From Ponticaulis koreensis DSM 19734 (GTDB lineage Bacteria > Pseudomonadota > Alphaproteobacteria > Caulobacterales > Hyphomonadaceae): a DNA stretch of 64,000 bases. Under the pieces are notes generated by a model. The model had not been told where the DNA came from. It searched no databases and saw only the letters and a list, made by a program, of their open reading frames with translations. The position numbers and the translations under genes are program-made. This document shows positions 1 to 64,000 of the stretch, one piece after another (the stretch's first letter is position 1; the number at the start of each line of letters is the position of its first letter). Where the stretch lies: positions 2,055,588 through 2,119,587 of the forward strand of contig NZ_ATVJ01000001.1 in assembly GCF_000420665.1 (NCBI RefSeq), in the 5' to 3' direction.

Positions 1-2
1 GT

Positions 3-362
3 TTACCGGCGCACATTCAAATTTCAAATGCAGAGCGCTTGATCGAAATGGGCAACGTTACTGGCGGCGAGAACCTTATCCTGAATGCAGGCCCCCAGTA
101 TGACTGGGTCTATCGGGACACTGAATGGCGGATCGTACATGTTTATGCGCATTCAGGCACGCCAGCCGGTGCCGCGCTTCTTGAAGAATACCGCCAAAAC
201 CCTTCGCCGATAGATGCTGATGAGTTCTTTGATTTGCTAGCTGCAGAGCAAGAAGAACCAGATGGCGAACCGAAGCCCGAAATGACGTTCGAAGAATTTG
301 TCGACGCTTATATGGCCGAGATGGAGCGCAAAGCGGAACGGCGCGAACTACGGGCGAATTAG
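3..362 (+). CDS. C-terminal part of an unrecognised protein, cut by window start
   Basis: The reading frame is open from base 3 with no stop or clear ribosome-binding site before it, so this is the 3' part of a gene that begins outside the window. A TTG at 39 could serve as a start but has no good Shine-Dalgarno sequence. The visible 120 residues hold a compact segment with WVYRDTEWRIVHVYAHSG, then a very acidic tail (runs of E and D) ending in an Arg/Lys/Glu-rich helix. I do not recognise the family. A hairpin directly downstream probably ends its transcript. Confidence 0.6.
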   Translation, partial: LPAHIQISNAERLIEMGNVTGGENLILNAGPQYDWVYRDTEWRIVHVYAHSGTPAGAALLEEYRQNPSPIDADEFFDLLAAEQEEPDGEPKPEMTFEEFVDAYMAEMERKAERRELRAN

Positions 363-372
363 TAAGGCGCTT

Positions 373-409
373 AGCAGTCCCCGCCAGCGCAAGGGGCTGC
401 TATCTTTTC
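373..409 (+). terminator. Probable rho-independent terminator
   Basis: AGCAG-t-CCCC at 373-382 pairs with GGGGCTGCT at 393-401, with one bulged base, and is followed by a short T run (ATCTTTT). It lies between the truncated plus-strand ORF and the convergent glycerophosphodiesterase gene. Confidence 0.5.
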
Positions 410-416
410 GATCAGC

Positions 417-1397
417 CTAGAGGCCACACTGTTCCCGGGCGATGTCGTCACCATCAATCGCCTCGGCGACTTCAAGCGGAACATCTGTCGCAATAAGCGT
501 CAGGCCGGCGTCGACCAGGTCCTGAAATTCAGACCCGTCGCCATCCGCCAAATACTCATCATCAAGGCGTTCACCCGGACGACCCAGCGTACCGAACGCC
601 GCTTCCACGCCTTCATCCAGAACCCGTTCCCATGCCGTAAAATCCGGATCACGTGTGCCGGTCCAGGCGATGAGTTGCGGCTTACGTACACCGAGATCGA
701 GGAGCGTATTGATATCACGTGCGCCAAATGCGCTGGCTGTCATCATCAGTTCCGGTGCGATGCGCGCAATTTCTGCCGCTTGGCGGTCATCATATGAGAT
801 CATGATGACGTTGTTCTCCGCGCCCGCCGTGCGGACAGCTTCAATAATGTTACGGAAGCTGGTGGTCGGCTTTTTGTCGAGTTCCAGAATAGCCCCGCTC
901 TCGACAGCCCAGTTCAGAGCGTCTTCCAGAGTGGGAATGGCATAACCGGTCTCGTTGCCGAAATTGTCCACGAGGGTCGCTTCGCTGATCTGTGCCCAAT
1001 CGAATTCCGCCACGGCGCCCTGCATGGTCGTTGTACGCGTAAGGGTGCGGTCATGCATCAGAAAGAGCACGCCATCCTGACTTTCGGCGATATCGATCTC
1101 GAAGACGCGCACATCATTATCATAGCCGTATTGAAGCGTCTCGATTGCATTCTCTGGATAGAACTCATACGGGCCGCCGCGATGTGCAGCGATGGCCGTG
1201 CCGTTATTCTCGCGCAGGCAGTCAAAGATTTCCGGCAGGGACGGTCGGGCGGCGACGGGTGTCGCTGTTGCCTCGTCAGAGCTCTGCTCTACCTCAACCG
1301 GATCAACAGAAGAGACATCAGGCGATTCTACTTCACCGAAGCAGCCTGTGAGCAGGAAAGTTGCGGCGAATAGCGGTAGTGCAGCGTTTTTAAACAT
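417..1397 (-). CDS. Glycerophosphodiester phosphodiesterase family lipoprotein
   Basis: GDPD-family enzyme that hydrolyses glycerophosphodiesters to glycerol-3-phosphate and an alcohol, here predicted to be anchored in the envelope. I start it at the ATG at 1397 (326 residues), because it gives a clean lipoprotein signal: a hydrophobic stretch ending LLTGC with Cys at residue 19. A longer frame to 1484 adds only an unlikely N-terminal extension. The core shows HRGG near residue 70, PENAIE, the acidic pair EIDI and then HDRTLTRTT, the usual catalytic and metal-binding motifs of the family. The C-terminal half keeps the TIM-barrel strands (ELDKKP, IMISYD, LIATDVP). It is convergent with the truncated ORF upstream and divergent from the acyl-CoA ligase. 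The exact substrate cannot be read from sequence. Confidence 0.9.
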   Translation of the reverse strand: MFKNAALPLFAATFLLTGCFGEVESPDVSSVDPVEVEQSSDEATATPVAARPSLPEIFDCLRENNGTAIAAHRGGPYEFYPENAIETLQYGYDNDVRVFEIDIAESQDGVLFLMHDRTLTRTTTMQGAVAEFDWAQISEATLVDNFGNETGYAIPTLEDALNWAVESGAILELDKKPTTSFRNIIEAVRTAGAENNVIMISYDDRQAAEIARIAPELMMTASAFGARDINTLLDLGVRKPQLIAWTGTRDPDFTAWERVLDEGVEAAFGTLGRPGERLDDEYLADGDGSEFQDLVDAGLTLIATDVPLEVAEAIDGDDIAREQCGL

Positions 1398-1520
1398 GAT
1401 CAGAGGACCTTGGCGATGTATATTGCGGCCTCTCTCTAACGAATATTTGTGACATGGAAAATATTCAGTGCTGCCGGGTTGCACTTTTTGTTCGTTTGAC
1501 GCTTCTTAATACCCAAAAAA

Positions 1521-1538
1521 GATGACACATGCGTCATC
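1521..1538. promoter_or_regulatory. Inverted repeat, candidate operator upstream of acyl-CoA ligase
   Basis: GATGAC (1521-1526) and GTCATC (1533-1538) form a perfect 6-base inverted repeat around a 6-base centre, 40 bases before the acyl-CoA ligase start. It lies in the 180-base gap between two divergent genes. A dimeric repressor of the TetR or GntR type would fit, but no regulator gene is adjacent. Confidence 0.35.
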
Positions 1539-1577
1539 ATACTAAGAACACGCTATTCGAACGTCAGGGAGAGGACG

Positions 1578-3221
1578 ATGAGCCTAATCGGCAAAATGCA
1601 GGATTGGCCGCTAACCGTAAACAAGGTTATCGAACACGCCAAAGCCAATCACGGTCACCGCCGTGTTATTTCGCGCTCGGTTGAGGGCCCGATTGTCGAG
1701 ACGACATACGCAGAAATTCATGACCGCGCGAAGCAGGTTTCCAACGCGCTGAAAGGTGACGGCATCAAGCTGCACGACCGTGTTGCGACGCTCGCATGGA
1801 ATACAGCCCGTCACATGGAAACATGGTTCGGCGCAATGGGCATAGGTTCCGTCCTTCACACCATCAATCCGCGTCTGCACCCTGAGCAAATTGCCTGGAT
1901 TGCAAACGATGCAGAAGACAAAATCCTCTTCGTCGACCTGACGTTCGTGCCACTGCTTGAAGCGGTTCAGGACCAGATGAAAACCATCGAGCGTTTCGTC
2001 ATTTTCTGTGACGCAGAGCATATGCCCGACACGAAGCTTCGCAACGCTGTTCCTTATGAAGATTACATCGCGGGCCAGTCTCAGGACTGCGTATGGGGTG
2101 ATTTCCCTGAAACAACACCATGCGGTCTTTGTTACACTTCTGGCACGACTGGCAATCCGAAGGGCGTTCTCTACTCTCACCGTTCAAACGTACTTCACAC
2201 CTTCATCACAGGCATGGCTGATGCACTTGGTGTAACCGTCTTTGACAAAGTTCTGCCAGTCGTTCCGATGTTCCACGCGAACGCATGGGGCCTGACATTC
2301 ACATGTCCTGCTGTCGGCGCTGAGATGATTATGCCGGGCGCGCAGATGGATGGTGCATCCATTTATGAGCTTCTGACGAAGTACAAAGTGACGATGTCAG
2401 CCGCGGTTCCAACTGTCTGGCTGATGCTGCTTCAGCACCTTGAAGCAAATGATCTCGATCTGCCGGATCTCGACCGTGTTGTTATCGGTGGTTCAGCGGT
2501 TCCTGAGCGTATTCTGCGCGCGTTCAAAGAGAAATTCGACGTCGATACAGCTCACGCATGGGGTATGACGGAAACCTCTCCGCTTGGCACGATTGGACAG
2601 CTGGTTCCGGAAATCCGCGATCAGGGCTGGGACAAGCATGTTGAGTACAAGCTCAAACAGGGCCGCATGCCGTTTGGTGTCGAGCTGAAAGTCGTTGATG
2701 ACGATGGTAATGAACTGCCACGCGATGGTGAGAGCTCTGGTCACCTGCTCGTACGTGGCTGCGCGGTTGTCGATACCTACTTCAAAGGTGCTGGCGGCGA
2801 TGGCGGTTCTGTCCTTGATGAGAACGGCTTCTTCGATACGGGCGATGTCGCGCACCTTGACCACCATGGCTACATGCAGATCACCGACCGCGCGAAAGAC
2901 GTGATCAAATCCGGTGGTGAGTGGATTTCTTCCATCGATATCGAGAACATTGCGGTGGGGCACCCGAAGGTCGCCAATGCTGCAGCTATCGGCATTTATC
3001 ACCCGAAATGGGATGAGCGCCCGCTTCTGATCATCCAACTCCATGAGGGGCAGGAAGCGACAAAGGAAGAGATGCTGAAGCAACTCGAAGGCAAAATCGC
3101 CAAATGGTGGACGCCGGACGATGTTGCGTTTGTCGAGGCTATTCCGCTCGGCGCGACCGGCAAGATCAACAAGCTTGCCCTTCGTGAGATGTTCAAGGAC
3201 TACAAACTGCCAACTGCGTAA
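1578..3221 (+). CDS. Medium/long-chain fatty acid--CoA ligase (AMP-binding)
   Basis: Adenylate-forming ligase of 547 residues that activates a fatty acid to its CoA thioester through an acyl-AMP, feeding beta-oxidation or lipid synthesis. The P-loop [11 protein letters not shown] lies near residue 186, the A5 motif GMTETSPLG near 329, and the hinge region (TGDVAH, then [15 protein letters not shown]) near 420-450. The C-terminal catalytic lysine falls in the ATGKINK segment. Overall layout and length match AlkK-like medium-chain acyl-CoA ligases. The ATG at 1578 follows a strong GGGAGAGG ribosome-binding site. An SDR gene starts 14 bases after its stop, so the two are probably co-transcribed. 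An inverted repeat at 1521-1538 may control it. Confidence 0.93.
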
Positions 3222-3235
3222 GCAGGAGGTTGTTT

Positions 3236-3985
3236 GTGCCGGAGCCTGACGTGAAGTCCATTCTGATTACGGGAGCCAGCGCGGGGATTGGTAAAGCCAC
3301 CGCGCAACTCTTCCTTGAGCAGGGTTGGACTGTCGGGCTTCTGGCGCGTCGCGGGGGTGCTCTGGCGGAAATGGCTGCCAGTCATCCCAATGCACATGCA
3401 CTTGAGTGCAATGTAACTGATCATGAAGCCGTCGATGCCGCTTTCGATAAATTTGTCGAAGCAGCAGGGCGGCTTGATGTGCTTTTCAATAATGCTGGTC
3501 GGGGCGCGTTTCCTGCCACGATTGACGAGATTTCGCCAGAGACATGGCTCTCAGTCGTGAACGTGAACCTGAATGGCATGTTCTGGTGCGCACGGGCCGC
3601 GTTCCGTCACATGCGCCAGCAGTCGCCGCAAGGTGGGCGGATCATCAATAACGGTTCGATCTCTGCGATGACGCCGCGTCCCGGCGCCACGCCTTACAAT
3701 GCGACTAAACACGCTGTGACAGGCCTCACCAAATCACTCGCGCTGGATGGTCGTCCGTATTCAATTGCTTGTAGCCAGATTGATATCGGCAACGCTGCGA
3801 CCGAGATGACCGTGCGCATGGCAAAAGGTGTTCCGCAGGCAGATGGTAGCCTGAAGCCAGAGCCGACCATGGCCGTCGAGGACGTTGCGAGTTCTGTGCT
3901 GCACATGGCGAATTTGCCTCTTGAGGCAAACATACTTTCTATGACTGTAATGGCGACGAACATGCCATTTGTAGGGCGGGGCTGA
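3236..3985 (+). CDS. SDR family NAD(P)-dependent oxidoreductase
   Basis: Classical short-chain dehydrogenase/reductase of 249 residues. The nucleotide-binding motif TGASAGIG sits at about residues 12-19, NNAGRG near 85, the catalytic Ser in NNGSISAM near 140, and the YNATK Tyr/Lys pair near 155. I choose the GTG at 3236 as start because AGGAGG (3224-3229) lies 6 bases before it; the in-frame TTG at 3230 overlaps that site. It follows the acyl-CoA ligase by 14 bases and is likely in its operon, which suggests an acyl or lipid-derived alcohol/ketone substrate (inference). Confidence 0.9.
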   Translation: MPEPDVKSILITGASAGIGKATAQLFLEQGWTVGLLARRGGALAEMAASHPNAHALECNVTDHEAVDAAFDKFVEAAGRLDVLFNNAGRGAFPATIDEISPETWLSVVNVNLNGMFWCARAAFRHMRQQSPQGGRIINNGSISAMTPRPGATPYNATKHAVTGLTKSLALDGRPYSIACSQIDIGNAATEMTVRMAKGVPQADGSLKPEPTMAVEDVASSVLHMANLPLEANILSMTVMATNMPFVGRG

Positions 3986-4028
3986 TCCACGCCTGATCTG
4001 ATATCATCTCAGCAGCGGAGATCCTTGC

Positions 4029-5279
4029 GTGACACTTTCCAGACGCCGTTTCGGACAATTAGGACTGGCTGCCGGTTTGACCGGCCTGATCGCGCCTCAA
4101 TTCGCGTCCGCCAGCGATGACGAGCTGCCTGCGATGGCTGCGGGCGCGCAACCTATCTCTCCGCTGGAGCATGAGGCGCGTATCGCAAGGGCGCAGGTGC
4201 TGATGCAGGAGCAGGGCATTGATGCGCTCGTGCTGGAGGCAGGCTCTGCGCTCTTCTACTTTACCGGTATTCGCTGGTGGCGATCGGAACGTTTTACGGG
4301 TGTGGTGATCCCTGCTGAGGGGACCCCGACAGTCGTCACTCCGTACTTCGAAGAGCCGTCGGTGCGTGAAAGCGTCAAAGTGGACGTCGACGTGCGAACC
4401 TGGCACGAGCATGAAAGCCCGTTCGCGCTGGTCGCTGGAATTCTGAGTGATGCCGGCCTGAGTGAAGGCAAGGTTGCGATAGAAGAGACGGTGCGTCATT
4501 TCATTTCAGACGGAATTGCACAGGCGGCGCCGTCGTTTGAAATGGTGTCGGGCATGAGTGTCACCCGCGGCGTTCGAATGTTTAAATCGCCTGCCGAACT
4601 CGCCCTGATGCAGACAGCCAACAACATCACACTGGCGGCTTACAGGCATATTTATCCGCGTGTCGAACTGGGGATGAATCAGTTCGATATCTCCAATCTG
4701 ATGAGCGAAACCACCCGCAGGCTTGGCGGAAATGTCGAGTTTTCAATGGTCCTGCTGAACGAGGCGAGCGCTTATCCGCATGGTACGGGTTCAGCGCAGG
4801 AAGTGCGCGAGGGCTCTGTCATTCTGATGGATTGCGGCTGCGGTGTGCATGACTATGAGTCCGACATTTCGCGTACATGGGTGTTCGGTGAACCAACTAC
4901 GAAGCAGCGTCAGGTCTGGAACACGGTGAAACGCGGCCAAGAGCTGGCGCTGGAAACGGCGCAAATCGGAACGCCGGCGGGGCAGGTGGATGCTACCGTG
5001 CGTGCCTTTTATGAACGTGAGGGCTATGGGCCGGGATATCAGACGCCGGGGCTTTCCCACCGTCTTGGCCATGGCATTGGCCTCGACGGACACGAGCCTG
5101 TAAACTTCGTTATGGGCGAGGAGACACCTCTTGCGCCGGGCATGTGTTTCTCTAACGAGCCGGGGATTTATATCTTTGGCGAATTCGGAGTTCGCCTCGA
5201 AGACTGCCTGTACATGACGGAAGATGGTCCACGCCTGTTCAGCGAGTTTGCGCCGTCGATTGAAGCGCCGTTCGGCTGA
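4029..5279 (+). CDS. Tat-exported M24 family aminopeptidase (Xaa-Pro type)
   Basis: Metallopeptidase of the M24 (creatinase/prolidase/Xaa-Pro aminopeptidase) family, 416 residues, starting at GTG 4029. The N-terminus carries a twin-arginine signal (SRRRFGQLG followed by a hydrophobic stretch and ASA cleavage site), so it is predicted to be exported folded to the periplasm. The creatinase-type N-domain is followed by the pita-bread domain with all five metal ligands visible: Asp in MDCGCG, Asp in DISRTW, His in GHGIGLDGH, Glu in SNEPGIY, Glu in RLEDC. Export of an M24 peptidase suggests trimming of proline-containing peptides taken up across the outer membrane (inference). It stands 43 bases after the SDR and may be transcribed with it. 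Confidence 0.9.
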   Translation: MTLSRRRFGQLGLAAGLTGLIAPQFASASDDELPAMAAGAQPISPLEHEARIARAQVLMQEQGIDALVLEAGSALFYFTGIRWWRSERFTGVVIPAEGTPTVVTPYFEEPSVRESVKVDVDVRTWHEHESPFALVAGILSDAGLSEGKVAIEETVRHFISDGIAQAAPSFEMVSGMSVTRGVRMFKSPAELALMQTANNITLAAYRHIYPRVELGMNQFDISNLMSETTRRLGGNVEFSMVLLNEASAYPHGTGSAQEVREGSVILMDCGCGVHDYESDISRTWVFGEPTTKQRQVWNTVKRGQELALETAQIGTPAGQVDATVRAFYEREGYGPGYQTPGLSHRLGHGIGLDGHEPVNFVMGEETPLAPGMCFSNEPGIYIFGEFGVRLEDCLYMTEDGPRLFSEFAPSIEAPFG

Positions 5280-5401
5280 TTCTGTAGCCTATTGACCTTG
5301 TTCACCCACGCCCCAGTTCCTTCTTGGAAGGGGAGAAACATTGCGTGACAAGCCTGATTCCTGCGCTATGACTCTCTCAATCTCGGGAGTGGAGTTATAA
5401 A

Positions 5402-6211
5402 ATGAGCAATTCTAAGAGTAAGGGCGGTATTCGCCTCGGGCTCGCATGGCTGGTGCTGTTTCTGGCGATCTTGCTGCCGTTCTGGTTCATGGCTGCTGGC
5501 CTCGGCTATAAATACGGCCTTTGGGATCTTGGAACCGCTTTGAGCACAATGACGGTGAACTGGGGGCCGAAGCTTGCAATGGGCATTGGCGGTGCCGGTA
5601 TCGTGCTGACAGTGCTCGGCCTGATCAAAGCGCCGCGCGTCAAAATCGTCATTCTGTCGCTCGCGGCTATTCTCATAGCGGGTCTTGTTCTCGGACGCAT
5701 GCAGGGCTTCCGAATGAATGCCCAAAGCGTTCCGCCAATCCATGATATCCAGACGGACTGGTCTGATCCGATCCAGTTCTCTGATGAAATGATGGAACTG
5801 CGTGAAGGGGCTAACCCTGTGCTCGACGCGCCTACATTTGGCAGCGGCGATAACGAACGCCTCGTGTCTGAAGCGCAAGCTGAAGCCTATCCGGAAATCC
5901 GCTCACTTATTCTGCGCGCACCGGCTGACGTGACCTATTCTGCGGCGTATTCCACGCTGGATGAGATGGGCATGGAGATCGTCACAGCAAATGAGGAAGC
6001 GGGCGTTCTGGAAGCGACTTACACCTCTACCTGGTATGGCTTTAAAGATGACGTGGCAGTCCGCATCCGTCCGCAGGGCGAAGGTAGTCAGGTGGATGTG
6101 CGCTCAGTGTCGCGTGTCGGTCGTTCCGACCTTGGTGCAAATGCCGCTCGCATCAGCGCTATTCTGGAAAGCCTGTCCAGCAAGCTGGATGTTGCGGACA
6201 TGCCGTCCTAA
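5402..6211 (+). CDS. DUF1499 domain membrane protein
   Basis: A 269-residue protein with three predicted N-terminal membrane helices (residues about 12-35, 55-78 and 82-98) followed by a periplasmic or cytoplasmic DUF1499 domain. The domain signature is the stretch STWYGFKDDVAVRIRP with the later SVSRVGRSDLGANAARI motif. The function of DUF1499 is not established. The ATG at 5402 is preceded by GGGAGTGGAG. The gene has its own upstream gap of 120 bases and ends at a strong terminator shared with the convergent MBL gene. Confidence 0.85.
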   Translation: MSNSKSKGGIRLGLAWLVLFLAILLPFWFMAAGLGYKYGLWDLGTALSTMTVNWGPKLAMGIGGAGIVLTVLGLIKAPRVKIVILSLAAILIAGLVLGRMQGFRMNAQSVPPIHDIQTDWSDPIQFSDEMMELREGANPVLDAPTFGSGDNERLVSEAQAEAYPEIRSLILRAPADVTYSAAYSTLDEMGMEIVTANEEAGVLEATYTSTWYGFKDDVAVRIRPQGEGSQVDVRSVSRVGRSDLGANAARISAILESLSSKLDVADMPS

Positions 6212-6234
6212 GCGACAGCAAAGTCTAAAAATCG

Positions 6235-6263
6235 AAACGCGGCCTTTCGGGGCCGCGTTTTTT
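6235..6263. terminator. Bidirectional rho-independent terminator
   Basis: AAACGCGGCC at 6235-6244 pairs with GGCCGCGTTT at 6251-6260, followed by a T run. It separates the convergent DUF1499 and MBL-fold genes; the stop of the MBL gene (6262-6264) sits at its edge. Confidence 0.9.
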
Positions 6264-7164
6264 ATTGCGTGAGAGTGTAGGTTCCGGACACGTCCATGGA
6301 GCCGGTGACTGACACATGCCCGTCTTTCACCAGATGGATCATATGACCGAGTACAGAGTGGCAGGCCGCTGGATGCAGGCGCGAATCCACGTCTGCATAG
6401 ATAACCTTCACCATATCGGGAATGGTAGTATCGCCCGCTTTCAGCCGTTCGAGGATTGAGGCCTCACGCGCGCGGCGGTGGGTGATGTAAGCGCCAATAA
6501 ATCCGTCCACATCGTCCGTAATCGGTGGGCCATGCGTCGGGATGAGTGTGTCGAAGCCGCGTGCACGGATTTTGTCGAGGCTTTCGAAATAGTCGCGCAT
6601 ATCGCCGTCTGGCGGAGATATCACGGTCGTCGACCAGCCCATAATATGGTCGCCCGAGAACAGCGCATTTTCTTCTTTTAGCGCAAAGCAGAGATGGTTC
6701 GATGTGTGTCCCGGAGTTTCGACCGTTTCCAGCGTCCAGCCTGGGCCTTCCAGAACGTCGCCATCATTCAGTTCGACATGTGGTTTGAAGCCATGGTCGG
6801 AGCCGGCATCCATCTGTACAGCCGATTCTTCATGGCGCGGAGCGGGTTTGCCATAGACTTTGCAGCCTGCCCATTCGGCGAGTGGATGTGCGAGAGGAGA
6901 GTGATCCATATGATGGTGGGTGACAATAACATGGCTGACCGTTTCGCCCTCGAGCGCCATTTTGAGCGCATCAAAGTGTTCTGACGTATCGGGGCCGGGG
7001 TCGATGACCGCGACGGTGCCGCGGCCGACGATATAGACGCCGGTACCGGTAAAGGTGAATGGGCCGGGATTGTTGGCAATCACACGACGTACGAGGGGGC
7101 TGATCTCTGTTACGGCGCCATAGTCAAAGTCCATGTCGCGGACAAACGGGATCTGGCCAGCCAT
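6262..7164 (-). CDS. MBL-fold metallo-hydrolase (LACTB2-like)
   Basis: Metallo-beta-lactamase fold hydrolase of 300 residues. The metal-binding HHHMDHS motif is near residue 85, followed by further ligands in ETPGHTSNH, FSGDHIMGW and PTHGPP. The C-terminal winged-helix-like segment (REASILERL through HLVKDG) matches the LACTB2/hydroxyacylglutathione hydrolase-like subgroup. I start at ATG 7164, which has AAGGGGG about 6 bases upstream; an ORF extension to 7179 lacks such a site. It lies 27 bases after the ATP-grasp-like gene and is probably co-transcribed with it. The substrate is unknown. Confidence 0.88.
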   Translation of the reverse strand: MAGQIPFVRDMDFDYGAVTEISPLVRRVIANNPGPFTFTGTGVYIVGRGTVAVIDPGPDTSEHFDALKMALEGETVSHVIVTHHHMDHSPLAHPLAEWAGCKVYGKPAPRHEESAVQMDAGSDHGFKPHVELNDGDVLEGPGWTLETVETPGHTSNHLCFALKEENALFSGDHIMGWSTTVISPPDGDMRDYFESLDKIRARGFDTLIPTHGPPITDDVDGFIGAYITHRRAREASILERLKAGDTTIPDMVKVIYADVDSRLHPAACHSVLGHMIHLVKDGHVSVTGSMDVSGTYTLTQ

Positions 7165-7191
7165 AAGGCCCCCTTTCAACGTGTTTGGAGT

Positions 7192-8118
7192 TTATTTTGG
7201 TCCGTATGATGCACGGAATTTACGTGCCATGTAACGTGTAGAGCGCAGTTTCTGGCCAAGTGGCATGGCAACAGGCGGGCCCATATCTGTCTTGTTGGCG
7301 TCAACAATATAGATGCGGCCGTCACGCTTGTCGCGCAGCACATCAACACCACCCCAGTCGAGGCCCAGCTCGGTTGCAAAGTTTTTGATGACCTCAATCT
7401 CTTCCGCGGAGAAGACAGCTTGCGGTGAGGTGAGGGTCACATCGGTGTTTTCATTGAGGAAGCGACGGCTCAGCGGGCGGCGTTTGCGGAAGACGATTGT
7501 CGGCTCGCCGCCGACCAAGGTCGTACGCAGATCTTCTACCAGATCTCCATCAATGGAGTTATCGATGAGGCGCTGATAGCTCTTGCCTTCAATCGGCTCC
7601 ATCGGCCCCTGAACGATACGGCCGTCGTGGGCTGCGTTGATTTCTGACTTTTCAACCATGAGGCCGTCATAGTCGGATGGATCAACGGCCAGATCATAGC
7701 CCGCAACGCGGGTGAACGTGGATGCGACCAGAGACTTGGAAACGTCGTTGCAGCCGAAATTGATGAATTTCACCGGATGGGAGACATCAGGCTTATCGGC
7801 ATCGCAAAGGGTCGAATCATCAAAGTGGAAGATCACGTCAGCTTTGTTGACGTCTTTTTCGATAATCGCGCCGGCAGCGTGCATGACCGGCCAGATGAAA
7901 TACCACGGACGTGGCTGATCAGGCAAAAAAGCGATTCGCGGCGCACGATGGCCCTGAATACGCTGCCAGATGCGCCAGCCTTGCGCGAGCGAGTAGAAGC
8001 TCATCCATGTCAGGATATCGTTCACCAGACCGAGATTGAAGGGAACGGTGTGCCCTGTCTTTTTCACCAGAACGCCGCCGTCCTGAATTTTAAAGTCTGA
8101 AAGCCAGTTCTTACTCAT
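7192..8118 (-). CDS. Conserved hypothetical protein, ATP-grasp-like C-terminus
   Basis: A 308-residue soluble protein that I do not recognise with certainty. Its C-terminal third has a strand-turn pattern GGVDVLRDKRDGRIYIVDANKT, which resembles the Mg-ATP-binding Asp/Asn pair of ATP-grasp enzymes. The middle part contains HFDDST and FINFGCNDVSKS. No signal peptide or membrane segment is visible. It is upstream of and 27 bases from the MBL hydrolase, so the two may act in one pathway. A ligase or kinase role is only a suggestion. Confidence 0.6.
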   Translation of the reverse strand: MSKNWLSDFKIQDGGVLVKKTGHTVPFNLGLVNDILTWMSFYSLAQGWRIWQRIQGHRAPRIAFLPDQPRPWYFIWPVMHAAGAIIEKDVNKADVIFHFDDSTLCDADKPDVSHPVKFINFGCNDVSKSLVASTFTRVAGYDLAVDPSDYDGLMVEKSEINAAHDGRIVQGPMEPIEGKSYQRLIDNSIDGDLVEDLRTTLVGGEPTIVFRKRRPLSRRFLNENTDVTLTSPQAVFSAEEIEVIKNFATELGLDWGGVDVLRDKRDGRIYIVDANKTDMGPPVAMPLGQKLRSTRYMARKFRASYGPK

Positions 8119-8251
8119 ACCCGTTTTCCCGTCGGCAGCTTCGCGCTGCTTTGTACTCTACTTATACGCGTTGCGCTTTTTCAGCGTCTTTGGCGCAGGC
8201 TTTGCGTAGATGCAATCGCATCTTTCGTTAAAGCCAGAATGGGACATTCTC

Positions 8252-8407
8252 GTGACAGACAAAATCACACCTGTTTTCTTTCGCGTGATCCGTCCGTTTG
8301 CTGCGGCACTCATCGGCCTTGCCATGGTACAGGCAATGGCTGTGCCGAGTTCAGCTCCGCCCAACGCAAGTGTCCCCTCTGTCACCATTCATATCCCAGC
8401 TGGATAA
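8252..8407 (+). CDS. Possible small exported/membrane protein
   Basis: A 51-residue frame starting at GTG 8252 with a basic N-terminus, one hydrophobic segment (FAAALIGLAMVQAMA) and a short Pro/Ser-rich tail, like a signal peptide plus a tiny mature part or a single-span protein. The frame extends to an ATG at 8210, but neither start has a strong ribosome-binding site. It fills the gap between two minus-strand genes. No family is recognised; it may be non-coding. Confidence 0.3.
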   Translation: MTDKITPVFFRVIRPFAAALIGLAMVQAMAVPSSAPPNASVPSVTIHIPAG

Positions 8408-8418
8408 AGGTGCAATCT

Positions 8419-8853
8419 TTACAGTGCAAAAAGCGCTTCGAGCGCTGGTCTGTGTGGTGACAAATCATAGCCGCCATTCATAGCTGCGGTCAGGATATCA
8501 TTGACGGGCATCGCCTTATCCAGTGCCACGGCATACGCCCACAGAGTTGTTGAGCGTGTGCCGGAACGGCAGAAGGCGAGCACTTTCTGACCTTCGTGTG
8601 CTTTGAGGACTTCCAGCGTCGCTTTTACATCGCTCATTTGTGGTGGCGCTGTGATCGGAATGTGAACGAAGGGCAGCTGGTTTGCATCTGCGCGATCTTT
8701 GATCAGTGCGGTTGCTGGCTGGTCAGGTGTTTCGCCATCAGGGCGATTCATGATGATGGCTGCGAAGCCTTCACTGGCAGCGATATCGATTTCGTCTGGT
8801 TCGATTTGAGGCGCGGCATAAAAATGATCGGTGATCTTACGAAAATTGTGCAC
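8419..8853 (-). CDS. TIGR01244/DUF442 family protein (Cys phosphatase fold)
   Basis: A 144-residue protein of the TIGR01244 (beta-lactamase hydrolase-like, BLH/DUF442) family, which has a dual-specificity phosphatase fold and is often linked to persulfide or sulfur metabolism. The Cys-based P-loop FCRSGTRS lies near residue 95, and the expected GFAAIIMNRPDGE motif near residue 30. Such domains are fused to ETHE1-like or rhodanese domains elsewhere; here it stands alone. The gene lies in a minus-strand position with no obvious operon partner. Confidence 0.85.
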   Translation of the reverse strand: MHNFRKITDHFYAAPQIEPDEIDIAASEGFAAIIMNRPDGETPDQPATALIKDRADANQLPFVHIPITAPPQMSDVKATLEVLKAHEGQKVLAFCRSGTRSTTLWAYAVALDKAMPVNDILTAAMNGGYDLSPHRPALEALFAL

Positions 8854-9004
8854 GATCTGACCTCCACATGAGTGTTATCTGCGGAAATCCTGATGCCAGT
8901 CTTGTCGATCAAGGTAAACCCATGCCAGATAGGCCGCTCACGGAATCCCGGCTGGGCGTATTAATCAGCTGTCCGAAAATCTGAGTGGAGTACCAAGTTT
9001 CATC

Positions 9005-9955
9005 GTGCCTCGATTTCTCTCACGTATTTCTCTGCCTTTCATTCTGAAACGGCTGCTGATCGCGATCCCGACGCTGTTTGTCGTGATCACGGTCGCGTTC
9101 TTCATGATGCGCGCCGCGCCAGGCAGCCCGTTCAGCAATGACCGCCGCCTGGAGCCAGCGGTCGAAGCGCAGATTCTCGCCGTTTATGGTCATGACCGTC
9201 CGCTGCATGAGCAATATCTCACCTATTTGGGAGATGTTGTGCAGGGCGATTTCGGTCCGTCTCTCCGGAACAAGGATAAGACTGTATCCGAGCTGATTGG
9301 CGAAGGGTTTCCTGTCAGCGCGACGATCGGCGGCCTCGCTATGTTTTTCGCCTTCGTCGTTGGCGGTGGTCTCGGGATTATATCGGGGCTGAAGCAGAAC
9401 TCGGCGGTGGATTATGGATTAATGGGGGTGGCCACGCTGGGCATTTCCATTCCGTCCTATGTGGTAGGTCCTGTTGCGGCGCTGGTGTTCGGGGTTTGGA
9501 TACCAATCTTTGCGCCCGGCGGGCTCGATCTGGGGCGCATGACGCCATACACGATCACTTTGCCGGTTATTACACTGTCGCTTTATTATATCGCAGGCAT
9601 TTCGCGGATTATGCGCGGCAGTATGATCGAGGCGATGCGGTCGAACCATATCCGCACCGCGCGTTCCAAGGGTGTACCGGAGCGTGAGATTATTCTGAAG
9701 CATGCTCTGCCAATCGCAGTTCTGCCTCTCGTCAGCTATATCGGTCCTGCCTCCGTAGGTGTTGTGACCGGTTCTCTCGTGATCGAACGCGTCTTCAGCC
9801 TTCCTGGCATTGGCAGCTTCTTTATCGATGGCGCGCTGAACCGTGACTACACGCTGGTTATGGGCGTGGTGATTCTTTTTGCGACGCTGATCCTTCTGAT
9901 GAACCTGGTGGCTGACGTCCTTTATGCAATTCTGGATCCGAGGGTGAAGTACTGA
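9005..9955 (+). CDS. oppB: Oligopeptide/dipeptide ABC transporter permease OppB-type
   Basis: Inner-membrane permease of the peptide/nickel ABC family, 316 residues starting at GTG 9005. It shows the family N-terminus (KRLLIAIPTLFVVITVAFFMMR) and the EAA loop MRGSMIEAMRSNHIRTARSKGVPE before HALPIAVLP, plus six predicted membrane helices. It overlaps the next permease by one base (TGATG), a typical translational coupling. The substrate-binding protein lies 1.9 kb downstream on the same strand. No OppD or OppF ATPase gene is present in the window. Confidence 0.9.
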   Translation: MPRFLSRISLPFILKRLLIAIPTLFVVITVAFFMMRAAPGSPFSNDRRLEPAVEAQILAVYGHDRPLHEQYLTYLGDVVQGDFGPSLRNKDKTVSELIGEGFPVSATIGGLAMFFAFVVGGGLGIISGLKQNSAVDYGLMGVATLGISIPSYVVGPVAALVFGVWIPIFAPGGLDLGRMTPYTITLPVITLSLYYIAGISRIMRGSMIEAMRSNHIRTARSKGVPEREIILKHALPIAVLPLVSYIGPASVGVVTGSLVIERVFSLPGIGSFFIDGALNRDYTLVMGVVILFATLILLMNLVADVLYAILDPRVKY

Positions 9956-10857
9956 TGATCGGAATGCGTAACCCTCAGAACGACGCGGCGCTGGAAGCAG
10001 CCGCAGTCGCTGGCCGCTCGCTATGGGATGATGCCCGTGCGCGTCTGTTCCGGAACAAAGCTGCTGTGGCCGCTATGATCGTGCTGGGCCTTTTCACGGC
10101 TTGTGCGCTGATCCTGCCGCTATTCTGGCCACATGAATATGAAACGCTGTACCGTGATCGTGTAGGCTGGTCGCCGACCTTCGAGCACCTTCACATTATG
10201 GGGACAGACACGCTTGGCCGTGACCAGTTCATCCGTCTATTGGTTGGTTATCAGGTGTCCCTGGCTGTTGGCGTTCTGGCGACATTCGTCAGTCTCGTCA
10301 TCGGTGTGACATGGGGTACAGTCGCAGGCTATTTCGGTGGCCGGACTGACAGCATTATGATGCGTATCGTTGATGCGCTCTATGCCATCCCGTTCATTTT
10401 CTTCGTGATCCTGCTGACCACCGTGTTTGGGCGGAACATCTATCTGATCTTCATCGCGATTGGTGCCGTCGAATGGCTTACCATGTCGCGTATCGTGCGG
10501 GGGCAGACCCTGTCTCTGAAAAACCGCGAATTTATCGAAGCGGCACGTGCATCCGGTGTATCTCAAGGCGCGATCATTGCACGTCACATCGTACCGAATA
10601 TTATCGGCCCTGTTGTCGTATACATGACGCTGATTATTCCGCAGGTCATTCTGCTGGAGAGCTTCCTCAGCTTTATCGGTCTTGGCATTAACGAGCCGCT
10701 GACATCACTCGGCGTTCTGATTTCGAACGGTAAGCAGCAAATGTCGTCCAGCCCGTGGCTTCTTTTGTTCCCGGCGGTTGTCATGGCGGTAACATTGCTC
10801 TGTCTGAACTTCATCGGTGACGGCGTGCGTGATGCGGTCGATCCGAAAGAGCGCTAA
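9955..10857 (+). CDS. oppC: Oligopeptide/dipeptide ABC transporter permease OppC-type
   Basis: Partner permease of 300 residues. The first helix follows RLFRNKAAVAAMIV, the family motif GTDTLGRDQF lies near residue 82, and the EAA loop is in the stretch REFIEAARASGVSQ before HIVPNIIGPV. The ATG overlaps the stop of oppB. A strong terminator 24 bases after the stop ends the oppBC transcript, so the ATPases must be encoded elsewhere or shared with another transporter. Confidence 0.9.
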   Translation: MIGMRNPQNDAALEAAAVAGRSLWDDARARLFRNKAAVAAMIVLGLFTACALILPLFWPHEYETLYRDRVGWSPTFEHLHIMGTDTLGRDQFIRLLVGYQVSLAVGVLATFVSLVIGVTWGTVAGYFGGRTDSIMMRIVDALYAIPFIFFVILLTTVFGRNIYLIFIAIGAVEWLTMSRIVRGQTLSLKNREFIEAARASGVSQGAIIARHIVPNIIGPVVVYMTLIIPQVILLESFLSFIGLGINEPLTSLGVLISNGKQQMSSSPWLLLFPAVVMAVTLLCLNFIGDGVRDAVDPKER

Positions 10858-10880
10858 ACTGATCTGAATAAACCAATAAA

Positions 10881-10912
10881 AAAGCCGCTCCTTTCGGGGC
10901 GGCTTTTTCTTT
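10881..10912 (+). terminator. Rho-independent terminator after oppBC
   Basis: AAAGCCGC at 10881-10888 pairs with GCGGCTTT at 10899-10906 across a CTTTCG-type loop, followed by TTTTCTTTT. It lies between oppC and the convergent periplasmic protein gene, and can serve both. Confidence 0.9.
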
Positions 10913-10929
10913 TAGGGTTCCGGCAAGGG

Positions 10930-11640
10930 TTATTCTTCTCGACGTACCCGGATGGCACGCCCACGATCATCGAACTGCATAAGGTAACTGCCTAAAGCCG
11001 CTCGACGAATTGTCGCTGTTCGCGGTGGGTTACTGCTACGCAGGCGAACAATCTCGGAGTCGATTTGTCGCCACACCTGACCGTTTCTGAAGTAAATGGT
11101 CAGCTTGTCGTAAGCGCCGCGGTTGATTCTTGCGATCTCCAAAGTGACCGCTTCAATGTCGCCTTTGTCATCACGCACGACATTCTGCGGGCGTTCTGGT
11201 TCAGGTTCTGCAACAGTCGGAGGGGCCGGGCGCTGTTGTGCAGTTTCGGAAGTTTCTACCGGAGTGGACCCAGGTGCTGGTTCGGGTGTTGCCGGAGCTT
11301 CTGCGACTGCGGCTGGTGTTTCGTTTTGCACGGCATCAGCCAAAGCATTGGCCTCCCGGCCAATAGATGGCAATCGGAAGCTCGGAAGACTTGGCAATGA
11401 GAAGCCGAAAGCGTCTTCTTGTACTCGCTCCGTATCCTGTCGGGTCAGGGTCCGGAATTCGCCGGCTTGTTGAGCGACCTGAGTCGCGCTGACAGCCGTA
11501 TCAAAACAGGCAAGACGTGCTGAATCATCAGCGATATCTGCGCAGGCATAAATGTCTGCGAGCGGGTCGACTTCATCGGCGAGTGCCGGAATTCCCAGCA
11601 GGGAAAGGCTTGCAACGCCGGCGAGGCAAATTTTTTTCAT
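10930..11640 (-). CDS. Exported hypothetical protein with Pro/Glu-rich linker
   Basis: A 236-residue protein with a clear signal peptide (KKICLAGVASLSLLGIPALA). The mature N-terminus has a two-Cys segment (IYACADIADDSARLACFD) like those of small periplasmic envelope proteins. A low-complexity Ala/Pro/Glu linker spans about residues 105-155, and a C-terminal beta-rich domain (IARINRGAYDKLTIYFRNGQ) follows. Start at ATG 11640, where the signal peptide begins; the longer frame to 11715 is unlikely. It sits between oppC and oppA, transcribed the opposite way. Function unknown. Confidence 0.75.
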   Translation of the reverse strand: MKKICLAGVASLSLLGIPALADEVDPLADIYACADIADDSARLACFDTAVSATQVAQQAGEFRTLTRQDTERVQEDAFGFSLPSLPSFRLPSIGREANALADAVQNETPAAVAEAPATPEPAPGSTPVETSETAQQRPAPPTVAEPEPERPQNVVRDDKGDIEAVTLEIARINRGAYDKLTIYFRNGQVWRQIDSEIVRLRSSNPPRTATIRRAALGSYLMQFDDRGRAIRVRREE

Positions 11641-11763
11641 CACGAGTGTCCGTATTTGTGCATGAATGCAGCGAATATACTTGAACTGTAACCGTCTGCG
11701 TTTCAATCTCAACACAGATCGACATAGAATGTCCTCTTAAAGTTCGGAGAGATTGGAATAAAA

Positions 11764-13368
11764 ATGCGAAACAAAAATGGTTTGCTTTCGGCGTCGCTAG
11801 CGGCACTTGCGCTTTCACTGGCAGCTTGTGGTGGTGGCAGCGAAGTCTCTCCAGACACGCTAAGACGCGGCATCAGTGCGAACCCTGATTCCGTCGACCC
11901 GCACAAAGTGTCTTCCCAGTGGGAGAACATCGTAATTGGTGACATGTTCATCGGCCTGTTTACGGACGGCGCAGACGCAACACCGGTGCTCGGCATGGCT
12001 GAAAGCTATGAAATCAGTGAAGACGGCCGCACTTGGACGTTCGAGCTGAAAGACGCCAACTGGTCAGATGGTGAGCCGGTGACGGCCAGCGATTTCGAGT
12101 TCGCATTCCGCCGGATTCTGACGCCATCAACAGCGTCTCAATATGCGTCTATGCTGTTCCTGATCGAGAATGCTGAAGAGTTCTATGGCGGCGAGGTTGA
12201 GGCTGATCAGCTGGGCGTTCAAGCCGTTGACGATGACACACTTGTGATCGACCTCGAATATCCTGCGCCTTATCTGCCGGGCATTCTGAAGCACTATGTA
12301 AGCTTTCCAGTGCCCGAGCACGCTATTGAAGAGTTTGGCGACGACTGGACGGATCCTGAAAATATCGTCGTGAATGGCCCGTATCGTCTTGAACAGTTCC
12401 GCACAGGTGACTTCCTGCGGTCTGTCGTGAACCCTGAATGGGAAGGCGCAGAAGACCTTTGCTTCTCAGAGGTCATCTATTTCCCGTATGACGACCTCGA
12501 CGCCGTTGAGCGCTACATCCAGACAGGCCGTCTGGATATGAACAACTCATTCGACGGGCAGCGCACTGACGAACTGCGCGAGCGTTTCCCAGGCTGGGTG
12601 CGCACAGCGCCGGCTCTCATAACGACATATTATTCTATCAATACAGAACTTGAGATTTTCGAAGATACACGTGTTCGCAATGCGCTCGCTATGGCGCTAG
12701 ACCGCGACTTCATGGTCAACGAAGTTCTGACAGCCGGTTACGAGCCTGCTTACTCTCTCATTCCTCCGGGCACAGCGAATTACACCGAAGACGGTGCGCA
12801 GGTATACTGGGCCGATATGAGCCAGGAAGACCGTATGGTTGAAGCGCGCCGACTGTTGGAAGAAGCCGGCTTTGGCCCGGACAACCCGCTTCAATTCGAG
12901 TACACTTACCGGTCTACAGACGATAACCCGCGCGTTGCGCCTGCGGTTCAGGCCAGCTGGCTGGAAATCGCTGACTGGGTGCGCCCTGAAATTCTGCAGA
13001 AAGAGACGCAGGTCCAGTATGCACTTCTGCGTCAGGGGGACTTCCAGATCGGTGATGGTGCGTGGGTTGCCGACTTCAACGATCCGAAGAACTTCCTCTT
13101 CCTTCTGCAGTCTAATGCCGGCCCTATGAACTATGGCCGTTACAACAATCCGGAATATGATGCGCTGGTAGAAGCTGCAGACAATGAACGCGATCTTGAT
13201 GTTCGTGCTCAGATGCTGGAAGAGGCCGAGCAAATGATGCTCGACGATATGCCGGTGATTCCAATGTGGTATCAGGTCACGAAAAATCTCGTTGATCCGA
13301 CACTTACGGGCTTTGTTGACAACGCGGATGATGTTCACCGGTCACGCTATATCTGCCGCGAAGGTTGA
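11764..13368 (+). CDS. oppA: Peptide ABC transporter substrate-binding lipoprotein OppA-type
   Basis: Solute-binding protein of the SBP_bac_5 family, 534 residues, that would deliver oligopeptides to the OppBC permeases. The N-terminus is a lipoprotein signal ending LAACGGG (Cys near 21). The mature start RRGISANPDSVDPHK and the segment TWTFELKDANWSDGEPVTASDF near residues 85-110 are typical of the family, as is DDMPVIPMWYQV near the end. Divergently transcribed from the exported hypothetical protein, with a 120-base shared upstream region. The long-chain peptide specificity is inferred from family membership only. Confidence 0.92.
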   Translation: MRNKNGLLSASLAALALSLAACGGGSEVSPDTLRRGISANPDSVDPHKVSSQWENIVIGDMFIGLFTDGADATPVLGMAESYEISEDGRTWTFELKDANWSDGEPVTASDFEFAFRRILTPSTASQYASMLFLIENAEEFYGGEVEADQLGVQAVDDDTLVIDLEYPAPYLPGILKHYVSFPVPEHAIEEFGDDWTDPENIVVNGPYRLEQFRTGDFLRSVVNPEWEGAEDLCFSEVIYFPYDDLDAVERYIQTGRLDMNNSFDGQRTDELRERFPGWVRTAPALITTYYSINTELEIFEDTRVRNALAMALDRDFMVNEVLTAGYEPAYSLIPPGTANYTEDGAQVYWADMSQEDRMVEARRLLEEAGFGPDNPLQFEYTYRSTDDNPRVAPAVQASWLEIADWVRPEILQKETQVQYALLRQGDFQIGDGAWVADFNDPKNFLFLLQSNAGPMNYGRYNNPEYDALVEAADNERDLDVRAQMLEEAEQMMLDDMPVIPMWYQVTKNLVDPTLTGFVDNADDVHRSRYICREG

Positions 13369-13409
13369 TCTGATCGTCTGAGCGTCGGGCTTATTAGCGG
13401 GAGCGGTTG

Positions 13410-14564
13410 ATGTCCGGAGAACTCGAAGCAGGAGCGTTAGGCTCCGTTGGCGGATTGTCCAAAGGGGCAGGGGACGGGGACTTGTCTGGTGACCCGTGTC
13501 GCAATTGCGGCACGGTTGTCACCGGCAGGTACTGCGGAAACTGCGGCCAGCTCGCTCAGACGTTTCACCGGCCGATCTGGTCTCTGGCCAGCGAAGTGCT
13601 CGGTGACTTTCTATCTCTTGATGGGCGCGTCATGCGCACGCTGCCATCGCTTATGTTGCGGCCGGGAAGGGTCACAAGGGAATATCTGACGGGTAAACGT
13701 CAACGTTTTGTGCCACCTTTCCGGCTCTATCTTCTCACCAGTTTTATCTATTTTGTGATGCTGTTCGCCTATGGCGACTCGCAAGGCTGGTTTGATATCA
13801 GATACATAAATCAGGAAACGCCGGTAACTATCGGCGCGACGCCTCCCGAAGGAATGTCTGAGGAGGAAATGGATGCCGCTATGGAGCAGGCACAGGAAGC
13901 GCTGGATGATGCGGGCGTCCCGGTAGATATTGAGGTAGTCGGAAATCTTGATGCTATAAGTAACATTCCAGCGGAGCAGGGGCAGGGTGTTATAGGTGAA
14001 AACACGTCCAGTCGCACCAGCGTGTTTCGCGAAGACGGGCGTGTGAACCGCGATGATATTCTCGATAATCTTCGCAACAGCGATGATTTCGATGACGATA
14101 CCAAAGACTTCCTTGCAATGGTGGTCGGGCACGTAGCGGATGCGTACGAAAATCAGGGAATGTTTTTCGCGTCCATCCAGAACTGGGCACCAAGAATTGC
14201 CTTGGCGCTGACCCCTGCGATGATACTATTGCTCACCATCGTGTACCCGTTTTCTAAACGCATTTACATTTACGACCATGTGATCGTGTCGCTGCATTTC
14301 CAAAGTTGGTACTACATTCTGCTGAGTGTGGCATTTTTATTTTTCTGGCTTGGGCTCGATTGGTTTGTGTTCGTATTGTTCATCGCGCCGCCGATCTATA
14401 TTTATCGAATGCTTAGAGAGGTATATAGTTCAGGCAGAATATTGTCGCTTCTGAGGACCGGTTTTATTCTGTTTTCTCTTACGCTTATGGTGCAAATATT
14501 CTTCGTTATTCTTGTTATAGTTGGCGCCTTCGAAGTGACGCCCGTAGCAGGCGGACTGTCATAA
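13410..14564 (+). CDS. DUF3667-type zinc-ribbon membrane protein
   Basis: A 384-residue protein with an N-terminal zinc ribbon (CRNC about residue 30, then CGNC after 10 residues), a conserved FLSLDGRVMRTLPSLMLRPG motif and EYLTGKRQRFVPPFRLYL, followed by membrane helices. These are the marks of the DUF3667/YppG-like family with unknown function. A long acidic, soluble insertion (residues about 140-250) separates the first helix from three C-terminal helices. The ATG at 13410 has GGGAG 7 bases upstream. It lies between oppA and the TonB-dependent receptor. Confidence 0.8.
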   Translation: MSGELEAGALGSVGGLSKGAGDGDLSGDPCRNCGTVVTGRYCGNCGQLAQTFHRPIWSLASEVLGDFLSLDGRVMRTLPSLMLRPGRVTREYLTGKRQRFVPPFRLYLLTSFIYFVMLFAYGDSQGWFDIRYINQETPVTIGATPPEGMSEEEMDAAMEQAQEALDDAGVPVDIEVVGNLDAISNIPAEQGQGVIGENTSSRTSVFREDGRVNRDDILDNLRNSDDFDDDTKDFLAMVVGHVADAYENQGMFFASIQNWAPRIALALTPAMILLLTIVYPFSKRIYIYDHVIVSLHFQSWYYILLSVAFLFFWLGLDWFVFVLFIAPPIYIYRMLREVYSSGRILSLLRTGFILFSLTLMVQIFFVILVIVGAFEVTPVAGGLS

Positions 14565-14621
14565 AAATGAGGCCTTTCTGCCACAGTTTTGGGCAAATTC
14601 TTACAAACCTGTCACTATCAA

Positions 14622-14650
14622 TTGACGCTTGCGCCAAGGCCTGAATAGCT
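14622..14650 (+). promoter_or_regulatory. Candidate promoter of the TonB-dependent receptor gene
   Basis: TTGACGC at 14622-14628 matches the -35 consensus seen in Caulobacter-type housekeeping promoters; a weak -10-like GCCTGAAT follows about 10 bases later. The receptor starts 93 bases downstream. Judged by eye only. Confidence 0.3.
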
Positions 14651-14742
14651 TCCAATCAAGTCGGATTCTGGGGATCCGGCACTCCCTTTGTCATTGGCAA
14701 ATTTTGCCAGCTGCCAAAGCGTTACTTTTTGGAGGTTCAAAC

Positions 14743-17700
14743 GTGAACGGGAAATTATTTAAATCACGCCTGCTGGCGACTTCGGTCTTCGCGGGCTTCG
14801 TGGGTGCTATGGCGCTCGCGCCTGCACATGCGCAGGAAGTTGAAGATGATATCGTAATCATCACTGAGGACGAAGAAGAAGCTTCGACGCAGGAGCGTGT
14901 CGTCGTAACTGGTTCACGTATCGCACGTGACACTTTTACCTCTACATCTCCTCTGCAGGTTCTGACCGGCGAGACGATCAACGAAGCAGGTGTTCTTGAC
15001 CTCGGTGAAGCGCTTCAGTCGACGTCTGTTGTTCAGGGCATTCAGCTCGACCAGACTTTCAACGCGACTCAGGTTTCAGACGCGGGCCCAGGCGCTCAGT
15101 CTGTAGCTCTTCGTGGTCTGGACGCTGAACGTACTCTGGTTCTTGTGAACGGTCGTCGTTATGCGCCGGCTGGTATCGAAGGTGCGCCTTCGTTCCCGGA
15201 TATCTCTCTGATCCCAACATCAGCGATTGAGCGTACCGACATCCTGCTTGACGGTGCGTCTTCTGTATACGGTTCAGACGCGGTTGCGGGTGTTGTTAAC
15301 ATCATCCTCCGTTCTGAGTTTGAGGGCCTCGAAATCGGTGGTCAGTTCAACAACCCTCTCGAAGGTGGTTCTGAGAGCTACTCTGTAGACTTCATCGCAG
15401 GTGTTGTTGGCGACTTTGGTCACCTGACCATCGCGGGTGAGCACTATAACCAGGAAGCGCTTTACGGTTGTGATCGCGACTGGATGCGTGCGACTGCTAA
15501 TCCTGACAACTGGCCGGACTTTGCTAATCAGTCTGTCTGCGGTTCTATTGACATCAGTGAAGACGGAACTGAGCTTGGCACACAGCGTCAAAGCCAAAGC
15601 TTCTCTGCTTTCCCGTTCGGCGCTATTCTTCTCGGTCGCGCGGGCCAGACAGACGGTGCAGGTATTCCTAACTTCATCCAGGCCGATCTCGGTGGCAACT
15701 TTAATGGTCTGTACGGTCTGACAGTTCTTGGTAACCAGGATCTGCAACTGAGCCCTTCATTCCAGCGTTCATCTATCTTTGTAACAGGTGAGTTTGACCT
15801 GAATGACTTCGTTGAAGGCATGACTGCTTTCACCGAGTTCAACCTGTCTAACCGTCAGTCGAGCTTCACAGGTGCTTCTGGTGTTATCGACGCTGCTGTT
15901 CAGCCGTCTAACCCATACATTCAGTCTGAAGGTTTCACGATTGGTGGTGCTGGGCCAACATCTAACTTCACAATGCGTCCGCTTGACCCGACACCAAGCG
16001 GCGTTGAGTCTGAGCTGACGCAGTACCGTTTCATTTCCGGTGTTCGTGGTGACCTCGCATTCCTTTCTGATGCACTGGCTGACTGGGACTATGAAGCATT
16101 CGGTGGTTATACGCGTTCACAGGGTTATTCTGACCGTGGCGTGATCCTTGAAGAAAACCTCATCCGATCTCTGAACACAGAAATCGATCCGGCTACGGGT
16201 ACGGTTGTTTGTGCGGCTACGCCAAACCCGACTGGTCCATTCAGCCCTGGTGAGGTGACGGAACCATGTATTCCGTTCAACCCTTTCTTCGCGGGCCTCT
16301 ACCCGACAGACGGATCTGATCCATACTTCGAAGACCCACGTCTTCTGGACTATCTGTCCGGTACGCGCTCTTCCTCAACTTTTGTTGATGAAACGATCTT
16401 TGGTGCGTTCGTATCTGGCCCTGTATTTGAGCTTCCAGCTGGTGAAGTTCAGGTCGTTCTCGGTACAGAATTCCGTGAAGATGCAATTGATACGCGTTCA
16501 GATGATGTGACCGCTCGCGGCTTGGGATCAGGCTTCTTCTCTGACCGTCCGACATCCGGTACGGTTGATCTCCTCGAATTCTACGGCGAGGTGTTCATCC
16601 CTATCCTTTCTGGACAGCGTTTCGCCGAAGACCTCAGCGTGGAGCTTGCTGGCCGTGCAGTTGATCACCAGTTTTATGGTCGTAACAGCACATACGCGGT
16701 CAAAGGTTCCTGGTCTCCAACGGACTTCCTGACATTCCGTGCTACATACGGTACGTCTTTCCGTGCACCGAACCTGCGTGAGCTCTTCCTCGAAGGTCAG
16801 TCTTCTTTCGCAGCTCTGAATGACCCTTGTGAGGTTCCAACTCTCGCTCAGACTGATACGGACGGTGATGGTGTCCTTGATGCTTACACACCGGGTGCGG
16901 ACAACGATAACGATGGCGTAGGTGACCTTGACGGTCGTCGACCAGACGTACTGGCTAACTGTCAGGCTGAAGGCCTTGATCCGTTCAGCCTCGCAATCGG
17001 TATCAACACAGGTACTGTTGAAACATACAGCTCTGGTAACACTGGTCTCGATCCGGAAACTTCAGAATCTTATTCTTATGGTTTCGTGTTCGAACAGCCG
17101 TTCACAGATAAGTTTGACCTGCGCTTTGGTATGAACTTCTGGGAGATTGAAATTGAAGACTCTGTCTTCAACCCATCTGCTGGATTCCTCGTAAACGAGT
17201 GCTATACGTCCGCGAACTTCCCGAACGACCCGTTCTGTACACGTCGTCTGCGTGACCCGAACACTGGCTTCCTGCTTGAGATTGACGCTACACCGTTCAA
17301 CATCGCTTCTGAAACAGCAAGCGGTATGGACGTCAACGTTGGCTTCAACACGGACTTCTCAGCGTTTGGTCGTGACGTATTCGCAAGCGTTGACCTGCAG
17401 GCGACACGTTCAGACGAGATTTCTCAGACGATCATTCTCCCAGGATCTCCTGCGACTACGGATGAGTTTGCAGGCGAAATCGGTAACCCGGAATGGCGTC
17501 TGACGAGCCAGTCTCGTCTGTCTTTCGACGAGTGGAGCTTCTTCTGGCAGATGCGTTACATCGATGGTCAGACTGCTGACTTTGATGACCAGCCTGTGAA
17601 CTGTAATTCTACAGCGAACGGTGGTACTGCATCTCGTGAAGTGCCAGAGTGTTACACTACAGACGACATTTTCTACCACGACGTATCTGTAACTTATGAT

Positions 17701-17868
17701 GCAGACACATGGTCCGTTCGTGCGGGTATCCGTAACCTGCTTGACCAGGATCCGCCTCGTCTCGACGAAGATGTGACATTCACTTCCGACGCTCGTAACG
17801 TGCCGCTTGGCGCTGGTTATGACCGCATCGGTCGTACTATCTTCGTAAACGTTTCCAAGCGCTTCTAA
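14743..17868 (+). CDS. TonB-dependent outer-membrane receptor
   Basis: A 1041-residue receptor that imports a large substrate through the outer membrane with energy from TonB-ExbB-ExbD. I start at GTG 14743 with GGAGGT (14731-14736) 6 bases upstream; an ORF extension to 14629 is an artefact. A signal peptide ends APAHAQ. The plug domain begins with VVVTGSRI, and the motifs SVALRGLDAERTLVLVNGRR and DILLDGASSVYGSDAVAGVVN are typical of the receptors that import peptides or glycans. The barrel ends with the terminal Phe (FVNVSKRF). A loop encoded by about 16855-16944 carries Asp-rich, calcium-binding-type repeats. Codon use favours T-ending codons (CGT, GCT, GGT), as in the Ton operon, a mark of high expression. 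The ligand is not known. Confidence 0.93.
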   Translation: MNGKLFKSRLLATSVFAGFVGAMALAPAHAQEVEDDIVIITEDEEEASTQERVVVTGSRIARDTFTSTSPLQVLTGETINEAGVLDLGEALQSTSVVQGIQLDQTFNATQVSDAGPGAQSVALRGLDAERTLVLVNGRRYAPAGIEGAPSFPDISLIPTSAIERTDILLDGASSVYGSDAVAGVVNIILRSEFEGLEIGGQFNNPLEGGSESYSVDFIAGVVGDFGHLTIAGEHYNQEALYGCDRDWMRATANPDNWPDFANQSVCGSIDISEDGTELGTQRQSQSFSAFPFGAILLGRAGQTDGAGIPNFIQADLGGNFNGLYGLTVLGNQDLQLSPSFQRSSIFVTGEFDLNDFVEGMTAFTEFNLSNRQSSFTGASGVIDAAVQPSNPYIQSEGFTIGGAGPTSNFTMRPLDPTPSGVESELTQYRFISGVRGDLAFLSDALADWDYEAFGGYTRSQGYSDRGVILEENLIRSLNTEIDPATGTVVCAATPNPTGPFSPGEVTEPCIPFNPFFAGLYPTDGSDPYFEDPRLLDYLSGTRSSSTFVDETIFGAFVSGPVFELPAGEVQVVLGTEFREDAIDTRSDDVTARGLGSGFFSDRPTSGTVDLLEFYGEVFIPILSGQRFAEDLSVELAGRAVDHQFYGRNSTYAVKGSWSPTDFLTFRATYGTSFRAPNLRELFLEGQSSFAALNDPCEVPTLAQTDTDGDGVLDAYTPGADNDNDGVGDLDGRRPDVLANCQAEGLDPFSLAIGINTGTVETYSSGNTGLDPETSESYSYGFVFEQPFTDKFDLRFGMNFWEIEIEDSVFNPSAGFLVNECYTSANFPNDPFCTRRLRDPNTGFLLEIDATPFNIASETASGMDVNVGFNTDFSAFGRDVFASVDLQATRSDEISQTIILPGSPATTDEFAGEIGNPEWRLTSQSRLSFDEWSFFWQMRYIDGQTADFDDQPVNCNSTANGGTASREVPECYTTDDIFYHDVSVTYDADTWSVRAGIRNLLDQDPPRLDEDVTFTSDARNVPLGAGYDRIGRTIFVNVSKRF

Positions 17869-17908
17869 TCGAACGCTGAAACGTTCGAAGATCGAACGTA
17901 AAAGAATT

Positions 17909-17941
17909 AGGGCCAGCAGTTACGACTGCTGGCCCTTTTTC
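17909..17941 (+). terminator. Strong rho-independent terminator after the receptor
   Basis: A perfect 12-base stem: 17909-17920 (AGGGCCAGCAGT) pairs with 17925-17936 around TACG, followed by a T run. It ends the receptor transcript. Confidence 0.95.
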
Positions 17942-17954
17942 GTATCCAGATCCT

Positions 17955-18190
17955 GTGTTGAGCAGCGCGGTAAGTAGCGTCGCGAGGCGAGGGTAATCTT
18001 CGCTGTCGTCCGTGTGGTTGGCCTTGGAGCCATGCTGAAGCCCAGGGAAAGGGACGGGTAGGAGACGATCCGGTAACTGATCAGCGGGATGTTCTCTCAC
18101 TGCTATTACTTGATAGGGGCAGTGTAGGGACTACTGAAAGGTTCTTCAAAACAATGTTCTTGGCGCACTGGCAAATGTAGTGCTGTGATC
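17955..18190 (-). pseudogene. Possible gene remnant in the gap before sppA
   Basis: The 430-base gap 17869-18298 has no convincing intact gene. On the minus strand one frame stays open from about 18200 to beyond 17940 and reads like protein (PYQVIAVREHPAD and FPGLQHGSKANHTDD are examples), but it has two in-frame stops just upstream, no ribosome-binding site, and runs into the receptor terminator. It could be the decayed end of a hydrolase-like gene or chance. Confidence 0.2.
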
Positions 18191-18240
18191 GCTCTTAGCC
18201 CTTAAGCTTAGCGCCGTCGTGCTACCATCTGACAAAGAAA

Positions 18241-18272
18241 AAGGCCCGCTCCCGATAGGAAGAGGGCCTTTC
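18241..18272 (-). terminator. Terminator for sppA
   Basis: AAGGCCC (18241-18247) pairs with GGGCCTT (18264-18270); on the minus strand it is followed by a T run (complement of AAAGAAAAA). It lies 29 bases after the sppA stop. Confidence 0.75.
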
Positions 18273-18298
18273 ATGTTTTCGCTTCAAGGCGTGTCAGT

Positions 18299-20047
18299 TT
18301 AACGGATCGAACCGTACTCAGAACGCATCTGTGTCTGCCCGGAGCTCAGTGCCTGGGACTGCTGGATAAGCATTTGGACCTGCTCGTTCTGAAGGAGGAC
18401 GGAAAGGTCTTCCATATTCGCCGCAGCGCTAGCTGAAGAGCCTGTCAGGCTGCCAATGAACTCTTCCAGGGTTGGCGCTTCCGGATAATAGATCGTCTCT
18501 GTGTTCGCATCTTCCGGGATGTTTGCCAGCTCGCGGGCATGGTCGATGGCATCCATCAGGCCGCCCACATTCGTGACGAGACCGAGATCAGCAGCATCAG
18601 TTCCGCTCCAGACACGACCACGCGCGATTTCACGTACTCGCGCCTCGTCCATTTCGCGGCCGGTCGCTACGATGTGCATGAAGCGATCATACGTCCGCTC
18701 AAGCCCGGCATAGAGCAGCTCACGTTGTTCGTCTGTGAAGCTGTCCAGCGTGTAGACTGACGCCATAGGGCCTCCAACCGCAATTGTACTTGGATTGACG
18801 CCGAACTGGCGCATTGCATCTGCAAGCGCGAACTTGCCGCCATAAACGCCAATGGAACCGGTGATCGTGGTCTCAGACGCGAAGATGGCGTCTGCGCCAG
18901 CGGAGACGTAATAGCCGCCGGACGCCGCGACAGAACCCATGCTAACAACAACTGGCTTGTTCATGTCCGTGCGGACACGTTCAACAGCGCGCCAGATCTG
19001 TTCGGATGCGATGGCTGAGCCGCCGCCTGAGTCGACCCGGAACACGATGGCGCCGACATTGTCGTTCCGGCCGGCCGCAAGGATCGCCTCAGCAATAGAA
19101 TCAGATGCGAAATTGCCTTCGCCGCCGAATGGGGAGCCGCTGTATCCGCCTGTCACGATACCGCCTTCGCCGCCAACAATCGCGATTGCAGGGCTGTCAT
19201 AGCGCACGTATGGCGGTTGGTAATCAAACACAGACACGAGTTCTGCGCTTGAGCCTGCTTGCTGCAGCGCTGCGCGCTGTGCATCTTCCGGCCAGTTGAT
19301 TTGCGTAATCAGGTTCGCTTCCAGGGCGCGGTCTGCGGTGATCGGGCCGCTTTCCAGAAGTGAGCGCAGGCTCCCGACATCATTATACGCGCGGTCTTCG
19401 GCGATATCACGTACAGTAATGTCCCAGATATCTGAGATGAGCTCCAGCATCGCTTCGCGGTGCGGCTCTGTGTAATCGTTCTGCTGGTATACGTTGGGCG
19501 CGTTCTTGTATTCGTAGAAGGCGAGGATCTCAGCTGAAGCCTGAAACTCTTCAAACAGGTCGCCCATGAAAAGGGTCTCTGTTGAAAGGCCAGAGACGAC
19601 AATTTCAGAGCCAGGCTGCAAAATAATCTCGTCAGCAGATGAAATGCTCCGATAGGCGGACGGGCTAGTGCCCAGAACGCCCTGTGTGTGAACGTGAACG
19701 AACTTACCATTGTCGCGTAGCGTTTGAATCGTATCGCGCAGCTCTTCAGCGCGAGAGTGGCCGATTCCCATTTCGCTGGCACGGATGAAGACGCCTTGGA
19801 CGGCAGGGTCTTCTGCAGCAAGTTCGAGATTCTGCAGCATTCCGATAAAGGAGGAAGATGATCCAAACGGAGGAGGGGCGTTTACGGGCTGATCTGGCAG
19901 CGGACGGCGCAGATCAATTTCCAGGACGATTGATTCGGGCGGCGGTTCGGCTTTTGGAATCATCGCAATCACTGCGAGGAAGCCAAAGGCCAGAAACAGC
20001 AGCAGGGCGATAAAGCCGCCCAGTACTGAGGCAAAAAAGGTTTTCAA
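18299..20047 (-). CDS. sppA: Signal peptide peptidase SppA, 67K type
   Basis: Membrane-anchored serine/lysine protease of 582 residues that degrades cleaved signal peptides. The start is a TTG at 20047 preceded by AAGGAG; an in-frame upstream extension to 20176 lacks any such site. One N-terminal membrane helix (residues about 5-29) is followed by tandem protease domains. The catalytic Lys is in FYEYKNAPNVY near residue 210 and the nucleophile Ser is in SVAASGGYYVSAGAD in the second domain, as in Escherichia coli SppA. A Gln/Ser-rich tail follows. Transcribed alone toward a terminator, with tRNA-Gln upstream on the other strand. Confidence 0.95.
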   Translation of the reverse strand: MKTFFASVLGGFIALLLFLAFGFLAVIAMIPKAEPPPESIVLEIDLRRPLPDQPVNAPPPFGSSSSFIGMLQNLELAAEDPAVQGVFIRASEMGIGHSRAEELRDTIQTLRDNGKFVHVHTQGVLGTSPSAYRSISSADEIILQPGSEIVVSGLSTETLFMGDLFEEFQASAEILAFYEYKNAPNVYQQNDYTEPHREAMLELISDIWDITVRDIAEDRAYNDVGSLRSLLESGPITADRALEANLITQINWPEDAQRAALQQAGSSAELVSVFDYQPPYVRYDSPAIAIVGGEGGIVTGGYSGSPFGGEGNFASDSIAEAILAAGRNDNVGAIVFRVDSGGGSAIASEQIWRAVERVRTDMNKPVVVSMGSVAASGGYYVSAGADAIFASETTITGSIGVYGGKFALADAMRQFGVNPSTIAVGGPMASVYTLDSFTDEQRELLYAGLERTYDRFMHIVATGREMDEARVREIARGRVWSGTDAADLGLVTNVGGLMDAIDHARELANIPEDANTETIYYPEAPTLEEFIGSLTGSSASAAANMEDLSVLLQNEQVQMLIQQSQALSSGQTQMRSEYGSIR

Positions 20048-20240
20048 TTCCTGCTCCTTGGTCGGAATGTACAGTTCACATTTATCGAAAAAGAATAAGG
20101 AAAGAGCTAATTTTTGTAAAGATTTTATCGCATCACAAAAAAAATTCCCTGCGCTGGCGGCATTGAGGTGAAACAATCTGAAGAATCTTCAAAAAGCTGG
20201 TTGCATCCTTAAAAAGCATTGGGTAATAACCGCCGCTCGT

Positions 20241-20315
20241 TGGGGCGTCGCCAAGTGGTAAGGCACCGGTTTTTGGTATCGGCATTCCCAGGTTCGAATC
20301 CTGGCGCCCCAGCCA
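20241..20315 (+). tRNA. tRNA-Gln (anticodon TTG)
   Basis: Full cloverleaf: acceptor TGGGGCG/CGCCCCA, D arm GCC-AAGTGGTAA-GGC, anticodon stem CCGGT/ATCGG with loop TTTTGGT and anticodon TTG, and T arm with GTTCGAATC. The 3' CCA is encoded (20313-20315). It reads CAA and, by wobble, CAG. Confidence 0.97.
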
Positions 20316-21201
20316 CCTTTCTGAAAACAACTGAACCGTTCCGTCAGATGAATTTTGTCTGGCGCGAACTGTCACATAACTATCGGAAAGCCGTGACGAA
20401 GTCGCAAAGGTTCATCCCGTTGCTTTACAGCGTTGTCGCCTAATACCCCAAAGAATTGAATCGGCCTGAACGTGTTCCCGTATCAGGATTTTTCGGCGTA
20501 TTTTTTGCGGGGCGCGGTAATAACTAAGAACACCGCTGAATTCTGTTTCAGGTCTTCTCTGAGCACTTTGCTGAATAAAAATTTTTCAGTTTTGCGGGAA
20601 ATTTGTTCACGTCATTCTGGTTTTTAAATTGGTTAGAAAAAAAATACGCACTCGCCAGACGAGTAAAGCCAAATAATCATCTGGTCCTGTACAATAAAAA
20701 CACGCTCCTCTTACCAAGCAAATCAGGAGTGCATTTAGTGACCAAAAAGTTAATCAACATCAGGGGCGGACTGTTTTGAATTGCGGTCCAAAATTGATGC
20801 TGGACATTCACTTCATAACGGGGCACTTCGGTCTGGGGCCAATTCCGGGCACCTTTAAGGCAGCGCTGTGTTTCAGCTATTGTCTTAACGGCAGTTCAGT
20901 GATTGGTTACATTATAACCTGTTGAGTTGACGTATTGATCTTTTCCTGAAGGTTGATAGCGTCAGGATGTCGCTCGGGGACTGGCGTCATTTCAGCCAAT
21001 GAATTGGCTCAACAAGATAAGCCGGATGGCTAGCATCCGTATTTCGGGGCTTGCGCGGTCCATAGAGGCCGGCAGAATCCCAGAACTGAACCTGCGTGTG
21101 TGTGCAGGGCTATGAGTTTTGACGGCGGCAGAGTGCTCTGTCTGCCGCCTTGCGGATTTCTCGCGTGAATGTCACGCGCACAATGGGAGTGAGAGGCGAA
21201 C
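20316..21201. other. Long gene-free region between tRNA-Gln and the Ton operon
   Basis: About 885 bases without a supportable gene. The first half is AT-rich (20500-20700) with A and T runs. A copy of TTGACG lies at 20927-20932. A 9-base hairpin sits at 21124-21149, and GCGTGA-atg-TCACGC follows near 21165-21179. No second copy of the tRNA 3' end (an att-like repeat) and no integrase fragment were seen. It likely holds the promoter and a long leader of the Ton operon, and could hide a small RNA. Confidence 0.6.
21124..21149 (+). promoter_or_regulatory. Hairpin in the leader of the Ton operon
   Basis: GGCGGCAGA (21124-21132) pairs perfectly with TCTGCCGCC (21141-21149) around an 8-base loop, 53 bases before the first operon gene. 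There is no T run, so it is more likely an mRNA-stabilising or regulatory stem than a terminator. Confidence 0.5.
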
Positions 21202-21972
21202 ATGAAGAATGTTCTTTATCCGGCCTGCAGCGCAGCGATTGCTGGCCTTTGCCTGGTTGCATTGCCTGCATCAGCTCAGCTGAACCAGGCGCTCGAAATT
21301 GGTGAACAAGCTACACGCCAAGCCGAGCAAATTCAGGTTCAAATCAACCAGCTCGACGACGAGCGCAGCGATCTCGAGCGTGAATATCGCTCACTGCTGC
21401 AAGAACTGACTGCTGCTGAACTTTTCGTTCTGCAACAGGAGCAGGTTGTTGAATCTCAGCAGGAAGAACTCGCTTCAGCACGCGAGCAGCTCGAGCGTAT
21501 CGATGAGACGAAAGCTCAGATGATGCCGATGATGTACGCAATGATCGATGATCTGCGCACATTTGTTGAAGCTGACCTGCCATTCAAAATGGACATCCGT
21601 ACAGAGCGCCTCGAGCAGCTCGACACAGCTATGACAGCTGCGGACGTAACAGCGGGTGAGCGCTACCGCCTCATCGTTGAAGCGTACCAGGCTGAAATGC
21701 AGTACGGTAACACCATCGACACATTCGAAGGCGAAATCACAAACGCTGCTGGCGAAGCGATCACGGTTCAAATGTTCCAGTATGGTCGCGTCGCACTTGT
21801 TTATCACAACCCTGCAAACGGTCAGGTCGCACGTTGGGACCGCGCAGCTGGTGACTGGGAAGTTCTCCCAGACAGCTACCGTCGTCCGATCCAGGATGCG
21901 ATCCGTATCGCTGAAGGCACGAAGCAACAGGACGTTCTCTTCGCTCCTGTCGAACGCTTCTCGGTCGAGTAA
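21202..21972 (+). CDS. DUF3450 periplasmic coiled-coil protein of the Ton operon
   Basis: A 256-residue exported protein (signal peptide ending PASAQ) with a long coiled coil over about residues 30-105 (QINQLDDERSDLEREY and similar heptads) and a C-terminal domain with PFKMDIRTERLEQL and YGNTIDTFEGEI. These are marks of DUF3450, a family found next to TtpC/ExbB/ExbD/TonB genes in many proteobacteria. Its role in the Ton motor is not established; contact with the periplasmic part of TtpC is plausible. ATG 21202 follows GAGTGAGAGG. First gene of an eight-gene operon; 23 bases before the next. Confidence 0.9.
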   Translation: MKNVLYPACSAAIAGLCLVALPASAQLNQALEIGEQATRQAEQIQVQINQLDDERSDLEREYRSLLQELTAAELFVLQQEQVVESQQEELASAREQLERIDETKAQMMPMMYAMIDDLRTFVEADLPFKMDIRTERLEQLDTAMTAADVTAGERYRLIVEAYQAEMQYGNTIDTFEGEITNAAGEAITVQMFQYGRVALVYHNPANGQVARWDRAAGDWEVLPDSYRRPIQDAIRIAEGTKQQDVLFAPVERFSVE

Positions 21973-21995
21973 CGCAAGGTCAAGGTATCGTAACT

Positions 21996-23378
21996 ATGAA
22001 AAAGAACACCTTTTCTATGAAAGCGCTTGCTGCCGCCGCGATGTTCGGCGCTGGTACGCTTGTCTCTGCCGTTCCGGCAGTTGCTCAGGTCAGCTCACTC
22101 TCTGAGGTTCTGGAAGCTGTCCGTCGCGACTCTAACGAACTGTCTTCTGCTAACCAGCAGCGCCTGAACGAATTCCGTCAGGCTGCTAGCGAGCAGGAAG
22201 CGTCTATGGCGTCTCTCCGTTCACAGCTGAACGCTGCAAACAGCCGTGGCCAGTCTCTGGCTAACCAGGTTGCTGCAACGGAAGCTGAACTCGGCGAACT
22301 CCGTGCTGAGATCTCTGAACTTGCTGGTGACTTCGGTCAGCTGCACGGTCAGTTCCGTGAGGCTGCTGGTCAGGTTATGCCTGTGCTGCGCAACTCACTG
22401 GCATCTGCTCAGTACACAGGTCGTGTAGAAGGTCTCGCTGAAGTTGCTGAGTCTCAGTCGCTTCCGGTTCGTGAAGAGCTTGACCGTCTTCCAAAGTCGA
22501 TCCTTCTTGAAATGATCGCTCAGTCTGAAGTCACGTCTTTCGAAGCACCTGTTCAGCAGATCGGTCCAGATGGCGAAACTCAGACAATGGAAGTTTTCCG
22601 TGTAGGCGTATTCAACGCTGCTACAGTTGACGGCACACGTTTTGTTGAAATGCGTAACGGCGATCTTATCGCTTACGAGAAGCAGCCTCCTGGCAACTAC
22701 TCAAGCGCTATGGCTGCTCTGATTTCTGCTGGCGAAGGCGAAGTTGTTCGCGCTCCGATCGACCCGTCTAAAGGCACGCTGTTTGACACATACGGTAAAC
22801 TCCCAACATTCGATGACCGTATCGAAGCTGGTGGTACTGTTGGTTACGTCATCATCGTAATGGGCATCATTGGTGTTCTCCTCGGCCTCTTCAAACTCGT
22901 TTCCATCATTCTGATGACAGGCGCTATGCGCTCTACAGCGAAGTCGAAGCAAGCTGGTAAAGGTAACCCTCTGGCACGCGTATTCGGTGTGTACGAAGCT
23001 CACCGTAATGACGGCGTAGAAACACTCGAAATGAAACTCGACGAGCAGATCCTCAAAGAGTCTCCGAAAATCGAACGTTTCAACGACATCATTAAAGTCT
23101 TCGCGTCTGTTGCTCCGCTTCTCGGTCTCCTCGGTACGGTTATCGGTATGATCGTAACCTTTACGGCGATCACGATTTACGGTGCTGGTGATCCACAGCT
23201 GATGGCTGACGGTATCTCCCAGGCTCTTATGACAACCGTTATGGGTCTCTGTGCGGCTATCCCGCTTCTTCTGATCCACGCAATCTGTTCAGCGGCTTCC
23301 CGCTCTGCGTCTCAGCTCCTCGACGAGCAAGCTGCAGGTCTGGTTGCAGAACGTGCGGAACGTGAGGCGGCGGCTTAG
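21996..23378 (+). CDS. TtpC-like long MotA/TolQ/ExbB protein
   Basis: A 460-residue proton-channel subunit with an extra N-terminal periplasmic part. After a signal-like segment comes a coiled coil (about residues 35-120), then a soluble domain, then membrane helices (GYVIIVMGIIGVLLGLFKLVSIIL near 285) and the MotA/TolQ/ExbB core (FASVAPLLGLLGTVIGMIVTF near 370). In Vibrio TonB2 systems the equivalent TtpC is needed together with ExbB2-ExbD2-TonB2. Here it precedes the short ExbB by 30 bases. Codon use is strongly biased to T-ending codons, so high expression is likely. Confidence 0.9.
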   Translation: MKKNTFSMKALAAAAMFGAGTLVSAVPAVAQVSSLSEVLEAVRRDSNELSSANQQRLNEFRQAASEQEASMASLRSQLNAANSRGQSLANQVAATEAELGELRAEISELAGDFGQLHGQFREAAGQVMPVLRNSLASAQYTGRVEGLAEVAESQSLPVREELDRLPKSILLEMIAQSEVTSFEAPVQQIGPDGETQTMEVFRVGVFNAATVDGTRFVEMRNGDLIAYEKQPPGNYSSAMAALISAGEGEVVRAPIDPSKGTLFDTYGKLPTFDDRIEAGGTVGYVIIVMGIIGVLLGLFKLVSIILMTGAMRSTAKSKQAGKGNPLARVFGVYEAHRNDGVETLEMKLDEQILKESPKIERFNDIIKVFASVAPLLGLLGTVIGMIVTFTAITIYGAGDPQLMADGISQALMTTVMGLCAAIPLLLIHAICSAASRSASQLLDEQAAGLVAERAEREAAA

Positions 23379-23408
23379 GCCGTCGCAAGGTGGAATGGAG
23401 GCAAGCAT

Positions 23409-23918
23409 ATGCTAGCTGACCTTCAAGCCTTTCTGGGTCGAGGTGGACCAGTCCTCGTCGTGATCATGGCTACCACATTCATTATGTGGGCTCTGATTCT
23501 CGAGCGGATGTTCTACTTCAACTTCGGGCACAATGCTGTGGCCAAGAGAGCTGTAGAAGCTTGGAATAGTCGTAAAGACAAATCCTCGGTTCTGGCTCAC
23601 TGGGTTCGCGAGAAGCTTGTGTCTGAAGTTCGCCAGCAGGCGGAACAGAATGTAGGCCTCACGAAAGCGATGGTAGCTTTAGCGCCATTGCTGGGTCTCC
23701 TCGGTACAGTGACGGGGATGGTGACCGTATTCGACGTTATGGCCCTTTCTTCGGGTTCTGACGCGCAGGCAATGTCTGGTGGTGTGTCTCGTGCAACCAT
23801 CCCGACAATGGCAGGCATGGTCGCCTCTCTGTCAGGCATCATTTTTACCAGCAGTATGGATCGTACGGTTAGCCGTAAGGTTCAGACGGTCGCAGACCAG
23901 ATGGAGATTGATGCATGA
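23409..23918 (+). CDS. exbB: ExbB proton channel subunit
   Basis: A 169-residue member of the MotA/TolQ/ExbB family with three predicted membrane helices and the conserved LAPLLGLLGTVTGMVTVF motif. It forms the inner-membrane channel that uses the proton gradient to drive TonB. ATG 23409 follows GGAGG; its stop overlaps the next start as ATGA (23915-23918). It is shorter than classical ExbB and matches the compact ExbB2 type. Confidence 0.93.
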   Translation: MLADLQAFLGRGGPVLVVIMATTFIMWALILERMFYFNFGHNAVAKRAVEAWNSRKDKSSVLAHWVREKLVSEVRQQAEQNVGLTKAMVALAPLLGLLGTVTGMVTVFDVMALSSGSDAQAMSGGVSRATIPTMAGMVASLSGIIFTSSMDRTVSRKVQTVADQMEIDA

Positions 23919-24322
23919 GAGGACGTAAGCGTAAGGCGGAAGAGTCCGAAGTCGATCTGACACCAATGCTCGACATCGTATTCATTCTTCTTATCTTCTT
24001 TATTGTGACCGCGACCTTCATCAAGGAAAACGCGATCGACCTGACACCACCGCCTCCGGCTCCGCCGGATCAGCCGGTGAACCCTCAGCCTACGGTGCTT
24101 ATCCGTATCACTGAGGACAGCCTCGTCACGGTCAATGGTCGTCTTTCGGATGTTGGCTCTGTGCGGGCTGCGATTGAACGGCGGATTGCGGAAAATCCGG
24201 AAAGCGCTGTTCTGGTTCAGGCACACCCACGTGCCCGCAACCAACTGGTCATCATGATTGTTGACCAGGCTCGTAGCGCCGGCATTGAGAATGTCGGTTT
24301 CACAGTCGACGCAACAGCATAG
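23915..24322 (+). CDS. exbD: ExbD/TolR biopolymer transport protein (first copy)
   Basis: A 135-residue ExbD-family protein with a single N-terminal membrane helix carrying the proton-relay Asp (VDLTPMLDIVFILLIFF), a Pro-rich linker (PPPPAPPDQP) and a periplasmic domain. It works with ExbB to couple proton flow to TonB. It overlaps exbB by four bases and is followed after 9 bases by a second copy. Confidence 0.93.
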   Translation: MRGRKRKAEESEVDLTPMLDIVFILLIFFIVTATFIKENAIDLTPPPPAPPDQPVNPQPTVLIRITEDSLVTVNGRLSDVGSVRAAIERRIAENPESAVLVQAHPRARNQLVIMIVDQARSAGIENVGFTVDATA

Positions 24323-24331
24323 GAGATCGTC

Positions 24332-24739
24332 ATGGCTCGAAAAGTACGTGCCCGCGAAGCTGAGGAACAGGCGCTTGACCTGACTCCAATGCTCGACGTG
24401 ACGTTCATCCTGCTTATCTTCTTCATCGTTACCGCGCAGTTCATCAAACTGCCGGGTGTGGATATCAGCCGCACGGACGCTGAGAACGATAACAATATTG
24501 CGCCACTCGGGATCATCATCGCGATTGACGAAAACAGCGATGTTTTCGTTGCCCGTGAGAAGATTGAGCTGAGCGAACTGGAATTCACGATCCGTGAACT
24601 CCGCGAGACGAATGCCAAAGGGGAAATCGTTCTCCAGGTGGATAATGCGTCTGAAGCGGGTGTTCTCGACTCTGTGATGCAGGCGATCGTTTCAGCAGAC
24701 CCTGAGTCCGCTGTGAACGTGTCGACTGAGCTGGACTAA
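24332..24739 (+). CDS. exbD: ExbD/TolR biopolymer transport protein (second copy)
   Basis: A second 135-residue ExbD with the same helix and relay Asp (LDLTPMLDVTFILLIFF) but a different periplasmic part. Two unequal ExbD copies beside one ExbB suggest a hetero-dimeric ExbD pair. Upstream AGGAG precedes ATG 24332. Fourteen bases separate it from tonB. Confidence 0.93.
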   Translation: MARKVRAREAEEQALDLTPMLDVTFILLIFFIVTAQFIKLPGVDISRTDAENDNNIAPLGIIIAIDENSDVFVAREKIELSELEFTIRELRETNAKGEIVLQVDNASEAGVLDSVMQAIVSADPESAVNVSTELD

Positions 24740-24752
24740 GGAGGACTACAAC

Positions 24753-25376
24753 ATGTTTAGTAACCCTTTGGTACGCATCATTCTTGGTGTCCCTTTCGCC
24801 GGTGCGATCGTCGTAGCTCTGTTCATTCTGATGGGCTGGCTCATTGAGCCAAAGCCTATTGAACTCGGCGAAAGCGAGTTCCGCTCTCTCTCCCGCGTTA
24901 CACCGCAGGAAGAGGCGACGGAAATTCGTCGTACGACACGTCAGAACGTTCAACGTATTCAGACAGCAGACCAGCCGCCGCCACCGCCGCGCCTGTCGTC
25001 TTCTCGCTCTGACGTGAACCTTCCGACGCCGCAGATTCAGGGTGCTGCACCTGCAACAGTCGAGATCGGAAACGTTTCCGGCTTCGCTCTGGACGCAGTG
25101 GCCGTGTCTGACCGTGACGCGCAGCCAATTCGTCCACCTGTTCCGTCTTACCCTACACGGGCTGCGGAACGTGGCATCGAAGGCAGCTGTGATGTTCGGT
25201 TCGACGTGGACGAGCGCGGTCGTCCGTTCAACATCGAAGCGACTTGCACGGATAACGTGTTCGTCCGTGAAGCTGAACGTGCGGTTAGCCGAGTTGAGTT
25301 TGCGCCGAAGATCGTCCGTGGACAGGCGGTTCGCCGCGTGAACGTGGTCTATCCGATCTCGTTCAACCTGCAATAA
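24753..25376 (+). CDS. tonB: TonB family protein (first)
   Basis: A 207-residue TonB with an N-terminal membrane anchor (residues about 8-30), a Pro/Arg-containing linker (PPPPPRLSS near 75) and a C-terminal TonB domain with YPTRAAERGIEGSCDVRFDVDERGRP and a final YPISFNLQ. It transfers energy from ExbBD to the receptor plug. Short TonB2-like form. Ribosome-binding site AAGGAGG precedes ATG 24753. The C-terminal domain has a Cys pair (SCDV...TCTD) also seen in the second TonB and in the lone protein at 29977. Confidence 0.93.
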   Translation: MFSNPLVRIILGVPFAGAIVVALFILMGWLIEPKPIELGESEFRSLSRVTPQEEATEIRRTTRQNVQRIQTADQPPPPPRLSSSRSDVNLPTPQIQGAAPATVEIGNVSGFALDAVAVSDRDAQPIRPPVPSYPTRAAERGIEGSCDVRFDVDERGRPFNIEATCTDNVFVREAERAVSRVEFAPKIVRGQAVRRVNVVYPISFNLQ

Positions 25377-25466
25377 TTTTGAGGGCATGTAATAACGTAA
25401 CAAAATATAGATTATTCTGTAATGTTATGATATAACTCTTCTTGTCATAGGACATAGGAGAGGAAC
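25377..25466 (+). promoter_or_regulatory. AT-rich spacer, candidate internal promoter before second tonB
   Basis: A 90-base AT-rich spacer with TGTAATAACG and TGTAATGTTATG as related segments, unlike the 9- to 30-base gaps elsewhere in the operon. It may carry a separate promoter or operator for the second tonB. No -35/-10 pair is certain. Confidence 0.35.
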
Positions 25467-26108
25467 ATGCCCCAAAGATTATCCGGTTTTAGTTCTGATG
25501 CTGGCCGCCTGGCGGCCAGTTTCATCCCCGCCGCCGCTTTCACTCTGTGTTTGTTTGTCGTGATGGATCGGTTGGTGTCAGTCGGGGAAGTTCATTTGTC
25601 GGAGAGGACTGTGAGGTCTCTGGTGCGAATTACGCCGCCGCCGGAAGTGCCTGAAACGATCATCCGCCGTGAACCTGTAGAACGAATTAGTGAGGTCCAA
25701 CCTCCACCTAGATTAGATCCAGTCCGTCGGCCGAACTCAGGTGAAATCGGTTTGACGCCAGTCGAGCTTCTAACCCCTACACCGGAAATTGATCCGGGGC
25801 CGGTTGGAGACTTTGTTGGGACCATAGTGGTGATTGGCAGAGAAACTGGAGTGCCTGTAAGGGCACCAATTGTTGAATATCCGCATCGCGCTCTGACGCG
25901 CGGGATTGAAGGCGATTGCGAAGTCAGCTTCTCTATTGACGCAGTCGGCCGGCCATTTGGCGTTTCGGCAAGCTGCACCGATGAGATTTTTGCGCGCTCC
26001 AGCGCGCGCGCAGTTGAGCAAACCTTGTTCGCTGCACCCGTGAGAAATGGTGTACCGGTAGGTCAGGGCAACCTTGTCTATCCGATACAGTACAGGTTGG
26101 AAGACTAG
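25467..26108 (+). CDS. TonB family protein (second, divergent paralogue)
   Basis: A 213-residue TonB paralogue with an N-terminal membrane anchor (FIPAAAFTLCLFVVMDRLV), a Pro-rich linker (ITPPPEVPETII and PTPEIDPGPVGD) and a TonB C-domain (YPHRALTRGIEGDCEVSFSIDAVGRP, ending YPIQYRLED). It aligns along its whole length with the first TonB but is only partly identical. Codon use is less biased than in the neighbouring Ton genes, and an AT-rich spacer precedes it, so it may be expressed less or under other conditions. ATG 25467 follows AGGAGAGG. Confidence 0.88.
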   Translation: MPQRLSGFSSDAGRLAASFIPAAAFTLCLFVVMDRLVSVGEVHLSERTVRSLVRITPPPEVPETIIRREPVERISEVQPPPRLDPVRRPNSGEIGLTPVELLTPTPEIDPGPVGDFVGTIVVIGRETGVPVRAPIVEYPHRALTRGIEGDCEVSFSIDAVGRPFGVSASCTDEIFARSSARAVEQTLFAAPVRNGVPVGQGNLVYPIQYRLED

Positions 26109-26138
26109 CAGCCGAATGACGGCTAGGGAGTGAAGACG

Positions 26139-27533
26139 ATGCGTAAAGCACAATGGATGACTGGCGTCCTCGGCGCTGCATTGATTGCATTTGCGGGAGT
26201 TGGTTCAGCTCAGGCGCAACAAGCGTGTGAAGCGACTGAGTTCGGCTCTGAAGCGGGTCAGGTTTACCTGAACGCTGAGACCGAGCTGATCCAGAACGAC
26301 AACCCTGCAGGCGCTCTGCAACAACTCAACCAGCTGCGTAGCATGGAATTGAACTGCTATGAGCGCGGTGCGATGCTTCGCCTTAGCGCGGCTGTGAAGA
26401 TCAATCAGGATGACCTGACGGGCGCTATTCGAGACCTCGAAGAAGCGATCCGCGTTGGCGCGATTGCCGGTGATCAGGTTGGCCAGACTTATTACTCAAT
26501 TGCTCAGCTGCACCTGCAGACAGAGAACGTTCCACAAGCGAAAGCTTATATGGATCGCTGGCTCGCAACTGGTGTGACTCCAACCCGTGATCAGAACTGG
26601 CAGCTGGCGGTAATCCACCAGCAGCTTGAAGATTATCGCGGCGCGCTGCCGTATGCGGAGCGTGTTCTTGCGGCAGATGGTGACAATGCCAGCCGTCAGA
26701 CGATCGACTTCCTGATCTTCCTCTACGACCGTACAGGCGACCGCGCGAAGAAAGCTGAACTGCTTCAGCGTCTGCTTCGCTCTGATCCTAACGACCGTCG
26801 TGTCTGGGATGCGATTGCCGGTGACTATTATTCCGGTAACCAGGAGCGCCGCGCGTTTGAGGTTTACAAAGCGATGTACCTTGCTGGTCTTCTGACAGAA
26901 GAGCAAGAAATCATGCGCGTGGTGAACTTCTACAACCAGTTCAACGTCCCGTTCGAAGCGGCACGTATTCTGGAAATGGAAATGAACCGCGGTCGAGTGT
27001 CCAAGACATTCGAACGTCTTGAGCTTCTGGCGACACTCTATCAGGTTGCCCGTGAATTCGATCGCGCGCTGCCGGCTATTCGCGAAGCGGCTCAGATGAG
27101 CCCGGATGGCAAAATGTATGAGCGTCTTGGTCGTTCCCTCTTCGAGCTCGGCGAGTACGAAGACGCGATTGAGGCTTATCAGTCCGCTATTTCCCGCGGC
27201 GGTCTTTCAGAGCCGGGTTATGCTCGCGTCATGATTGGTCAGGCGATGTACGAGCTGGACCGTAAAGGTGAGGCTCGCGACTTCTTCAACGAAGCGACAC
27301 GCTTCTCTGATGGTCGCCGTGCGGCAAACGGTTGGATCAACTTCCTTGACTCCGAAGTTCGTACTCAGCTCGCTCTGCAACGGTTCCAGCTGCAGACTCG
27401 TCTGCAAGGTCTGACAAACGAGAAAGACAGCTGTCAGGAGCTTATTGTCTTCGGTAGTAACCTGCCAGAGGGCTGCAGCACGATTGATGACCGTATTGCG
27501 GAAGTACAGGCGGAAATCGACCAACTCGGCTAA
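26139..27533 (+). CDS. Periplasmic TPR protein of the Ton operon
   Basis: A 464-residue exported protein (signal peptide ending GSAQAQ) built mainly of tetratricopeptide helices, for example GALQQLNQLRSMELNCYERG, YRGALPYAERVLAADGDN and ELGEYEDAIEAYQSAISRG. TPR proteins of this kind end many DUF3450-ExbB-TonB operons and may bind TonB or the receptor (inference). I choose ATG 26139, 8 bases after AGGGAG, over the GTG at 26130 that overlaps that site. A strong terminator follows. Confidence 0.88.
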   Translation: MRKAQWMTGVLGAALIAFAGVGSAQAQQACEATEFGSEAGQVYLNAETELIQNDNPAGALQQLNQLRSMELNCYERGAMLRLSAAVKINQDDLTGAIRDLEEAIRVGAIAGDQVGQTYYSIAQLHLQTENVPQAKAYMDRWLATGVTPTRDQNWQLAVIHQQLEDYRGALPYAERVLAADGDNASRQTIDFLIFLYDRTGDRAKKAELLQRLLRSDPNDRRVWDAIAGDYYSGNQERRAFEVYKAMYLAGLLTEEQEIMRVVNFYNQFNVPFEAARILEMEMNRGRVSKTFERLELLATLYQVAREFDRALPAIREAAQMSPDGKMYERLGRSLFELGEYEDAIEAYQSAISRGGLSEPGYARVMIGQAMYELDRKGEARDFFNEATRFSDGRRAANGWINFLDSEVRTQLALQRFQLQTRLQGLTNEKDSCQELIVFGSNLPEGCSTIDDRIAEVQAEIDQLG

Positions 27534-27559
27534 GGTCGGTTGATCTACATCAAAAGTAA

Positions 27560-27590
27560 AAAGGCGCCCGCATACGCAGGCGCCTTTTTT
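27560..27590. terminator. Bidirectional terminator after the Ton operon
   Basis: AAAGGCGCC (27560-27568) pairs with GGCGCCTTT (27579-27587), followed by a T run; A runs upstream make it work for the convergent peptidase gene too. Confidence 0.92.
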
Positions 27591-27612
27591 GATTCTAGGC
27601 TGATGTGTGCCT

Positions 27613-29721
27613 TTAGAGGTTGAGGGAGAACGCGTCGGTCTTGCCTGCGATTGCGAGCGCGAAGGCATATTCAATTGCCGTCTCTTTAAGTCCTTCGAAG
27701 CGTCCGGAGGCGCCGCCATGTCCCGCGTCCATATTGATGCGGAGGAAGTAAGGCCCGCCTTCTGGCGCTTCATGGCGCAAAGTCGCGACCCATTTGGCAG
27801 GCTCCCAATAGGTTACACGCGGGTCAGTCAGGCCACCGGTAATCAGCATGGCAGGGTAGGGGCGCTCAGAGACCTGATCGATAGGGGAATAGGCGCGTAT
27901 GGTTTCATAGTCGTCCGGGCTGTCGATCGGGTTTCCCCATTCCGGCCATTCAGGCGGCGTCAGAGGAAGATCGGCGTCTGACATCGTCGTCAGCACATCT
28001 ACAAAGGGTACAGCTGCGATGATGCCGGCAAAGAGTTTCGGATCGAGATTGGATGCCGCGCCCATGAGGAGGCCGCCCGCGGAGCCGCCATGGCCTACGA
28101 TGCGGCCTTCCTGTGTGTAGCCTTGCTCTACGAGGTGACGCCCCGCTGCCACATAATCGCGGAAGGTGTTTTCCTTCTTCTCCAGCTTACCATCGAGGTA
28201 CCATTGATAGCCGAGGGCCTGAGACCCGCGAATGTGAGCAATGGCGTAAATGAACCCCCGATCTACAAGGCTGAGACGCCCGGTGCGAAAGTCGGCTGAG
28301 ATGGTGACACCATAGGAGCCATAGCCGTAGAGGAGGACAGGCGCGCTGCCATCCAGTGGCGTGTTCACATGGCGAAGCAGAGTGACAGGCACCTCGGCGC
28401 CGTCGTGAGAGGGCGCCATAATGCGCTCCACTACATAGTCCTCAGGGTTATGGCCCGATGGAACTTCGCGAGTCTTGCGTAAGGTGGGCTCGCGCGTTGT
28501 CATATCGTAATCGAAGATCTGATCCGGCGTTGTCGGCGACGCATAGGCAAAGCGTAAGATCGCAGAGTCGTATTCGTATCCGCCTGCGAGGCCGAGATCA
28601 TAGGCGGCTTCTTTCATCTCGATGGCGTGCTCGGCTCCGTCGCGCGAACGGATGACGATGCGCGGTAAACCTTTTTCGCGTTCTACGCGGACGAGGTGGT
28701 TTTCATAAGAATCAATATCGAGAATGAGTCGACCTGCCTGATGGGGCAGAACATCGGTCCAGTTATCACGGCCCGGAGAGCTGATCGGTGCTTTCACAAT
28801 CTTGAAGTCGACCGCACCGTCCGAATTCGTCAGGATGTAGAACTCGTTGTCAAAGTCGACCACCGAGTACTCGATGTCCGTTTCTCGCGGGGCAATCGTA
28901 ACCAGCTCCGGATCGGTTTCGTCGGCGCAGAAGAAATGAACTTCAGACGTTGTATGGCCACCTGTGCGTATGAAGATGTATTTTTCAGACGGACTCTGCT
29001 CAATGTTTACGAAGAAGCCTGGATCGGATTCCTCATAGACAAGCGTGTCCTCGCCGGTGCCCAACACGCGGCGATAGACGGCTGACGGGCGCCCTTGGTC
29101 ATCACGATAGACCCAGAAGATTACATTCGAGCCAGCGCCCCATACAAAATCGCCTGTCGTGTTCTCAATTACATCCGGTAGATGTTCGCCCGTAGCAATG
29201 TCGCGAACGGTTATGGTGTAGAATTCTGAGCCTTTATCATCGATAGCTACGGCGATCAGTTTGTGATCTGGAGACTGACAGATGTCTCCGGTGTCGAAAT
29301 AGGCTTTACCGTCGCCTTCGACATCGCCATCAAAAAGGATCTGGTATTCGGCATCGGTCTCGAAGGCCTCTTCCCATCGGCGCCGCGCATAGGCGCCATA
29401 CTCGCCGCCTTCACGATGGAAGGTGAAATAGGCGAACGGGCCATCAGGCGTCGGCACGCTGGAATCGTCTTCTTTGATCCGGCCCCTCATTTCCTGAAAC
29501 AGTTCCTCGCGCAGCGCTTCGGAAGGATCTTCCAAGACTGCCTTGGTGTAGGCGTTTTCAGCGTCCAGATAAGCGCGAATGTCGGCGGAAAGGACGCTCG
29601 GGTCTTTCATGACCGTCTGCCAGTTATCATCCTTCAGCCATGCATAGGGAGATACCCTTGTGTGCCCGTGCTGAGTGATCGTTTCAGAGCGTCTTTCAGC
29701 GATCGGCGGCGTTCGGGTCAT
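27613..29721 (-). CDS. ptrB: Oligopeptidase B / prolyl oligopeptidase family (S9A)
   Basis: A 702-residue serine oligopeptidase that cleaves short peptides, usually after basic residues for this subgroup. The N-terminal beta-propeller (from about residue 70 to 400) is followed by the alpha/beta-hydrolase domain with the nucleophile Ser in GHGGSAGGLLMG, Asp in GGLTDPRVTYWEP, and His in DAGHGGASGRF. I choose the ATG at 29721 because GAGG lies 6 bases before it; the frame starts 4 codons earlier. No signal peptide is visible, so it is cytosolic. It is convergent with the Ton operon. Confidence 0.93.
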   Translation of the reverse strand: MTRTPPIAERRSETITQHGHTRVSPYAWLKDDNWQTVMKDPSVLSADIRAYLDAENAYTKAVLEDPSEALREELFQEMRGRIKEDDSSVPTPDGPFAYFTFHREGGEYGAYARRRWEEAFETDAEYQILFDGDVEGDGKAYFDTGDICQSPDHKLIAVAIDDKGSEFYTITVRDIATGEHLPDVIENTTGDFVWGAGSNVIFWVYRDDQGRPSAVYRRVLGTGEDTLVYEESDPGFFVNIEQSPSEKYIFIRTGGHTTSEVHFFCADETDPELVTIAPRETDIEYSVVDFDNEFYILTNSDGAVDFKIVKAPISSPGRDNWTDVLPHQAGRLILDIDSYENHLVRVEREKGLPRIVIRSRDGAEHAIEMKEAAYDLGLAGGYEYDSAILRFAYASPTTPDQIFDYDMTTREPTLRKTREVPSGHNPEDYVVERIMAPSHDGAEVPVTLLRHVNTPLDGSAPVLLYGYGSYGVTISADFRTGRLSLVDRGFIYAIAHIRGSQALGYQWYLDGKLEKKENTFRDYVAAGRHLVEQGYTQEGRIVGHGGSAGGLLMGAASNLDPKLFAGIIAAVPFVDVLTTMSDADLPLTPPEWPEWGNPIDSPDDYETIRAYSPIDQVSERPYPAMLITGGLTDPRVTYWEPAKWVATLRHEAPEGGPYFLRINMDAGHGGASGRFEGLKETAIEYAFALAIAGKTDAFSLNL

Positions 29722-29976
29722 ATATGTCCTCATGAAGTTTGCGGCAGTCTCGGCTTGCGTCTTTGCCAGCGGAAATTTGTGTCTTCATAAGGTAATATCT
29801 GCTTCGGATTACACCAGATGGATTGGCGTGATTTCGCCGTTTGAAATGCTTCAGTTATGTGATTTGAGTATTTATGATAAATATAACATATAACAAAAAC
29901 AGCTATTTATAAATTTTTTTGCGCAAATAATCGTCCGGATATAGACAAAAAAATACAATAGTGACACATTGTTGTC

Positions 29977-30345
29977 ATGAAGAAACTTGTTGGAGTGCTT
30001 GGCACATTGGCCCTTGTCGTCAGCGTGATGCCGACCGCAACGGCCGAGCAGGGCGTAGAAGAAAACGCTCGTGATCTTACAATTGATGTCACCGGAACAG
30101 CTGTCCCAGCGAGCCTCGGTGAACTCACATATCCGTATTTTGCTGCAGAGCGCGGCATGGCTGGCGAATGCTCTATGGAGCTCAACGTAGACGAAGCTGG
30201 TGAAGCGACGTCGTACCAGATCCGCGAATGCTCACACGCGACCTTCCGTCGTGCGGCAGAGTCTTTCGCACGTACGCTGAACTATGCGCCAGCGGAAGCG
30301 GCTTCCACTCAGGAACTGACTGTGTCCTGGGGCGCAGGCAGCTAA
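29977..30345 (+). CDS. Small secreted TonB C-terminal-like protein
   Basis: A 122-residue protein with a signal peptide (ending ATAEQ) and a single TonB_C-like domain: YPYFAAERGMAGECSMELNVDEAGEA followed by ECSHATFRRAAE. The paired Cys positions match those in the two TonB proteins at 24753 and 25467. It lacks a membrane anchor and Pro-rich linker, so it cannot work as a normal TonB. It may be a free periplasmic domain that binds TonB or a receptor (inference). The 255-base upstream region is strikingly AT-rich. A strong terminator follows at 30449. Confidence 0.8.
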   Translation: MKKLVGVLGTLALVVSVMPTATAEQGVEENARDLTIDVTGTAVPASLGELTYPYFAAERGMAGECSMELNVDEAGEATSYQIRECSHATFRRAAESFARTLNYAPAEAASTQELTVSWGAGS

Positions 30346-30448
30346 TCGCTTTCAAACAGACTTAACGCTCCGGAGCGATCCGGGGCGTTTCCATTTTCTC
30401 GATTGGCAATTGAGCCCCCTCAAAAGTTCATGAGCGATCGAGACCTGA

Positions 30449-30487
30449 CCTCCGCTTCCAAAGAGCCTTGGAAGCGGAGGTTTTTTT
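30449..30487. terminator. Strong bidirectional terminator
   Basis: A perfect 12-base stem: CCTCCGCTTCCA (30449-30460) pairs with TGGAAGCGGAGG (30469-30480), followed by seven Ts. It lies between the TonB-C-like gene and the convergent msrB. Confidence 0.95.
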
Positions 30488-30488
30488 A

Positions 30489-30905
30489 TTACCCTTCGTC
30501 GCGTGGAACGAAGTTCAGAACCGCACCATTGATACACCAGCGCAGGCCGGTTGGCGGCGGGCCGTCTTTGAAGACATGGCCCTGATGCAGGCCGCAAACG
30601 GCGCAATGGCATTCGGTCCGCGGCACGATCATTTTGAAGTCACGCTTTGTATCAACCACGCCCTCAGAGGCCGGCTGGAAGAAGCTCGGCCAGCCTGTTC
30701 CGGACTCAAATTTGTGGTCGGATTGCCAGAGTACCGTATCGCACCCGACACAGTGATAATCGCCGTCGCGTTTTTCGTCCTGATAATTGCCCGGAGTGAA
30801 GGCGCGTTCCGTGCCGTCTTTCACGCCGACGCGGTATTGCTCCTCGTTCAGGATTGATTTCCATTCTTCGTCGCTGCGGACAACCTTTGGGGGTGTTTGG
30901 GTCAT
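30489..30905 (-). CDS. msrB: Peptide-methionine (R)-S-oxide reductase
   Basis: A 138-residue MsrB that reduces methionine-R-sulfoxide in proteins. Both zinc-binding Cys pairs are present (CVGC near 52 and CAVC near 100), along with SGTGWPSFF and the catalytic Cys in RWCINGAVLNF near 124. No signal peptide, so cytosolic. ATG 30905 follows AAGGAC. Confidence 0.95.
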   Translation of the reverse strand: MTQTPPKVVRSDEEWKSILNEEQYRVGVKDGTERAFTPGNYQDEKRDGDYHCVGCDTVLWQSDHKFESGTGWPSFFQPASEGVVDTKRDFKMIVPRTECHCAVCGLHQGHVFKDGPPPTGLRWCINGAVLNFVPRDEG

Positions 30906-30997
30906 AAAACGTCCTTCCTGACAGTCTTTACGAAAATTTAGGTCAAATACGGGCAGATTCTATCATCAATGGTTAAACCCCGCAGAGGTTTCGTTAA

Positions 30998-32305
30998 ATG
31001 TCAGAAGTTTCGCAAGGCAGTTCGCTCTTTCCGCGCCGTACGCGCTGCCGCCTGGCGGATGCGCCTCTGCAGACGATCATGGACCTCGGTCATCAGTCGC
31101 TGACGGGTGTTTTTCCCAAATCTCCTGAAGACAAGGTCTCTGTAAGTCCGCTGGAACTCGCCTTCTGTGAAGAGACGGGTCTCGTTCAGCTTCATCACGA
31201 TTATCCCGGTGAGCTTATGTATGGCGAGACTTACGGTTACCGCTCCGGTCTCAACGCTTCGATGGTGCGCCATCTGGAAGCTAAGATTTATGATCTCGAG
31301 AAGCGTGTGCGTCCCCTTGGTTCCGGTGACGTGGTTCTGGATATTGGAGCAAATGACGCGACATCGCTCAAGGCGTATAAAACGCCGGGTATTGAGCGCA
31401 TTGGAATCGACCCGAGCGCCGAGAAATTCCGCCGCTTCTATACCGACGATATTGCGCTGAAGGTCGATTTCTTCAACGAAGAAACCTATCGCGCTGCGAC
31501 GGGCAAACAGGCCAGCATCGTGACATCCATCGCGATGTTCTATGATTTGCCGGATCCGGTATCTTTTGTGAAAGATATTGCAAGCGTTCTTGCGGATGAT
31601 GGCATCTGGCATTTCGAGCAGAGCTATCTGCCGCTCATGCTTCGCCAGCTTGCTTATGACACAGTGTGTCAGGAACACTTGGAATATTATTCTCTAACGG
31701 TCGTGAAGAATATCCTTGCGCAAGTGGGTCTGAAGATTGTCGATGTTGAGCTTAACGGTACGAATGGCGGCTCATTTGCAGTGACTGCGGCCCATCAGGG
31801 CAATCGCAATATTCCGGTTAATCAGGCTGCAATTGATGAGCTTTTACAGGTAGAAGTGGCAGCTGGCCTGCATACGATGATGCCATATCTGGACTTTGCG
31901 CAGCGCGCTGAGTTTCACTCTAAAATGCTCGTTGAGAAGCTTCAAAGCCTCAAAGCAGATGGCAAGCGTATTCTGGGGCTGGGGGCTTCGACGAAGGGCA
32001 ATGTCATCCTGCAATATGCGGGCATTGGCCCTGATATGCTGGATGCAATTTCCGACGTGAACCCTGATAAATGGGGCTGCGTCACGCCGGGAACGCATAT
32101 TCCGATCGTACCTGAAGACGTCGCCCGCTCCATGAAGCCGGACTATTTCCTCGTACTGCCTTGGCATTTCCGTGAAGGTATCATCCAGCGCGAGGCCGAG
32201 TTCCTGGCCGGCGGCGGAAAGCTGATCTTCCCGCTGCCGGAGGTAGAGATTGTTTCAACGACCGAGGTTGTGAACCTCGAAGCCGAGTTTAGAAAAGCGT
32301 CTTGA
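30998..32305 (+). CDS. SAM-dependent C-methyltransferase family protein
   Basis: A 435-residue protein with the three-part layout of NovU/TylCIII-like sugar C-methyltransferases: an N-terminal zinc-binding-like part (RRTRCRLADAP), a central SAM-binding domain (VVLDIGANDATS near residue 110) and the C-terminal catalytic domain with GLGASTKGNVILQYAGI and PEVEIV. In this family the enzyme methylates a deoxysugar or related substrate. The N-terminal Cys set looks incomplete, so the zinc site may be lost. Its 3' end overlaps the next, convergent gene by 17 bases. No sugar pathway genes lie next to it, so the substrate is unknown. Confidence 0.82.
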   Translation: MSEVSQGSSLFPRRTRCRLADAPLQTIMDLGHQSLTGVFPKSPEDKVSVSPLELAFCEETGLVQLHHDYPGELMYGETYGYRSGLNASMVRHLEAKIYDLEKRVRPLGSGDVVLDIGANDATSLKAYKTPGIERIGIDPSAEKFRRFYTDDIALKVDFFNEETYRAATGKQASIVTSIAMFYDLPDPVSFVKDIASVLADDGIWHFEQSYLPLMLRQLAYDTVCQEHLEYYSLTVVKNILAQVGLKIVDVELNGTNGGSFAVTAAHQGNRNIPVNQAAIDELLQVEVAAGLHTMMPYLDFAQRAEFHSKMLVEKLQSLKADGKRILGLGASTKGNVILQYAGIGPDMLDAISDVNPDKWGCVTPGTHIPIVPEDVARSMKPDYFLVLPWHFREGIIQREAEFLAGGGKLIFPLPEVEIVSTTEVVNLEAEFRKAS

Positions 32306-33401
32306 GAGCGTCACCGTCATAGGCGCGGGTTTCATCGAAACGGCCTTCTTTGACCTTTTTTACCCATTCCGGATCCTGAAGCAGGGCGCGGCCGACAGCG
32401 ATCATGTCGAATTCGCCCTTGTCGAGGCGTTCAACTACGTCCGCGAGTGGGCGTGTTTTTGACCCTTCGCCGCGGAAGGCGCCTGTGAACTCTGTAGAGA
32501 GGCCTACAGAGCCGACTGTGATGGTTGGGAGGCCAGTGAGCTTCTTCGCCCAGCCCGCAAGGTTCAGGCCTTCTTCGCCGTCGATCTCAGGGAATTCAGG
32601 CTCCCAATAACGACGCTGAGAGCAGTGAATGCAGTCTACGCCAGCATCAGCGAGAACGCCGAGAAAGGCTTCCAGCTCCTGTGGCGTTTCACAAAGACGC
32701 GCGCCGTAATCGAATTGCTTCCACTGCGATATACGCAGAATCAGAGGGTAGTCGTCGCCAACTTTAGCTTTCGCGCGTGAGATGATGTCCGCTGCAAACT
32801 GCGCGCGGGATGTGATGGAGCCACCATATTTGTCGTCGCGGGTGTTCATCACGCCCCAGAAGAATTCATCGACCAGATAGCCATGAGCGCCGTGGATTTC
32901 AGCGCAGTCAAAGCCAAGCTCTTTCGCTGTGACGATGCCGTCAACAAAGGCTTCGATCATCGCATCAACATCATCAAGTGTTGGCGTGTCATAGACCTGC
33001 TTGCCAGCATGCGTGACGCCTGACGGACTGTCTGACTGGGCTTCCGGATGTGGGCCCTGACCTGGCTTGCGCGCCATGCCGACGTGCCAGATTTGCGGTG
33101 CGATCTTGCCGTTATTGGCATGGACTTCGTCAACCACATGTTTCCAGCCAGCTTTGGCTTCGTCCGCATGGATATTCGGAATGTTCGGGTCGAAAGATGC
33201 GCCGCCACGGTTGATGGTCGTACCTTCAGTGATAAGCAGACCAACGTCAGCGGCTGCACGGCGGGAATAATAGTCCGCAACATTCTGGCCAGGTACGCCG
33301 CCCGTCGCGAAAGAGCGGGTCATGGGGGCCATTGCCAGGCGGTTTGCAAAGGTGACACCTTTCAGCGTGAATGGCTCAAAAAGCGGTGCAAAATCAGACA
33401 T
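32289..33401 (-). CDS. NADH:flavin oxidoreductase (Old Yellow Enzyme family)
   Basis: A 370-residue FMN-dependent ene-reductase of the OYE family. Visible motifs include ANRLAMAPMTRS at the N-terminus, CAEIHGAHGYLVDEFF near residue 173, and the FMN-phosphate-binding end MIAVGRALLQDPEWV. It would reduce activated C=C bonds with NAD(P)H. ATG 33401 follows GGGAGAACGC. The stop lies inside the 3' end of the methyltransferase gene on the other strand. Confidence 0.92.
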   Translation of the reverse strand: MSDFAPLFEPFTLKGVTFANRLAMAPMTRSFATGGVPGQNVADYYSRRAAADVGLLITEGTTINRGGASFDPNIPNIHADEAKAGWKHVVDEVHANNGKIAPQIWHVGMARKPGQGPHPEAQSDSPSGVTHAGKQVYDTPTLDDVDAMIEAFVDGIVTAKELGFDCAEIHGAHGYLVDEFFWGVMNTRDDKYGGSITSRAQFAADIISRAKAKVGDDYPLILRISQWKQFDYGARLCETPQELEAFLGVLADAGVDCIHCSQRRYWEPEFPEIDGEEGLNLAGWAKKLTGLPTITVGSVGLSTEFTGAFRGEGSKTRPLADVVERLDKGEFDMIAVGRALLQDPEWVKKVKEGRFDETRAYDGDALKTLF

Positions 33402-33561
33402 GCGTTCTCCCGATACTGTCTATGTTTTGGTTCAAGCATCCTTACGTGGGATGCCCTGACGTTTGTCAAACCCGTGTACATGTTCAGCAGGCATGTTTCT
33501 TGCTCATTTTCTCGTGAACAGCCATTCCGGACCGAAATAAGCGCTCGCGCGGGAAGCGAAT

Positions 33562-34833
33562 ATGCCAGAACGATACAACAAAGCAGCGTCTGACCGATTT
33601 CAGCATGCCCTGATCTGGGCGCCAGCGGTTCTCATCTGGGGTATTTTCGCACTTTTTGCGCTGCCAGCCATGTCTGCTGCAGCCGCGCAAACTGCTCCTG
33701 AACCGGTTGTGACTGACAATACCGTTCGCCGTACAGTGACGCGTACCGTGCGTCGTATTGAAGCTGACGGAACGGAGACCATTTTGACGGAGCCGGTGAC
33801 TGATGCTCCTGCAAGTTCGACTTATATGCGGCCTGCAGGCTCGACATCGATCTATACCGCACCTGTGACAACGCAAACGACGACCGGTTCTTCAACGCGC
33901 TATTCCAGCCCGTCTGAAACGCCTTCATCGACCACGAGCACGTCAACGACTACGACGCGAACTTACACGCGCTATCCTGATACGAGTTCCACAATGCAGC
34001 AGGATGTTGGGGCGACGACGACCTATCGTCCGACGACCACTACGCGTACTTATACTTCCCAGCCTCAGCCATCTGGCGAATCCAGCGGGACGAATTCGGG
34101 CACCAGCTATCGCTCGGATACGGTGACGAGTGCTACGCCTGTTCGCCCCTATACCCGATCTGTCACCACGACGCCTACCGAACCTACACCTGTGCGCACC
34201 TATACTTATGAAAACAACGCACCGGCACCAACGGAGGCAACAACACCTGACACGGTTCAGAGCGCTGCTGTGCGCCGGACAGAAGTTGCTCCGACTACAT
34301 CTGCTGTAATGCCGCGTGAGGAGCGTGCGCCGGAGCCAACGATTATTTCGCCTACTGTAACAGACAGTGCCCCCGAAATTTTGCCGATTCAGCCCGAAAA
34401 TATCCAACCGCGTGTTGCGCCGCGTACACCTGCGTTAACGCGCAACCGTCTTGCGCCGACCTCTTATGACGTGCCGGATATTGGAGAAGTCCACCAGATA
34501 CTCTGGTCGACATTGCTTGTGATCAACGAGGCTCAGGCTACAGGTGACTATAGTCGCTTTATGCTCATTCTCTCGCCACGCATGCGAAGCGAAGTGTCTG
34601 CTGCCGTTTTGCCTGAGCATATGCGTTCTCTTGAACCTCACCGGGCGGAATTGCTTGCATCCGTCGGGCAGGACCCGGAATTTGAAATACCGCCCCATCT
34701 CATCGCAGACGGCCGCATGCGCCTTCGCGGCGCGTTTCGCCTTAGCGAAGGTGGTGTACGCTTTGATCTCATGTATCAAGAGGTCAATGGTACCTGGCTC
34801 GTCGACGCCATTGCGTTTGCCGAACTTCGCTAG
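33562..34833 (+). CDS. Exported Thr/Ser-rich protein with NTF2-like C-terminal domain
   Basis: A 423-residue protein with an N-terminal hydrophobic segment (WAPAVLIWGIFALFALPAMSAAAAQ) that serves as signal peptide or anchor. About residues 45-300 form a low-complexity Thr/Ser/Pro/Arg region with repeats of the type TTTRTYTRYP, TTTRTYTSQP, VRPYTRSVTT and VRTYTYEN. The last 110 residues form an ordered domain (EVHQILWSTLLVINEAQATGD to FDLMYQEVNGTWLVDAIAFAE) that looks like an NTF2/SnoaL fold (inference). The Thr-rich part may be a cell-wall or glycosylated stalk. A very similar short motif occurs in the protein at 60236. Start at ATG 33562 after GGGAAGC. Confidence 0.75.
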   Translation: MPERYNKAASDRFQHALIWAPAVLIWGIFALFALPAMSAAAAQTAPEPVVTDNTVRRTVTRTVRRIEADGTETILTEPVTDAPASSTYMRPAGSTSIYTAPVTTQTTTGSSTRYSSPSETPSSTTSTSTTTTRTYTRYPDTSSTMQQDVGATTTYRPTTTTRTYTSQPQPSGESSGTNSGTSYRSDTVTSATPVRPYTRSVTTTPTEPTPVRTYTYENNAPAPTEATTPDTVQSAAVRRTEVAPTTSAVMPREERAPEPTIISPTVTDSAPEILPIQPENIQPRVAPRTPALTRNRLAPTSYDVPDIGEVHQILWSTLLVINEAQATGDYSRFMLILSPRMRSEVSAAVLPEHMRSLEPHRAELLASVGQDPEFEIPPHLIADGRMRLRGAFRLSEGGVRFDLMYQEVNGTWLVDAIAFAELR

Positions 34834-35015
34834 TCTTCGTCCCGCTCCAGGCGCGCGCTATCCAGCGTTTGATCACAGCGCGCCTTTTCCGTTTCGGTCA
34901 GTTTCTTATCTAGCTTCGACTGACCGAACTTCGCCCGGTTAACGTCAGCCTTCGCGGACTTGTCTTGTCGTTGTTTTTGTTTACGGAACTGACGAAGATT
35001 GACGATAGCGCCCAT
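34830..35015 (-). CDS. DUF4169 family small protein
   Basis: A 61-residue Lys/Arg/Gln-rich protein with the DUF4169 pattern: IVNLRQFRKQKQR at the start, then ANRAKFGQSK-type and TETEKARCDQTLD segments (here DVNRAKFGQSK). Function unknown. It starts 2 bases after the SDR stop with GGAGG inside the SDR 3' end, so they are co-transcribed. Its stop overlaps the stop of the convergent Thr-rich gene by four bases. Confidence 0.85.
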   Translation of the reverse strand: MGAIVNLRQFRKQKQRQDKSAKADVNRAKFGQSKLDKKLTETEKARCDQTLDSARLERDED

Positions 35016-35017
35016 AT

Positions 35018-35989
35018 TCAGGCCTCCGCTATCATGGCTTCACTAAGGGCCCACAGACGATCAGCGGCTTCGGTGTCGATCGCATACGGGCGAACGTCAC
35101 AATAGCGCGGCGATTCCGGCGTGGCCAGATTGGCAACGTCGCTGTCTTCACAATAGAGCCCACCTTTGCCGTCGAGCAGTTTTGAAGTTGCCGCAAAAAT
35201 TGTCGTCGAAGCACCTGCTTCCGGCTTCTTAAATAATTTAGCGGCTCGTTCGGACAATGTGCCGTCCGGATTGGTCCAGCCGAGCACCGTCATTTCTTCA
35301 TTGCCGAGGTGACGCTGCAGGTCAGTCATAATGCCGCCCGGATGCACGGCGAAGGCGCGGATGCCATTGTCTTTCTCACGTTGGTCGAGGCCTACGGCAA
35401 ACAGCGAGTTCGAGGTTTTCGACTGCCCGTAGGCCTGCCATTTGTCATAGTCATGGGAGAGGAAGTTCGGGTCATCCCAGTGAACATCGCTGACGATATG
35501 TCCTGTCGAAGAAAGGCAGACCACGCGCGCACCATTCGCTTTACGCAGCGCTGGCAATAGCCCCTGAGTCATCACCATGTGCCCCAGATGGTTGGTGCCG
35601 AACTGCGATTCCCAACCTGCTGCGGTGCGCGATAGCGGGCACGCCATTATTCCTGCATTATTGATCAGAAGATCAATTGCGCCGCCGGACTGCACCACAT
35701 CATTTGCAAACCGTTGGACGGACGGCAGGTCTGCCAGATCCATGATTGCAATCTCAATATCTCCATCCAATCCCGCGAGCGCTGTTTTCGCCTTGTCGAT
35801 GGTTCTGGCGGGGACAATCACACGCGCTCCGGCGGAGGCGAGGGCGCGTGTCGTTTCGAGGCCAATGCCTGAATAGCCGCCTGTTACAATCGCGGTTTTA
35901 CCGGAAAGGTCAGTATCTCCGAGAACGGTTTTTGCCGGAGTATGTGGATCAATTCCTGAAGGGAGTTTGTGCTGATCTCGATTAAGCAT
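35018..35989 (-). CDS. SDR family oxidoreductase (retinol dehydrogenase-like)
   Basis: A 323-residue SDR with the cofactor motif TGGYSGIGLET near residue 37, NNAGIMACP near 112, catalytic Ser in VVCLSSTGH near 160 and YGQSKTSN near 190. The layout is that of retinol dehydrogenase/WWOX-like SDRs. I start at ATG 35989; a longer frame to 36064 has no better site. Followed directly by DUF4169. Confidence 0.88.
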   Translation of the reverse strand: MLNRDQHKLPSGIDPHTPAKTVLGDTDLSGKTAIVTGGYSGIGLETTRALASAGARVIVPARTIDKAKTALAGLDGDIEIAIMDLADLPSVQRFANDVVQSGGAIDLLINNAGIMACPLSRTAAGWESQFGTNHLGHMVMTQGLLPALRKANGARVVCLSSTGHIVSDVHWDDPNFLSHDYDKWQAYGQSKTSNSLFAVGLDQREKDNGIRAFAVHPGGIMTDLQRHLGNEEMTVLGWTNPDGTLSERAAKLFKKPEAGASTTIFAATSKLLDGKGGLYCEDSDVANLATPESPRYCDVRPYAIDTEAADRLWALSEAMIAEA

Positions 35990-36133
35990 TTGGTGCGGCG
36001 TTCCTCTGTTTTTTATACCTACTAGAATGCAGTGTTCCCGCTTGTTCGCAATAGCAGACTTCACTCATCGCATGTTTGGCGGGCCGCCAAACTGGTGTAT
36101 GAAACCGGGCTCTTCTGGTGCCGGAGTTCGGGC

Positions 36134-37039
36134 ATGACGTTATCAGAAAAATTAGTCCCACCGCCTTTGGTGACTGCTGCGCTTGCAGTGATGCTCGGCG
36201 TCGGCATGGACGCACTGGTGCGTTTTGTTCAGCAGGAAATGGACTTGCTGACGCTCGTCTTTTGGCGTTTCGGGCTGGCTACGGTTCTTGTGGCTGTGCC
36301 CTACTTCCTGTCGGGGCGACGGCTTCCTGGTTGGAAGGCAACGCGTTTTCATGCGCTGCGCGGGCTGGTTCACGTCGCAGCGGCAACCTTGTTCTTCTTT
36401 GCACTTAGTAAGCTTGAGCTGGTGGTTGTTACAGCGCTCGGCTTCTCCGCTGTTTTGATTATCACGCCGTTCGCATGGCTGTTATTGGGAGAGCGGCCGG
36501 CGAAATATGCCGTGCTGGCGGGCCTCATCGGATTCATTGGTGTGCTGGTGACATTCCTTGGCAAAGACATGAACCTGCGCTTCACGCCAGACGAATGGCT
36601 GGGCTTTGCCAGCGTGATGACGTCTGCCGTCTGCTATGCGCTATCTATGGTCATGCTGAGAATGCGGGCCACAAAGGATAGCGGCTTTGCTATAGCGATT
36701 TATGCCAATTTTTTTCCAGCTATCTATATGGCAGTGCCCGCCTTTCTGTTCGCAGAGCCTGCCACACTGAGTGATTTTCCGCTGCTCGTGATGCTCGGGG
36801 CGTTTGGTGGTTCGATCTGGGTATTGATGACATCCGCATACGCCCGCGCACCAGCCCAAAAGATTGCGCCGATGGAGTACACGGCGTTGATCTGGAGTGC
36901 GCTGCTCGGCTGGATTTTCTACGAGGAGGTCCCGACCATCTGGGTCTGGATTGGCGCGGCGATCATTGTCGCCGCGTGTGTGCTGGTATCACGTGAGCCT
37001 AAGGTGAAGCCTGTTTCGTCAGAGCCTGCTCACTCCTGA
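36134..37039 (+). CDS. DMT superfamily (EamA) permease
   Basis: A 301-residue transporter with ten predicted membrane helices in two EamA halves (RFGLATVLVAVPYFL and the second half after NLRFTPDEWLG). Substrate unknown; relatives export amino acids, nucleosides or similar metabolites. I choose ATG 36134, with GGAG upstream, over a longer frame to 36032. The 3' end overlaps the convergent DUF3617 gene by 10 bases. Confidence 0.87.
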   Translation: MTLSEKLVPPPLVTAALAVMLGVGMDALVRFVQQEMDLLTLVFWRFGLATVLVAVPYFLSGRRLPGWKATRFHALRGLVHVAAATLFFFALSKLELVVVTALGFSAVLIITPFAWLLLGERPAKYAVLAGLIGFIGVLVTFLGKDMNLRFTPDEWLGFASVMTSAVCYALSMVMLRMRATKDSGFAIAIYANFFPAIYMAVPAFLFAEPATLSDFPLLVMLGAFGGSIWVLMTSAYARAPAQKIAPMEYTALIWSALLGWIFYEEVPTIWVWIGAAIIVAACVLVSREPKVKPVSSEPAHS

Positions 37040-37467
37040 GGACATTGGCCGACATGATTGGCATTGGCTTCAAATGAAAAGTCTGCGGCCAGACCGGCCA
37101 GCATCACCTGTCCGCTTGCCTCAAGCTGTATCTGGTGGTCCGATAGTTTGCGTAGCGTGCCTTGAGCTTCGCCGGAATAGAAGCCTTCACAGACGAGCGT
37201 GAATGAATAGCCGGAGCCTTGCGGCTCGACGTCTCTGACGGAGCAATCTTGTCCGAGGTCAGCAGCAAGTCGATCAAGTGAGAACCGTGATTGCGACGGC
37301 GGTAAACATTCAGTGTTCTCTTCAGAGAATGGAATGTTCGCGAGTGTGGTCTGGTGTGACCAGTTCCAATACCCCGGCTCAACCTCTATCTGCGCCTGCT
37401 CAGGAGAGGTCGCGTTGAAGGTGAGGGCGGCATAACCGACAAAAATAAGACTTGTAAGGATTTGCAT
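37030..37467 (-). CDS. DUF3617 family exported protein (first)
   Basis: A 145-residue exported protein with signal peptide (LTSLIFVGYAALTFNATS), the DUF3617 opening VEPGYWNWSHQTTL, four Cys in the mature part (ECLPP, DCSV, LVCEG, QCPQE) and a final GQC. Function unknown. It is followed upstream by a second, distant paralogue, so the pair may be a tandem duplication. Confidence 0.8.
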   Translation of the reverse strand: MQILTSLIFVGYAALTFNATSPEQAQIEVEPGYWNWSHQTTLANIPFSEENTECLPPSQSRFSLDRLAADLGQDCSVRDVEPQGSGYSFTLVCEGFYSGEAQGTLRKLSDHQIQLEASGQVMLAGLAADFSFEANANHVGQCPQE

Positions 37468-37576
37468 GGGGGGCTCCTGTTGTCAGGCGCATACCCGCAC
37501 GTGAATGGGGCGATACGAAGACAAACAGAAGGTAAGTGCAGTGCGCGCCGGTTTCAGCGCGCACTTGGCGTTTAGT

Positions 37577-38014
37577 TTAGCGGCACTGGCCTACATTGCG
37601 GGCGGTCAGCTGACGGTGCATTGGCAGTGGGTGGCCGCCGAGCTGCAGCGCAAGATCGCTGGAAATCGTGAATTCGCTAGCAGATACGTTCACGTTGACC
37701 GGGCCTTCGATGTCGCCATTGCGGCTCGGGCAATTCAGGCTGAACTGGAGCTGCGATGCATTCACTGACGTGAGGTCGGATGCGCAACCGGCGTTCGGCT
37801 TTGCCAGATCGATGAACCAGTTCTCAGATACGAGATTTTCGTTCGCAGTGATGCAGATGGAACGCGTCTGGGACGGCGTGGCATTTGCTGACAGGCTCAT
37901 GCCCTCAGTGATTTCCCATTGGCCCGGCTGAAGCTGGAAATCAGCAGCATGCGCGAGTGATGCACCTGCTACGGAAAGGCATGCGATCGAAAGAAGTTTA
38001 GCGCAGAAATTCAT
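37577..38014 (-). CDS. DUF3617 family exported protein (second)
   Basis: A 145-residue exported protein (signal peptide ending ASLAHA) with the DUF3617 opening LQPGQWEITEGMSL and four mature Cys (SICI, GCAS, LNCPS and the final GQCR). It resembles the neighbour at 37030 in layout, Cys number and C-terminal GQC. Start at ATG 38014. Confidence 0.8.
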   Translation of the reverse strand: MNFCAKLLSIACLSVAGASLAHAADFQLQPGQWEITEGMSLSANATPSQTRSICITANENLVSENWFIDLAKPNAGCASDLTSVNASQLQFSLNCPSRNGDIEGPVNVNVSASEFTISSDLALQLGGHPLPMHRQLTARNVGQCR

Positions 38015-38117
38015 GTTAGACCCCAGAACAACCATTTCTTCGAATATATTTCCAGCATGATCATTTTTGCGGTCAGTGAAACTGGTTTCTCTCCATACGG
38101 GAGTAGTTTTCTGGGCA

Positions 38118-38153
38118 AAAAAAGAGCCGCAAACCCTGAAGTTTGCAGCTCTT
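38118..38153 (-). terminator. Terminator of ilvC
   Basis: AGAGC-C-GCAAAC (38123-38134) pairs with GTTTGC-A-GCTCT (38141-38152) with one internal mismatch. On the minus strand it is followed by TTTTTT (complement of 38117-38122). It ends the ilvBNC transcript. Confidence 0.8.
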
Positions 38154-38179
38154 ATTCTTAATCGATGAATTGGTCTCGC

Positions 38180-39250
<1,071 letters not shown>

Positions 39251-39280
39251 CTATCTGAAGCAAGACTTTGCTTCAAGTGT

Positions 39281-39847
39281 TTATTCGGGAAGGCCGCGCT
39301 GAATACTCAGAACGCCCGTTCTTGAGACCTGAATCAGGCCAAGTGGCTCCATCAGTTCAATGAACTGGTCAATTTTTGACGACCCGCCAGTCACTTCAAA
39401 GATGAAGCTTTCCAGCGTGACATCGAGTACGCGTGCGCGGAAAATTTCAGACAGTCGCATCGCCTCGACGCGCTCGTCCGAGCCTGTTGCAGCGCTGACC
39501 TTGATAAGCGCAAGTTCGCGTTCGAGACCAGCAGGTGAAGTAGTGATATCCACCACACGGGCAACCGGCACCAGACGTTCAAGCTGAGCTTTGATCTGCG
39601 CGATAATCTGAACTGTACCACTCGTTACAATGGTGATGCGTGACTGGTGGGCTTTATGATCCACCTCCGCCACGGTCAGGCTTTCAATATTGTAGCCGCG
39701 CGCAGAGAACAGGCCGACCACACGGGCCAGAACGCCCGGCTCGTTGTCTACTATCGCCGCCAATGTGCGGCGTACGATGGCATCCTCTGAATGATCATCA
39801 ATGAAATATGCGCTCTGTGGCGAAGATGGAGTGTTAGCTTGCGTCAC
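39281..39847 (-). CDS. ilvN: Acetolactate synthase small (regulatory) subunit
   Basis: A 188-residue regulatory subunit with two ACT-type halves. The first holds NEPGVLARVVGLFSARGYNIESLTV, the valine-binding ACT motif that gives feedback inhibition; the second ends near LMEPLGLIQVSRTGVLSIQRG. It follows ilvB by 59 bases and precedes ilvC. Length is close to IlvH/IlvN of other bacteria. Confidence 0.95.
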   Translation of the reverse strand: MTQANTPSSPQSAYFIDDHSEDAIVRRTLAAIVDNEPGVLARVVGLFSARGYNIESLTVAEVDHKAHQSRITIVTSGTVQIIAQIKAQLERLVPVARVVDITTSPAGLERELALIKVSAATGSDERVEAMRLSEIFRARVLDVTLESFIFEVTGGSSKIDQFIELMEPLGLIQVSRTGVLSIQRGLPE

Positions 39848-39906
39848 TTGGTATTCCTGTTCACGCTATAACCTGATGTTGTTTGTTACCTGCAGCTTTG
39901 CAGGGC

Positions 39907-41679
39907 TTAAACCAGAACCTTGCCGGACTCGTCGATTTCGTCGCCGGTGATTTCGCCAAGGATCATTTCATTGTGCGCTGCACCTGATGGGATCATCGGG
40001 AAGCAGTTCTCATCCTTGGTGACAAGGCAGTCAAACAGTACCGGGCCATCATAGGCGATCATCTCTTCGATGGCTGCATCAAGGTCTGCCGGGTTGCGAC
40101 ATTGAATGCCGTGACCGCCATAGGCTTTCGCCAATGCTACAAAATCAGGCAGGCTGTCGCTGTAAGAGTGTGAGTAGCGCTCTCCGTGCAGCAGCTGCTG
40201 CCACTGGCGGACCATGCCCATCCACTCATTATTCAGAATGAAGATTTTGATCGGCAGGTTGAACTGAACGGCGGTGGACAGCTCCTGCATGCACATCTGA
40301 ATGGAGGCTTCACCTGCAATGTCGATAACCAGCGCGTCCTTATGGGCTGCCTGAACGCCGAGCGCTGCAGGCAGGCCGTAGCCCATTGTGCCGAGGCCGC
40401 CTGATGTCATCCAACGGTTTGGCTCTTCAAAATGGTAATGCTGTGCGGCCCACATCTGGTGCTGGCCAACTTCTGTCGTGATGTAGGTGTCACGGTTCTT
40501 TGTCAGCTCGTACAGGCGCTCGATCGCGTATTGCGGTTTGATCTGCTCTTCCTGCTTCTCATAAGCGAAGCCTTTCCGCGCGCGCCACTCATTGATCTGT
40601 GTCCACCACTCGCTGAGATCATTGCGCGGGTGTTGTTCGCGGCGCCAGCCTTCCAGTAGCGCGTTGATGGCTTTGCCGGCGTCGGCAATGATCGGAACGT
40701 CTACGCGAACCGTCTTGTTGATAGAAGACGGGTCGATATCGACGTGAATTTTCTTCGAGTTTGGCGAGAAAGCGTCGAGGCGACCTGTCACGCGGTCGTC
40801 AAAGCGTGCGCCAAGGCAGATCATGACGTCACAATCATGCATGGCGTGGTTTGCTTCGTACGCGCCATGCATTCCAACCATGCCGAGCCAGTTGCTACCT
40901 GATGCCGGATAGCAACCCAGTCCCATCAGGGTGGACGTGATCGGGAAGTTCGTTTCAGAAACCAGTGCACGCAGAGCTGCGCTTGCCTCAGTTCCGGAAT
41001 TGATGATGCCGCCGCCTGTATAGAAGATTGGACGACGGGCATTGCGCATCAGTTCCAGCGCAGCTTCGATACCGGCCTCATGCGGCTCAGATGCCGGATG
41101 ATAGGTTTTGTGCTGTGTTCCTTCAGGACCTTTGTAAGTGCCCTTAGAGAACTGAATATCCTTAGGAATATCGATAACAACCGGGCCGGGGCGGCCAGTT
41201 GTCGCTATAAGGAATGCTTCATGCATGATGCGCGCAAGGTCGTTTACATCGCGAACGAGATAGTTGTGCTTGGCGCAGCACCGTGTAATGCCAACCGTGT
41301 CGCATTCCTGGAACGCGTCGGTACCGATGAGGTGGCTTGGAACCTGACCTGTGATGACAACCATCGGGATGGAATCCATCATCGCATCCGCAATTGGCGT
41401 CACCATGTTGGTCGCGCCGGGGCCTGACGTAACCAGAGCGACGCCCGGCTTACCGGTGGAGCGGGCATATCCTTCAGCCGCATGGCCAGCGCCTTGTTCG
41501 TGACGGACGAGGATGTGCTGAAGTTCCGGTGTGGTGAACAATGCGTCGTAGATAGGAAGGACCGCGCCACCCGGATAACCGAATAACGTATCTACACCCT
41601 GATCGCACAGAGCGCGCACGACGATTTCAGCACCCGTCATGGTCAATTCCGTATCTGCGATCTTTTCTTGCGTGTCCAT
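39907..41679 (-). CDS. ilvB: Acetolactate synthase large (catalytic) subunit
   Basis: A 590-residue TPP-dependent enzyme that condenses pyruvate to acetolactate, the first step of branched-chain amino acid synthesis. The catalytic Glu lies in VRHEQGAGHAAEG near residue 60, the FAD/TPP core is present, and the TPP-Mg motif is GEASIQMCMQELSTAVQFNLPIKIFILNNE, near residues 455-485 (only partly quoted in others' motif lists). Transcribed from behind the leader peptide and attenuator at 41729-41827. Confidence 0.96.
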   Translation of the reverse strand: MDTQEKIADTELTMTGAEIVVRALCDQGVDTLFGYPGGAVLPIYDALFTTPELQHILVRHEQGAGHAAEGYARSTGKPGVALVTSGPGATNMVTPIADAMMDSIPMVVITGQVPSHLIGTDAFQECDTVGITRCCAKHNYLVRDVNDLARIMHEAFLIATTGRPGPVVIDIPKDIQFSKGTYKGPEGTQHKTYHPASEPHEAGIEAALELMRNARRPIFYTGGGIINSGTEASAALRALVSETNFPITSTLMGLGCYPASGSNWLGMVGMHGAYEANHAMHDCDVMICLGARFDDRVTGRLDAFSPNSKKIHVDIDPSSINKTVRVDVPIIADAGKAINALLEGWRREQHPRNDLSEWWTQINEWRARKGFAYEKQEEQIKPQYAIERLYELTKNRDTYITTEVGQHQMWAAQHYHFEEPNRWMTSGGLGTMGYGLPAALGVQAAHKDALVIDIAGEASIQMCMQELSTAVQFNLPIKIFILNNEWMGMVRQWQQLLHGERYSHSYSDSLPDFVALAKAYGGHGIQCRNPADLDAAIEEMIAYDGPVLFDCLVTKDENCFPMIPSGAAHNEMILGEITGDEIDESGKVLV

Positions 41680-41728
41680 TTGTTCAATTCCTGCATTTTG
41701 GCACCAGCCAGAATTCCAACCAAAAATA

Positions 41729-41749
41729 AAGGGGCCCGCTGAGCCCCTT
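41729..41749 (-). terminator. Attenuator terminator of ilvBNC
   Basis: On the minus strand AAGGGGC (41749-41743) pairs with GCCCCTT (41735-41729), then TATTTTT follows. It stands after the leader peptide and before ilvB, the position of a transcription attenuator. Confidence 0.8.
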
Positions 41750-41757
41750 GCATAACC

Positions 41758-41798
41758 GCGCCTGCGCTGAAGTGGTCTCTCACTTCACCGACAGGCGC
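41758..41798 (-). promoter_or_regulatory. Large leader hairpin of the ilv attenuator
   Basis: Two stacked stems in the leader RNA: GCGCCTG/CAGGCGC (41798-41792 with 41764-41758) and TGAAGTG/CACTTCA (41787-41781 with 41774-41768), loop around 41775-41780. It overlaps the end of the leader peptide, as the pause hairpin (1:2) of amino-acid attenuators does. A competing antiterminator pairing could not be worked out by eye. Confidence 0.65.
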
Positions 41799-41827
41799 TT
41801 TCTCACGACTACGAGCAGTTTGCTCAT
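41780..41827 (-). CDS. ilv leader peptide (Leu/Val-rich)
   Basis: A 15-codon frame reading MSKLLVVVRKRLSVK, with ribosome-binding site AAGAGG 6 bases before the ATG at 41827. It contains Leu-Leu-Val-Val-Val in a row, ends inside the large hairpin and is followed by a terminator before ilvB. These are the features of leader peptides whose translation senses charged tRNA(Leu/Val) to control ilv transcription. It is 28 bases after the miaA stop. Confidence 0.8.
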   Translation of the reverse strand: MSKLLVVVRKRLSVK

Positions 41828-41855
41828 CTTTTTCCTCTTAATCTTTGAATGCAGG

Positions 41856-42800
41856 TTATCTTTTCGAAAAAGCCGCGTCAATCTCTTTAAAAAGGGCACA
41901 AATAACCTTCTGTCGCACTTCAGGCTCCGGAGACGGGATTCTAGGCCAGAACGGGAACTGGTGAGAGATCCACGTGAATTGGCGTTTCGCGTAACGCCGC
42001 GTGTCACGCTTTGCATACTCCGCTGCAATATCAGAGCTGAGCTCGCCGCGCAGATAGGCGAGAAGCCAGGGCATTCCGTGTGCTTTCATGGCCGGAAGTG
42101 ACGGATCAAGGTCGCGCGCAGCCAGCGCACGTGCTTCATCCATCGCGCCTTCCATTAGCATGCCAGCAAATCGACGGTCGATACGGGCATAAAGTTTCGC
42201 GCGCGGTGGGGTGAGGGCAACGCCTACCCATTCGCCCGGGTTGAGAATCGGCGGAGTTCGATCACCCTGAAAGCTTGAGAGTGGCTTTCCGGTGGCAGTG
42301 TGCACCTCAAGACCGCGCATGATGCGTTGGCGGTCATTCGGCTTGATCTTGCAAGCTGCGCCGGGATCAATCTCAGCCAGGCGGGCGTGAGCTTCCTCGG
42401 TTCCGATGGATTGAACCAGGGTGCGAACCTGAGAACGCACTTCATCGGGAATCGGAGGAATTTCCGACAGGCCTTTCACGAGCGCCAGAAGGTGAAGCCC
42501 TGTGCCGCCGATAATGATCGGTACGCGTCCACGCATCTGAATGCCGCGAATGACGGATTGGGCATCTTTCAGCCAGCTTCCTGCGGAGCCTGCATCAGCC
42601 GGATCGCGATATCCGAACAAATGGTGGGGCACCTGCGACATTTCTTCGTCAGATGGCTGGGCTGTAATTACCCGCAATCCTTTGTACACCTGCATCGAAT
42701 CGGCATTCACGATCTCGCCATCGAGACGTTTTGCGACGTCGATTGAAATTTGGGTCTTGCCGCTGGCGGTCGGACCGTGGATGAGAATGGCAGGGCGCAT
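41856..42800 (-). CDS. miaA: tRNA dimethylallyltransferase
   Basis: A 314-residue enzyme that adds the dimethylallyl group to A37 of tRNAs that read codons starting with U. Walker A GPTASGKTQIS is at residues about 9-19, the substrate-binding DSMQVYKGL near 35, and GGTGLHLLALVKGL near 98. The C-terminal KRDTRRYAKRQFTWI motif is present. It lies just upstream of the ilv leader; the order serB | miaA-ilvBN is widely kept in Alphaproteobacteria. Confidence 0.95.
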   Translation of the reverse strand: MRPAILIHGPTASGKTQISIDVAKRLDGEIVNADSMQVYKGLRVITAQPSDEEMSQVPHHLFGYRDPADAGSAGSWLKDAQSVIRGIQMRGRVPIIIGGTGLHLLALVKGLSEIPPIPDEVRSQVRTLVQSIGTEEAHARLAEIDPGAACKIKPNDRQRIMRGLEVHTATGKPLSSFQGDRTPPILNPGEWVGVALTPPRAKLYARIDRRFAGMLMEGAMDEARALAARDLDPSLPAMKAHGMPWLLAYLRGELSSDIAAEYAKRDTRRYAKRQFTWISHQFPFWPRIPSPEPEVRQKVICALFKEIDAAFSKR

Positions 42801-42842
42801 TCCCGAAACCTACCTTGTTTGAAAGATTTGTGAAAGCTCATC

Positions 42843-43754
42843 ATGAACACATTCAGTGCTAAGTCATCAGAACCTATCGCAGTCCCGGCTACGGTAGTGA
42901 TCGTGTCTCACGACGAGCAGACGCATGCCGCGCCTGACCGACTGAAAGATGCTTCCATTAAAATTCTTGGTCCGGGCGCGATGGAGTTCTCGATTTCTCC
43001 GCCGAATGAGAAGTTGGCTGATCTTCTGGCTGGCGTACGTGCAGAAATTGGTGAAGCGTTTGACGTCTATGTCCGACCAACAGATGCTGCGCGTAAGAAG
43101 CTTCTAATCTGCGATATGGATTCTACGGTCATCGGTCAGGAATGCATTGACGAGCTGGCAGACTATGCCGGCATTAAGGACCAGATTTCAGAAATTACAG
43201 AGCGCGCTATGCGCGGCGAGCTGGACTTCGAGGCAGCTCTGACCGAGCGCGTCGGTCTTTTGAAAGGCCTTTCCGAGACTGCGCTTCAGCAGTGCTTTGA
43301 CGAGCGTATAACGCTCAATCCAGGCATTAAGACGCTCACAGCGACAATGAAGGCCAATGGCGGCCGATGCCTGCTTGTTTCGGGCGGTTTCACCTTCTTT
43401 ACTTCGCGTGTGGCTGAGGTTGCAGGCTTTGATGAGAATTACGCCAATACGCTGCTTATGGATGGCAGTGCCCTCTCTGGTGAGGTTGGATTACCTATCC
43501 TTGGCCGTCAGGCAAAGCTCGACCGTCTGAATGAAGCTGTCGAAAAGCTCGGGATATCTGCTGACGATGTGGTGTCCATGGGTGATGGCGCGAACGACAT
43601 GTCCATGATTGAAGCTGCAGGTTTGGGCGTTGGCTATAATCCGCATCCGATCCTCGCAGAAGCTGCGGACGCCGTGATCAAAGGGCCGTCGCTTGCAACG
43701 GCACTTTACTTCCAGGGCATTCCGAAATCGGACTGGGTCGTCGTTCCGGACTAG
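42843..43754 (+). CDS. serB: Phosphoserine phosphatase
   Basis: A 303-residue HAD phosphatase, last step of serine synthesis. An N-terminal ACT-like segment (residues 1-75) precedes the HAD core with nucleophile motif DMDSTVIGQECIDEL near 93, Ser/Thr motif LLVSGGFTFFT near 175, and MGDGANDMSMIEAAGLGVGY near 250. Divergent from miaA with a 42-base gap; stops 3 bases before the convergent DegP gene. Confidence 0.96.
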   Translation: MNTFSAKSSEPIAVPATVVIVSHDEQTHAAPDRLKDASIKILGPGAMEFSISPPNEKLADLLAGVRAEIGEAFDVYVRPTDAARKKLLICDMDSTVIGQECIDELADYAGIKDQISEITERAMRGELDFEAALTERVGLLKGLSETALQQCFDERITLNPGIKTLTATMKANGGRCLLVSGGFTFFTSRVAEVAGFDENYANTLLMDGSALSGEVGLPILGRQAKLDRLNEAVEKLGISADDVVSMGDGANDMSMIEAAGLGVGYNPHPILAEAADAVIKGPSLATALYFQGIPKSDWVVVPD

Positions 43755-43757
43755 GCG

Positions 43758-45200
43758 CTAGCTTTCCAGCTGGAGTGCATAGAATGAATAGCGGCCGTGA
43801 CGCAGCACTTTGACGAGCAACGGGTCTGATCCGCCTTCTTCTTCGAAAATCTCGTTTGCATCTTCTGGTGATGTGACGGACTGGAAAGCGATTTCCGTGA
43901 TGACATCGCCTTTCTGCAGATGGCCGTAAGACGGGCCTTCCGGATCAACCATATCAATCAGTGCGCCCTGAACCGGAGACGGAATTTGCCAGCGGCGGCG
44001 GGCATCTTCATCAATTTCGAGAAGCAGAAGACCGTAAGCGTTAGAGCCCGCGAACAGAGCTGGTGGTGCTTCTTCTTCCTCCTCATCAGGAAGGCCGTCA
44101 TCGCGTTCGGTCAGAGTGACAGATAATACGCGGCGTGCTTCACCGCGAATAATGTTCATGCTGATCGGCGTTTCGAGTTCAGCTTCTGCAACCCAGCGAG
44201 ACAGCTGGCGAGTCTCGGTGATGAGTTCGCCATCGAACCGGAGAACCAAATCGCCGATTTGTAATCCGGCTTTATCGCCCGGGCTGTCCGGTGTGACCTC
44301 GGTGACGATAACGCCAGCAGCATTGGTCAGGCCATAGGTACGCGCCAGAGGCAGGTCTACTGACTGGATATTCACGCCGAGATAACCACGGCTGACGCGG
44401 CCTTCGGCAATCAGTTCTTCTACAATGGATTCAGCAAGGTTCGACGGCACGGAGAAGCCGATACCAACAGAGCCGCCTGTCGGAGAGATGATGGCTGTAT
44501 TCACGCCGACGACTTCGCCATCAAGATTGAAGAGCGGGCCGCCGGAGTTGCCGCGGTTGATAGCTGCGTCGGTCTGGATGAAGTCATCATAAGAGCCGGC
44601 ATTGATATCGCGGCTACGCGCGGAGATGATACCCGCAGAGACAGATCCACCAAGACCGAACGGGTTGCCGATGGCGATGACCCAGTCGCCAACTTCAGCG
44701 GTATCAGAATCAGCGAACGGAACCGCCTCCAGTGGGCGGAGCGGTTCGATTTTCAAAACAGCGATATCCGTGTCCACATCGCGGCCAATCAGTTCGGCAG
44801 GGTAGGTGCGACCGTCAGCGAACTGCACTTCGATTTCGTCCGCACCCTCAATAACGTGATTATTGGTGACGATGTAGCCTGTCGGGTCGATGACGAAGCC
44901 TGAACCGAGAGAAGAGGTCCTACGGAAGCCGTCATCATCACGACCGAATAGGTCGTTGAAGCGCTCCATAGGCGAACCTTGCGGAAAGTCAGGCAGGCCT
45001 GCTTCGATGACGCGTTGTGACGTGGAAATGTTCACAACGGACGGCATAAGGCGGCGCGAGAGTTGAGAGAATCCGTCCGGCGTGTCGTGCACACGAGTAG
45101 GTGAGTTCGTCTGAGCCGCTGAATTCTGCGCCACTGCTGGAAGTGCGCTTGCCATGGCCAAGGCCAGACACGAAGTTGAAATCAGCTTCAGGTCCATCAA
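43758..45200 (-). CDS. degP: Do-family periplasmic serine endoprotease (DegP/DegQ)
   Basis: A 480-residue HtrA-type protease/chaperone with signal peptide (ending LPAVAQ). The triad is visible: His in VTNNHVIEG (about 115), Asp in DTDIAVLKI (about 145), Ser in NRGNSGGPLF (about 220). Two PDZ domains follow (VNIQSVDLPLAR onward and, after an acidic Glu-rich linker, ALIDMVDPEGPSYGHL). It degrades or refolds damaged envelope proteins. It follows HflK, HflC and DUF2065 on the same strand. Confidence 0.94.
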   Translation of the reverse strand: MMDLKLISTSCLALAMASALPAVAQNSAAQTNSPTRVHDTPDGFSQLSRRLMPSVVNISTSQRVIEAGLPDFPQGSPMERFNDLFGRDDDGFRRTSSLGSGFVIDPTGYIVTNNHVIEGADEIEVQFADGRTYPAELIGRDVDTDIAVLKIEPLRPLEAVPFADSDTAEVGDWVIAIGNPFGLGGSVSAGIISARSRDINAGSYDDFIQTDAAINRGNSGGPLFNLDGEVVGVNTAIISPTGGSVGIGFSVPSNLAESIVEELIAEGRVSRGYLGVNIQSVDLPLARTYGLTNAAGVIVTEVTPDSPGDKAGLQIGDLVLRFDGELITETRQLSRWVAEAELETPISMNIIRGEARRVLSVTLTERDDGLPDEEEEEAPPALFAGSNAYGLLLLEIDEDARRRWQIPSPVQGALIDMVDPEGPSYGHLQKGDVITEIAFQSVTSPEDANEIFEEEGGSDPLLVKVLRHGRYSFYALQLES

Positions 45201-45295
45201 ACTACCTTAAAATTTCTGTCGCCCAGCCAGAGTCATAGAGGGGTCTGGCCGTAGGAACAATCGGCTAATTGGAATCGATGTCAATCCTAGCGGCC

Positions 45296-45490
45296 TCAGC
45301 GCATAAAGCGAGCGGAGATATAAATCAGAATTGCGCCAAGGGTTGCAGCGATAATACCGCTTTGACGCAGCTGATCGCGTTCGGTTCCCAAAAGGCGAGC
45401 GGCCATGCGTTTCATGAAATCCGGCGCCAGAGCATACAAAAGGCCTTCTGCAGAGAGCAGAAGGCCTAATGCAACAATAAAGACACTCAT
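45296..45490 (-). CDS. DUF2065 family membrane protein
   Basis: A 64-residue protein with two membrane helices and the family pattern LLSAEGLLYALAPDFMKRMAARLL between them, as in YjeT. The function is unknown, but DUF2065 genes often sit beside hflC. It starts 9 bases after the hflC stop, so it belongs to the hflKC operon. Confidence 0.88.
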   Translation of the reverse strand: MSVFIVALGLLLSAEGLLYALAPDFMKRMAARLLGTERDQLRQSGIIAATLGAILIYISARFMR

Positions 45491-45499
45491 GAAGTGCGC

Positions 45500-46411
45500 T
45501 TAACGACCGCTTGCGCGGCGTGCGCCTTCAATGAAGACACGGCAGACATCGAGCTCACTTGAGTCAGAGACGATGACTGTGCCTTCGACGATAGCTTCCT
45601 CACATGCAATCAGACCACGCTGAAGACGGAAGAAGGCAATGTCACGGCCATAAGCGTCGGCATAAATGCGGGTTGCTTCCGCGTCGCCTTCACCACGTGT
45701 TTGCTCAGCGGTCTGGTTGGCTTCGGCGCGGACAACTGTCGCTTCGCGGTCAGCCTGAGCGCGAATGAGGCGTGCCTCTTCTTCGCCCTCTGAACGGATG
45801 CGCTGGGCTTCCTGCTCACGCTCTGTACGCATACGGGTGTAGACACCTTCTGCAACCGCCGCTGGAAGGTCAGCCTGACGAATACGAACGTCGATAATGT
45901 CGATGCCGGTGCCGTCGAGCGCATCGTTCACGTTAGTCCGGATTTCTTCCATCAGCGCGACACGCTGACCGGAGACGATTTCTGGGACAGGAACCTGACC
46001 GAGCGAGTTACGGATGCTGGTTTCCGTGAAGCGCTGGATCTGACCCGCAGCAACACGCTCTTCGCGGAAACGCTGATAGAACATGAGCGGGTCGGTGATG
46101 CGCCAGCGGACGAAGGCGTCAACTGTCAGACGACGCTGGTCGGATGCCAGAACTTCAATATCCGGGATGTTGCTACCAATGTTTTTGCGATCAAGTGTGA
46201 TCACCTGTTCCCAAGGCAGTTTGAAGAAAAGACCGGCTTCATCGATTTGTTCGCCGCCTTCGGTGAGCGAAAACTCGTTCCGCACAGCAACGGGGCTACC
46301 GAATTGCAGAACCAGCGCCTGCTGATCCTGACGGACCGTGTAGAAGCTGTTCAAACCGACCAGAGCGACGATGCCCAGTACGACGAGCAGAATGACTGAA
46401 ATAGCTCTCAT
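45500..46411 (-). CDS. hflC: Protease modulator HflC
   Basis: A 303-residue SPFH/band-7 protein with an N-terminal membrane anchor and a long coiled-coil with Arg/Glu/Ala-rich repeats (RSEGEEEARLIRAQADREA). With HflK it forms a cage around FtsH and limits its proteolysis. Starts 12 bases after hflK stops. The C-terminus ends with the conserved DIAFFRLQRGLIACE segment. Confidence 0.95.
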   Translation of the reverse strand: MRAISVILLVVLGIVALVGLNSFYTVRQDQQALVLQFGSPVAVRNEFSLTEGGEQIDEAGLFFKLPWEQVITLDRKNIGSNIPDIEVLASDQRRLTVDAFVRWRITDPLMFYQRFREERVAAGQIQRFTETSIRNSLGQVPVPEIVSGQRVALMEEIRTNVNDALDGTGIDIIDVRIRQADLPAAVAEGVYTRMRTEREQEAQRIRSEGEEEARLIRAQADREATVVRAEANQTAEQTRGEGDAEATRIYADAYGRDIAFFRLQRGLIACEEAIVEGTVIVSDSSELDVCRVFIEGARRASGR

Positions 46412-46423
46412 GTGTTCGTCCTC

Positions 46424-47536
46424 CTAGTTAGCCGTCGGGCGGCGGTTGGTGTTTTCAAGCGGCAGATACGGAACAGCCCCGGAGTCGTTATCCAGAACAG
46501 TGTTCTGCGTACGGCTCAGAATGCGGGACCATGTATCCAGGTAGAGACGTTCAGTCGTTACCGTTGGTGCCTGAGCATATTCAGCGAGGATTTGCAGGAA
46601 GCGTGACGCTTCACCGGTTGCCTCGGCGATGACCTGAGCTTTGTAAGCCTGAGCAGCCTCAAGAATAATGGAGGCTTCACCACGTGCTTCCGGAACAATC
46701 TGGTTGGCGTAGCGCGTTGCCTGGTTGATCAGCTGCTGGGCGTCCTGCTCAGCGACGTTCACGTCGTTGAACGCCTGAATAACAGGTGCAGGCGGGTCGC
46801 CGCGTGCGATGTTGATCTCAATGATTTCAACGCCGGCACCATACTGGTCAAGAAGGTTCTGTGTGAGTTCCTGAACCTGACGCGCGACTTCCGCACGTTC
46901 AGTTGTGATCACGCGTTGGAGCTCAGATCGGCCAACAACTTCACGCATCACGGATTCAGCAACCATCTGAACAGTGGCTTCCGGATTTGCGACGTTGAGG
47001 ATGTAGTCCTGAGGGTTCTCTGTAGAGACTTTCCAGATAACGGAGAAGCGGACGTCTGCGATGTTCTCGTCAGATGTTAGCATCAGGCTCTGATCAGCGC
47101 TGTTGCCGATCTGAACTTCCTGCTGCGCTTCCACTTCGATTAACTGGTGAGATTCAATTGGTTGCGGCAGGTGGATATGAATACCTGCTGGCAGGTTGCG
47201 CTGCCACTTACCGAACTGGAAAACGGCCGCTTGCTGACCTGCGTCTACGACGACGACGCCAGTTGCAATCCATGCCACGGCAAGTGCGCCGATCAGAAGG
47301 AAGATGCCAGCAATGCCGAGGCCTTTGCCGCCACCGCCAGATCCGCCGGATCCACCGCGACCGCCGCCCCATGCGCCTTTGAAGCGCTCCTGGACTTTGC
47401 GCAGCTGATCTTCAAGATCTTCGCCTTGATTGCCGCCTCCCTGTGGACGTCCCCATGGAGAGTTATTATCTCCGTTGGACCCGCCGCCGGATCCCCAGGG
47501 GCCACCCCCTCCGCCTTTTTGGTCGTTCCATGGCAT
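46424..47536 (-). CDS. hflK: FtsH protease activity modulator HflK
   Basis: A 370-residue SPFH protein with a Gly/Asn/Pro-rich N-terminus, a membrane helix near residues 75-97 (LGIAGIFLLIGALAVAWIA) and the band-7 domain. The coiled coil (DAQQLINQATRYANQIVPEA) follows, then TERLYLDTWSRIL. Partner of HflC. ATG 47536 follows AGGAGCGG; Mrp is divergent 90 bases away. Confidence 0.95.
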   Translation of the reverse strand: MPWNDQKGGGGGPWGSGGGSNGDNNSPWGRPQGGGNQGEDLEDQLRKVQERFKGAWGGGRGGSGGSGGGGKGLGIAGIFLLIGALAVAWIATGVVVVDAGQQAAVFQFGKWQRNLPAGIHIHLPQPIESHQLIEVEAQQEVQIGNSADQSLMLTSDENIADVRFSVIWKVSTENPQDYILNVANPEATVQMVAESVMREVVGRSELQRVITTERAEVARQVQELTQNLLDQYGAGVEIIEINIARGDPPAPVIQAFNDVNVAEQDAQQLINQATRYANQIVPEARGEASIILEAAQAYKAQVIAEATGEASRFLQILAEYAQAPTVTTERLYLDTWSRILSRTQNTVLDNDSGAVPYLPLENTNRRPTAN

Positions 47537-47627
47537 ATAAAGCCGCTCCTTTGTGTCTTTATGTCCAACTGTTAATCGGATTCAGTCTGTTATCTAGTGA
47601 TTGTTTCTGCAATGTGCCACCGAGAGC

Positions 47628-48809
47628 ATGAAGATTATGCGTTTCTTTAAATCGACAAGACCAGATGCCGAACTGGTTTCCGAAGCCCTGAAATCAATAG
47701 CCGATCCGGCTACCGGAACACCAGTCACTGAAGCCGGTCGTATCGATCAGCTGCTCGTAACGAAAGAGGGTGATGTCACCATCACGCTCTATGGCGCGCC
47801 GCAAACGCTCGAGCGCGATGAACGCCTTCGTTATGAAGTAGAGCAGGCAGTGGGTGCGCTCAAGGGGGTCAACTCGGTGCGCGTAATGCTGACGGCGCAC
47901 TCGGAGACACCTGCGCCTTCAGCAGGTCGGCAACGCGTCACAAAAGGCGCAGACCTCGCGGGCCAAACCGCTTCGAAACCGGTACCTGCGGTTACAGCGA
48001 AATCCGGGACGCTCCAAATTCCAGGTATCAAACAAATCATCGCTGTGGCGAGCGCCAAGGGAGGTGTTGGCAAATCAACGCTCTCTTTGAACCTCGCAAT
48101 CGCGCTTCGCGATCAGGGCCTGCGTGTCGGCATTATGGATGCAGACGTTTATGGCCCGTCTCTGCCGACCATGACAGGCACAGTCGAATCGCATCCGGGC
48201 AAAGGCGATGGAGGAAAGATCACGCCGGTTGAAGCCTTTGGCATGAAGCTCATGTCCATCGGCTATATTTCAGATGTGGATGCACCAATGATCTGGCGGG
48301 GGCCGATTGTCATGTCTGCCATCACGCAAATGCTGAAAGACGTTCAGTGGGGCGAACTGGACGTCCTTATAATCGATACGCCTCCGGGAACGGGCGATGC
48401 TCAGCTTACACTTGCTCAGCGCGTGAGCCTTTCCGGTGCGGTGATCGTCTCTACACCTCAGGAAGTCGCTCTGGCTGATGTGCGCCGCGGAGTTGCCATG
48501 TTCCGCAAGACAGATGTGCCGGTGCTGGGCATTGTAGAGAACATGGCCTACTTCGAAGACCCTGTGTCACAGAATAGAACATATTTGTTCGGTGAAGGCG
48601 GCGCGCGACGCATGGCTGAGACACTTGAAGTGCCGTTTCTGGGCGAGGTGCCGCTTCTCCAGGCCATTCGTGAGGGTGGAGATGCGGGAAAACCGGCCGC
48701 GCTGACAGAAGGCACGTCCAGCGCTGTCTATGCAGACATCGCGCAGCAGGTAAGGGCAGGGCTGGAGGGCGTTTCAGTGCCTGAGGGGCCTGAGATTGTG
48801 TTCGAATAA
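47628..48809 (+). CDS. Mrp/NBP35 family Fe-S carrier ATPase
   Basis: A 393-residue P-loop ATPase that carries or loads Fe-S clusters (ApbC/Mrp type). An N-terminal DUF59-like domain (residues about 10-90) leads through an Ala/Pro-rich linker to the ATPase with deviant Walker A SAKGGVGKSTLSLN near 146. Further motifs: MDADVYGPSLPTM, PPGTGDAQLTLAQ and NMAYFEDP. The usual CxxC near this last motif is not clear. Start at ATG 47628 or 47637 cannot be settled. Divergent from hflK. Confidence 0.92.
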   Translation: MKIMRFFKSTRPDAELVSEALKSIADPATGTPVTEAGRIDQLLVTKEGDVTITLYGAPQTLERDERLRYEVEQAVGALKGVNSVRVMLTAHSETPAPSAGRQRVTKGADLAGQTASKPVPAVTAKSGTLQIPGIKQIIAVASAKGGVGKSTLSLNLAIALRDQGLRVGIMDADVYGPSLPTMTGTVESHPGKGDGGKITPVEAFGMKLMSIGYISDVDAPMIWRGPIVMSAITQMLKDVQWGELDVLIIDTPPGTGDAQLTLAQRVSLSGAVIVSTPQEVALADVRRGVAMFRKTDVPVLGIVENMAYFEDPVSQNRTYLFGEGGARRMAETLEVPFLGEVPLLQAIREGGDAGKPAALTEGTSSAVYADIAQQVRAGLEGVSVPEGPEIVFE

Positions 48810-48899
48810 GCGCGCATTCTTTTAGCAGTATTATTAAATTCATCTCACGAACTGCTGATCTGACTTGCCAGTTGGCATGAAGTTGGCTTGGCTGTCGTT

Positions 48900-49010
48900 A
48901 TGAGTTTATTAACCGCGATCTCAACGCTCCTCGCTCTGGCCCTTGTCTGGGGTGCGGTAAGCCTCTCGAAACCTCAGCCCATTCGCGTGCCTGTAAGGAA
49001 GAAGCGATGA
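48900..49010 (+). CDS. 36-residue membrane micro-protein, coupled to next gene
   Basis: A short frame from ATG 48900 reads one hydrophobic helix (LLTAISTLLALALVWGAVSL) and a basic tail (RVPVRKKR). Its stop overlaps the start of the next gene as ATGA (49007-49010), which suggests translational coupling. The upstream ribosome-binding site is weak. Too short to identify. Confidence 0.4.
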   Translation: MSLLTAISTLLALALVWGAVSLSKPQPIRVPVRKKR

Positions 49011-49840
49011 CTGGCGCGACGACGCTCTGGCCTCAGGACCCATGGGGGCGCGTGCTAAACGGCGCGTGTGATGCGAGCGATCTGCCAGCATTGATTCAGG
49101 ACATCGCGCATACAGCTGCTGATCTTGCATTCGAGCGGTTCGGTGATCGTATGCATAGCGTTTACCTGTCAGGTGACCTTGCGCGTGATGCTGGCGGTGA
49201 AGCTGCATTTATTATCGTGCTTCGCAATTCTGAATTTTCTGTCGGCCTTGATCTTTTCTGTGCAGCGGCAGCGCTTCGTGTTCAGAAGCTGCACCCAGAA
49301 CTTCACGCTTGCACGTTCGAAACGTATGGCTGGGACGAAGTTTTTCCGTCTGATGGGCGTTTTTCACCAGCGCGTTTTCGTATCGGCGTGAATAGCGTAG
49401 CGGTGGCCGGTCGTGATCTGAAACGTCTGATTGCGCCTCAAAAACTGACTTCGGCAGTGTCGAATGCGTCCATCGTAGGTCTCAGCGGTCGTCTGCGCGC
49501 GCTGCAGCATCGTTTGAAAGCAGTGGCTACTGAGTCGCGCGTTCGGGCTTCCAGTAAGCAGTTTGCGCAAACCTCGCTGAAAGGTGCATTCGCCTGCGTT
49601 ATGTCGAATGAGCAGGTTTACACCGAAGATTTTGCGACAATGGCGCGGTATATTGCACTCTCAGTGCCAGAACGTAAGCATACGCTTGCGTCTTTGGTAG
49701 GGCTCGCTCAGCACGGCACAGCGTCTTCTCTCGAAGCGCTCGCGTTCGTCGACGAAGTTATGAGCTGGCTGCCGGATTTTGCAGATAGCTGGCTGGACCA
49801 GAACAATCCGACCCGCGATCAGTCGATCAATCTGGTCTGA
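49007..49840 (+). CDS. Nucleotidyltransferase-like protein of unknown function
   Basis: A 277-residue soluble protein. The segment RMHSVYLSGDLARDAGGEAAFIIVL near residue 48 looks like the core of the MNT/ANT nucleotidyltransferase fold, but the normal GS-x-ARG-x-DxD catalytic signature is changed, so it may be inactive. The rest is mostly helical (RLRALQHRLKAVATE and others). Translation is coupled to the micro-ORF upstream. Its stop abuts the convergent folA. Confidence 0.5.
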   Translation: MTGATTLWPQDPWGRVLNGACDASDLPALIQDIAHTAADLAFERFGDRMHSVYLSGDLARDAGGEAAFIIVLRNSEFSVGLDLFCAAAALRVQKLHPELHACTFETYGWDEVFPSDGRFSPARFRIGVNSVAVAGRDLKRLIAPQKLTSAVSNASIVGLSGRLRALQHRLKAVATESRVRASSKQFAQTSLKGAFACVMSNEQVYTEDFATMARYIALSVPERKHTLASLVGLAQHGTASSLEALAFVDEVMSWLPDFADSWLDQNNPTRDQSINLV

Positions 49841-50368
49841 TCATTTTCGCTCAAGCAGGTGATATCGGGTAGGGTAATCATCCTTCTCGCCTGCAGGCAC
49901 GTCTTCGGAATCCAGCTCGGTCCACTCTTCCGGATTGAACGACGGGAAGTATGTGTCGCCCTCAATAGCGGCATCCACTTCTGTGATGTGCATGCGGTCT
50001 GCGTGACGAATAGCTTCTTCGTAAAGACCCGCGCCGCCTATAACGAACACCTCATCCACGCCTGCTTTCTGCGCCATTGCGCTTGCCATTGCGTAAGCTG
50101 AAGCAAGGTCGGATGTGAGCCACGCATCTTCGGCGCGGTAATCAGAGTTCCGGCTGACCACGATATTCGGTCGGTTCGGAAGCGGACGGCGCGGCAGGCT
50201 TTCCCAGGTTTTGCGCCCCATAATTACCGGTTTTCCGCTCGTGAGTGATCGAAAGCGCTTCAGGTCCGTCGAGAGGCGCCATGGCATGTCACCATCGCGG
50301 CCAATGACACTGTTCTTCGCTCGCGCAACGATCAAAGAGCGGAAAATCTGTGTATCGGTTCGGGCCAA
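49841..50368 (-). CDS. folA: Dihydrofolate reductase
   Basis: A DHFR of about 175 residues that makes tetrahydrofolate for thymidylate and one-carbon metabolism. Core motifs are intact: IVARAKNSVIGRDGDMPWRL at the start, VIMGRKTWESLP near 60, FVIGGAGLYEEAI near 125. The open frame extends to 50491, but I choose TTG 50368 with AAGGTGG 8 bases upstream, giving the usual length; GTG 50380 is another choice. thyA lies 2.6 kb away on the same strand. Confidence 0.93.
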   Translation of the reverse strand: MARTDTQIFRSLIVARAKNSVIGRDGDMPWRLSTDLKRFRSLTSGKPVIMGRKTWESLPRRPLPNRPNIVVSRNSDYRAEDAWLTSDLASAYAMASAMAQKAGVDEVFVIGGAGLYEEAIRHADRMHITEVDAAIEGDTYFPSFNPEEWTELDSEDVPAGEKDDYPTRYHLLERK

Positions 50369-50470
50369 TTGTGCATCCACCTTGAGAAATGATAGAACCG
50401 GTCCACTTGATACTCGCACACGGGCAATGAGCAAGTGACGAACGGGTGGATTTGGGGCGAGGGGCTCAGA

Positions 50471-51184
50471 ATGCAGGATGTTATCGGGCAATTTCTGTCT
50501 GCGATTTTTTACCGGTCAAACATCAGTGCTCTGGCTGACTTGGCCGAACCGGCTAATCTTCAGCACGCATTAATTGTATCCGTTCTGCTTGTTGTTACCG
50601 CCGCTATCATCTGGATTCTGAAAGGGCGTAGCTGGGCATTTATGTATGTCGCGCTGATTCCTGCGCTCAACTGGTCCTTCGGAAATGTGGACAGCATCAG
50701 CTTTATCGAGCCGAATGAGACGTTCCCGCATGGCGTATTGATCAATCCGTTGACCATGGTCACGGGGCTTGTCTTTGTTTTACGGGACTTCGTGCAGCGC
50801 GAAATCGGCCACAAAGTTCTTATCGTTATGACGATGGCGATTGCATGGTCATTCTATTATTCTTGGGCTGTGATTGCGGTGGCATCCGGCATTGCATTTG
50901 CTGTGTCCGAGACCGTCGACTGGCTCCTTTTCACCTTCACCAAGTACCGTCTTTCAACCCGTATTTTGCTATCGAGCGCGCTGGCAGCCCCGATCGATAC
51001 GACCGTATTTCTGTACGGGGCAGATTTGGCGCAAGCTATGGCCGGTATCGCCGAACGTGGATCGCAGCTCCATCCAGCCAACTGGATTGTGTTTGTGATC
51101 GGTAAAATGGTCGGCGCCGTTGTCGTGTCATGGATGATTCGCAGACGGGAAGACCGAGGCGAGGTTGACCCGAAGGCCGCCTGA
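50471..51184 (+). CDS. VUT family (YhhQ-like) permease
   Basis: A 237-residue membrane protein with about six helices and the VUT pattern: LRDFVQREIGHKVLI near residue 100, then SGIAFAVSETVDWLLFTFTK near 140 and APIDTTVFL near 178. Family members transport queuosine precursors or related small molecules; the substrate here is not known. Start at ATG 51... is set by GAGGGG before 50471; the longer frame from 50435 is less likely. Divergent from folA. Confidence 0.8.
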   Translation: MQDVIGQFLSAIFYRSNISALADLAEPANLQHALIVSVLLVVTAAIIWILKGRSWAFMYVALIPALNWSFGNVDSISFIEPNETFPHGVLINPLTMVTGLVFVLRDFVQREIGHKVLIVMTMAIAWSFYYSWAVIAVASGIAFAVSETVDWLLFTFTKYRLSTRILLSSALAAPIDTTVFLYGADLAQAMAGIAERGSQLHPANWIVFVIGKMVGAVVVSWMIRRREDRGEVDPKAA

Positions 51185-51222
51185 TTAACCCTGATGGCGC
51201 TGTCATGGCCTCAAGACTGCAT

Positions 51223-51252
51223 CGTGTCGTGAAACTGAACCATAACGACACG
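51223..51252. promoter_or_regulatory. Inverted repeat before the Flp-like ORF
   Basis: CGTGTCGT (51223-51230) and ACGACACG (51245-51252) form perfect 8-base arms around 14 bases, 10 bases before the mini-pilin start. It could be an operator, or an RNA hairpin ending the VUT transcript (no T run). Confidence 0.45.
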
Positions 51253-51262
51253 GACCATTGGG

Positions 51263-51433
51263 ATGAAACTGGAATACGGCCTGCTAATCGCACTTATCGC
51301 CAGCGTGGCCATTATTGGCTGGACACATCTCAGTGCCGAACTTGGTCTGACGTTTCAATCGCTTGGTCTCTTGACCGGCGGTGAGCCTGCCGAAACAGGC
51401 ACACCGGCTATAGAGGTTGTTGACCCAGCCTAA
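51263..51433 (+). CDS. Flp/Fap-type mini pilin-like protein
   Basis: A 56-residue frame from ATG 51263 begins KLEYGLLIALIASVAIIGW, then LSAELGLTFQSL, very like the mature helix of Flp pilins (EYGL at the start, long hydrophobic helix, polar end), and closes with a Glu/Thr/Pro tail. The usual leader with the Gly cleavage site of prepilin peptidase is missing: the frame upstream has GMKLEYG, but with a stop 9 codons before. Hence it may be a leaderless pilin, a pilin-derived membrane peptide or chance. No tad/cpa machinery is adjacent. The stop overlaps the Usp gene end. Confidence 0.5.
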   Translation: MKLEYGLLIALIASVAIIGWTHLSAELGLTFQSLGLLTGGEPAETGTPAIEVVDPA

Positions 51434-52278
51434 TGGGCCAGCGCGAGCGCAGGGCCTTGATCTGCACGCAAGAGGCTCTTACTCACGCCGCCGAAGATGA
51501 ACTCTTCCAGACGGTTATGGCCATATGCTCCCGCAATGATAATGCCGGCACTCTCATCTGAAGCGAGTTTCAGCAGGCCTTCAGCAACATTGCCGTTGAA
51601 GTTGGTCGCTTCAGACGCGATGCCAAAACGCTCCAGATAGGCCTGAACGAATGCGGGATCTTCACTGCCATTGCGGTCCTGTGCGTCAATCCGGTTGCTG
51701 TTCTGAGCAATAATGATCCTGTCAGCGGCTTTCAGAACCGGCGTATGGAAGCGTACAGCGCGAGCGGCTTCGGGGCTGCCATCCCATGCAATAATCACGG
51801 TGCCGTAATTCGCAGGCTCGTCCGTGCCGCAGGCGATGACCGGCAAACGTTTGTCCAGCAGAATGCTCTCGAATGCGAGACCATGATCTGAACCATTTGT
51901 GACGCACTCGTGCGGCGTGACGAATGCATCAGATAGCATGGAGATGCGAGGATAGACTTCGCTTGGCAGGCCTACCTCATGTTCGATCTTACGCTTTTCT
52001 ACCGGAACGCCTTCGTCGTTGCAGACTTTGTGGAACAGCGTCTCCAGCTTTTCGCGGGCTTCTTTTTGCGCATCGCGAATACCATCAGCCAGCGTTCCGC
52101 CGGTCGCAATCATTACGCCATGCATGCTGACGCCTGTCATCAGCATGGCGCGCGCCGGATCAGGCATAGCTGACACGCCTACAAGCGTTGTGTCGAGCTT
52201 GATCGCAAGGCGCGCTGCGAGCTTGAGTGAATTTTCGAGGCTGAATTCGCCTTCGGTCAGGGCTGCGTGCACAGTCAT
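51430..52278 (-). CDS. Universal stress protein with two Usp halves
   Basis: A 282-residue tandem Usp. The N-terminal half is divergent (SLENSLKLAARLAIKLDTTLVGV); the C-terminal half has the better ATP-binding type motif, VIIAWDGSPEAARAVRF near 162 and GIIIAGAYGHNRLEEFIFGG near 250. ATG 52278 follows GAGGAGG. Role in stress survival is inferred from the family. Confidence 0.88.
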   Translation of the reverse strand: MTVHAALTEGEFSLENSLKLAARLAIKLDTTLVGVSAMPDPARAMLMTGVSMHGVMIATGGTLADGIRDAQKEAREKLETLFHKVCNDEGVPVEKRKIEHEVGLPSEVYPRISMLSDAFVTPHECVTNGSDHGLAFESILLDKRLPVIACGTDEPANYGTVIIAWDGSPEAARAVRFHTPVLKAADRIIIAQNSNRIDAQDRNGSEDPAFVQAYLERFGIASEATNFNGNVAEGLLKLASDESAGIIIAGAYGHNRLEEFIFGGVSKSLLRADQGPALALAH

Positions 52279-52396
52279 TGTCGCGTCCTCCTCTAAAAGG
52301 CAGGGAATTACCCTGCTGTTAGTATGGATTTTGTCTCAATGAACGTGAACTACAAGTAGTCAGTTCCGCGCAGTCTGAAATAAACCTGTTTATCGA

Positions 52397-53251
52397 CTAA
52401 ACGGCGATTGGTGCTCGAATGCCCGGATGAGCGTCATAATCGGTGAGTTTGAAGTCGCTGCGTTCCCAGCCGAAAATGTCTTTACGGTCCGAGTTCAACA
52501 GCATGCGCGGTGCTGGTTTCGGCTCGCGAGTCAGCTGCAGTTGCGCTTGATCCAGATGGTTCAGATAAAGGTGAGCATCACCGAGCGTATGGACGAATTC
52601 GCCAGCTTTCAGCCCGCAAGCCTGTGCCATCATCGTGGTGAGGAGGGCGTATGAGGCGATGTTGAAGGGCACGCCGAGAAACACATCAGCCGAGCGTTGA
52701 TAGAGCTGGCAGTTCAGTTTGCCATCCATCACGTTGAACTGAAACAGACAATGGCAGGGCGGCAGCGCCATGTCGTTTACATCTGCAGGGTTCCAGGCAG
52801 ATACAATGAGACGGCGCGAATTCGGATTGTTCCGGATTTCATCACGCACCCATGTCAGTTGGTCGATCGTTTCGCCGGTTGGCGCAGCCCATGATCGCCA
52901 TTGCTTGCCATAGACGGGGCCAAGTTCACCGTTCTCGTCAGCCCACTCATCCCAGATCGAAACGCCGTTCTCCTGTAGATATCGGACATTCGTGTCGCCG
53001 TTAATAAACCAGAGCAGCTCATAGATGATTGACTTCAGATGCAGCTTTTTGGTTGTCAGAAGTGGAAACGTATCAGACAGATCGAAGCGCATCTGGTGTC
53101 CGAACACTGCTTTTGTGCCGGTTCCGGTACGATCTCCGCGCTCAACACCGTCTTCAAGGATGCGTTTCAGAAGGTTCAAATATGTAATATCTGCGGAATC
53201 TGAATTATTTTTGACTTCCGGTTGTGTTGCGTCAGCGTTCACGTTCTGCAT
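52397..53251 (-). CDS. thyA: Thymidylate synthase
   Basis: A 284-residue enzyme that methylates dUMP to dTMP with methylene-tetrahydrofolate. The catalytic Cys lies in [11 protein letters not shown] near 165, with [19 protein letters not shown] near 185 and the folate-binding ending RAPIAV (last Val conserved). A disordered N-terminal 20 residues precede the core. It supplies dihydrofolate to folA, 2.6 kb downstream on the same strand. Confidence 0.96.
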
Positions 53252-53310
53252 CCCGTTTACTTTAGTTCACTTACACACATCTGAAAAATGTAGGCTTTCT
53301 CGACGAATTT

Positions 53311-53369
53311 ATACCACCAAATCAGAATGGTTAACCATGTGTCAGACTTATGGTTACCAAATCTCTGAT
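53311..53369. promoter_or_regulatory. Repeat cluster upstream of the TadG-like gene
   Basis: ACCAAATC occurs at 53316-53323 and again at 53356-53363; ATGGTTA occurs at 53327-53333 and 53350-53356. The first lies in a 12-base palindrome, ATGGTTAACCAT (53327-53338). The cluster is 92 bases before the gene and may be an operator or promoter element. Confidence 0.35.
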
Positions 53370-53460
53370 AATGAGAGGATGATTCGGCGTCGCGAGTTAT
53401 CTCCCGTGCAGGAGTTACCAACAATAATACGCCCCATACATTCAGCGAAGTGTGGGTGGA

Positions 53461-54741
53461 ATGCTGAAAGCGGTACGGACATTCATAAATGCATTGAGGG
53501 AGCGCGATGGCAATGTCACGATGACATTCGCTTTGACGCTAATTCCCTTAATGATGGTCGCCGGTCTCGCCATCGACTTTTCACGTACTGAAGGGTCCGC
53601 AACGCAGGTTCAATCCGCGCTCGACGGCGCCGTTCTGGCAGCAGCTCGCGCACTTCAGGACGACAAGACGGATGCGCAAATCCGTCAAACAGGGCGCTCA
53701 TACTACGATGCGACCGTTTCTGCGAATAATGTGAACGCGAGTTGCGCTAACCCGATTTTCGAAATTGACCGTGTGAACCACCAGGTAATCTCCAGTGTGA
53801 CGTGCCAGGAACGGACCACGCTCTCCGGATTGCTGGGCATGGAGACCCTTGAGTTTACGCGCTACGCGGAAACGGATTATGGCGTCGGCAAGCTTGATGT
53901 CGTCTTCATGTTTGATACGTCCGGGTCTATGGGCGATAATGATCGCATGCTCGATTTGCAGCATGCGGCCCGCGATGCAGTGCGCACTATTCTGAACAGC
54001 GAAGTTGAAGATCCCGACGATGTGCGTATTGCGATCTCGACATACGCGTCAGCGGTGAATGTCGGAGAAGACCTGTTCGAGACTGTTACGGACGAAGAGC
54101 CGGATCAGTATGAGTGTTCCCGCTGGAGACGGCGTGGCCGCAGCAATAACTACTATTGCCAGCGCTGGGAGCAGGTTACAGACACGTGCGTCACCGGCCG
54201 CGAGGGCGCTCAGAAGTATACTGATGCAGCACCAGGTTCGGGCGCATGGATGCGGTATGAAACCACATCCTGCAACTCGGCGGGCCTCACGCCACTCACC
54301 AACCATCAGGGCACGCTCATTTCCGCGATCAGCACTATGCCAACTTCTGGCGGTACCGCCGGGCATCTTGGTATTGCGTGGGCCTGGTATCTGATTTCGC
54401 CGGACTGGTCGGGCATTTGGGGTTCGGATTCGGCGCCTCGCGCTTATGACGAGCCGGACTCTACCAAAGTTGCTATTCTCATGACCGATGGTGAGTTCAA
54501 TGCCGATTATATGAGCAATGGTAATTCTTTCGACCATGCCCAGCGGTTCTGCGATGCCATGAAAGCGGAAGGTATTGTGATCTACACGGTCGCCTTTCAG
54601 GCACCGCAACAGGGGCAGAATATCCTGAATTATTGCTCTTCTGGCAGCGAGTATGCGTTCAACGCCTCAAATGGAGAGCAATTGGAAGAAGCCTATCAGG
54701 CAATTGCTACGAACATCTCCGATTTGCGGATTTCTCACTAA
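53461..54741 (+). CDS. TadG-like pilus assembly protein with vWA domain
   Basis: A 426-residue protein of the TadE/TadG class. After a short basic N-terminus, one membrane helix follows (FALTLIPLMMVAGLAID), with SATQVQSALDGAVLAAARAL, then a von Willebrand A domain with the metal-binding DxSxS (VVFMFDTSGSMGD near residue 150) and a second Thr/Asp site (ILMTDGEFNAD). An insertion of about 90 residues rich in Cys and Trp splits the vWA part. It lies alone, away from other tad genes. ATG 53461 follows GGGTGGA. Confidence 0.87.
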   Translation: MLKAVRTFINALRERDGNVTMTFALTLIPLMMVAGLAIDFSRTEGSATQVQSALDGAVLAAARALQDDKTDAQIRQTGRSYYDATVSANNVNASCANPIFEIDRVNHQVISSVTCQERTTLSGLLGMETLEFTRYAETDYGVGKLDVVFMFDTSGSMGDNDRMLDLQHAARDAVRTILNSEVEDPDDVRIAISTYASAVNVGEDLFETVTDEEPDQYECSRWRRRGRSNNYYCQRWEQVTDTCVTGREGAQKYTDAAPGSGAWMRYETTSCNSAGLTPLTNHQGTLISAISTMPTSGGTAGHLGIAWAWYLISPDWSGIWGSDSAPRAYDEPDSTKVAILMTDGEFNADYMSNGNSFDHAQRFCDAMKAEGIVIYTVAFQAPQQGQNILNYCSSGSEYAFNASNGEQLEEAYQAIATNISDLRISH

Positions 54742-54795
54742 GCGGTTCAAAACCTGCCTTTTAATGGTCGAAAATCACCACTATATAAGTCTTGT

Positions 54796-55112
54796 TCTTC
54801 GGAACTATGGCGATAAACGCGCACGTAATAAGCGGTTTGGACCCGGGGGCGGTACCCGGCGGCTCCACCATTAACTCTGCTCATTAGGCAGAAGGTGAGG
54901 GGCCGAAATAGGATCGACAGACGTGTAAAGGTGATGCCTTCGCCCGGATGAGCTCCGTTAGAAGCTCAACTTGCAAATAGTTGCTAATGACAACTTTGCT
55001 GAAGGTGAACTCCTCGCAGCGTAATGCTGTGCGGAAACTAACCGCTTAAACTCCTGGATGGTTTAGCTCGTCCAGGCGGGGCCCGGAGGCGCCTGGCAAC
55101 AGAAGCCTCCAC
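54796..55112 (+). ncRNA. ssrA: Circularly permuted two-piece tmRNA
   Basis: tmRNA rescues stalled ribosomes and tags the nascent protein. The order here is acceptor part first: T arm CCGGG/CCCGG with GGCGGTA loop and CCA ending at 54870, then a 28-base intervening segment (54871-54898) that is removed, then the 5' part starting GGGGCC at 54899. AAGCGGTT (54830-54837) pairs with AACCGCTT (55040-55047) to join the pieces. The tag frame lies at 54983-55024. A GGAGGC/GCCTCC hairpin (55085-55110) is near the 3' end. Outer ends are approximate. Confidence 0.95.
54983..55024 (+). other. tmRNA tag-peptide reading frame
   Basis: Starting at the GCT after AATAGTT the frame reads ANDNFAEGELLAA and stops at TAA 55022-55024. 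With the alanine carried by tmRNA the added tag is A-ANDNFAEGELLAA. The LLAA end is a typical ClpXP/ClpAP degradation signal. Confidence 0.92.
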
Positions 55113-55214
55113 TTTATCCATTTGCTCTCGTATCGCTTCGCTGACATTGAGCACGTTCAGGTGCGCTGTCTGTATTCCGTATTGTGCGTGTCAGCCACGA
55201 TTAGCAGATATCGA

Positions 55215-55937
55215 TCAATCCTCTGAGCTCCAGCTCCATGTCTGGCTACAGCTGCTGGACCGCGTACTACCATCCGGAGATTCATATTCCGAACACTGCC
55301 TGCCATCGCGGCCGCGACGTGATTCTGGAACTTCGAGCCGCTCTTCCAGCCTGTCTCGAGCTGGATTGTCGCTATTTGTATTCGCGGACTGAAATCCGCC
55401 TTCGAGGCTCCAGCCTGAGCTTTCAACGGGTTGCGAGCTCCGGGAATAGCTCATTGCTGCTGTAGCGGGCATTCGCTCGAGGTCCGGATTGCGCGAGATA
55501 GCGTCGCGCCAGGCCTCGGTTTCGGCCAGCGTTGGTGAACGTTCCTCTATAGAGCCATCTTCGAAAACGGTCTCTACATAGGGAACTTTCTGGCTGTCAG
55601 AGAGAGTGACAGTGATGATATCGACGCTTGTGACACGTCTGGCCACCTGTTCATCGCTCTCTTCGAATGAAAGCATCTGTCCCCAGCGTGGAGCCAGGTC
55701 TTCATCATGAGCCTGCAGGTTATCTGTTGTGTGTGAGACTTCTGTCGCGGCGTAAGCTGCTGCGGCGAGCTCTGAAAGCTCATTACTGATCTCTTCAGGA
55801 ACTTCGGGCTCTGGCTCCGTTGCACATGTCTGGAAAAGGACCGCGCTCGGAGAACTGCAATCTGGATTGTTGGCTTGAGCCAAAGCGGGCAGGCCAGCCA
55901 GTACGGCCGCACATAGGGCGATTTTAGCAAGTGACAT
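55215..55937 (-). CDS. Exported hypothetical protein with Ser-rich tail
   Basis: A 240-residue protein with signal peptide (LCAAVLAGLPALAQA), a Cys pair (DCSS and TCATEPEPEVPEE) followed by an acidic stretch, a compact middle domain (VTSVDIITVTLSDSQKVPYV) and a Ser/Arg/Glu-rich tail with two Cys. GGAGGG precedes ATG 55937. I do not recognise it. It ends 103 bases after the tmRNA gene. Confidence 0.7.
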   Translation of the reverse strand: MSLAKIALCAAVLAGLPALAQANNPDCSSPSAVLFQTCATEPEPEVPEEISNELSELAAAAYAATEVSHTTDNLQAHDEDLAPRWGQMLSFEESDEQVARRVTSVDIITVTLSDSQKVPYVETVFEDGSIEERSPTLAETEAWRDAISRNPDLERMPATAAMSYSRSSQPVESSGWSLEGGFQSANTNSDNPARDRLEERLEVPESRRGRDGRQCSEYESPDGSTRSSSCSQTWSWSSED

Positions 55938-56023
55938 ATCTGTACCCTCCGTAACGACGTCAGGCCGTCGATACGGAAAGATACCATATTTCAGAAGTTT
56001 CCGAACATCCCCTGTTCAGAGGG

Positions 56024-56479
56024 TCAGCCGTAAACGACTGAAATCTGCTGTGCGACGAGAGCAGGGCGTTCATGACCTTCAATCTCAACAGTCGACTCAT
56101 TGATCATTTGCTTGCCACCGGACTTCTCGGTGACAGAAATGTTCTTCATGCGCAGACGGACCTTGGAGCCTACGCGGACCATATTGGTAAAACGGACTTT
56201 ATCCGACCCGTAATTGATGCCGCGGGAGACGCCGGTGATTTGAAGAACTTCAGATGACAGCATCGGAAGCAGCGAAAGCGTCAGGAAGCCATGTGCAATC
56301 GGGCCACCCATTTCTTTAGTCGCGCGCTCAACGTCTACGTGGATCCATTGGTGATCGCCCGTTGCATCTGCAAACAGGTTTACGCGATCCTGATCAATGA
56401 CGTGCCAGTCGGATACACCGATTTCCTGCCCGATGATGGATTCAAGATCTGCGTATGCGACTTTCTTTGTTTCAGTCAT
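56024..56479 (-). CDS. MaoC-like hotdog dehydratase
   Basis: A 151-residue (R)-specific enoyl-CoA hydratase-like protein. The hydratase motif is GDHQWIHVDVERA near residue 42 (Asp and His present), followed by GPIAHGFLTLSLLP. Close to NodN-type MaoC proteins. It starts 17 bases after the acyl-CoA synthetase stop and is probably co-transcribed with it, acting on the CoA thioester it makes. Confidence 0.9.
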   Translation of the reverse strand: MTETKKVAYADLESIIGQEIGVSDWHVIDQDRVNLFADATGDHQWIHVDVERATKEMGGPIAHGFLTLSLLPMLSSEVLQITGVSRGINYGSDKVRFTNMVRVGSKVRLRMKNISVTEKSGGKQMINESTVEIEGHERPALVAQQISVVYG

Positions 56480-56496
56480 GTGTCTTCTCTTCTCGT

Positions 56497-58062
56497 TTAA
56501 ATAATTCTGCTGTCTGATTTGCCCCAGTACCGGTCACGGACGAGGCGTTTGTAAAGTTTGCCCGTTGGGTGGCGCGGCAGTTCGGGATCGAAGTCCACGC
56601 TTTTTGGGCATTTGATTTTGGAAAGCTGCGACTGGCAATAGCGGATAAGCTCATCAGCGAGCTCATCATTCGCGGTTACGCCGGGCATTGGCTGGACAAC
56701 CGCTTTCACTTCTTCTCCGAATTCGTCATTCGGCACGCCAATCACGGCAACATCGGCGACTTTTGGGTGCGTGATCAGAACGTTTTCAGCTTCCTGAGGA
56801 TATATGTTCACCCCGCCGGAAATGATCATGAACGCCTTGCGGTCCGTCAGATAGAGGAAGCCTTCTTCGTCCAGCTTGCCGATGTCACCGAGTGAGGACC
56901 AGCCTTCCTTGAACGGGTGGCAAGCCTTCTTCGATTTCTCTGGATCATTATGATAGGTCGGCGGCGTGGTGTCAGAGAAGTAGATCATGCCTTCTTCGTT
57001 AGGTCCAAGTTCGTTGCCTTCCTCATCGCAAATATGCGGGACGCCATGCAGGGGTTTGCCTACGCTTCCCTTATGAGTCATCCAATCGGGCGAGGATATC
57101 CATGTCAGGCCGTTTCCTTCAGAGCCGGCATAGTACTCGTGGATGACAGGGCCCCACCATTCAATCATTTGCTCTTTAACCGGCACCGGGCATGGCGCTG
57201 CGGCGTGTACAGCGAATTTCAGGGATGACAGATCATACTGCGTGCGAGTTGCTTCGGGCAGTTTGAGCATTTTAACGAACATGGTTGGTACCAGTTGCGT
57301 ATGCGTGACCCGATATTTTTCTACCAGTTGCAGGAAGGTTTCAGGATCAAACTTGTCCATGATGATCGCCGTCGCGCCGATAGACATTGCGGTCATTGTC
57401 CAGCGAAGTGGCGCGGCGTGATAGAGTGGGGCCGGGGAGAGATAGATGCTGTCCTCCGTAATGCCGCCTGCCGCGCTGAGGATCATGCGCAGAACGTTGT
57501 CTGCCCCGATAGGTTTGTCCGGATCGAGCGGCGGGCGAATGCCTTTCGGGCGCCCTGTTGTCCCAGACGAGTAGAGCATGTCCGCGCCGGCGCTTTCATC
57601 GCCAATCGGGGTGGAAGGCATGCCGTCGCCTAATGCCTCATAGGCTTCATAGCCTTGGATCTCTCCGCAAACGCTGAAATAGCGTTCCATCCTGGTGATA
57701 GCCTTCACCTCTTTTGCGGCTTCTGCGAGGTCGGGACAGGAAAAGAGCACTCGCGCGCCCGAGTCCTGCACGATGTAGTCGATTTCAGGTGCGGTCAGGC
57801 GAGACGAGATGCAGGTGAAGTACAGGCCGGATCGCTGGGCTGCCCAAGCAAGCTCCAGATACTGGATCGAGTTCGTCATGAAGAATGCGATCGTGTCGCC
57901 TTTCTTCAAACCAATCGATCTGAAAAACTGTGCCCCTTGATTTGATCGCGCTTCAAGCTCGCCAAAGGTGAGCGTCTCTCCGGTGTCAGCCATGATAATG
58001 GCCGGCTTGTCCGGATGTTTAGCCGTGTGAATGCAAGGGTGGAATGTCTGCTCCTCCGCCAT
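56497..58062 (-). CDS. Acyl-CoA synthetase (AMP-binding)
   Basis: A 521-residue adenylate-forming enzyme. The P-loop YSSGTTGRPKGIRPP lies near residue 172, YYAGSEGNGLTW near 314, and the hinge TDRKAFMIISGGVNIYPQEAENV near 405-430; the C-terminal Lys is in HPTGKLYKR. It differs from the ligase at 1578 in the middle third. Likely activates a branched or aromatic acid or fatty acid (not resolved). MaoC follows. Confidence 0.92.
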   Translation of the reverse strand: MAEEQTFHPCIHTAKHPDKPAIIMADTGETLTFGELEARSNQGAQFFRSIGLKKGDTIAFFMTNSIQYLELAWAAQRSGLYFTCISSRLTAPEIDYIVQDSGARVLFSCPDLAEAAKEVKAITRMERYFSVCGEIQGYEAYEALGDGMPSTPIGDESAGADMLYSSGTTGRPKGIRPPLDPDKPIGADNVLRMILSAAGGITEDSIYLSPAPLYHAAPLRWTMTAMSIGATAIIMDKFDPETFLQLVEKYRVTHTQLVPTMFVKMLKLPEATRTQYDLSSLKFAVHAAAPCPVPVKEQMIEWWGPVIHEYYAGSEGNGLTWISSPDWMTHKGSVGKPLHGVPHICDEEGNELGPNEEGMIYFSDTTPPTYHNDPEKSKKACHPFKEGWSSLGDIGKLDEEGFLYLTDRKAFMIISGGVNIYPQEAENVLITHPKVADVAVIGVPNDEFGEEVKAVVQPMPGVTANDELADELIRYCQSQLSKIKCPKSVDFDPELPRHPTGKLYKRLVRDRYWGKSDSRII

Positions 58063-58198
58063 GCGCGCTTCCTTCCCGATTTTTTTTATATTTTCGAGAG
58101 GATGGCGCGAGCAAAGGGCACTGTCTAGCGGTGACGCTGGGGCAGGTAATCTGAAAAGAATGAGACGCTGAGTTGTCCCGCGGAGCTGAACTAGCGTT

Positions 58199-60022
58199 TC
58201 AATTCGGTCGGATCAGGGTGATCGTGCCGTCCTGATAAGCGGCCAGACAGTCGGTTGCATCATTGCGAATATCGCTGTCGAGCAGAACTGTTGTGGACAT
58301 GCCGTCGCCTTCGAAGCGTGGATCATCGCATTCGCCATCTTCTGCCCAGCGCCCGTTGTCGACGCCAAACAGAATGCCATCATAAAGCGTTCCGCTGGCT
58401 GCAGGCTGTGAAATGAACGTGACGCGTCCCTGCCGGTATGCGTTCAGACAGTCGGTTGCGTCTGCCTTTTTATTTTCATCCAACGGTTCGCCTTCTGCCA
58501 TTGCCTCGCCTTCAAATCGCGGGTCGTCGCATTCGTTGTCGTTGGCGAAAACGCTCGTATCGGTACCGAAATTAATGCCATCATAGTGGCGTGGACGAGT
58601 AATCTCTTCTCTCAGTTCGAGGCGGTCCTCCTGATACGCGGCCAGGCAATCTGATGCGTCTGCGCGGATGTGTTCATCGGTGAGAAGCACCTGCGTCATG
58701 CCTTCACCAATGAAGCGACGATCATCGCATTCGCCATCATTTGACCAGATGCCGCTATCATCGCCGAAGTCGATTCCGTTATAGGTGACTGGCGAGAAAT
58801 ACGCGTTGCGAATGGTGATGCGGTCTTGCTGATATGCGGTCAGGCAGTCGGTTGCATCGGCCTCGATATTGCTCTGCTCAAGCGGAGGGCTTGCCATGCC
58901 CAGCCCCTGAAATCGTGGATCATCGCATTCATTGTCATTGGCGAAATCACTTGAATCTACGCCAAATGTAATGGTTTCGAATTTGAGCGGCTCGGTGATG
59001 GGCGTGCGCAGTTCCAACTCGCCTGACATCCAGGCCGCGATGCAGTCAGATGCATCCGCCATGATGTTTGCATCGGTGAGCAGTACGCGTGTCATGCCGT
59101 CGCCTATGAAGCGGCGATCATCACATTCGTCATCATTTGCGTACGGACTGCTGTCGTCACCAAAATTGACCCCATCGACCATGCGTGGGGCGATATAGGC
59201 GCGGCGCAGAAATATGCGGCCGGCCTCATATCCGGAGAGGCAGTCCGACGCGTCTTTCTCCACTGCGTCGGATAATCCGCCGATAATAGACATGTCGGGG
59301 CCGACAAAGCGCGGGTCGTCACATACGTCGTCATTAGCGAACTGACCTTCATCAATGCCGAACAGAATGCCTTCCTGAGAGTAAGGTTCTTCAATCTCTA
59401 CAATAAGCTGGATTGCACCGTTTCGGTAGAAGAACAAACAGTCGGATGCATCAGCTTCAATGTTTTCCTCGTTAAGGAACTGAGCCATGCCCGTTCCCTG
59501 AAAGCGAGGATCGTCGCATTCGTCATCATTAGCCCATTCGCTGGAATCGACACCAAAATTGATGCCATCGAATGTGTAAGGCTCGTCGAAACTGGTGCGC
59601 AGAGCAATCGTGCCAGCCTGAAATGCGGCCATGCAATCTGCGGAATCGGCAAGAATGTTTTCGTCCTGCGTATATGTCGCCATCCCGCGTCCGCGAAAGC
59701 GCGGGTCGTCGCATTCCCCATCGTGAGCCCAACGACCGCTATCTGTGCCGAACTCCACGCCGTCATACGTGACGAAACTTGTGTTTCTCAAAAACACAGT
59801 TCCACTTTCAAAAGCCGCCTGACAGTCTTCTGCGTCATGGCCCTCATTTCGGCGAGACTGGAAACTGGATGCGTCTGGACCTGCAAAACGCGGATCATCG
59901 CATTCGCCGTCATTGGCAAAGCGACTCGTATTGTCACCGAAATCGGGTGAGGCCTGCGCGGAAACAGATTCGCCTGCCAGGCAGAGAGACGTCATCAGCG
60001 CCAGTGTTATGAAGATCCGCAC
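58199..60022 (-). CDS. Exported protein of nine Cys/Asp-rich tandem repeats
   Basis: A 607-residue protein: a signal peptide (LALMTSLCLAGESVSAQA), then nine tandem repeats of 62-68 residues to the end. Each repeat has a FG.D.S.(W/F)AND(G/D/N)ECDDPRF.G.GM half and a later DA(T/S)DC..A(Y/F)..G.I.LR half, so two Cys per unit that could form a disulfide, with acidic side chains that could bind calcium (inference). Most units are ECDDPRF; units 5 and 7 read ECDDRRF, and unit 4 has VCDDPRF. Start at GTG 60022 after AAGGA; a longer frame to 60124 lacks a good site. Single-repeat relatives occur in exported proteins of marine alphaproteobacteria, but I know no function. Confidence 0.82.
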   Translation of the reverse strand: MRIFITLALMTSLCLAGESVSAQASPDFGDNTSRFANDGECDDPRFAGPDASSFQSRRNEGHDAEDCQAAFESGTVFLRNTSFVTYDGVEFGTDSGRWAHDGECDDPRFRGRGMATYTQDENILADSADCMAAFQAGTIALRTSFDEPYTFDGINFGVDSSEWANDDECDDPRFQGTGMAQFLNEENIEADASDCLFFYRNGAIQLIVEIEEPYSQEGILFGIDEGQFANDDVCDDPRFVGPDMSIIGGLSDAVEKDASDCLSGYEAGRIFLRRAYIAPRMVDGVNFGDDSSPYANDDECDDRRFIGDGMTRVLLTDANIMADASDCIAAWMSGELELRTPITEPLKFETITFGVDSSDFANDNECDDPRFQGLGMASPPLEQSNIEADATDCLTAYQQDRITIRNAYFSPVTYNGIDFGDDSGIWSNDGECDDRRFIGEGMTQVLLTDEHIRADASDCLAAYQEDRLELREEITRPRHYDGINFGTDTSVFANDNECDDPRFEGEAMAEGEPLDENKKADATDCLNAYRQGRVTFISQPAASGTLYDGILFGVDNGRWAEDGECDDPRFEGDGMSTTVLLDSDIRNDATDCLAAYQDGTITLIRPN

Positions 60023-60235
60023 ATTAGCATCCTTAAAAGTCCGTGCTGTCAGTTTTGCGAGAAAACGGGTCTGGTCAACCGTGAATTCAGGGGATTGGGC
60101 GGTGTTTGAGAGGATGAAGACCACGTCGAGACGCTAAACCGAATATGAACGAAAGGGCTCGTTTACCACAACGAAGCATTCAGACTGGGTTCAATGCGGG
60201 TTCTTCATATTGGCTGCATGGAAGGAGAATTTCCC

Positions 60236-61240
60236 ATGCAACTGAAAGCCATTACCTCTGGAGTAGCTCTCGCCGCGATGATGGCGATCACCCCCGCCGC
60301 CAACGCCCAGTCCTCTTACTGGAGCTATGACGGTCAAACGAATTACAGCTCGTATTCTTCCTGCGAAGAAGCGCGCAGCACACGTACAATGAACGGCGCG
60401 GCGATTGGCGGCCTTCTGGGTGCCGGTGCTGGCGCGATGGCTGGTGGTGATGACACCCGTAACGCGATTGTTGGTGCGATGATTGGTGCCGCAGCAGGTG
60501 GCATTGTCGGCAACCGTCAGATCCAGTGTTCTGAATACCAGTATCCGAGCCAGAGCTCGTCTTACTCTACAACGTCAAACACGCGTTATGTAAGCAGCCA
60601 GCCGACATACGGTCACACATCGTCAAATGGTTACTACAGCAATGGTCAGTACAATAACGGCCACCATAACCAAGGCTATCAGACCACATATCCGTCCCGT
60701 TCGTACTCAACGACACGGACATACAGCAACGGCCATGGCAGCAATAACGGTTACGGCAACAGCACGTACAATAACGGCTATAACAATAGTAGCTATCAGT
60801 CCGGTCGTACCTATACGACAACGCGGACTTACAGCTCCCAGCCGACCCATAGCTACGGCAATAACAGCAACTATGGTCACAATGGCAGCTATTCGAACCA
60901 CGGCAACTACCAGTCCAATAGCGGCTATAACACCGGCTACCATAGCGGCAGCACATACCAGACCTCCAACCGGTATTCGCAGCCAACATACAGCTATCAG
61001 CAACCTGCAACACAGCGCTGGAGCTATGATGGCGAGACCATGTTCCGCTCTTATGGTGAGTGTGACGAAGCCCGCCGCAGCCGGACCCTCGCGGGTGGTG
61101 GTATCGGTGCCCTGGCTGGTGCAGGCCTTGGAGCCATGGCTGGTGGTGATGACACACGAAATGCAGCAGTCGGCGCGGTCGTCGGTGGTGTAATCGGTGC
61201 CTATGCTGGTCAGCGTACGATCCAGTGCTCGCAGTACTGA
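60236..61240 (+). CDS. Duplicated glycine-zipper protein with Asn/Tyr/Ser-rich linker
   Basis: A 334-residue exported protein (signal peptide ending PAANAQ). Two copies of one module flank the rest: WSYDG, a Cys-Glu-Ala-Arg turn, a glycine zipper (GGLLGAGAGAMAGGDDTRNA in the first, GALAGAGLGAMAGGDDTRNA in the second), and IQCS(E/Q)Y at the end. Between them about 155 residues of Asn, Tyr, Ser, Gly, Thr and His form a low-complexity linker with units like STYNNGYNN, TTTRTYSSQP and NYGHNGSY. Glycine zippers insert in or associate with membranes. ATG 60236 follows AAGGAGA. A hairpin right after the stop separates it from the crotonase. Confidence 0.85.
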   Translation: MQLKAITSGVALAAMMAITPAANAQSSYWSYDGQTNYSSYSSCEEARSTRTMNGAAIGGLLGAGAGAMAGGDDTRNAIVGAMIGAAAGGIVGNRQIQCSEYQYPSQSSSYSTTSNTRYVSSQPTYGHTSSNGYYSNGQYNNGHHNQGYQTTYPSRSYSTTRTYSNGHGSNNGYGNSTYNNGYNNSSYQSGRTYTTTRTYSSQPTHSYGNNSNYGHNGSYSNHGNYQSNSGYNTGYHSGSTYQTSNRYSQPTYSYQQPATQRWSYDGETMFRSYGECDEARRSRTLAGGGIGALAGAGLGAMAGGDDTRNAAVGAVVGGVIGAYAGQRTIQCSQY

Positions 61241-61304
61241 TCCGCGCAAATAATTAGGAAGTGACCTCGGGTTATACTTGATTTTACTTCCCAGACACGT
61301 CTTC

Positions 61305-61332
61305 ACTCCCCGTCAATCAGACGGGGAGTTTT
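61305..61332 (+). terminator. Terminator-like hairpin that covers the crotonase ribosome-binding site
   Basis: ACTCCCCGTC (61305-61314) pairs with GACGGGGAGT (61320-61329) in a 10-base perfect stem with a 5-base loop, then TTTT. The 3' arm contains GGGGAG, the only good Shine-Dalgarno site for the ATG at 61336. It can end the upstream transcript and also hide the ribosome-binding site. Confidence 0.75.
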
Positions 61333-61335
61333 ACT

Positions 61336-62250
61336 ATGACGAAAAGAAAAGAGTTTGAGACAGTCATCCTTGAGGTTGAGGATGGAATTGCAACGGTTAC
61401 GCTAAACCGTCCGCAGAAGATGAACGCCTTCACGGGCCAGATGATGCTCGACATCATCGCAGCCTTTGACGAGACAGACGCTGATGATGACGTGAAAGCT
61501 GTCATCGTTACGGGTGCTGGCGACCGCGCATTCTGTGCCGGCGCCGACCTCTCTCAAGGCGGCAAGACCTTTGATTATGAAGCGCGTCAGGCAGGTGGTA
61601 AGGAAGCCGGTCACGCAACGCAGGAAGACCTTCAACGCGATGGCGGCGGCCGTTGCACACTGCGCATGTATGAAAGCCTGAAGCCTATCATTGGCGCGAT
61701 CAATGGCGCAGCCGTTGGTATTGGCGCGACCATGCAGCTGCCAATGGATGTGCGCATTGCGTCTGACAATGCGCGCTTCGGCTTTGTGTTCTCACGCCGC
61801 GGTATCACTCCAGAAGCATGCTCCAGCTATTTCCTTCCGCGTCTCGTTGGCATCAGCCAGGCACTCGACTGGTGTTATTCCGGTCGCGTTTTCAATGCGC
61901 AGGAAGCTCTGGATGGCGGCCTGATCAAAGCGATCTATCCGCAGGCCGAACTCATGGACGCAGCCCGTGCATGGTGCCGAGAAATCATTGACAACACCGC
62001 ACCGGTTTCCGTTGCGCTGACTCGTCAGATGATGTGGCAGATGCTTGGTGCGGATCACCCGATGGAAGCGCATATCATCGATAGCCGCGCGATCTTCGAA
62101 CGTGGCCGTACGCGCGATGCGAAAGAGGGTGTCACAAGCTTCCTTGAAAAACGTAAGCCTGAATATCCTGAGAAGGTGTCTGATGGTATCGCGCCGCACT
62201 ATCCGTTCTATCCAGAGCGCAAATTCCGCTGGCCGGAAAAAGCTGAATAG
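61336..62250 (+). CDS. Crotonase/enoyl-CoA hydratase family protein
   Basis: A 304-residue crotonase-fold protein. The oxyanion-hole segments are RAFCAGADLS near residue 63 and INGAAVGIGATMQLPMDVRIAS near 120; the Glu usually at the active site lies in RRGITPEACSSYFLPRLVG. The C-terminal tail (YPERKFRWPEK) is longer than in hydratases of fatty acid oxidation, so the exact substrate is open. The Shine-Dalgarno GGGGAG is inside a hairpin. Confidence 0.9.
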   Translation: MTKRKEFETVILEVEDGIATVTLNRPQKMNAFTGQMMLDIIAAFDETDADDDVKAVIVTGAGDRAFCAGADLSQGGKTFDYEARQAGGKEAGHATQEDLQRDGGGRCTLRMYESLKPIIGAINGAAVGIGATMQLPMDVRIASDNARFGFVFSRRGITPEACSSYFLPRLVGISQALDWCYSGRVFNAQEALDGGLIKAIYPQAELMDAARAWCREIIDNTAPVSVALTRQMMWQMLGADHPMEAHIIDSRAIFERGRTRDAKEGVTSFLEKRKPEYPEKVSDGIAPHYPFYPERKFRWPEKAE

Positions 62251-62270
62251 TCAGTTGATGATATCAACGA

Positions 62271-62297
62271 AAAGGCCTGCTTTTGCAGGCCTTTTTT
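62271..62297. terminator. Bidirectional terminator
   Basis: AAAGGCCTGC (62271-62280) pairs perfectly with GCAGGCCTTT (62285-62294) around TTTT, then a T run. Shared by the crotonase and the convergent VOC gene. Confidence 0.95.
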
Positions 62298-62709
62298 AAG
62301 TCGCGAAGATCTGGTCGAAATTGCGGAATGTCTTGAATTCCAGCGCGGTGTTGCTGCCCGGTTCGCGGATGAAGAACGTACCTTGTTCGCCTACTTCCCC
62401 CGCAAAGCGGATATAGGGACCAATCTCGAATGGCACGCCCCTGGCGTCTACGCGGTCGGCAAGCGCCTGCCAGTCATCCCATTGCATGATAATGCCGAAA
62501 TGGAAGGCAGGCACCTGCTGTCCGTCCACCGGATTTTTGGCCGCCTCATCCATATCATCGACAAGATGGCTGGTGATCTGGTGACCGAAAAAGTCAAAAT
62601 CCACCCAACGCTCGCTCGTCCGGCCAGTGCTCGCTCCGATCACTTCAGTCATGAAGGCTGACGTCTTTTCAAGATTGGCGGTCGGAAAGGCAAGGTGAAA
62701 TGGTTGCAT
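62296..62709 (-). CDS. VOC family protein (glyoxalase/dioxygenase fold)
   Basis: A 137-residue VOC-fold protein. Its two halves each carry a metal-ligand-like residue: HLAFPTANLEKT at the start and FHFGIIMQWDDW in the middle, with FFIREPGSNTALEFKTF near the end. Function not resolved. I choose ATG 62709; the open frame goes on to 62775 without a ribosome-binding site. Confidence 0.85.
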   Translation of the reverse strand: MQPFHLAFPTANLEKTSAFMTEVIGASTGRTSERWVDFDFFGHQITSHLVDDMDEAAKNPVDGQQVPAFHFGIIMQWDDWQALADRVDARGVPFEIGPYIRFAGEVGEQGTFFIREPGSNTALEFKTFRNFDQIFAT

Positions 62710-62971
62710 TGAAGGCGCGTCCTGCTGCGTTTGATATCCGTGCGATTCTATAGCGGCGAATCTGTCTGTCATCATGTTTCGATGGTTTTGCGCCAGTCTG
62801 CAGAGCTATACTGCACAGGAGATAAACAGATAGGCGCAGGCATGCTTAACCGGCGTTTCTGAGCGTATCAGACATGTTTTGCTGTGAATAAGGGTTTGCA
62901 CCGGCAGGCTCTGCCGATTACAGAAATGTGTCGATCGGGCGGGAAACGCCCTGCGGGAAAAGGATTACGGT

Positions 62972-64000
62972 ATGGATTGGGGCTGGGATAACGCGCGGGC
63001 GCTGCTCGGGCTGGTGGTGATTGTTGGTATCGCCTGGGCTGTTTCTGAAAACCGGAAACTCTTTCCCTGGAAACTCGTACTGGGCGCGGTTGGTCTCCAG
63101 TTTGTGTTTGCGCTTCTTCTGTTTGCTGTTCCTCCAGTCCGCAACGTGCTGTTCAAAGCTAACGTCGTTGTCGATGGCCTTGAGAACGCAACCCGCTACG
63201 GTACAGGTTTTGTGTTCGGCTATATCGGCGACAATACGACCTTCCCGGTAGAGCAGGCGAATGCCAATCCGGCCTTCTTCTTCCAGATCCTTCCAATCGT
63301 TATCGTTGTCGCGGCTTTGTCAGCTATCCTCTGGCACTGGCGCATTCTACGCTGGGTGACCAAAGCCTTTGCCTTCATTTTCGCGAAAACCATGGGCCTT
63401 GGTGGTGCAACATCTCTGGCAGTATCTGCGAACATCTTTATGGGTATGACCGAAGCACCAGTCCTCGTAAAACCGTACATCAAAGGCATGACGCGTTCGG
63501 AAGTTTTCGTTCTGATGACGACCGGTTTTGCGACGATCGCCGGTTCCGTTCTCATCATCTACACGACCTTCCTGCAGCCGGTTATGGCGAACCCGCTCGC
63601 CCAGCTCCTGACGGCGTCTATTGTGGCTGCACCTGCGGCAGTCGCTCTCGCGTTGACGATGGTGCCTGAAACAGTGGCGATTTCCGACCGTGCGCACGAA
63701 CCGGACTTTGAATACGAATCCACAATGGACGCGTTTTCTTCTGGTGCCAGCACAGGTCTTCAGATCGTTTTGAACATCGCGACCATGCTGATCGCAGCGC
63801 TCGCGCTTCTTTTCATGGTGAATGCCGCCCTTGGCGCCGCGCCGGATGTGAATGGCGAGGCGCTATCTATTCAGCGTATTCTCGGCTGGATATTCATGCC
63901 ACTCATGTACATGACGGGTGTACCGATGGAGGAAGCCGCGAAAGCTGGTTCTCTGATGGGAATCAAAACGGTTCTGACCGAGTTTGTTGCCTTCCTAGAT
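62972..64000 (+). CDS. NupC-type concentrative nucleoside transporter, cut by window end
   Basis: The 343 codons in the window start at ATG 62972 (AGGA about 8 bases upstream) and the gene continues past base 64000. The protein has many membrane helices and the CNT motifs GLGGATSLAVSANIFMG and MTEAPVLVKPYIKGMTRSE near residues 150-175. The C-terminal part still lies in the window to PMEEAAKAGSLMGIKTVLTEF. It brings nucleosides in with protons or sodium. A 196-base region separates it from the VOC gene. Confidence 0.92.
   Translation, partial: MDWGWDNARALLGLVVIVGIAWAVSENRKLFPWKLVLGAVGLQFVFALLLFAVPPVRNVLFKANVVVDGLENATRYGTGFVFGYIGDNTTFPVEQANANPAFFFQILPIVIVVAALSAILWHWRILRWVTKAFAFIFAKTMGLGGATSLAVSANIFMGMTEAPVLVKPYIKGMTRSEVFVLMTTGFATIAGSVLIIYTTFLQPVMANPLAQLLTASIVAAPAAVALALTMVPETVAISDRAHEPDFEYESTMDAFSSGASTGLQIVLNIATMLIAALALLFMVNAALGAAPDVNGEALSIQRILGWIFMPLMYMTGVPMEEAAKAGSLMGIKTVLTEFVAFLD

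Follow-up and report, generated by a model that had tools for sequence, protein, structure and literature searches.

The window, the whole 64,000-nucleotide stretch of DNA analysed here, encodes an exported protein built from nine tandem units of a domain that matched no described family in our searches. We put at roughly 0.5 the probability that this protein forms a beads-on-string array in the envelope or outside the cell, in which disulfide-stapled, acid-caged and probably Ca2+-binding modules serve as spacers or as binding modules. The repeat, the signal peptide, the conservation, a confident unit model, the homologous family and the domain partners were all obtained by computation.

Nine tandem units in one exported protein

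The gene lies on the minus strand (58199..60022, stop included) and encodes 607 amino acids. It starts with GTG at 60022, preceded by a putative Shine-Dalgarno sequence, AAGGA, and its nine-unit orthologues in two congeneric genomes share the GTG start. The sequence, a crude signal scan and these orthologues revealed a Sec signal peptide, VRIFITLALMTSLCLAGESVSAQA (59951..60022, minus strand), with a predicted signal peptidase I site after SAQA, in agreement with the earlier note, which had called the protein secreted. SAQA is not a lipobox, no recognised anchor was found in the protein, and unit 9 runs to the C-terminus. The association with the surface or the outer membrane proposed earlier is accordingly putative for the nine-unit protein.

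Repeat comparison placed the units, all on the minus strand, at 59768..59950 (unit 1), 59573..59767 (unit 2), 59378..59572 (unit 3), 59180..59377 (unit 4), 58982..59179 (unit 5), 58784..58981 (unit 6), 58586..58783 (unit 7, also covered by the single-unit model, for which it was the query), 58385..58585 (unit 8) and 58202..58384 (unit 9, C-terminal). The FG pairs that mark units 1 to 9 fall at residues 28, 91, 156, 221, 287, 353, 419, 485 and 552, with spacings of 63, 65, 65, 66, 66, 66, 66 and 67 residues. Over a 46-residue core, pairwise identity among the nine units averaged 53% (range 37-72%). BLOSUM62 global scores averaged 124 (minimum 79) for the real units and -16 (maximum 6) for shuffled units, which excludes a chance origin of the repeat. 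The FG starts, the identities and the scores against shuffles confirmed the nine tandem units reported earlier with their coordinates, and the variants VCDDPRF in unit 4 and ECDDRRF in units 5 and 7 were present as described. Each of the nine units has exactly two Cys, and 12 columns, with acidic and Gly positions among them, do not vary between the units (F G, D, C D D, R F, G, D, D C). The two half-motifs had been drawn too strictly. Units 2, 3 and 4 depart from DA.DC..A, reading DSADCMAA, DASDCLFF and DASDCLSG, and FG.D fails for unit 1, which begins FGDN.

The closest unit pairs were 5/7 (72% identity), 3/6 (70%) and 6/8 (67%), which suggests from the repeat sequences that the array grew partly through two-unit duplication. 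The two orthologues were 95-97% identical to the window gene in protein and 89-90% in DNA, with dN/dS of 0.034-0.038. Because protein identity exceeds DNA identity and dN/dS is this low, the nine-unit array is kept by selection, and the gene is under strong purifying selection. It is missing from 2 of the 6 congeneric genomes searched, one of them 99% complete, and unit copy number per protein varies from 1 to 9 among relatives, so the gene is not essential. No second unit-bearing gene was found in the window genome, and promoter and terminator scans at the nine-unit gene did no better than shuffles.

Downstream on the same strand lie genes for an AMP-binding CoA ligase and a MaoC-like dehydratase. 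The divergent neighbour (60194-61240, plus strand) encodes a protein with two glycine-zipper (YMGG-like/17-kDa antigen) domains, which flank a low-complexity stretch of about 150 residues rich in Ser, Tyr, Asn, Gly and His; each domain has W-SYDGxT before it and QCS-Y at its end. Further off in the window, 53452-54741 (plus strand) encodes a Tad/TadG-like protein with a VWA domain, an ordinary Flp-pilus-associated gene. Neighbour names were assigned by eye, those of the window being confirmed by Pfam. The neighbours of unit genes were conserved only inside each clade and differed from one clade to the next: Rhodobacteraceae have accA/malyl-CoA-lyase-like genes there, Erythrobacteraceae DnaX/helicase genes, Devosia relatives priA/xerC-like genes, and Hyphomonadaceae the CoA ligase with MaoC. 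Since the neighbours of the window gene are kept only within Hyphomonadaceae, they give no functional pointer, and assignment by operon or guilt by association was rejected.

Conservation and predicted structure of the unit

Conservation was assessed in 319 distinct units from the fetched loci, with positions given as alignment columns. Both Cys were kept in 319/319 units, exactly two Cys were present in 307/319, and the Cys-to-Cys spacing was 26-27 in most. G6, D15, D19, D20, R22, F23, G25, D41 and D44 were 98-100% conserved, with Asp at columns 15, 19, 20, 41 and 44 reaching 99-100%; values for the first half-motif were slightly favoured because the retrieval pattern was that half-motif of one unit per locus, the second half-motif lying outside it. 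Column 8 was Asp in 87% of units and Asn in 12%, and column 12 was W, Y or F. The paired Cys are always retained in exported proteins, as in disulfide-stapled repeats. Of the earlier claim of disulfide-stapled units, the constant Cys pair stands and fits an intra-unit staple, with the bond itself putative.

The data are also consistent with Ca2+ binding, and the units probably do bind this ion, given the invariant Asp columns, an exchange limited to Asp and Asn at one column, and an acidic core that is retained in the four-Cys form described below. The Asp/Asn pattern would favour Ca2+ over other ions, as would export into a mostly marine setting, sea water being rich in Ca2+. Among structures and profiles that have a known metal site, none matched the unit. 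Alternatively, the conserved Asp can cap helices or turns, and the invariant Arg in each unit could neutralise some of them.

We modelled unit 7 alone and the whole nine-unit chain. The single-unit model was confident (pLDDT 95.2, pTM 0.80), with short strands and one 9-residue helix bearing the second Cys, and thus predicts an ordered fold. The chain model (pLDDT 81, pTM 0.30) showed equal secondary structure in all nine units, and its low pTM indicates well-formed units whose mutual orientation is not fixed. This fits the extended protein that the earlier note had envisaged, although a rigid rod is not predicted. Foldseek returned no match to either model in the PDB and no viral match in BFVD. 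We do not claim a new fold, because Foldseek is weak for domains of about 60 residues and the comparison covered the PDB and BFVD.

In the mechanism that we propose, each unit of about 60 residues would be a small autonomous domain that opens with an N-terminal hairpin (YDGI-FG), continues through an acidic turn (NDGECDD-RF-G-G) and a short helix (ADCxAAYxAG), and closes with a strand. A disulfide within the unit would join the Cys of ECDD to the Cys of DAxDC, and the invariant Asp of NDxxCDD and DAxDC would gather round a divalent ion, most likely Ca2+. Nine such beads with short linkers would form a long and flexible, highly acidic chain, either periplasmic or extracellular, whose repeated modules would serve for binding or spacing. 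For the nine-unit protein, we infer the disulfide, the metal, the location beyond the inner membrane and the ligand.

Distribution, relatives and alternative roles

Searches of Pfam, NCBIfam, PADLOC and PDB sequences gave nothing credible for the nine-unit protein, and the motif did not turn up in the literature searched. Neither result that the earlier note had set against its reading, predictions without an ordered fold or placement of the repeat in a well-described family, was thus obtained. Weak Pfam and NCBIfam matches to CT0912-like_C, CDtoxinA, PRK06025 and HMG-CoA synthase were judged chance matches to repeats. Arr-ms on one relative (L056) scored 27.1 bits, above the cut-off, but lay inside the repeat array and was likewise judged chance.

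The unit itself proved widespread in other genomes. A single strict pattern retrieved 270 related loci from GTDB species genomes, of which 79 were kept. Nearly all of the 79 are from Alphaproteobacteria (Hyphomonadaceae, Rhodobacteraceae, Erythrobacteraceae, Devosia/Pelagibacterium, Rhodospirillaceae and others); other labels were Gammaproteobacteria for L100 and Pseudomonadota only for L062. Units were carried by 39/105 genomes of the host's family, 19/200 in a sample of the order and 10/398 in a sample of the phylum, and the closest named records to a window unit, from a Ponticaulis sp. and a Hyphomonadaceae MAG, were 97-98% identical over one unit, the host itself being a Ponticaulis-like member of Hyphomonadaceae. 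The domain is thus common, but none of the family and structure libraries searched has a name for it, and many alphaproteobacterial envelope and protease proteins therefore carry an unannotated part. Phage or plasmid cargo was rejected, as the unit had no match in phage, plasmid and IMG/VR viral-contig collections at the sensitivities used. In Henriciella and relatives (L009, L019, L042, L043, L048), a linker of some 400 residues, almost only Ala, Glu, Asp and Val, lies between a single unit at the N-terminus and two units at the C-terminus. In L068 and L103, the arrays run across two frames that overlap, as a frameshift or an error in sequencing would produce.

A crude signal scan found a signal-like N-terminus in 97 of the 106 distinct unit proteins. 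Of the 18 proteins picked out by the lipobox rule, several seem to have ordinary signal peptides; L035, L065, L066, L067, L074, L083, L095, L098 and L107 are among the clear lipoproteins. At six loci (L029, L035, L041, L065, L067, L089), a gene for a lipoprotein with 1-2 units adjoins, on the same strand, a gene for a soluble exported protein with 3-8 units, representing at most five independent cases, given the close relationship of L065 to L067. Two unit genes also stand in tandem on one strand in a genome of the host's family (G424 contig 6, near 899578-901663), and no adjacent lipoprotein/soluble pair was found in the window genome. It is a speculative thought that single lipoprotein units and soluble multi-unit chains might assemble into a Ca2+-dependent two-part scaffold, with an undescribed metal-binding fold and a module separately recruited to secreted proteases. 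The gene pairs offer a direct way to examine self-assembly.

Trypsin-fused relatives carry a short form of 35 residues with four Cys. This unit, found upstream of bacterial trypsin-like proteases and unnamed in the libraries searched, has the same Asp/Cys core as the window unit, D-G-x-C-D-(D/E) and D-x-x-D-C. Compared with the 60-residue unit, it lacks the conserved RF-G block and the helix/strand region at the C-terminus and has two extra Cys, one in place of the second Ser of DDSS and one before GTD; the columns that vary little or not at all form the same D-C-D-D-D-C core plus these two Cys. Comparison of the two profiles with hhalign gave 98.4% probability (E 8.8e-15), and the four-Cys profile matched the window's own units at E 2e-6, with reciprocal genome matches. 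Judged by these profiles, the two-Cys unit and the protease-fused four-Cys unit are clearly homologous and make up one new domain family. Mainly because both forms share the core, the acid cage with one staple would be the essential part. L180 (967-2517, minus strand) encodes 517 residues with eleven four-Cys units and Gly/Pro linkers, without a catalytic domain, a short-form counterpart of the nine-unit protein.

Pfam identified Trypsin or Trypsin_2 in L112, L113, L114, L126, L182 and L184, Aspzincin_M35 in L185, DUF4189 in L207, PG_binding_1 with Sel1 in L121 and PPC in L100. Because relatives are lipoproteins or fusions to protease or peptidoglycan-binding domains, the module probably serves in general to retain partners or bring them into position within the Ca2+-rich envelope or extracellular space. 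Each unit might more specifically bind peptidoglycan or a glycan of the cell wall or extracellular space, with tandem copies raising avidity. The PG_binding_1 and Sel1 fusion, the lipoprotein forms, the variable copy number and the invariant aromatic and Arg positions (F23, R22, and W/Y/F at column 12) all point that way, but no carbohydrate-binding family matched and no recurrent glycan genes adjoin, and we consider this role rather doubtful.

The protease fusions raise the idea that the units serve exported serine or metallo-proteases as a multi-headed inhibitor, a prodomain or a substrate-docking part, the nine-unit protein acting in trans. Four-Cys units stand directly before trypsin domains in L113, L114, L126 and L182-L184, divergent units of L112 precede its Trypsin_2 domain, and the unit comes after the M35 peptidase domain in L185. 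We nevertheless find such regulation unlikely: no protease recurs near the genes of free-standing two-Cys proteins, the four-Cys profile matched only the nine-unit gene in the window genome, and no hypervariable reactive loop is evident, much of the stretch between the evenly spaced Cys being conserved. That the array is an acidic calcium buffer or matrix polymer, holding many divalent ions at the cell surface with no specific ligand, seems improbable, since the confident globular unit model and the low dN/dS (near 0.035) favour a defined binding fold over bulk charge, even though the mature protein is 14% Asp, 7.5% Glu and 0.7% Lys with a net charge of -84, and acidic Ala/Glu/Asp linkers of several hundred residues separate the units of the Henriciella relatives.

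Comparison with LDL-A and LNR modules

The preferred reading, an array of stapled and probably Ca2+-binding modules, has two known systems as its nearest likenesses. LDL-A repeats are small, tandem, extracellular, Cys- and Asp-rich and Ca2+-dependent, with six Cys paired 1-3, 2-5 and 4-6. LNR modules are tandem and Ca2+-binding, with six Cys and a DGGDC-type calcium site, and lie near protease cleavage sites in Notch. The window repeat resembles LDL-A in its tandem build of small Cys/Asp-rich units, and the C-x-DGSDE-x2-C of LDL-A resembles the end of the four-Cys form, C-x2-GTD-x2-DC; however, LDL-A has six Cys against two in the window units or four in the short form, and the window unit differs in having about 60 residues with a helix. 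An enlarged four-Cys set gave a weak hhalign score of 18.1 against LDL-A, slightly higher than the best of 60 column shuffles (15.2), and this excess was confined to the short form. The two-Cys profile showed no similarity to LDL-A, Pfam scans up to E 10 gave no LDL-A match, and neither the unit nor the chain model had a match in the PDB, Foldseek being weak at such small size.

With LNR, the unit shares the order C...DG-x-CD...C...D-x-x-DC, and the LNR motif has an end similar to DAxDC, whereas the six Cys of LNR again contrast with two or four. The unit profiles scored 13.2-13.5 against LNR with hhalign, within the column-shuffled range, and Pfam scans of the unit proteins gave no LNR match. 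Cys counts, Pfam scans and profile scores set against those of shuffles led us to reject membership in both families; by these tests the unit is neither an LNR nor an LDL-A domain. By analogy, it may work like these modules without being either, and, if the calcium-caged staple fold is true, the domain would give bacteria an equivalent of extracellular modules of the LDL-A/LNR kind.
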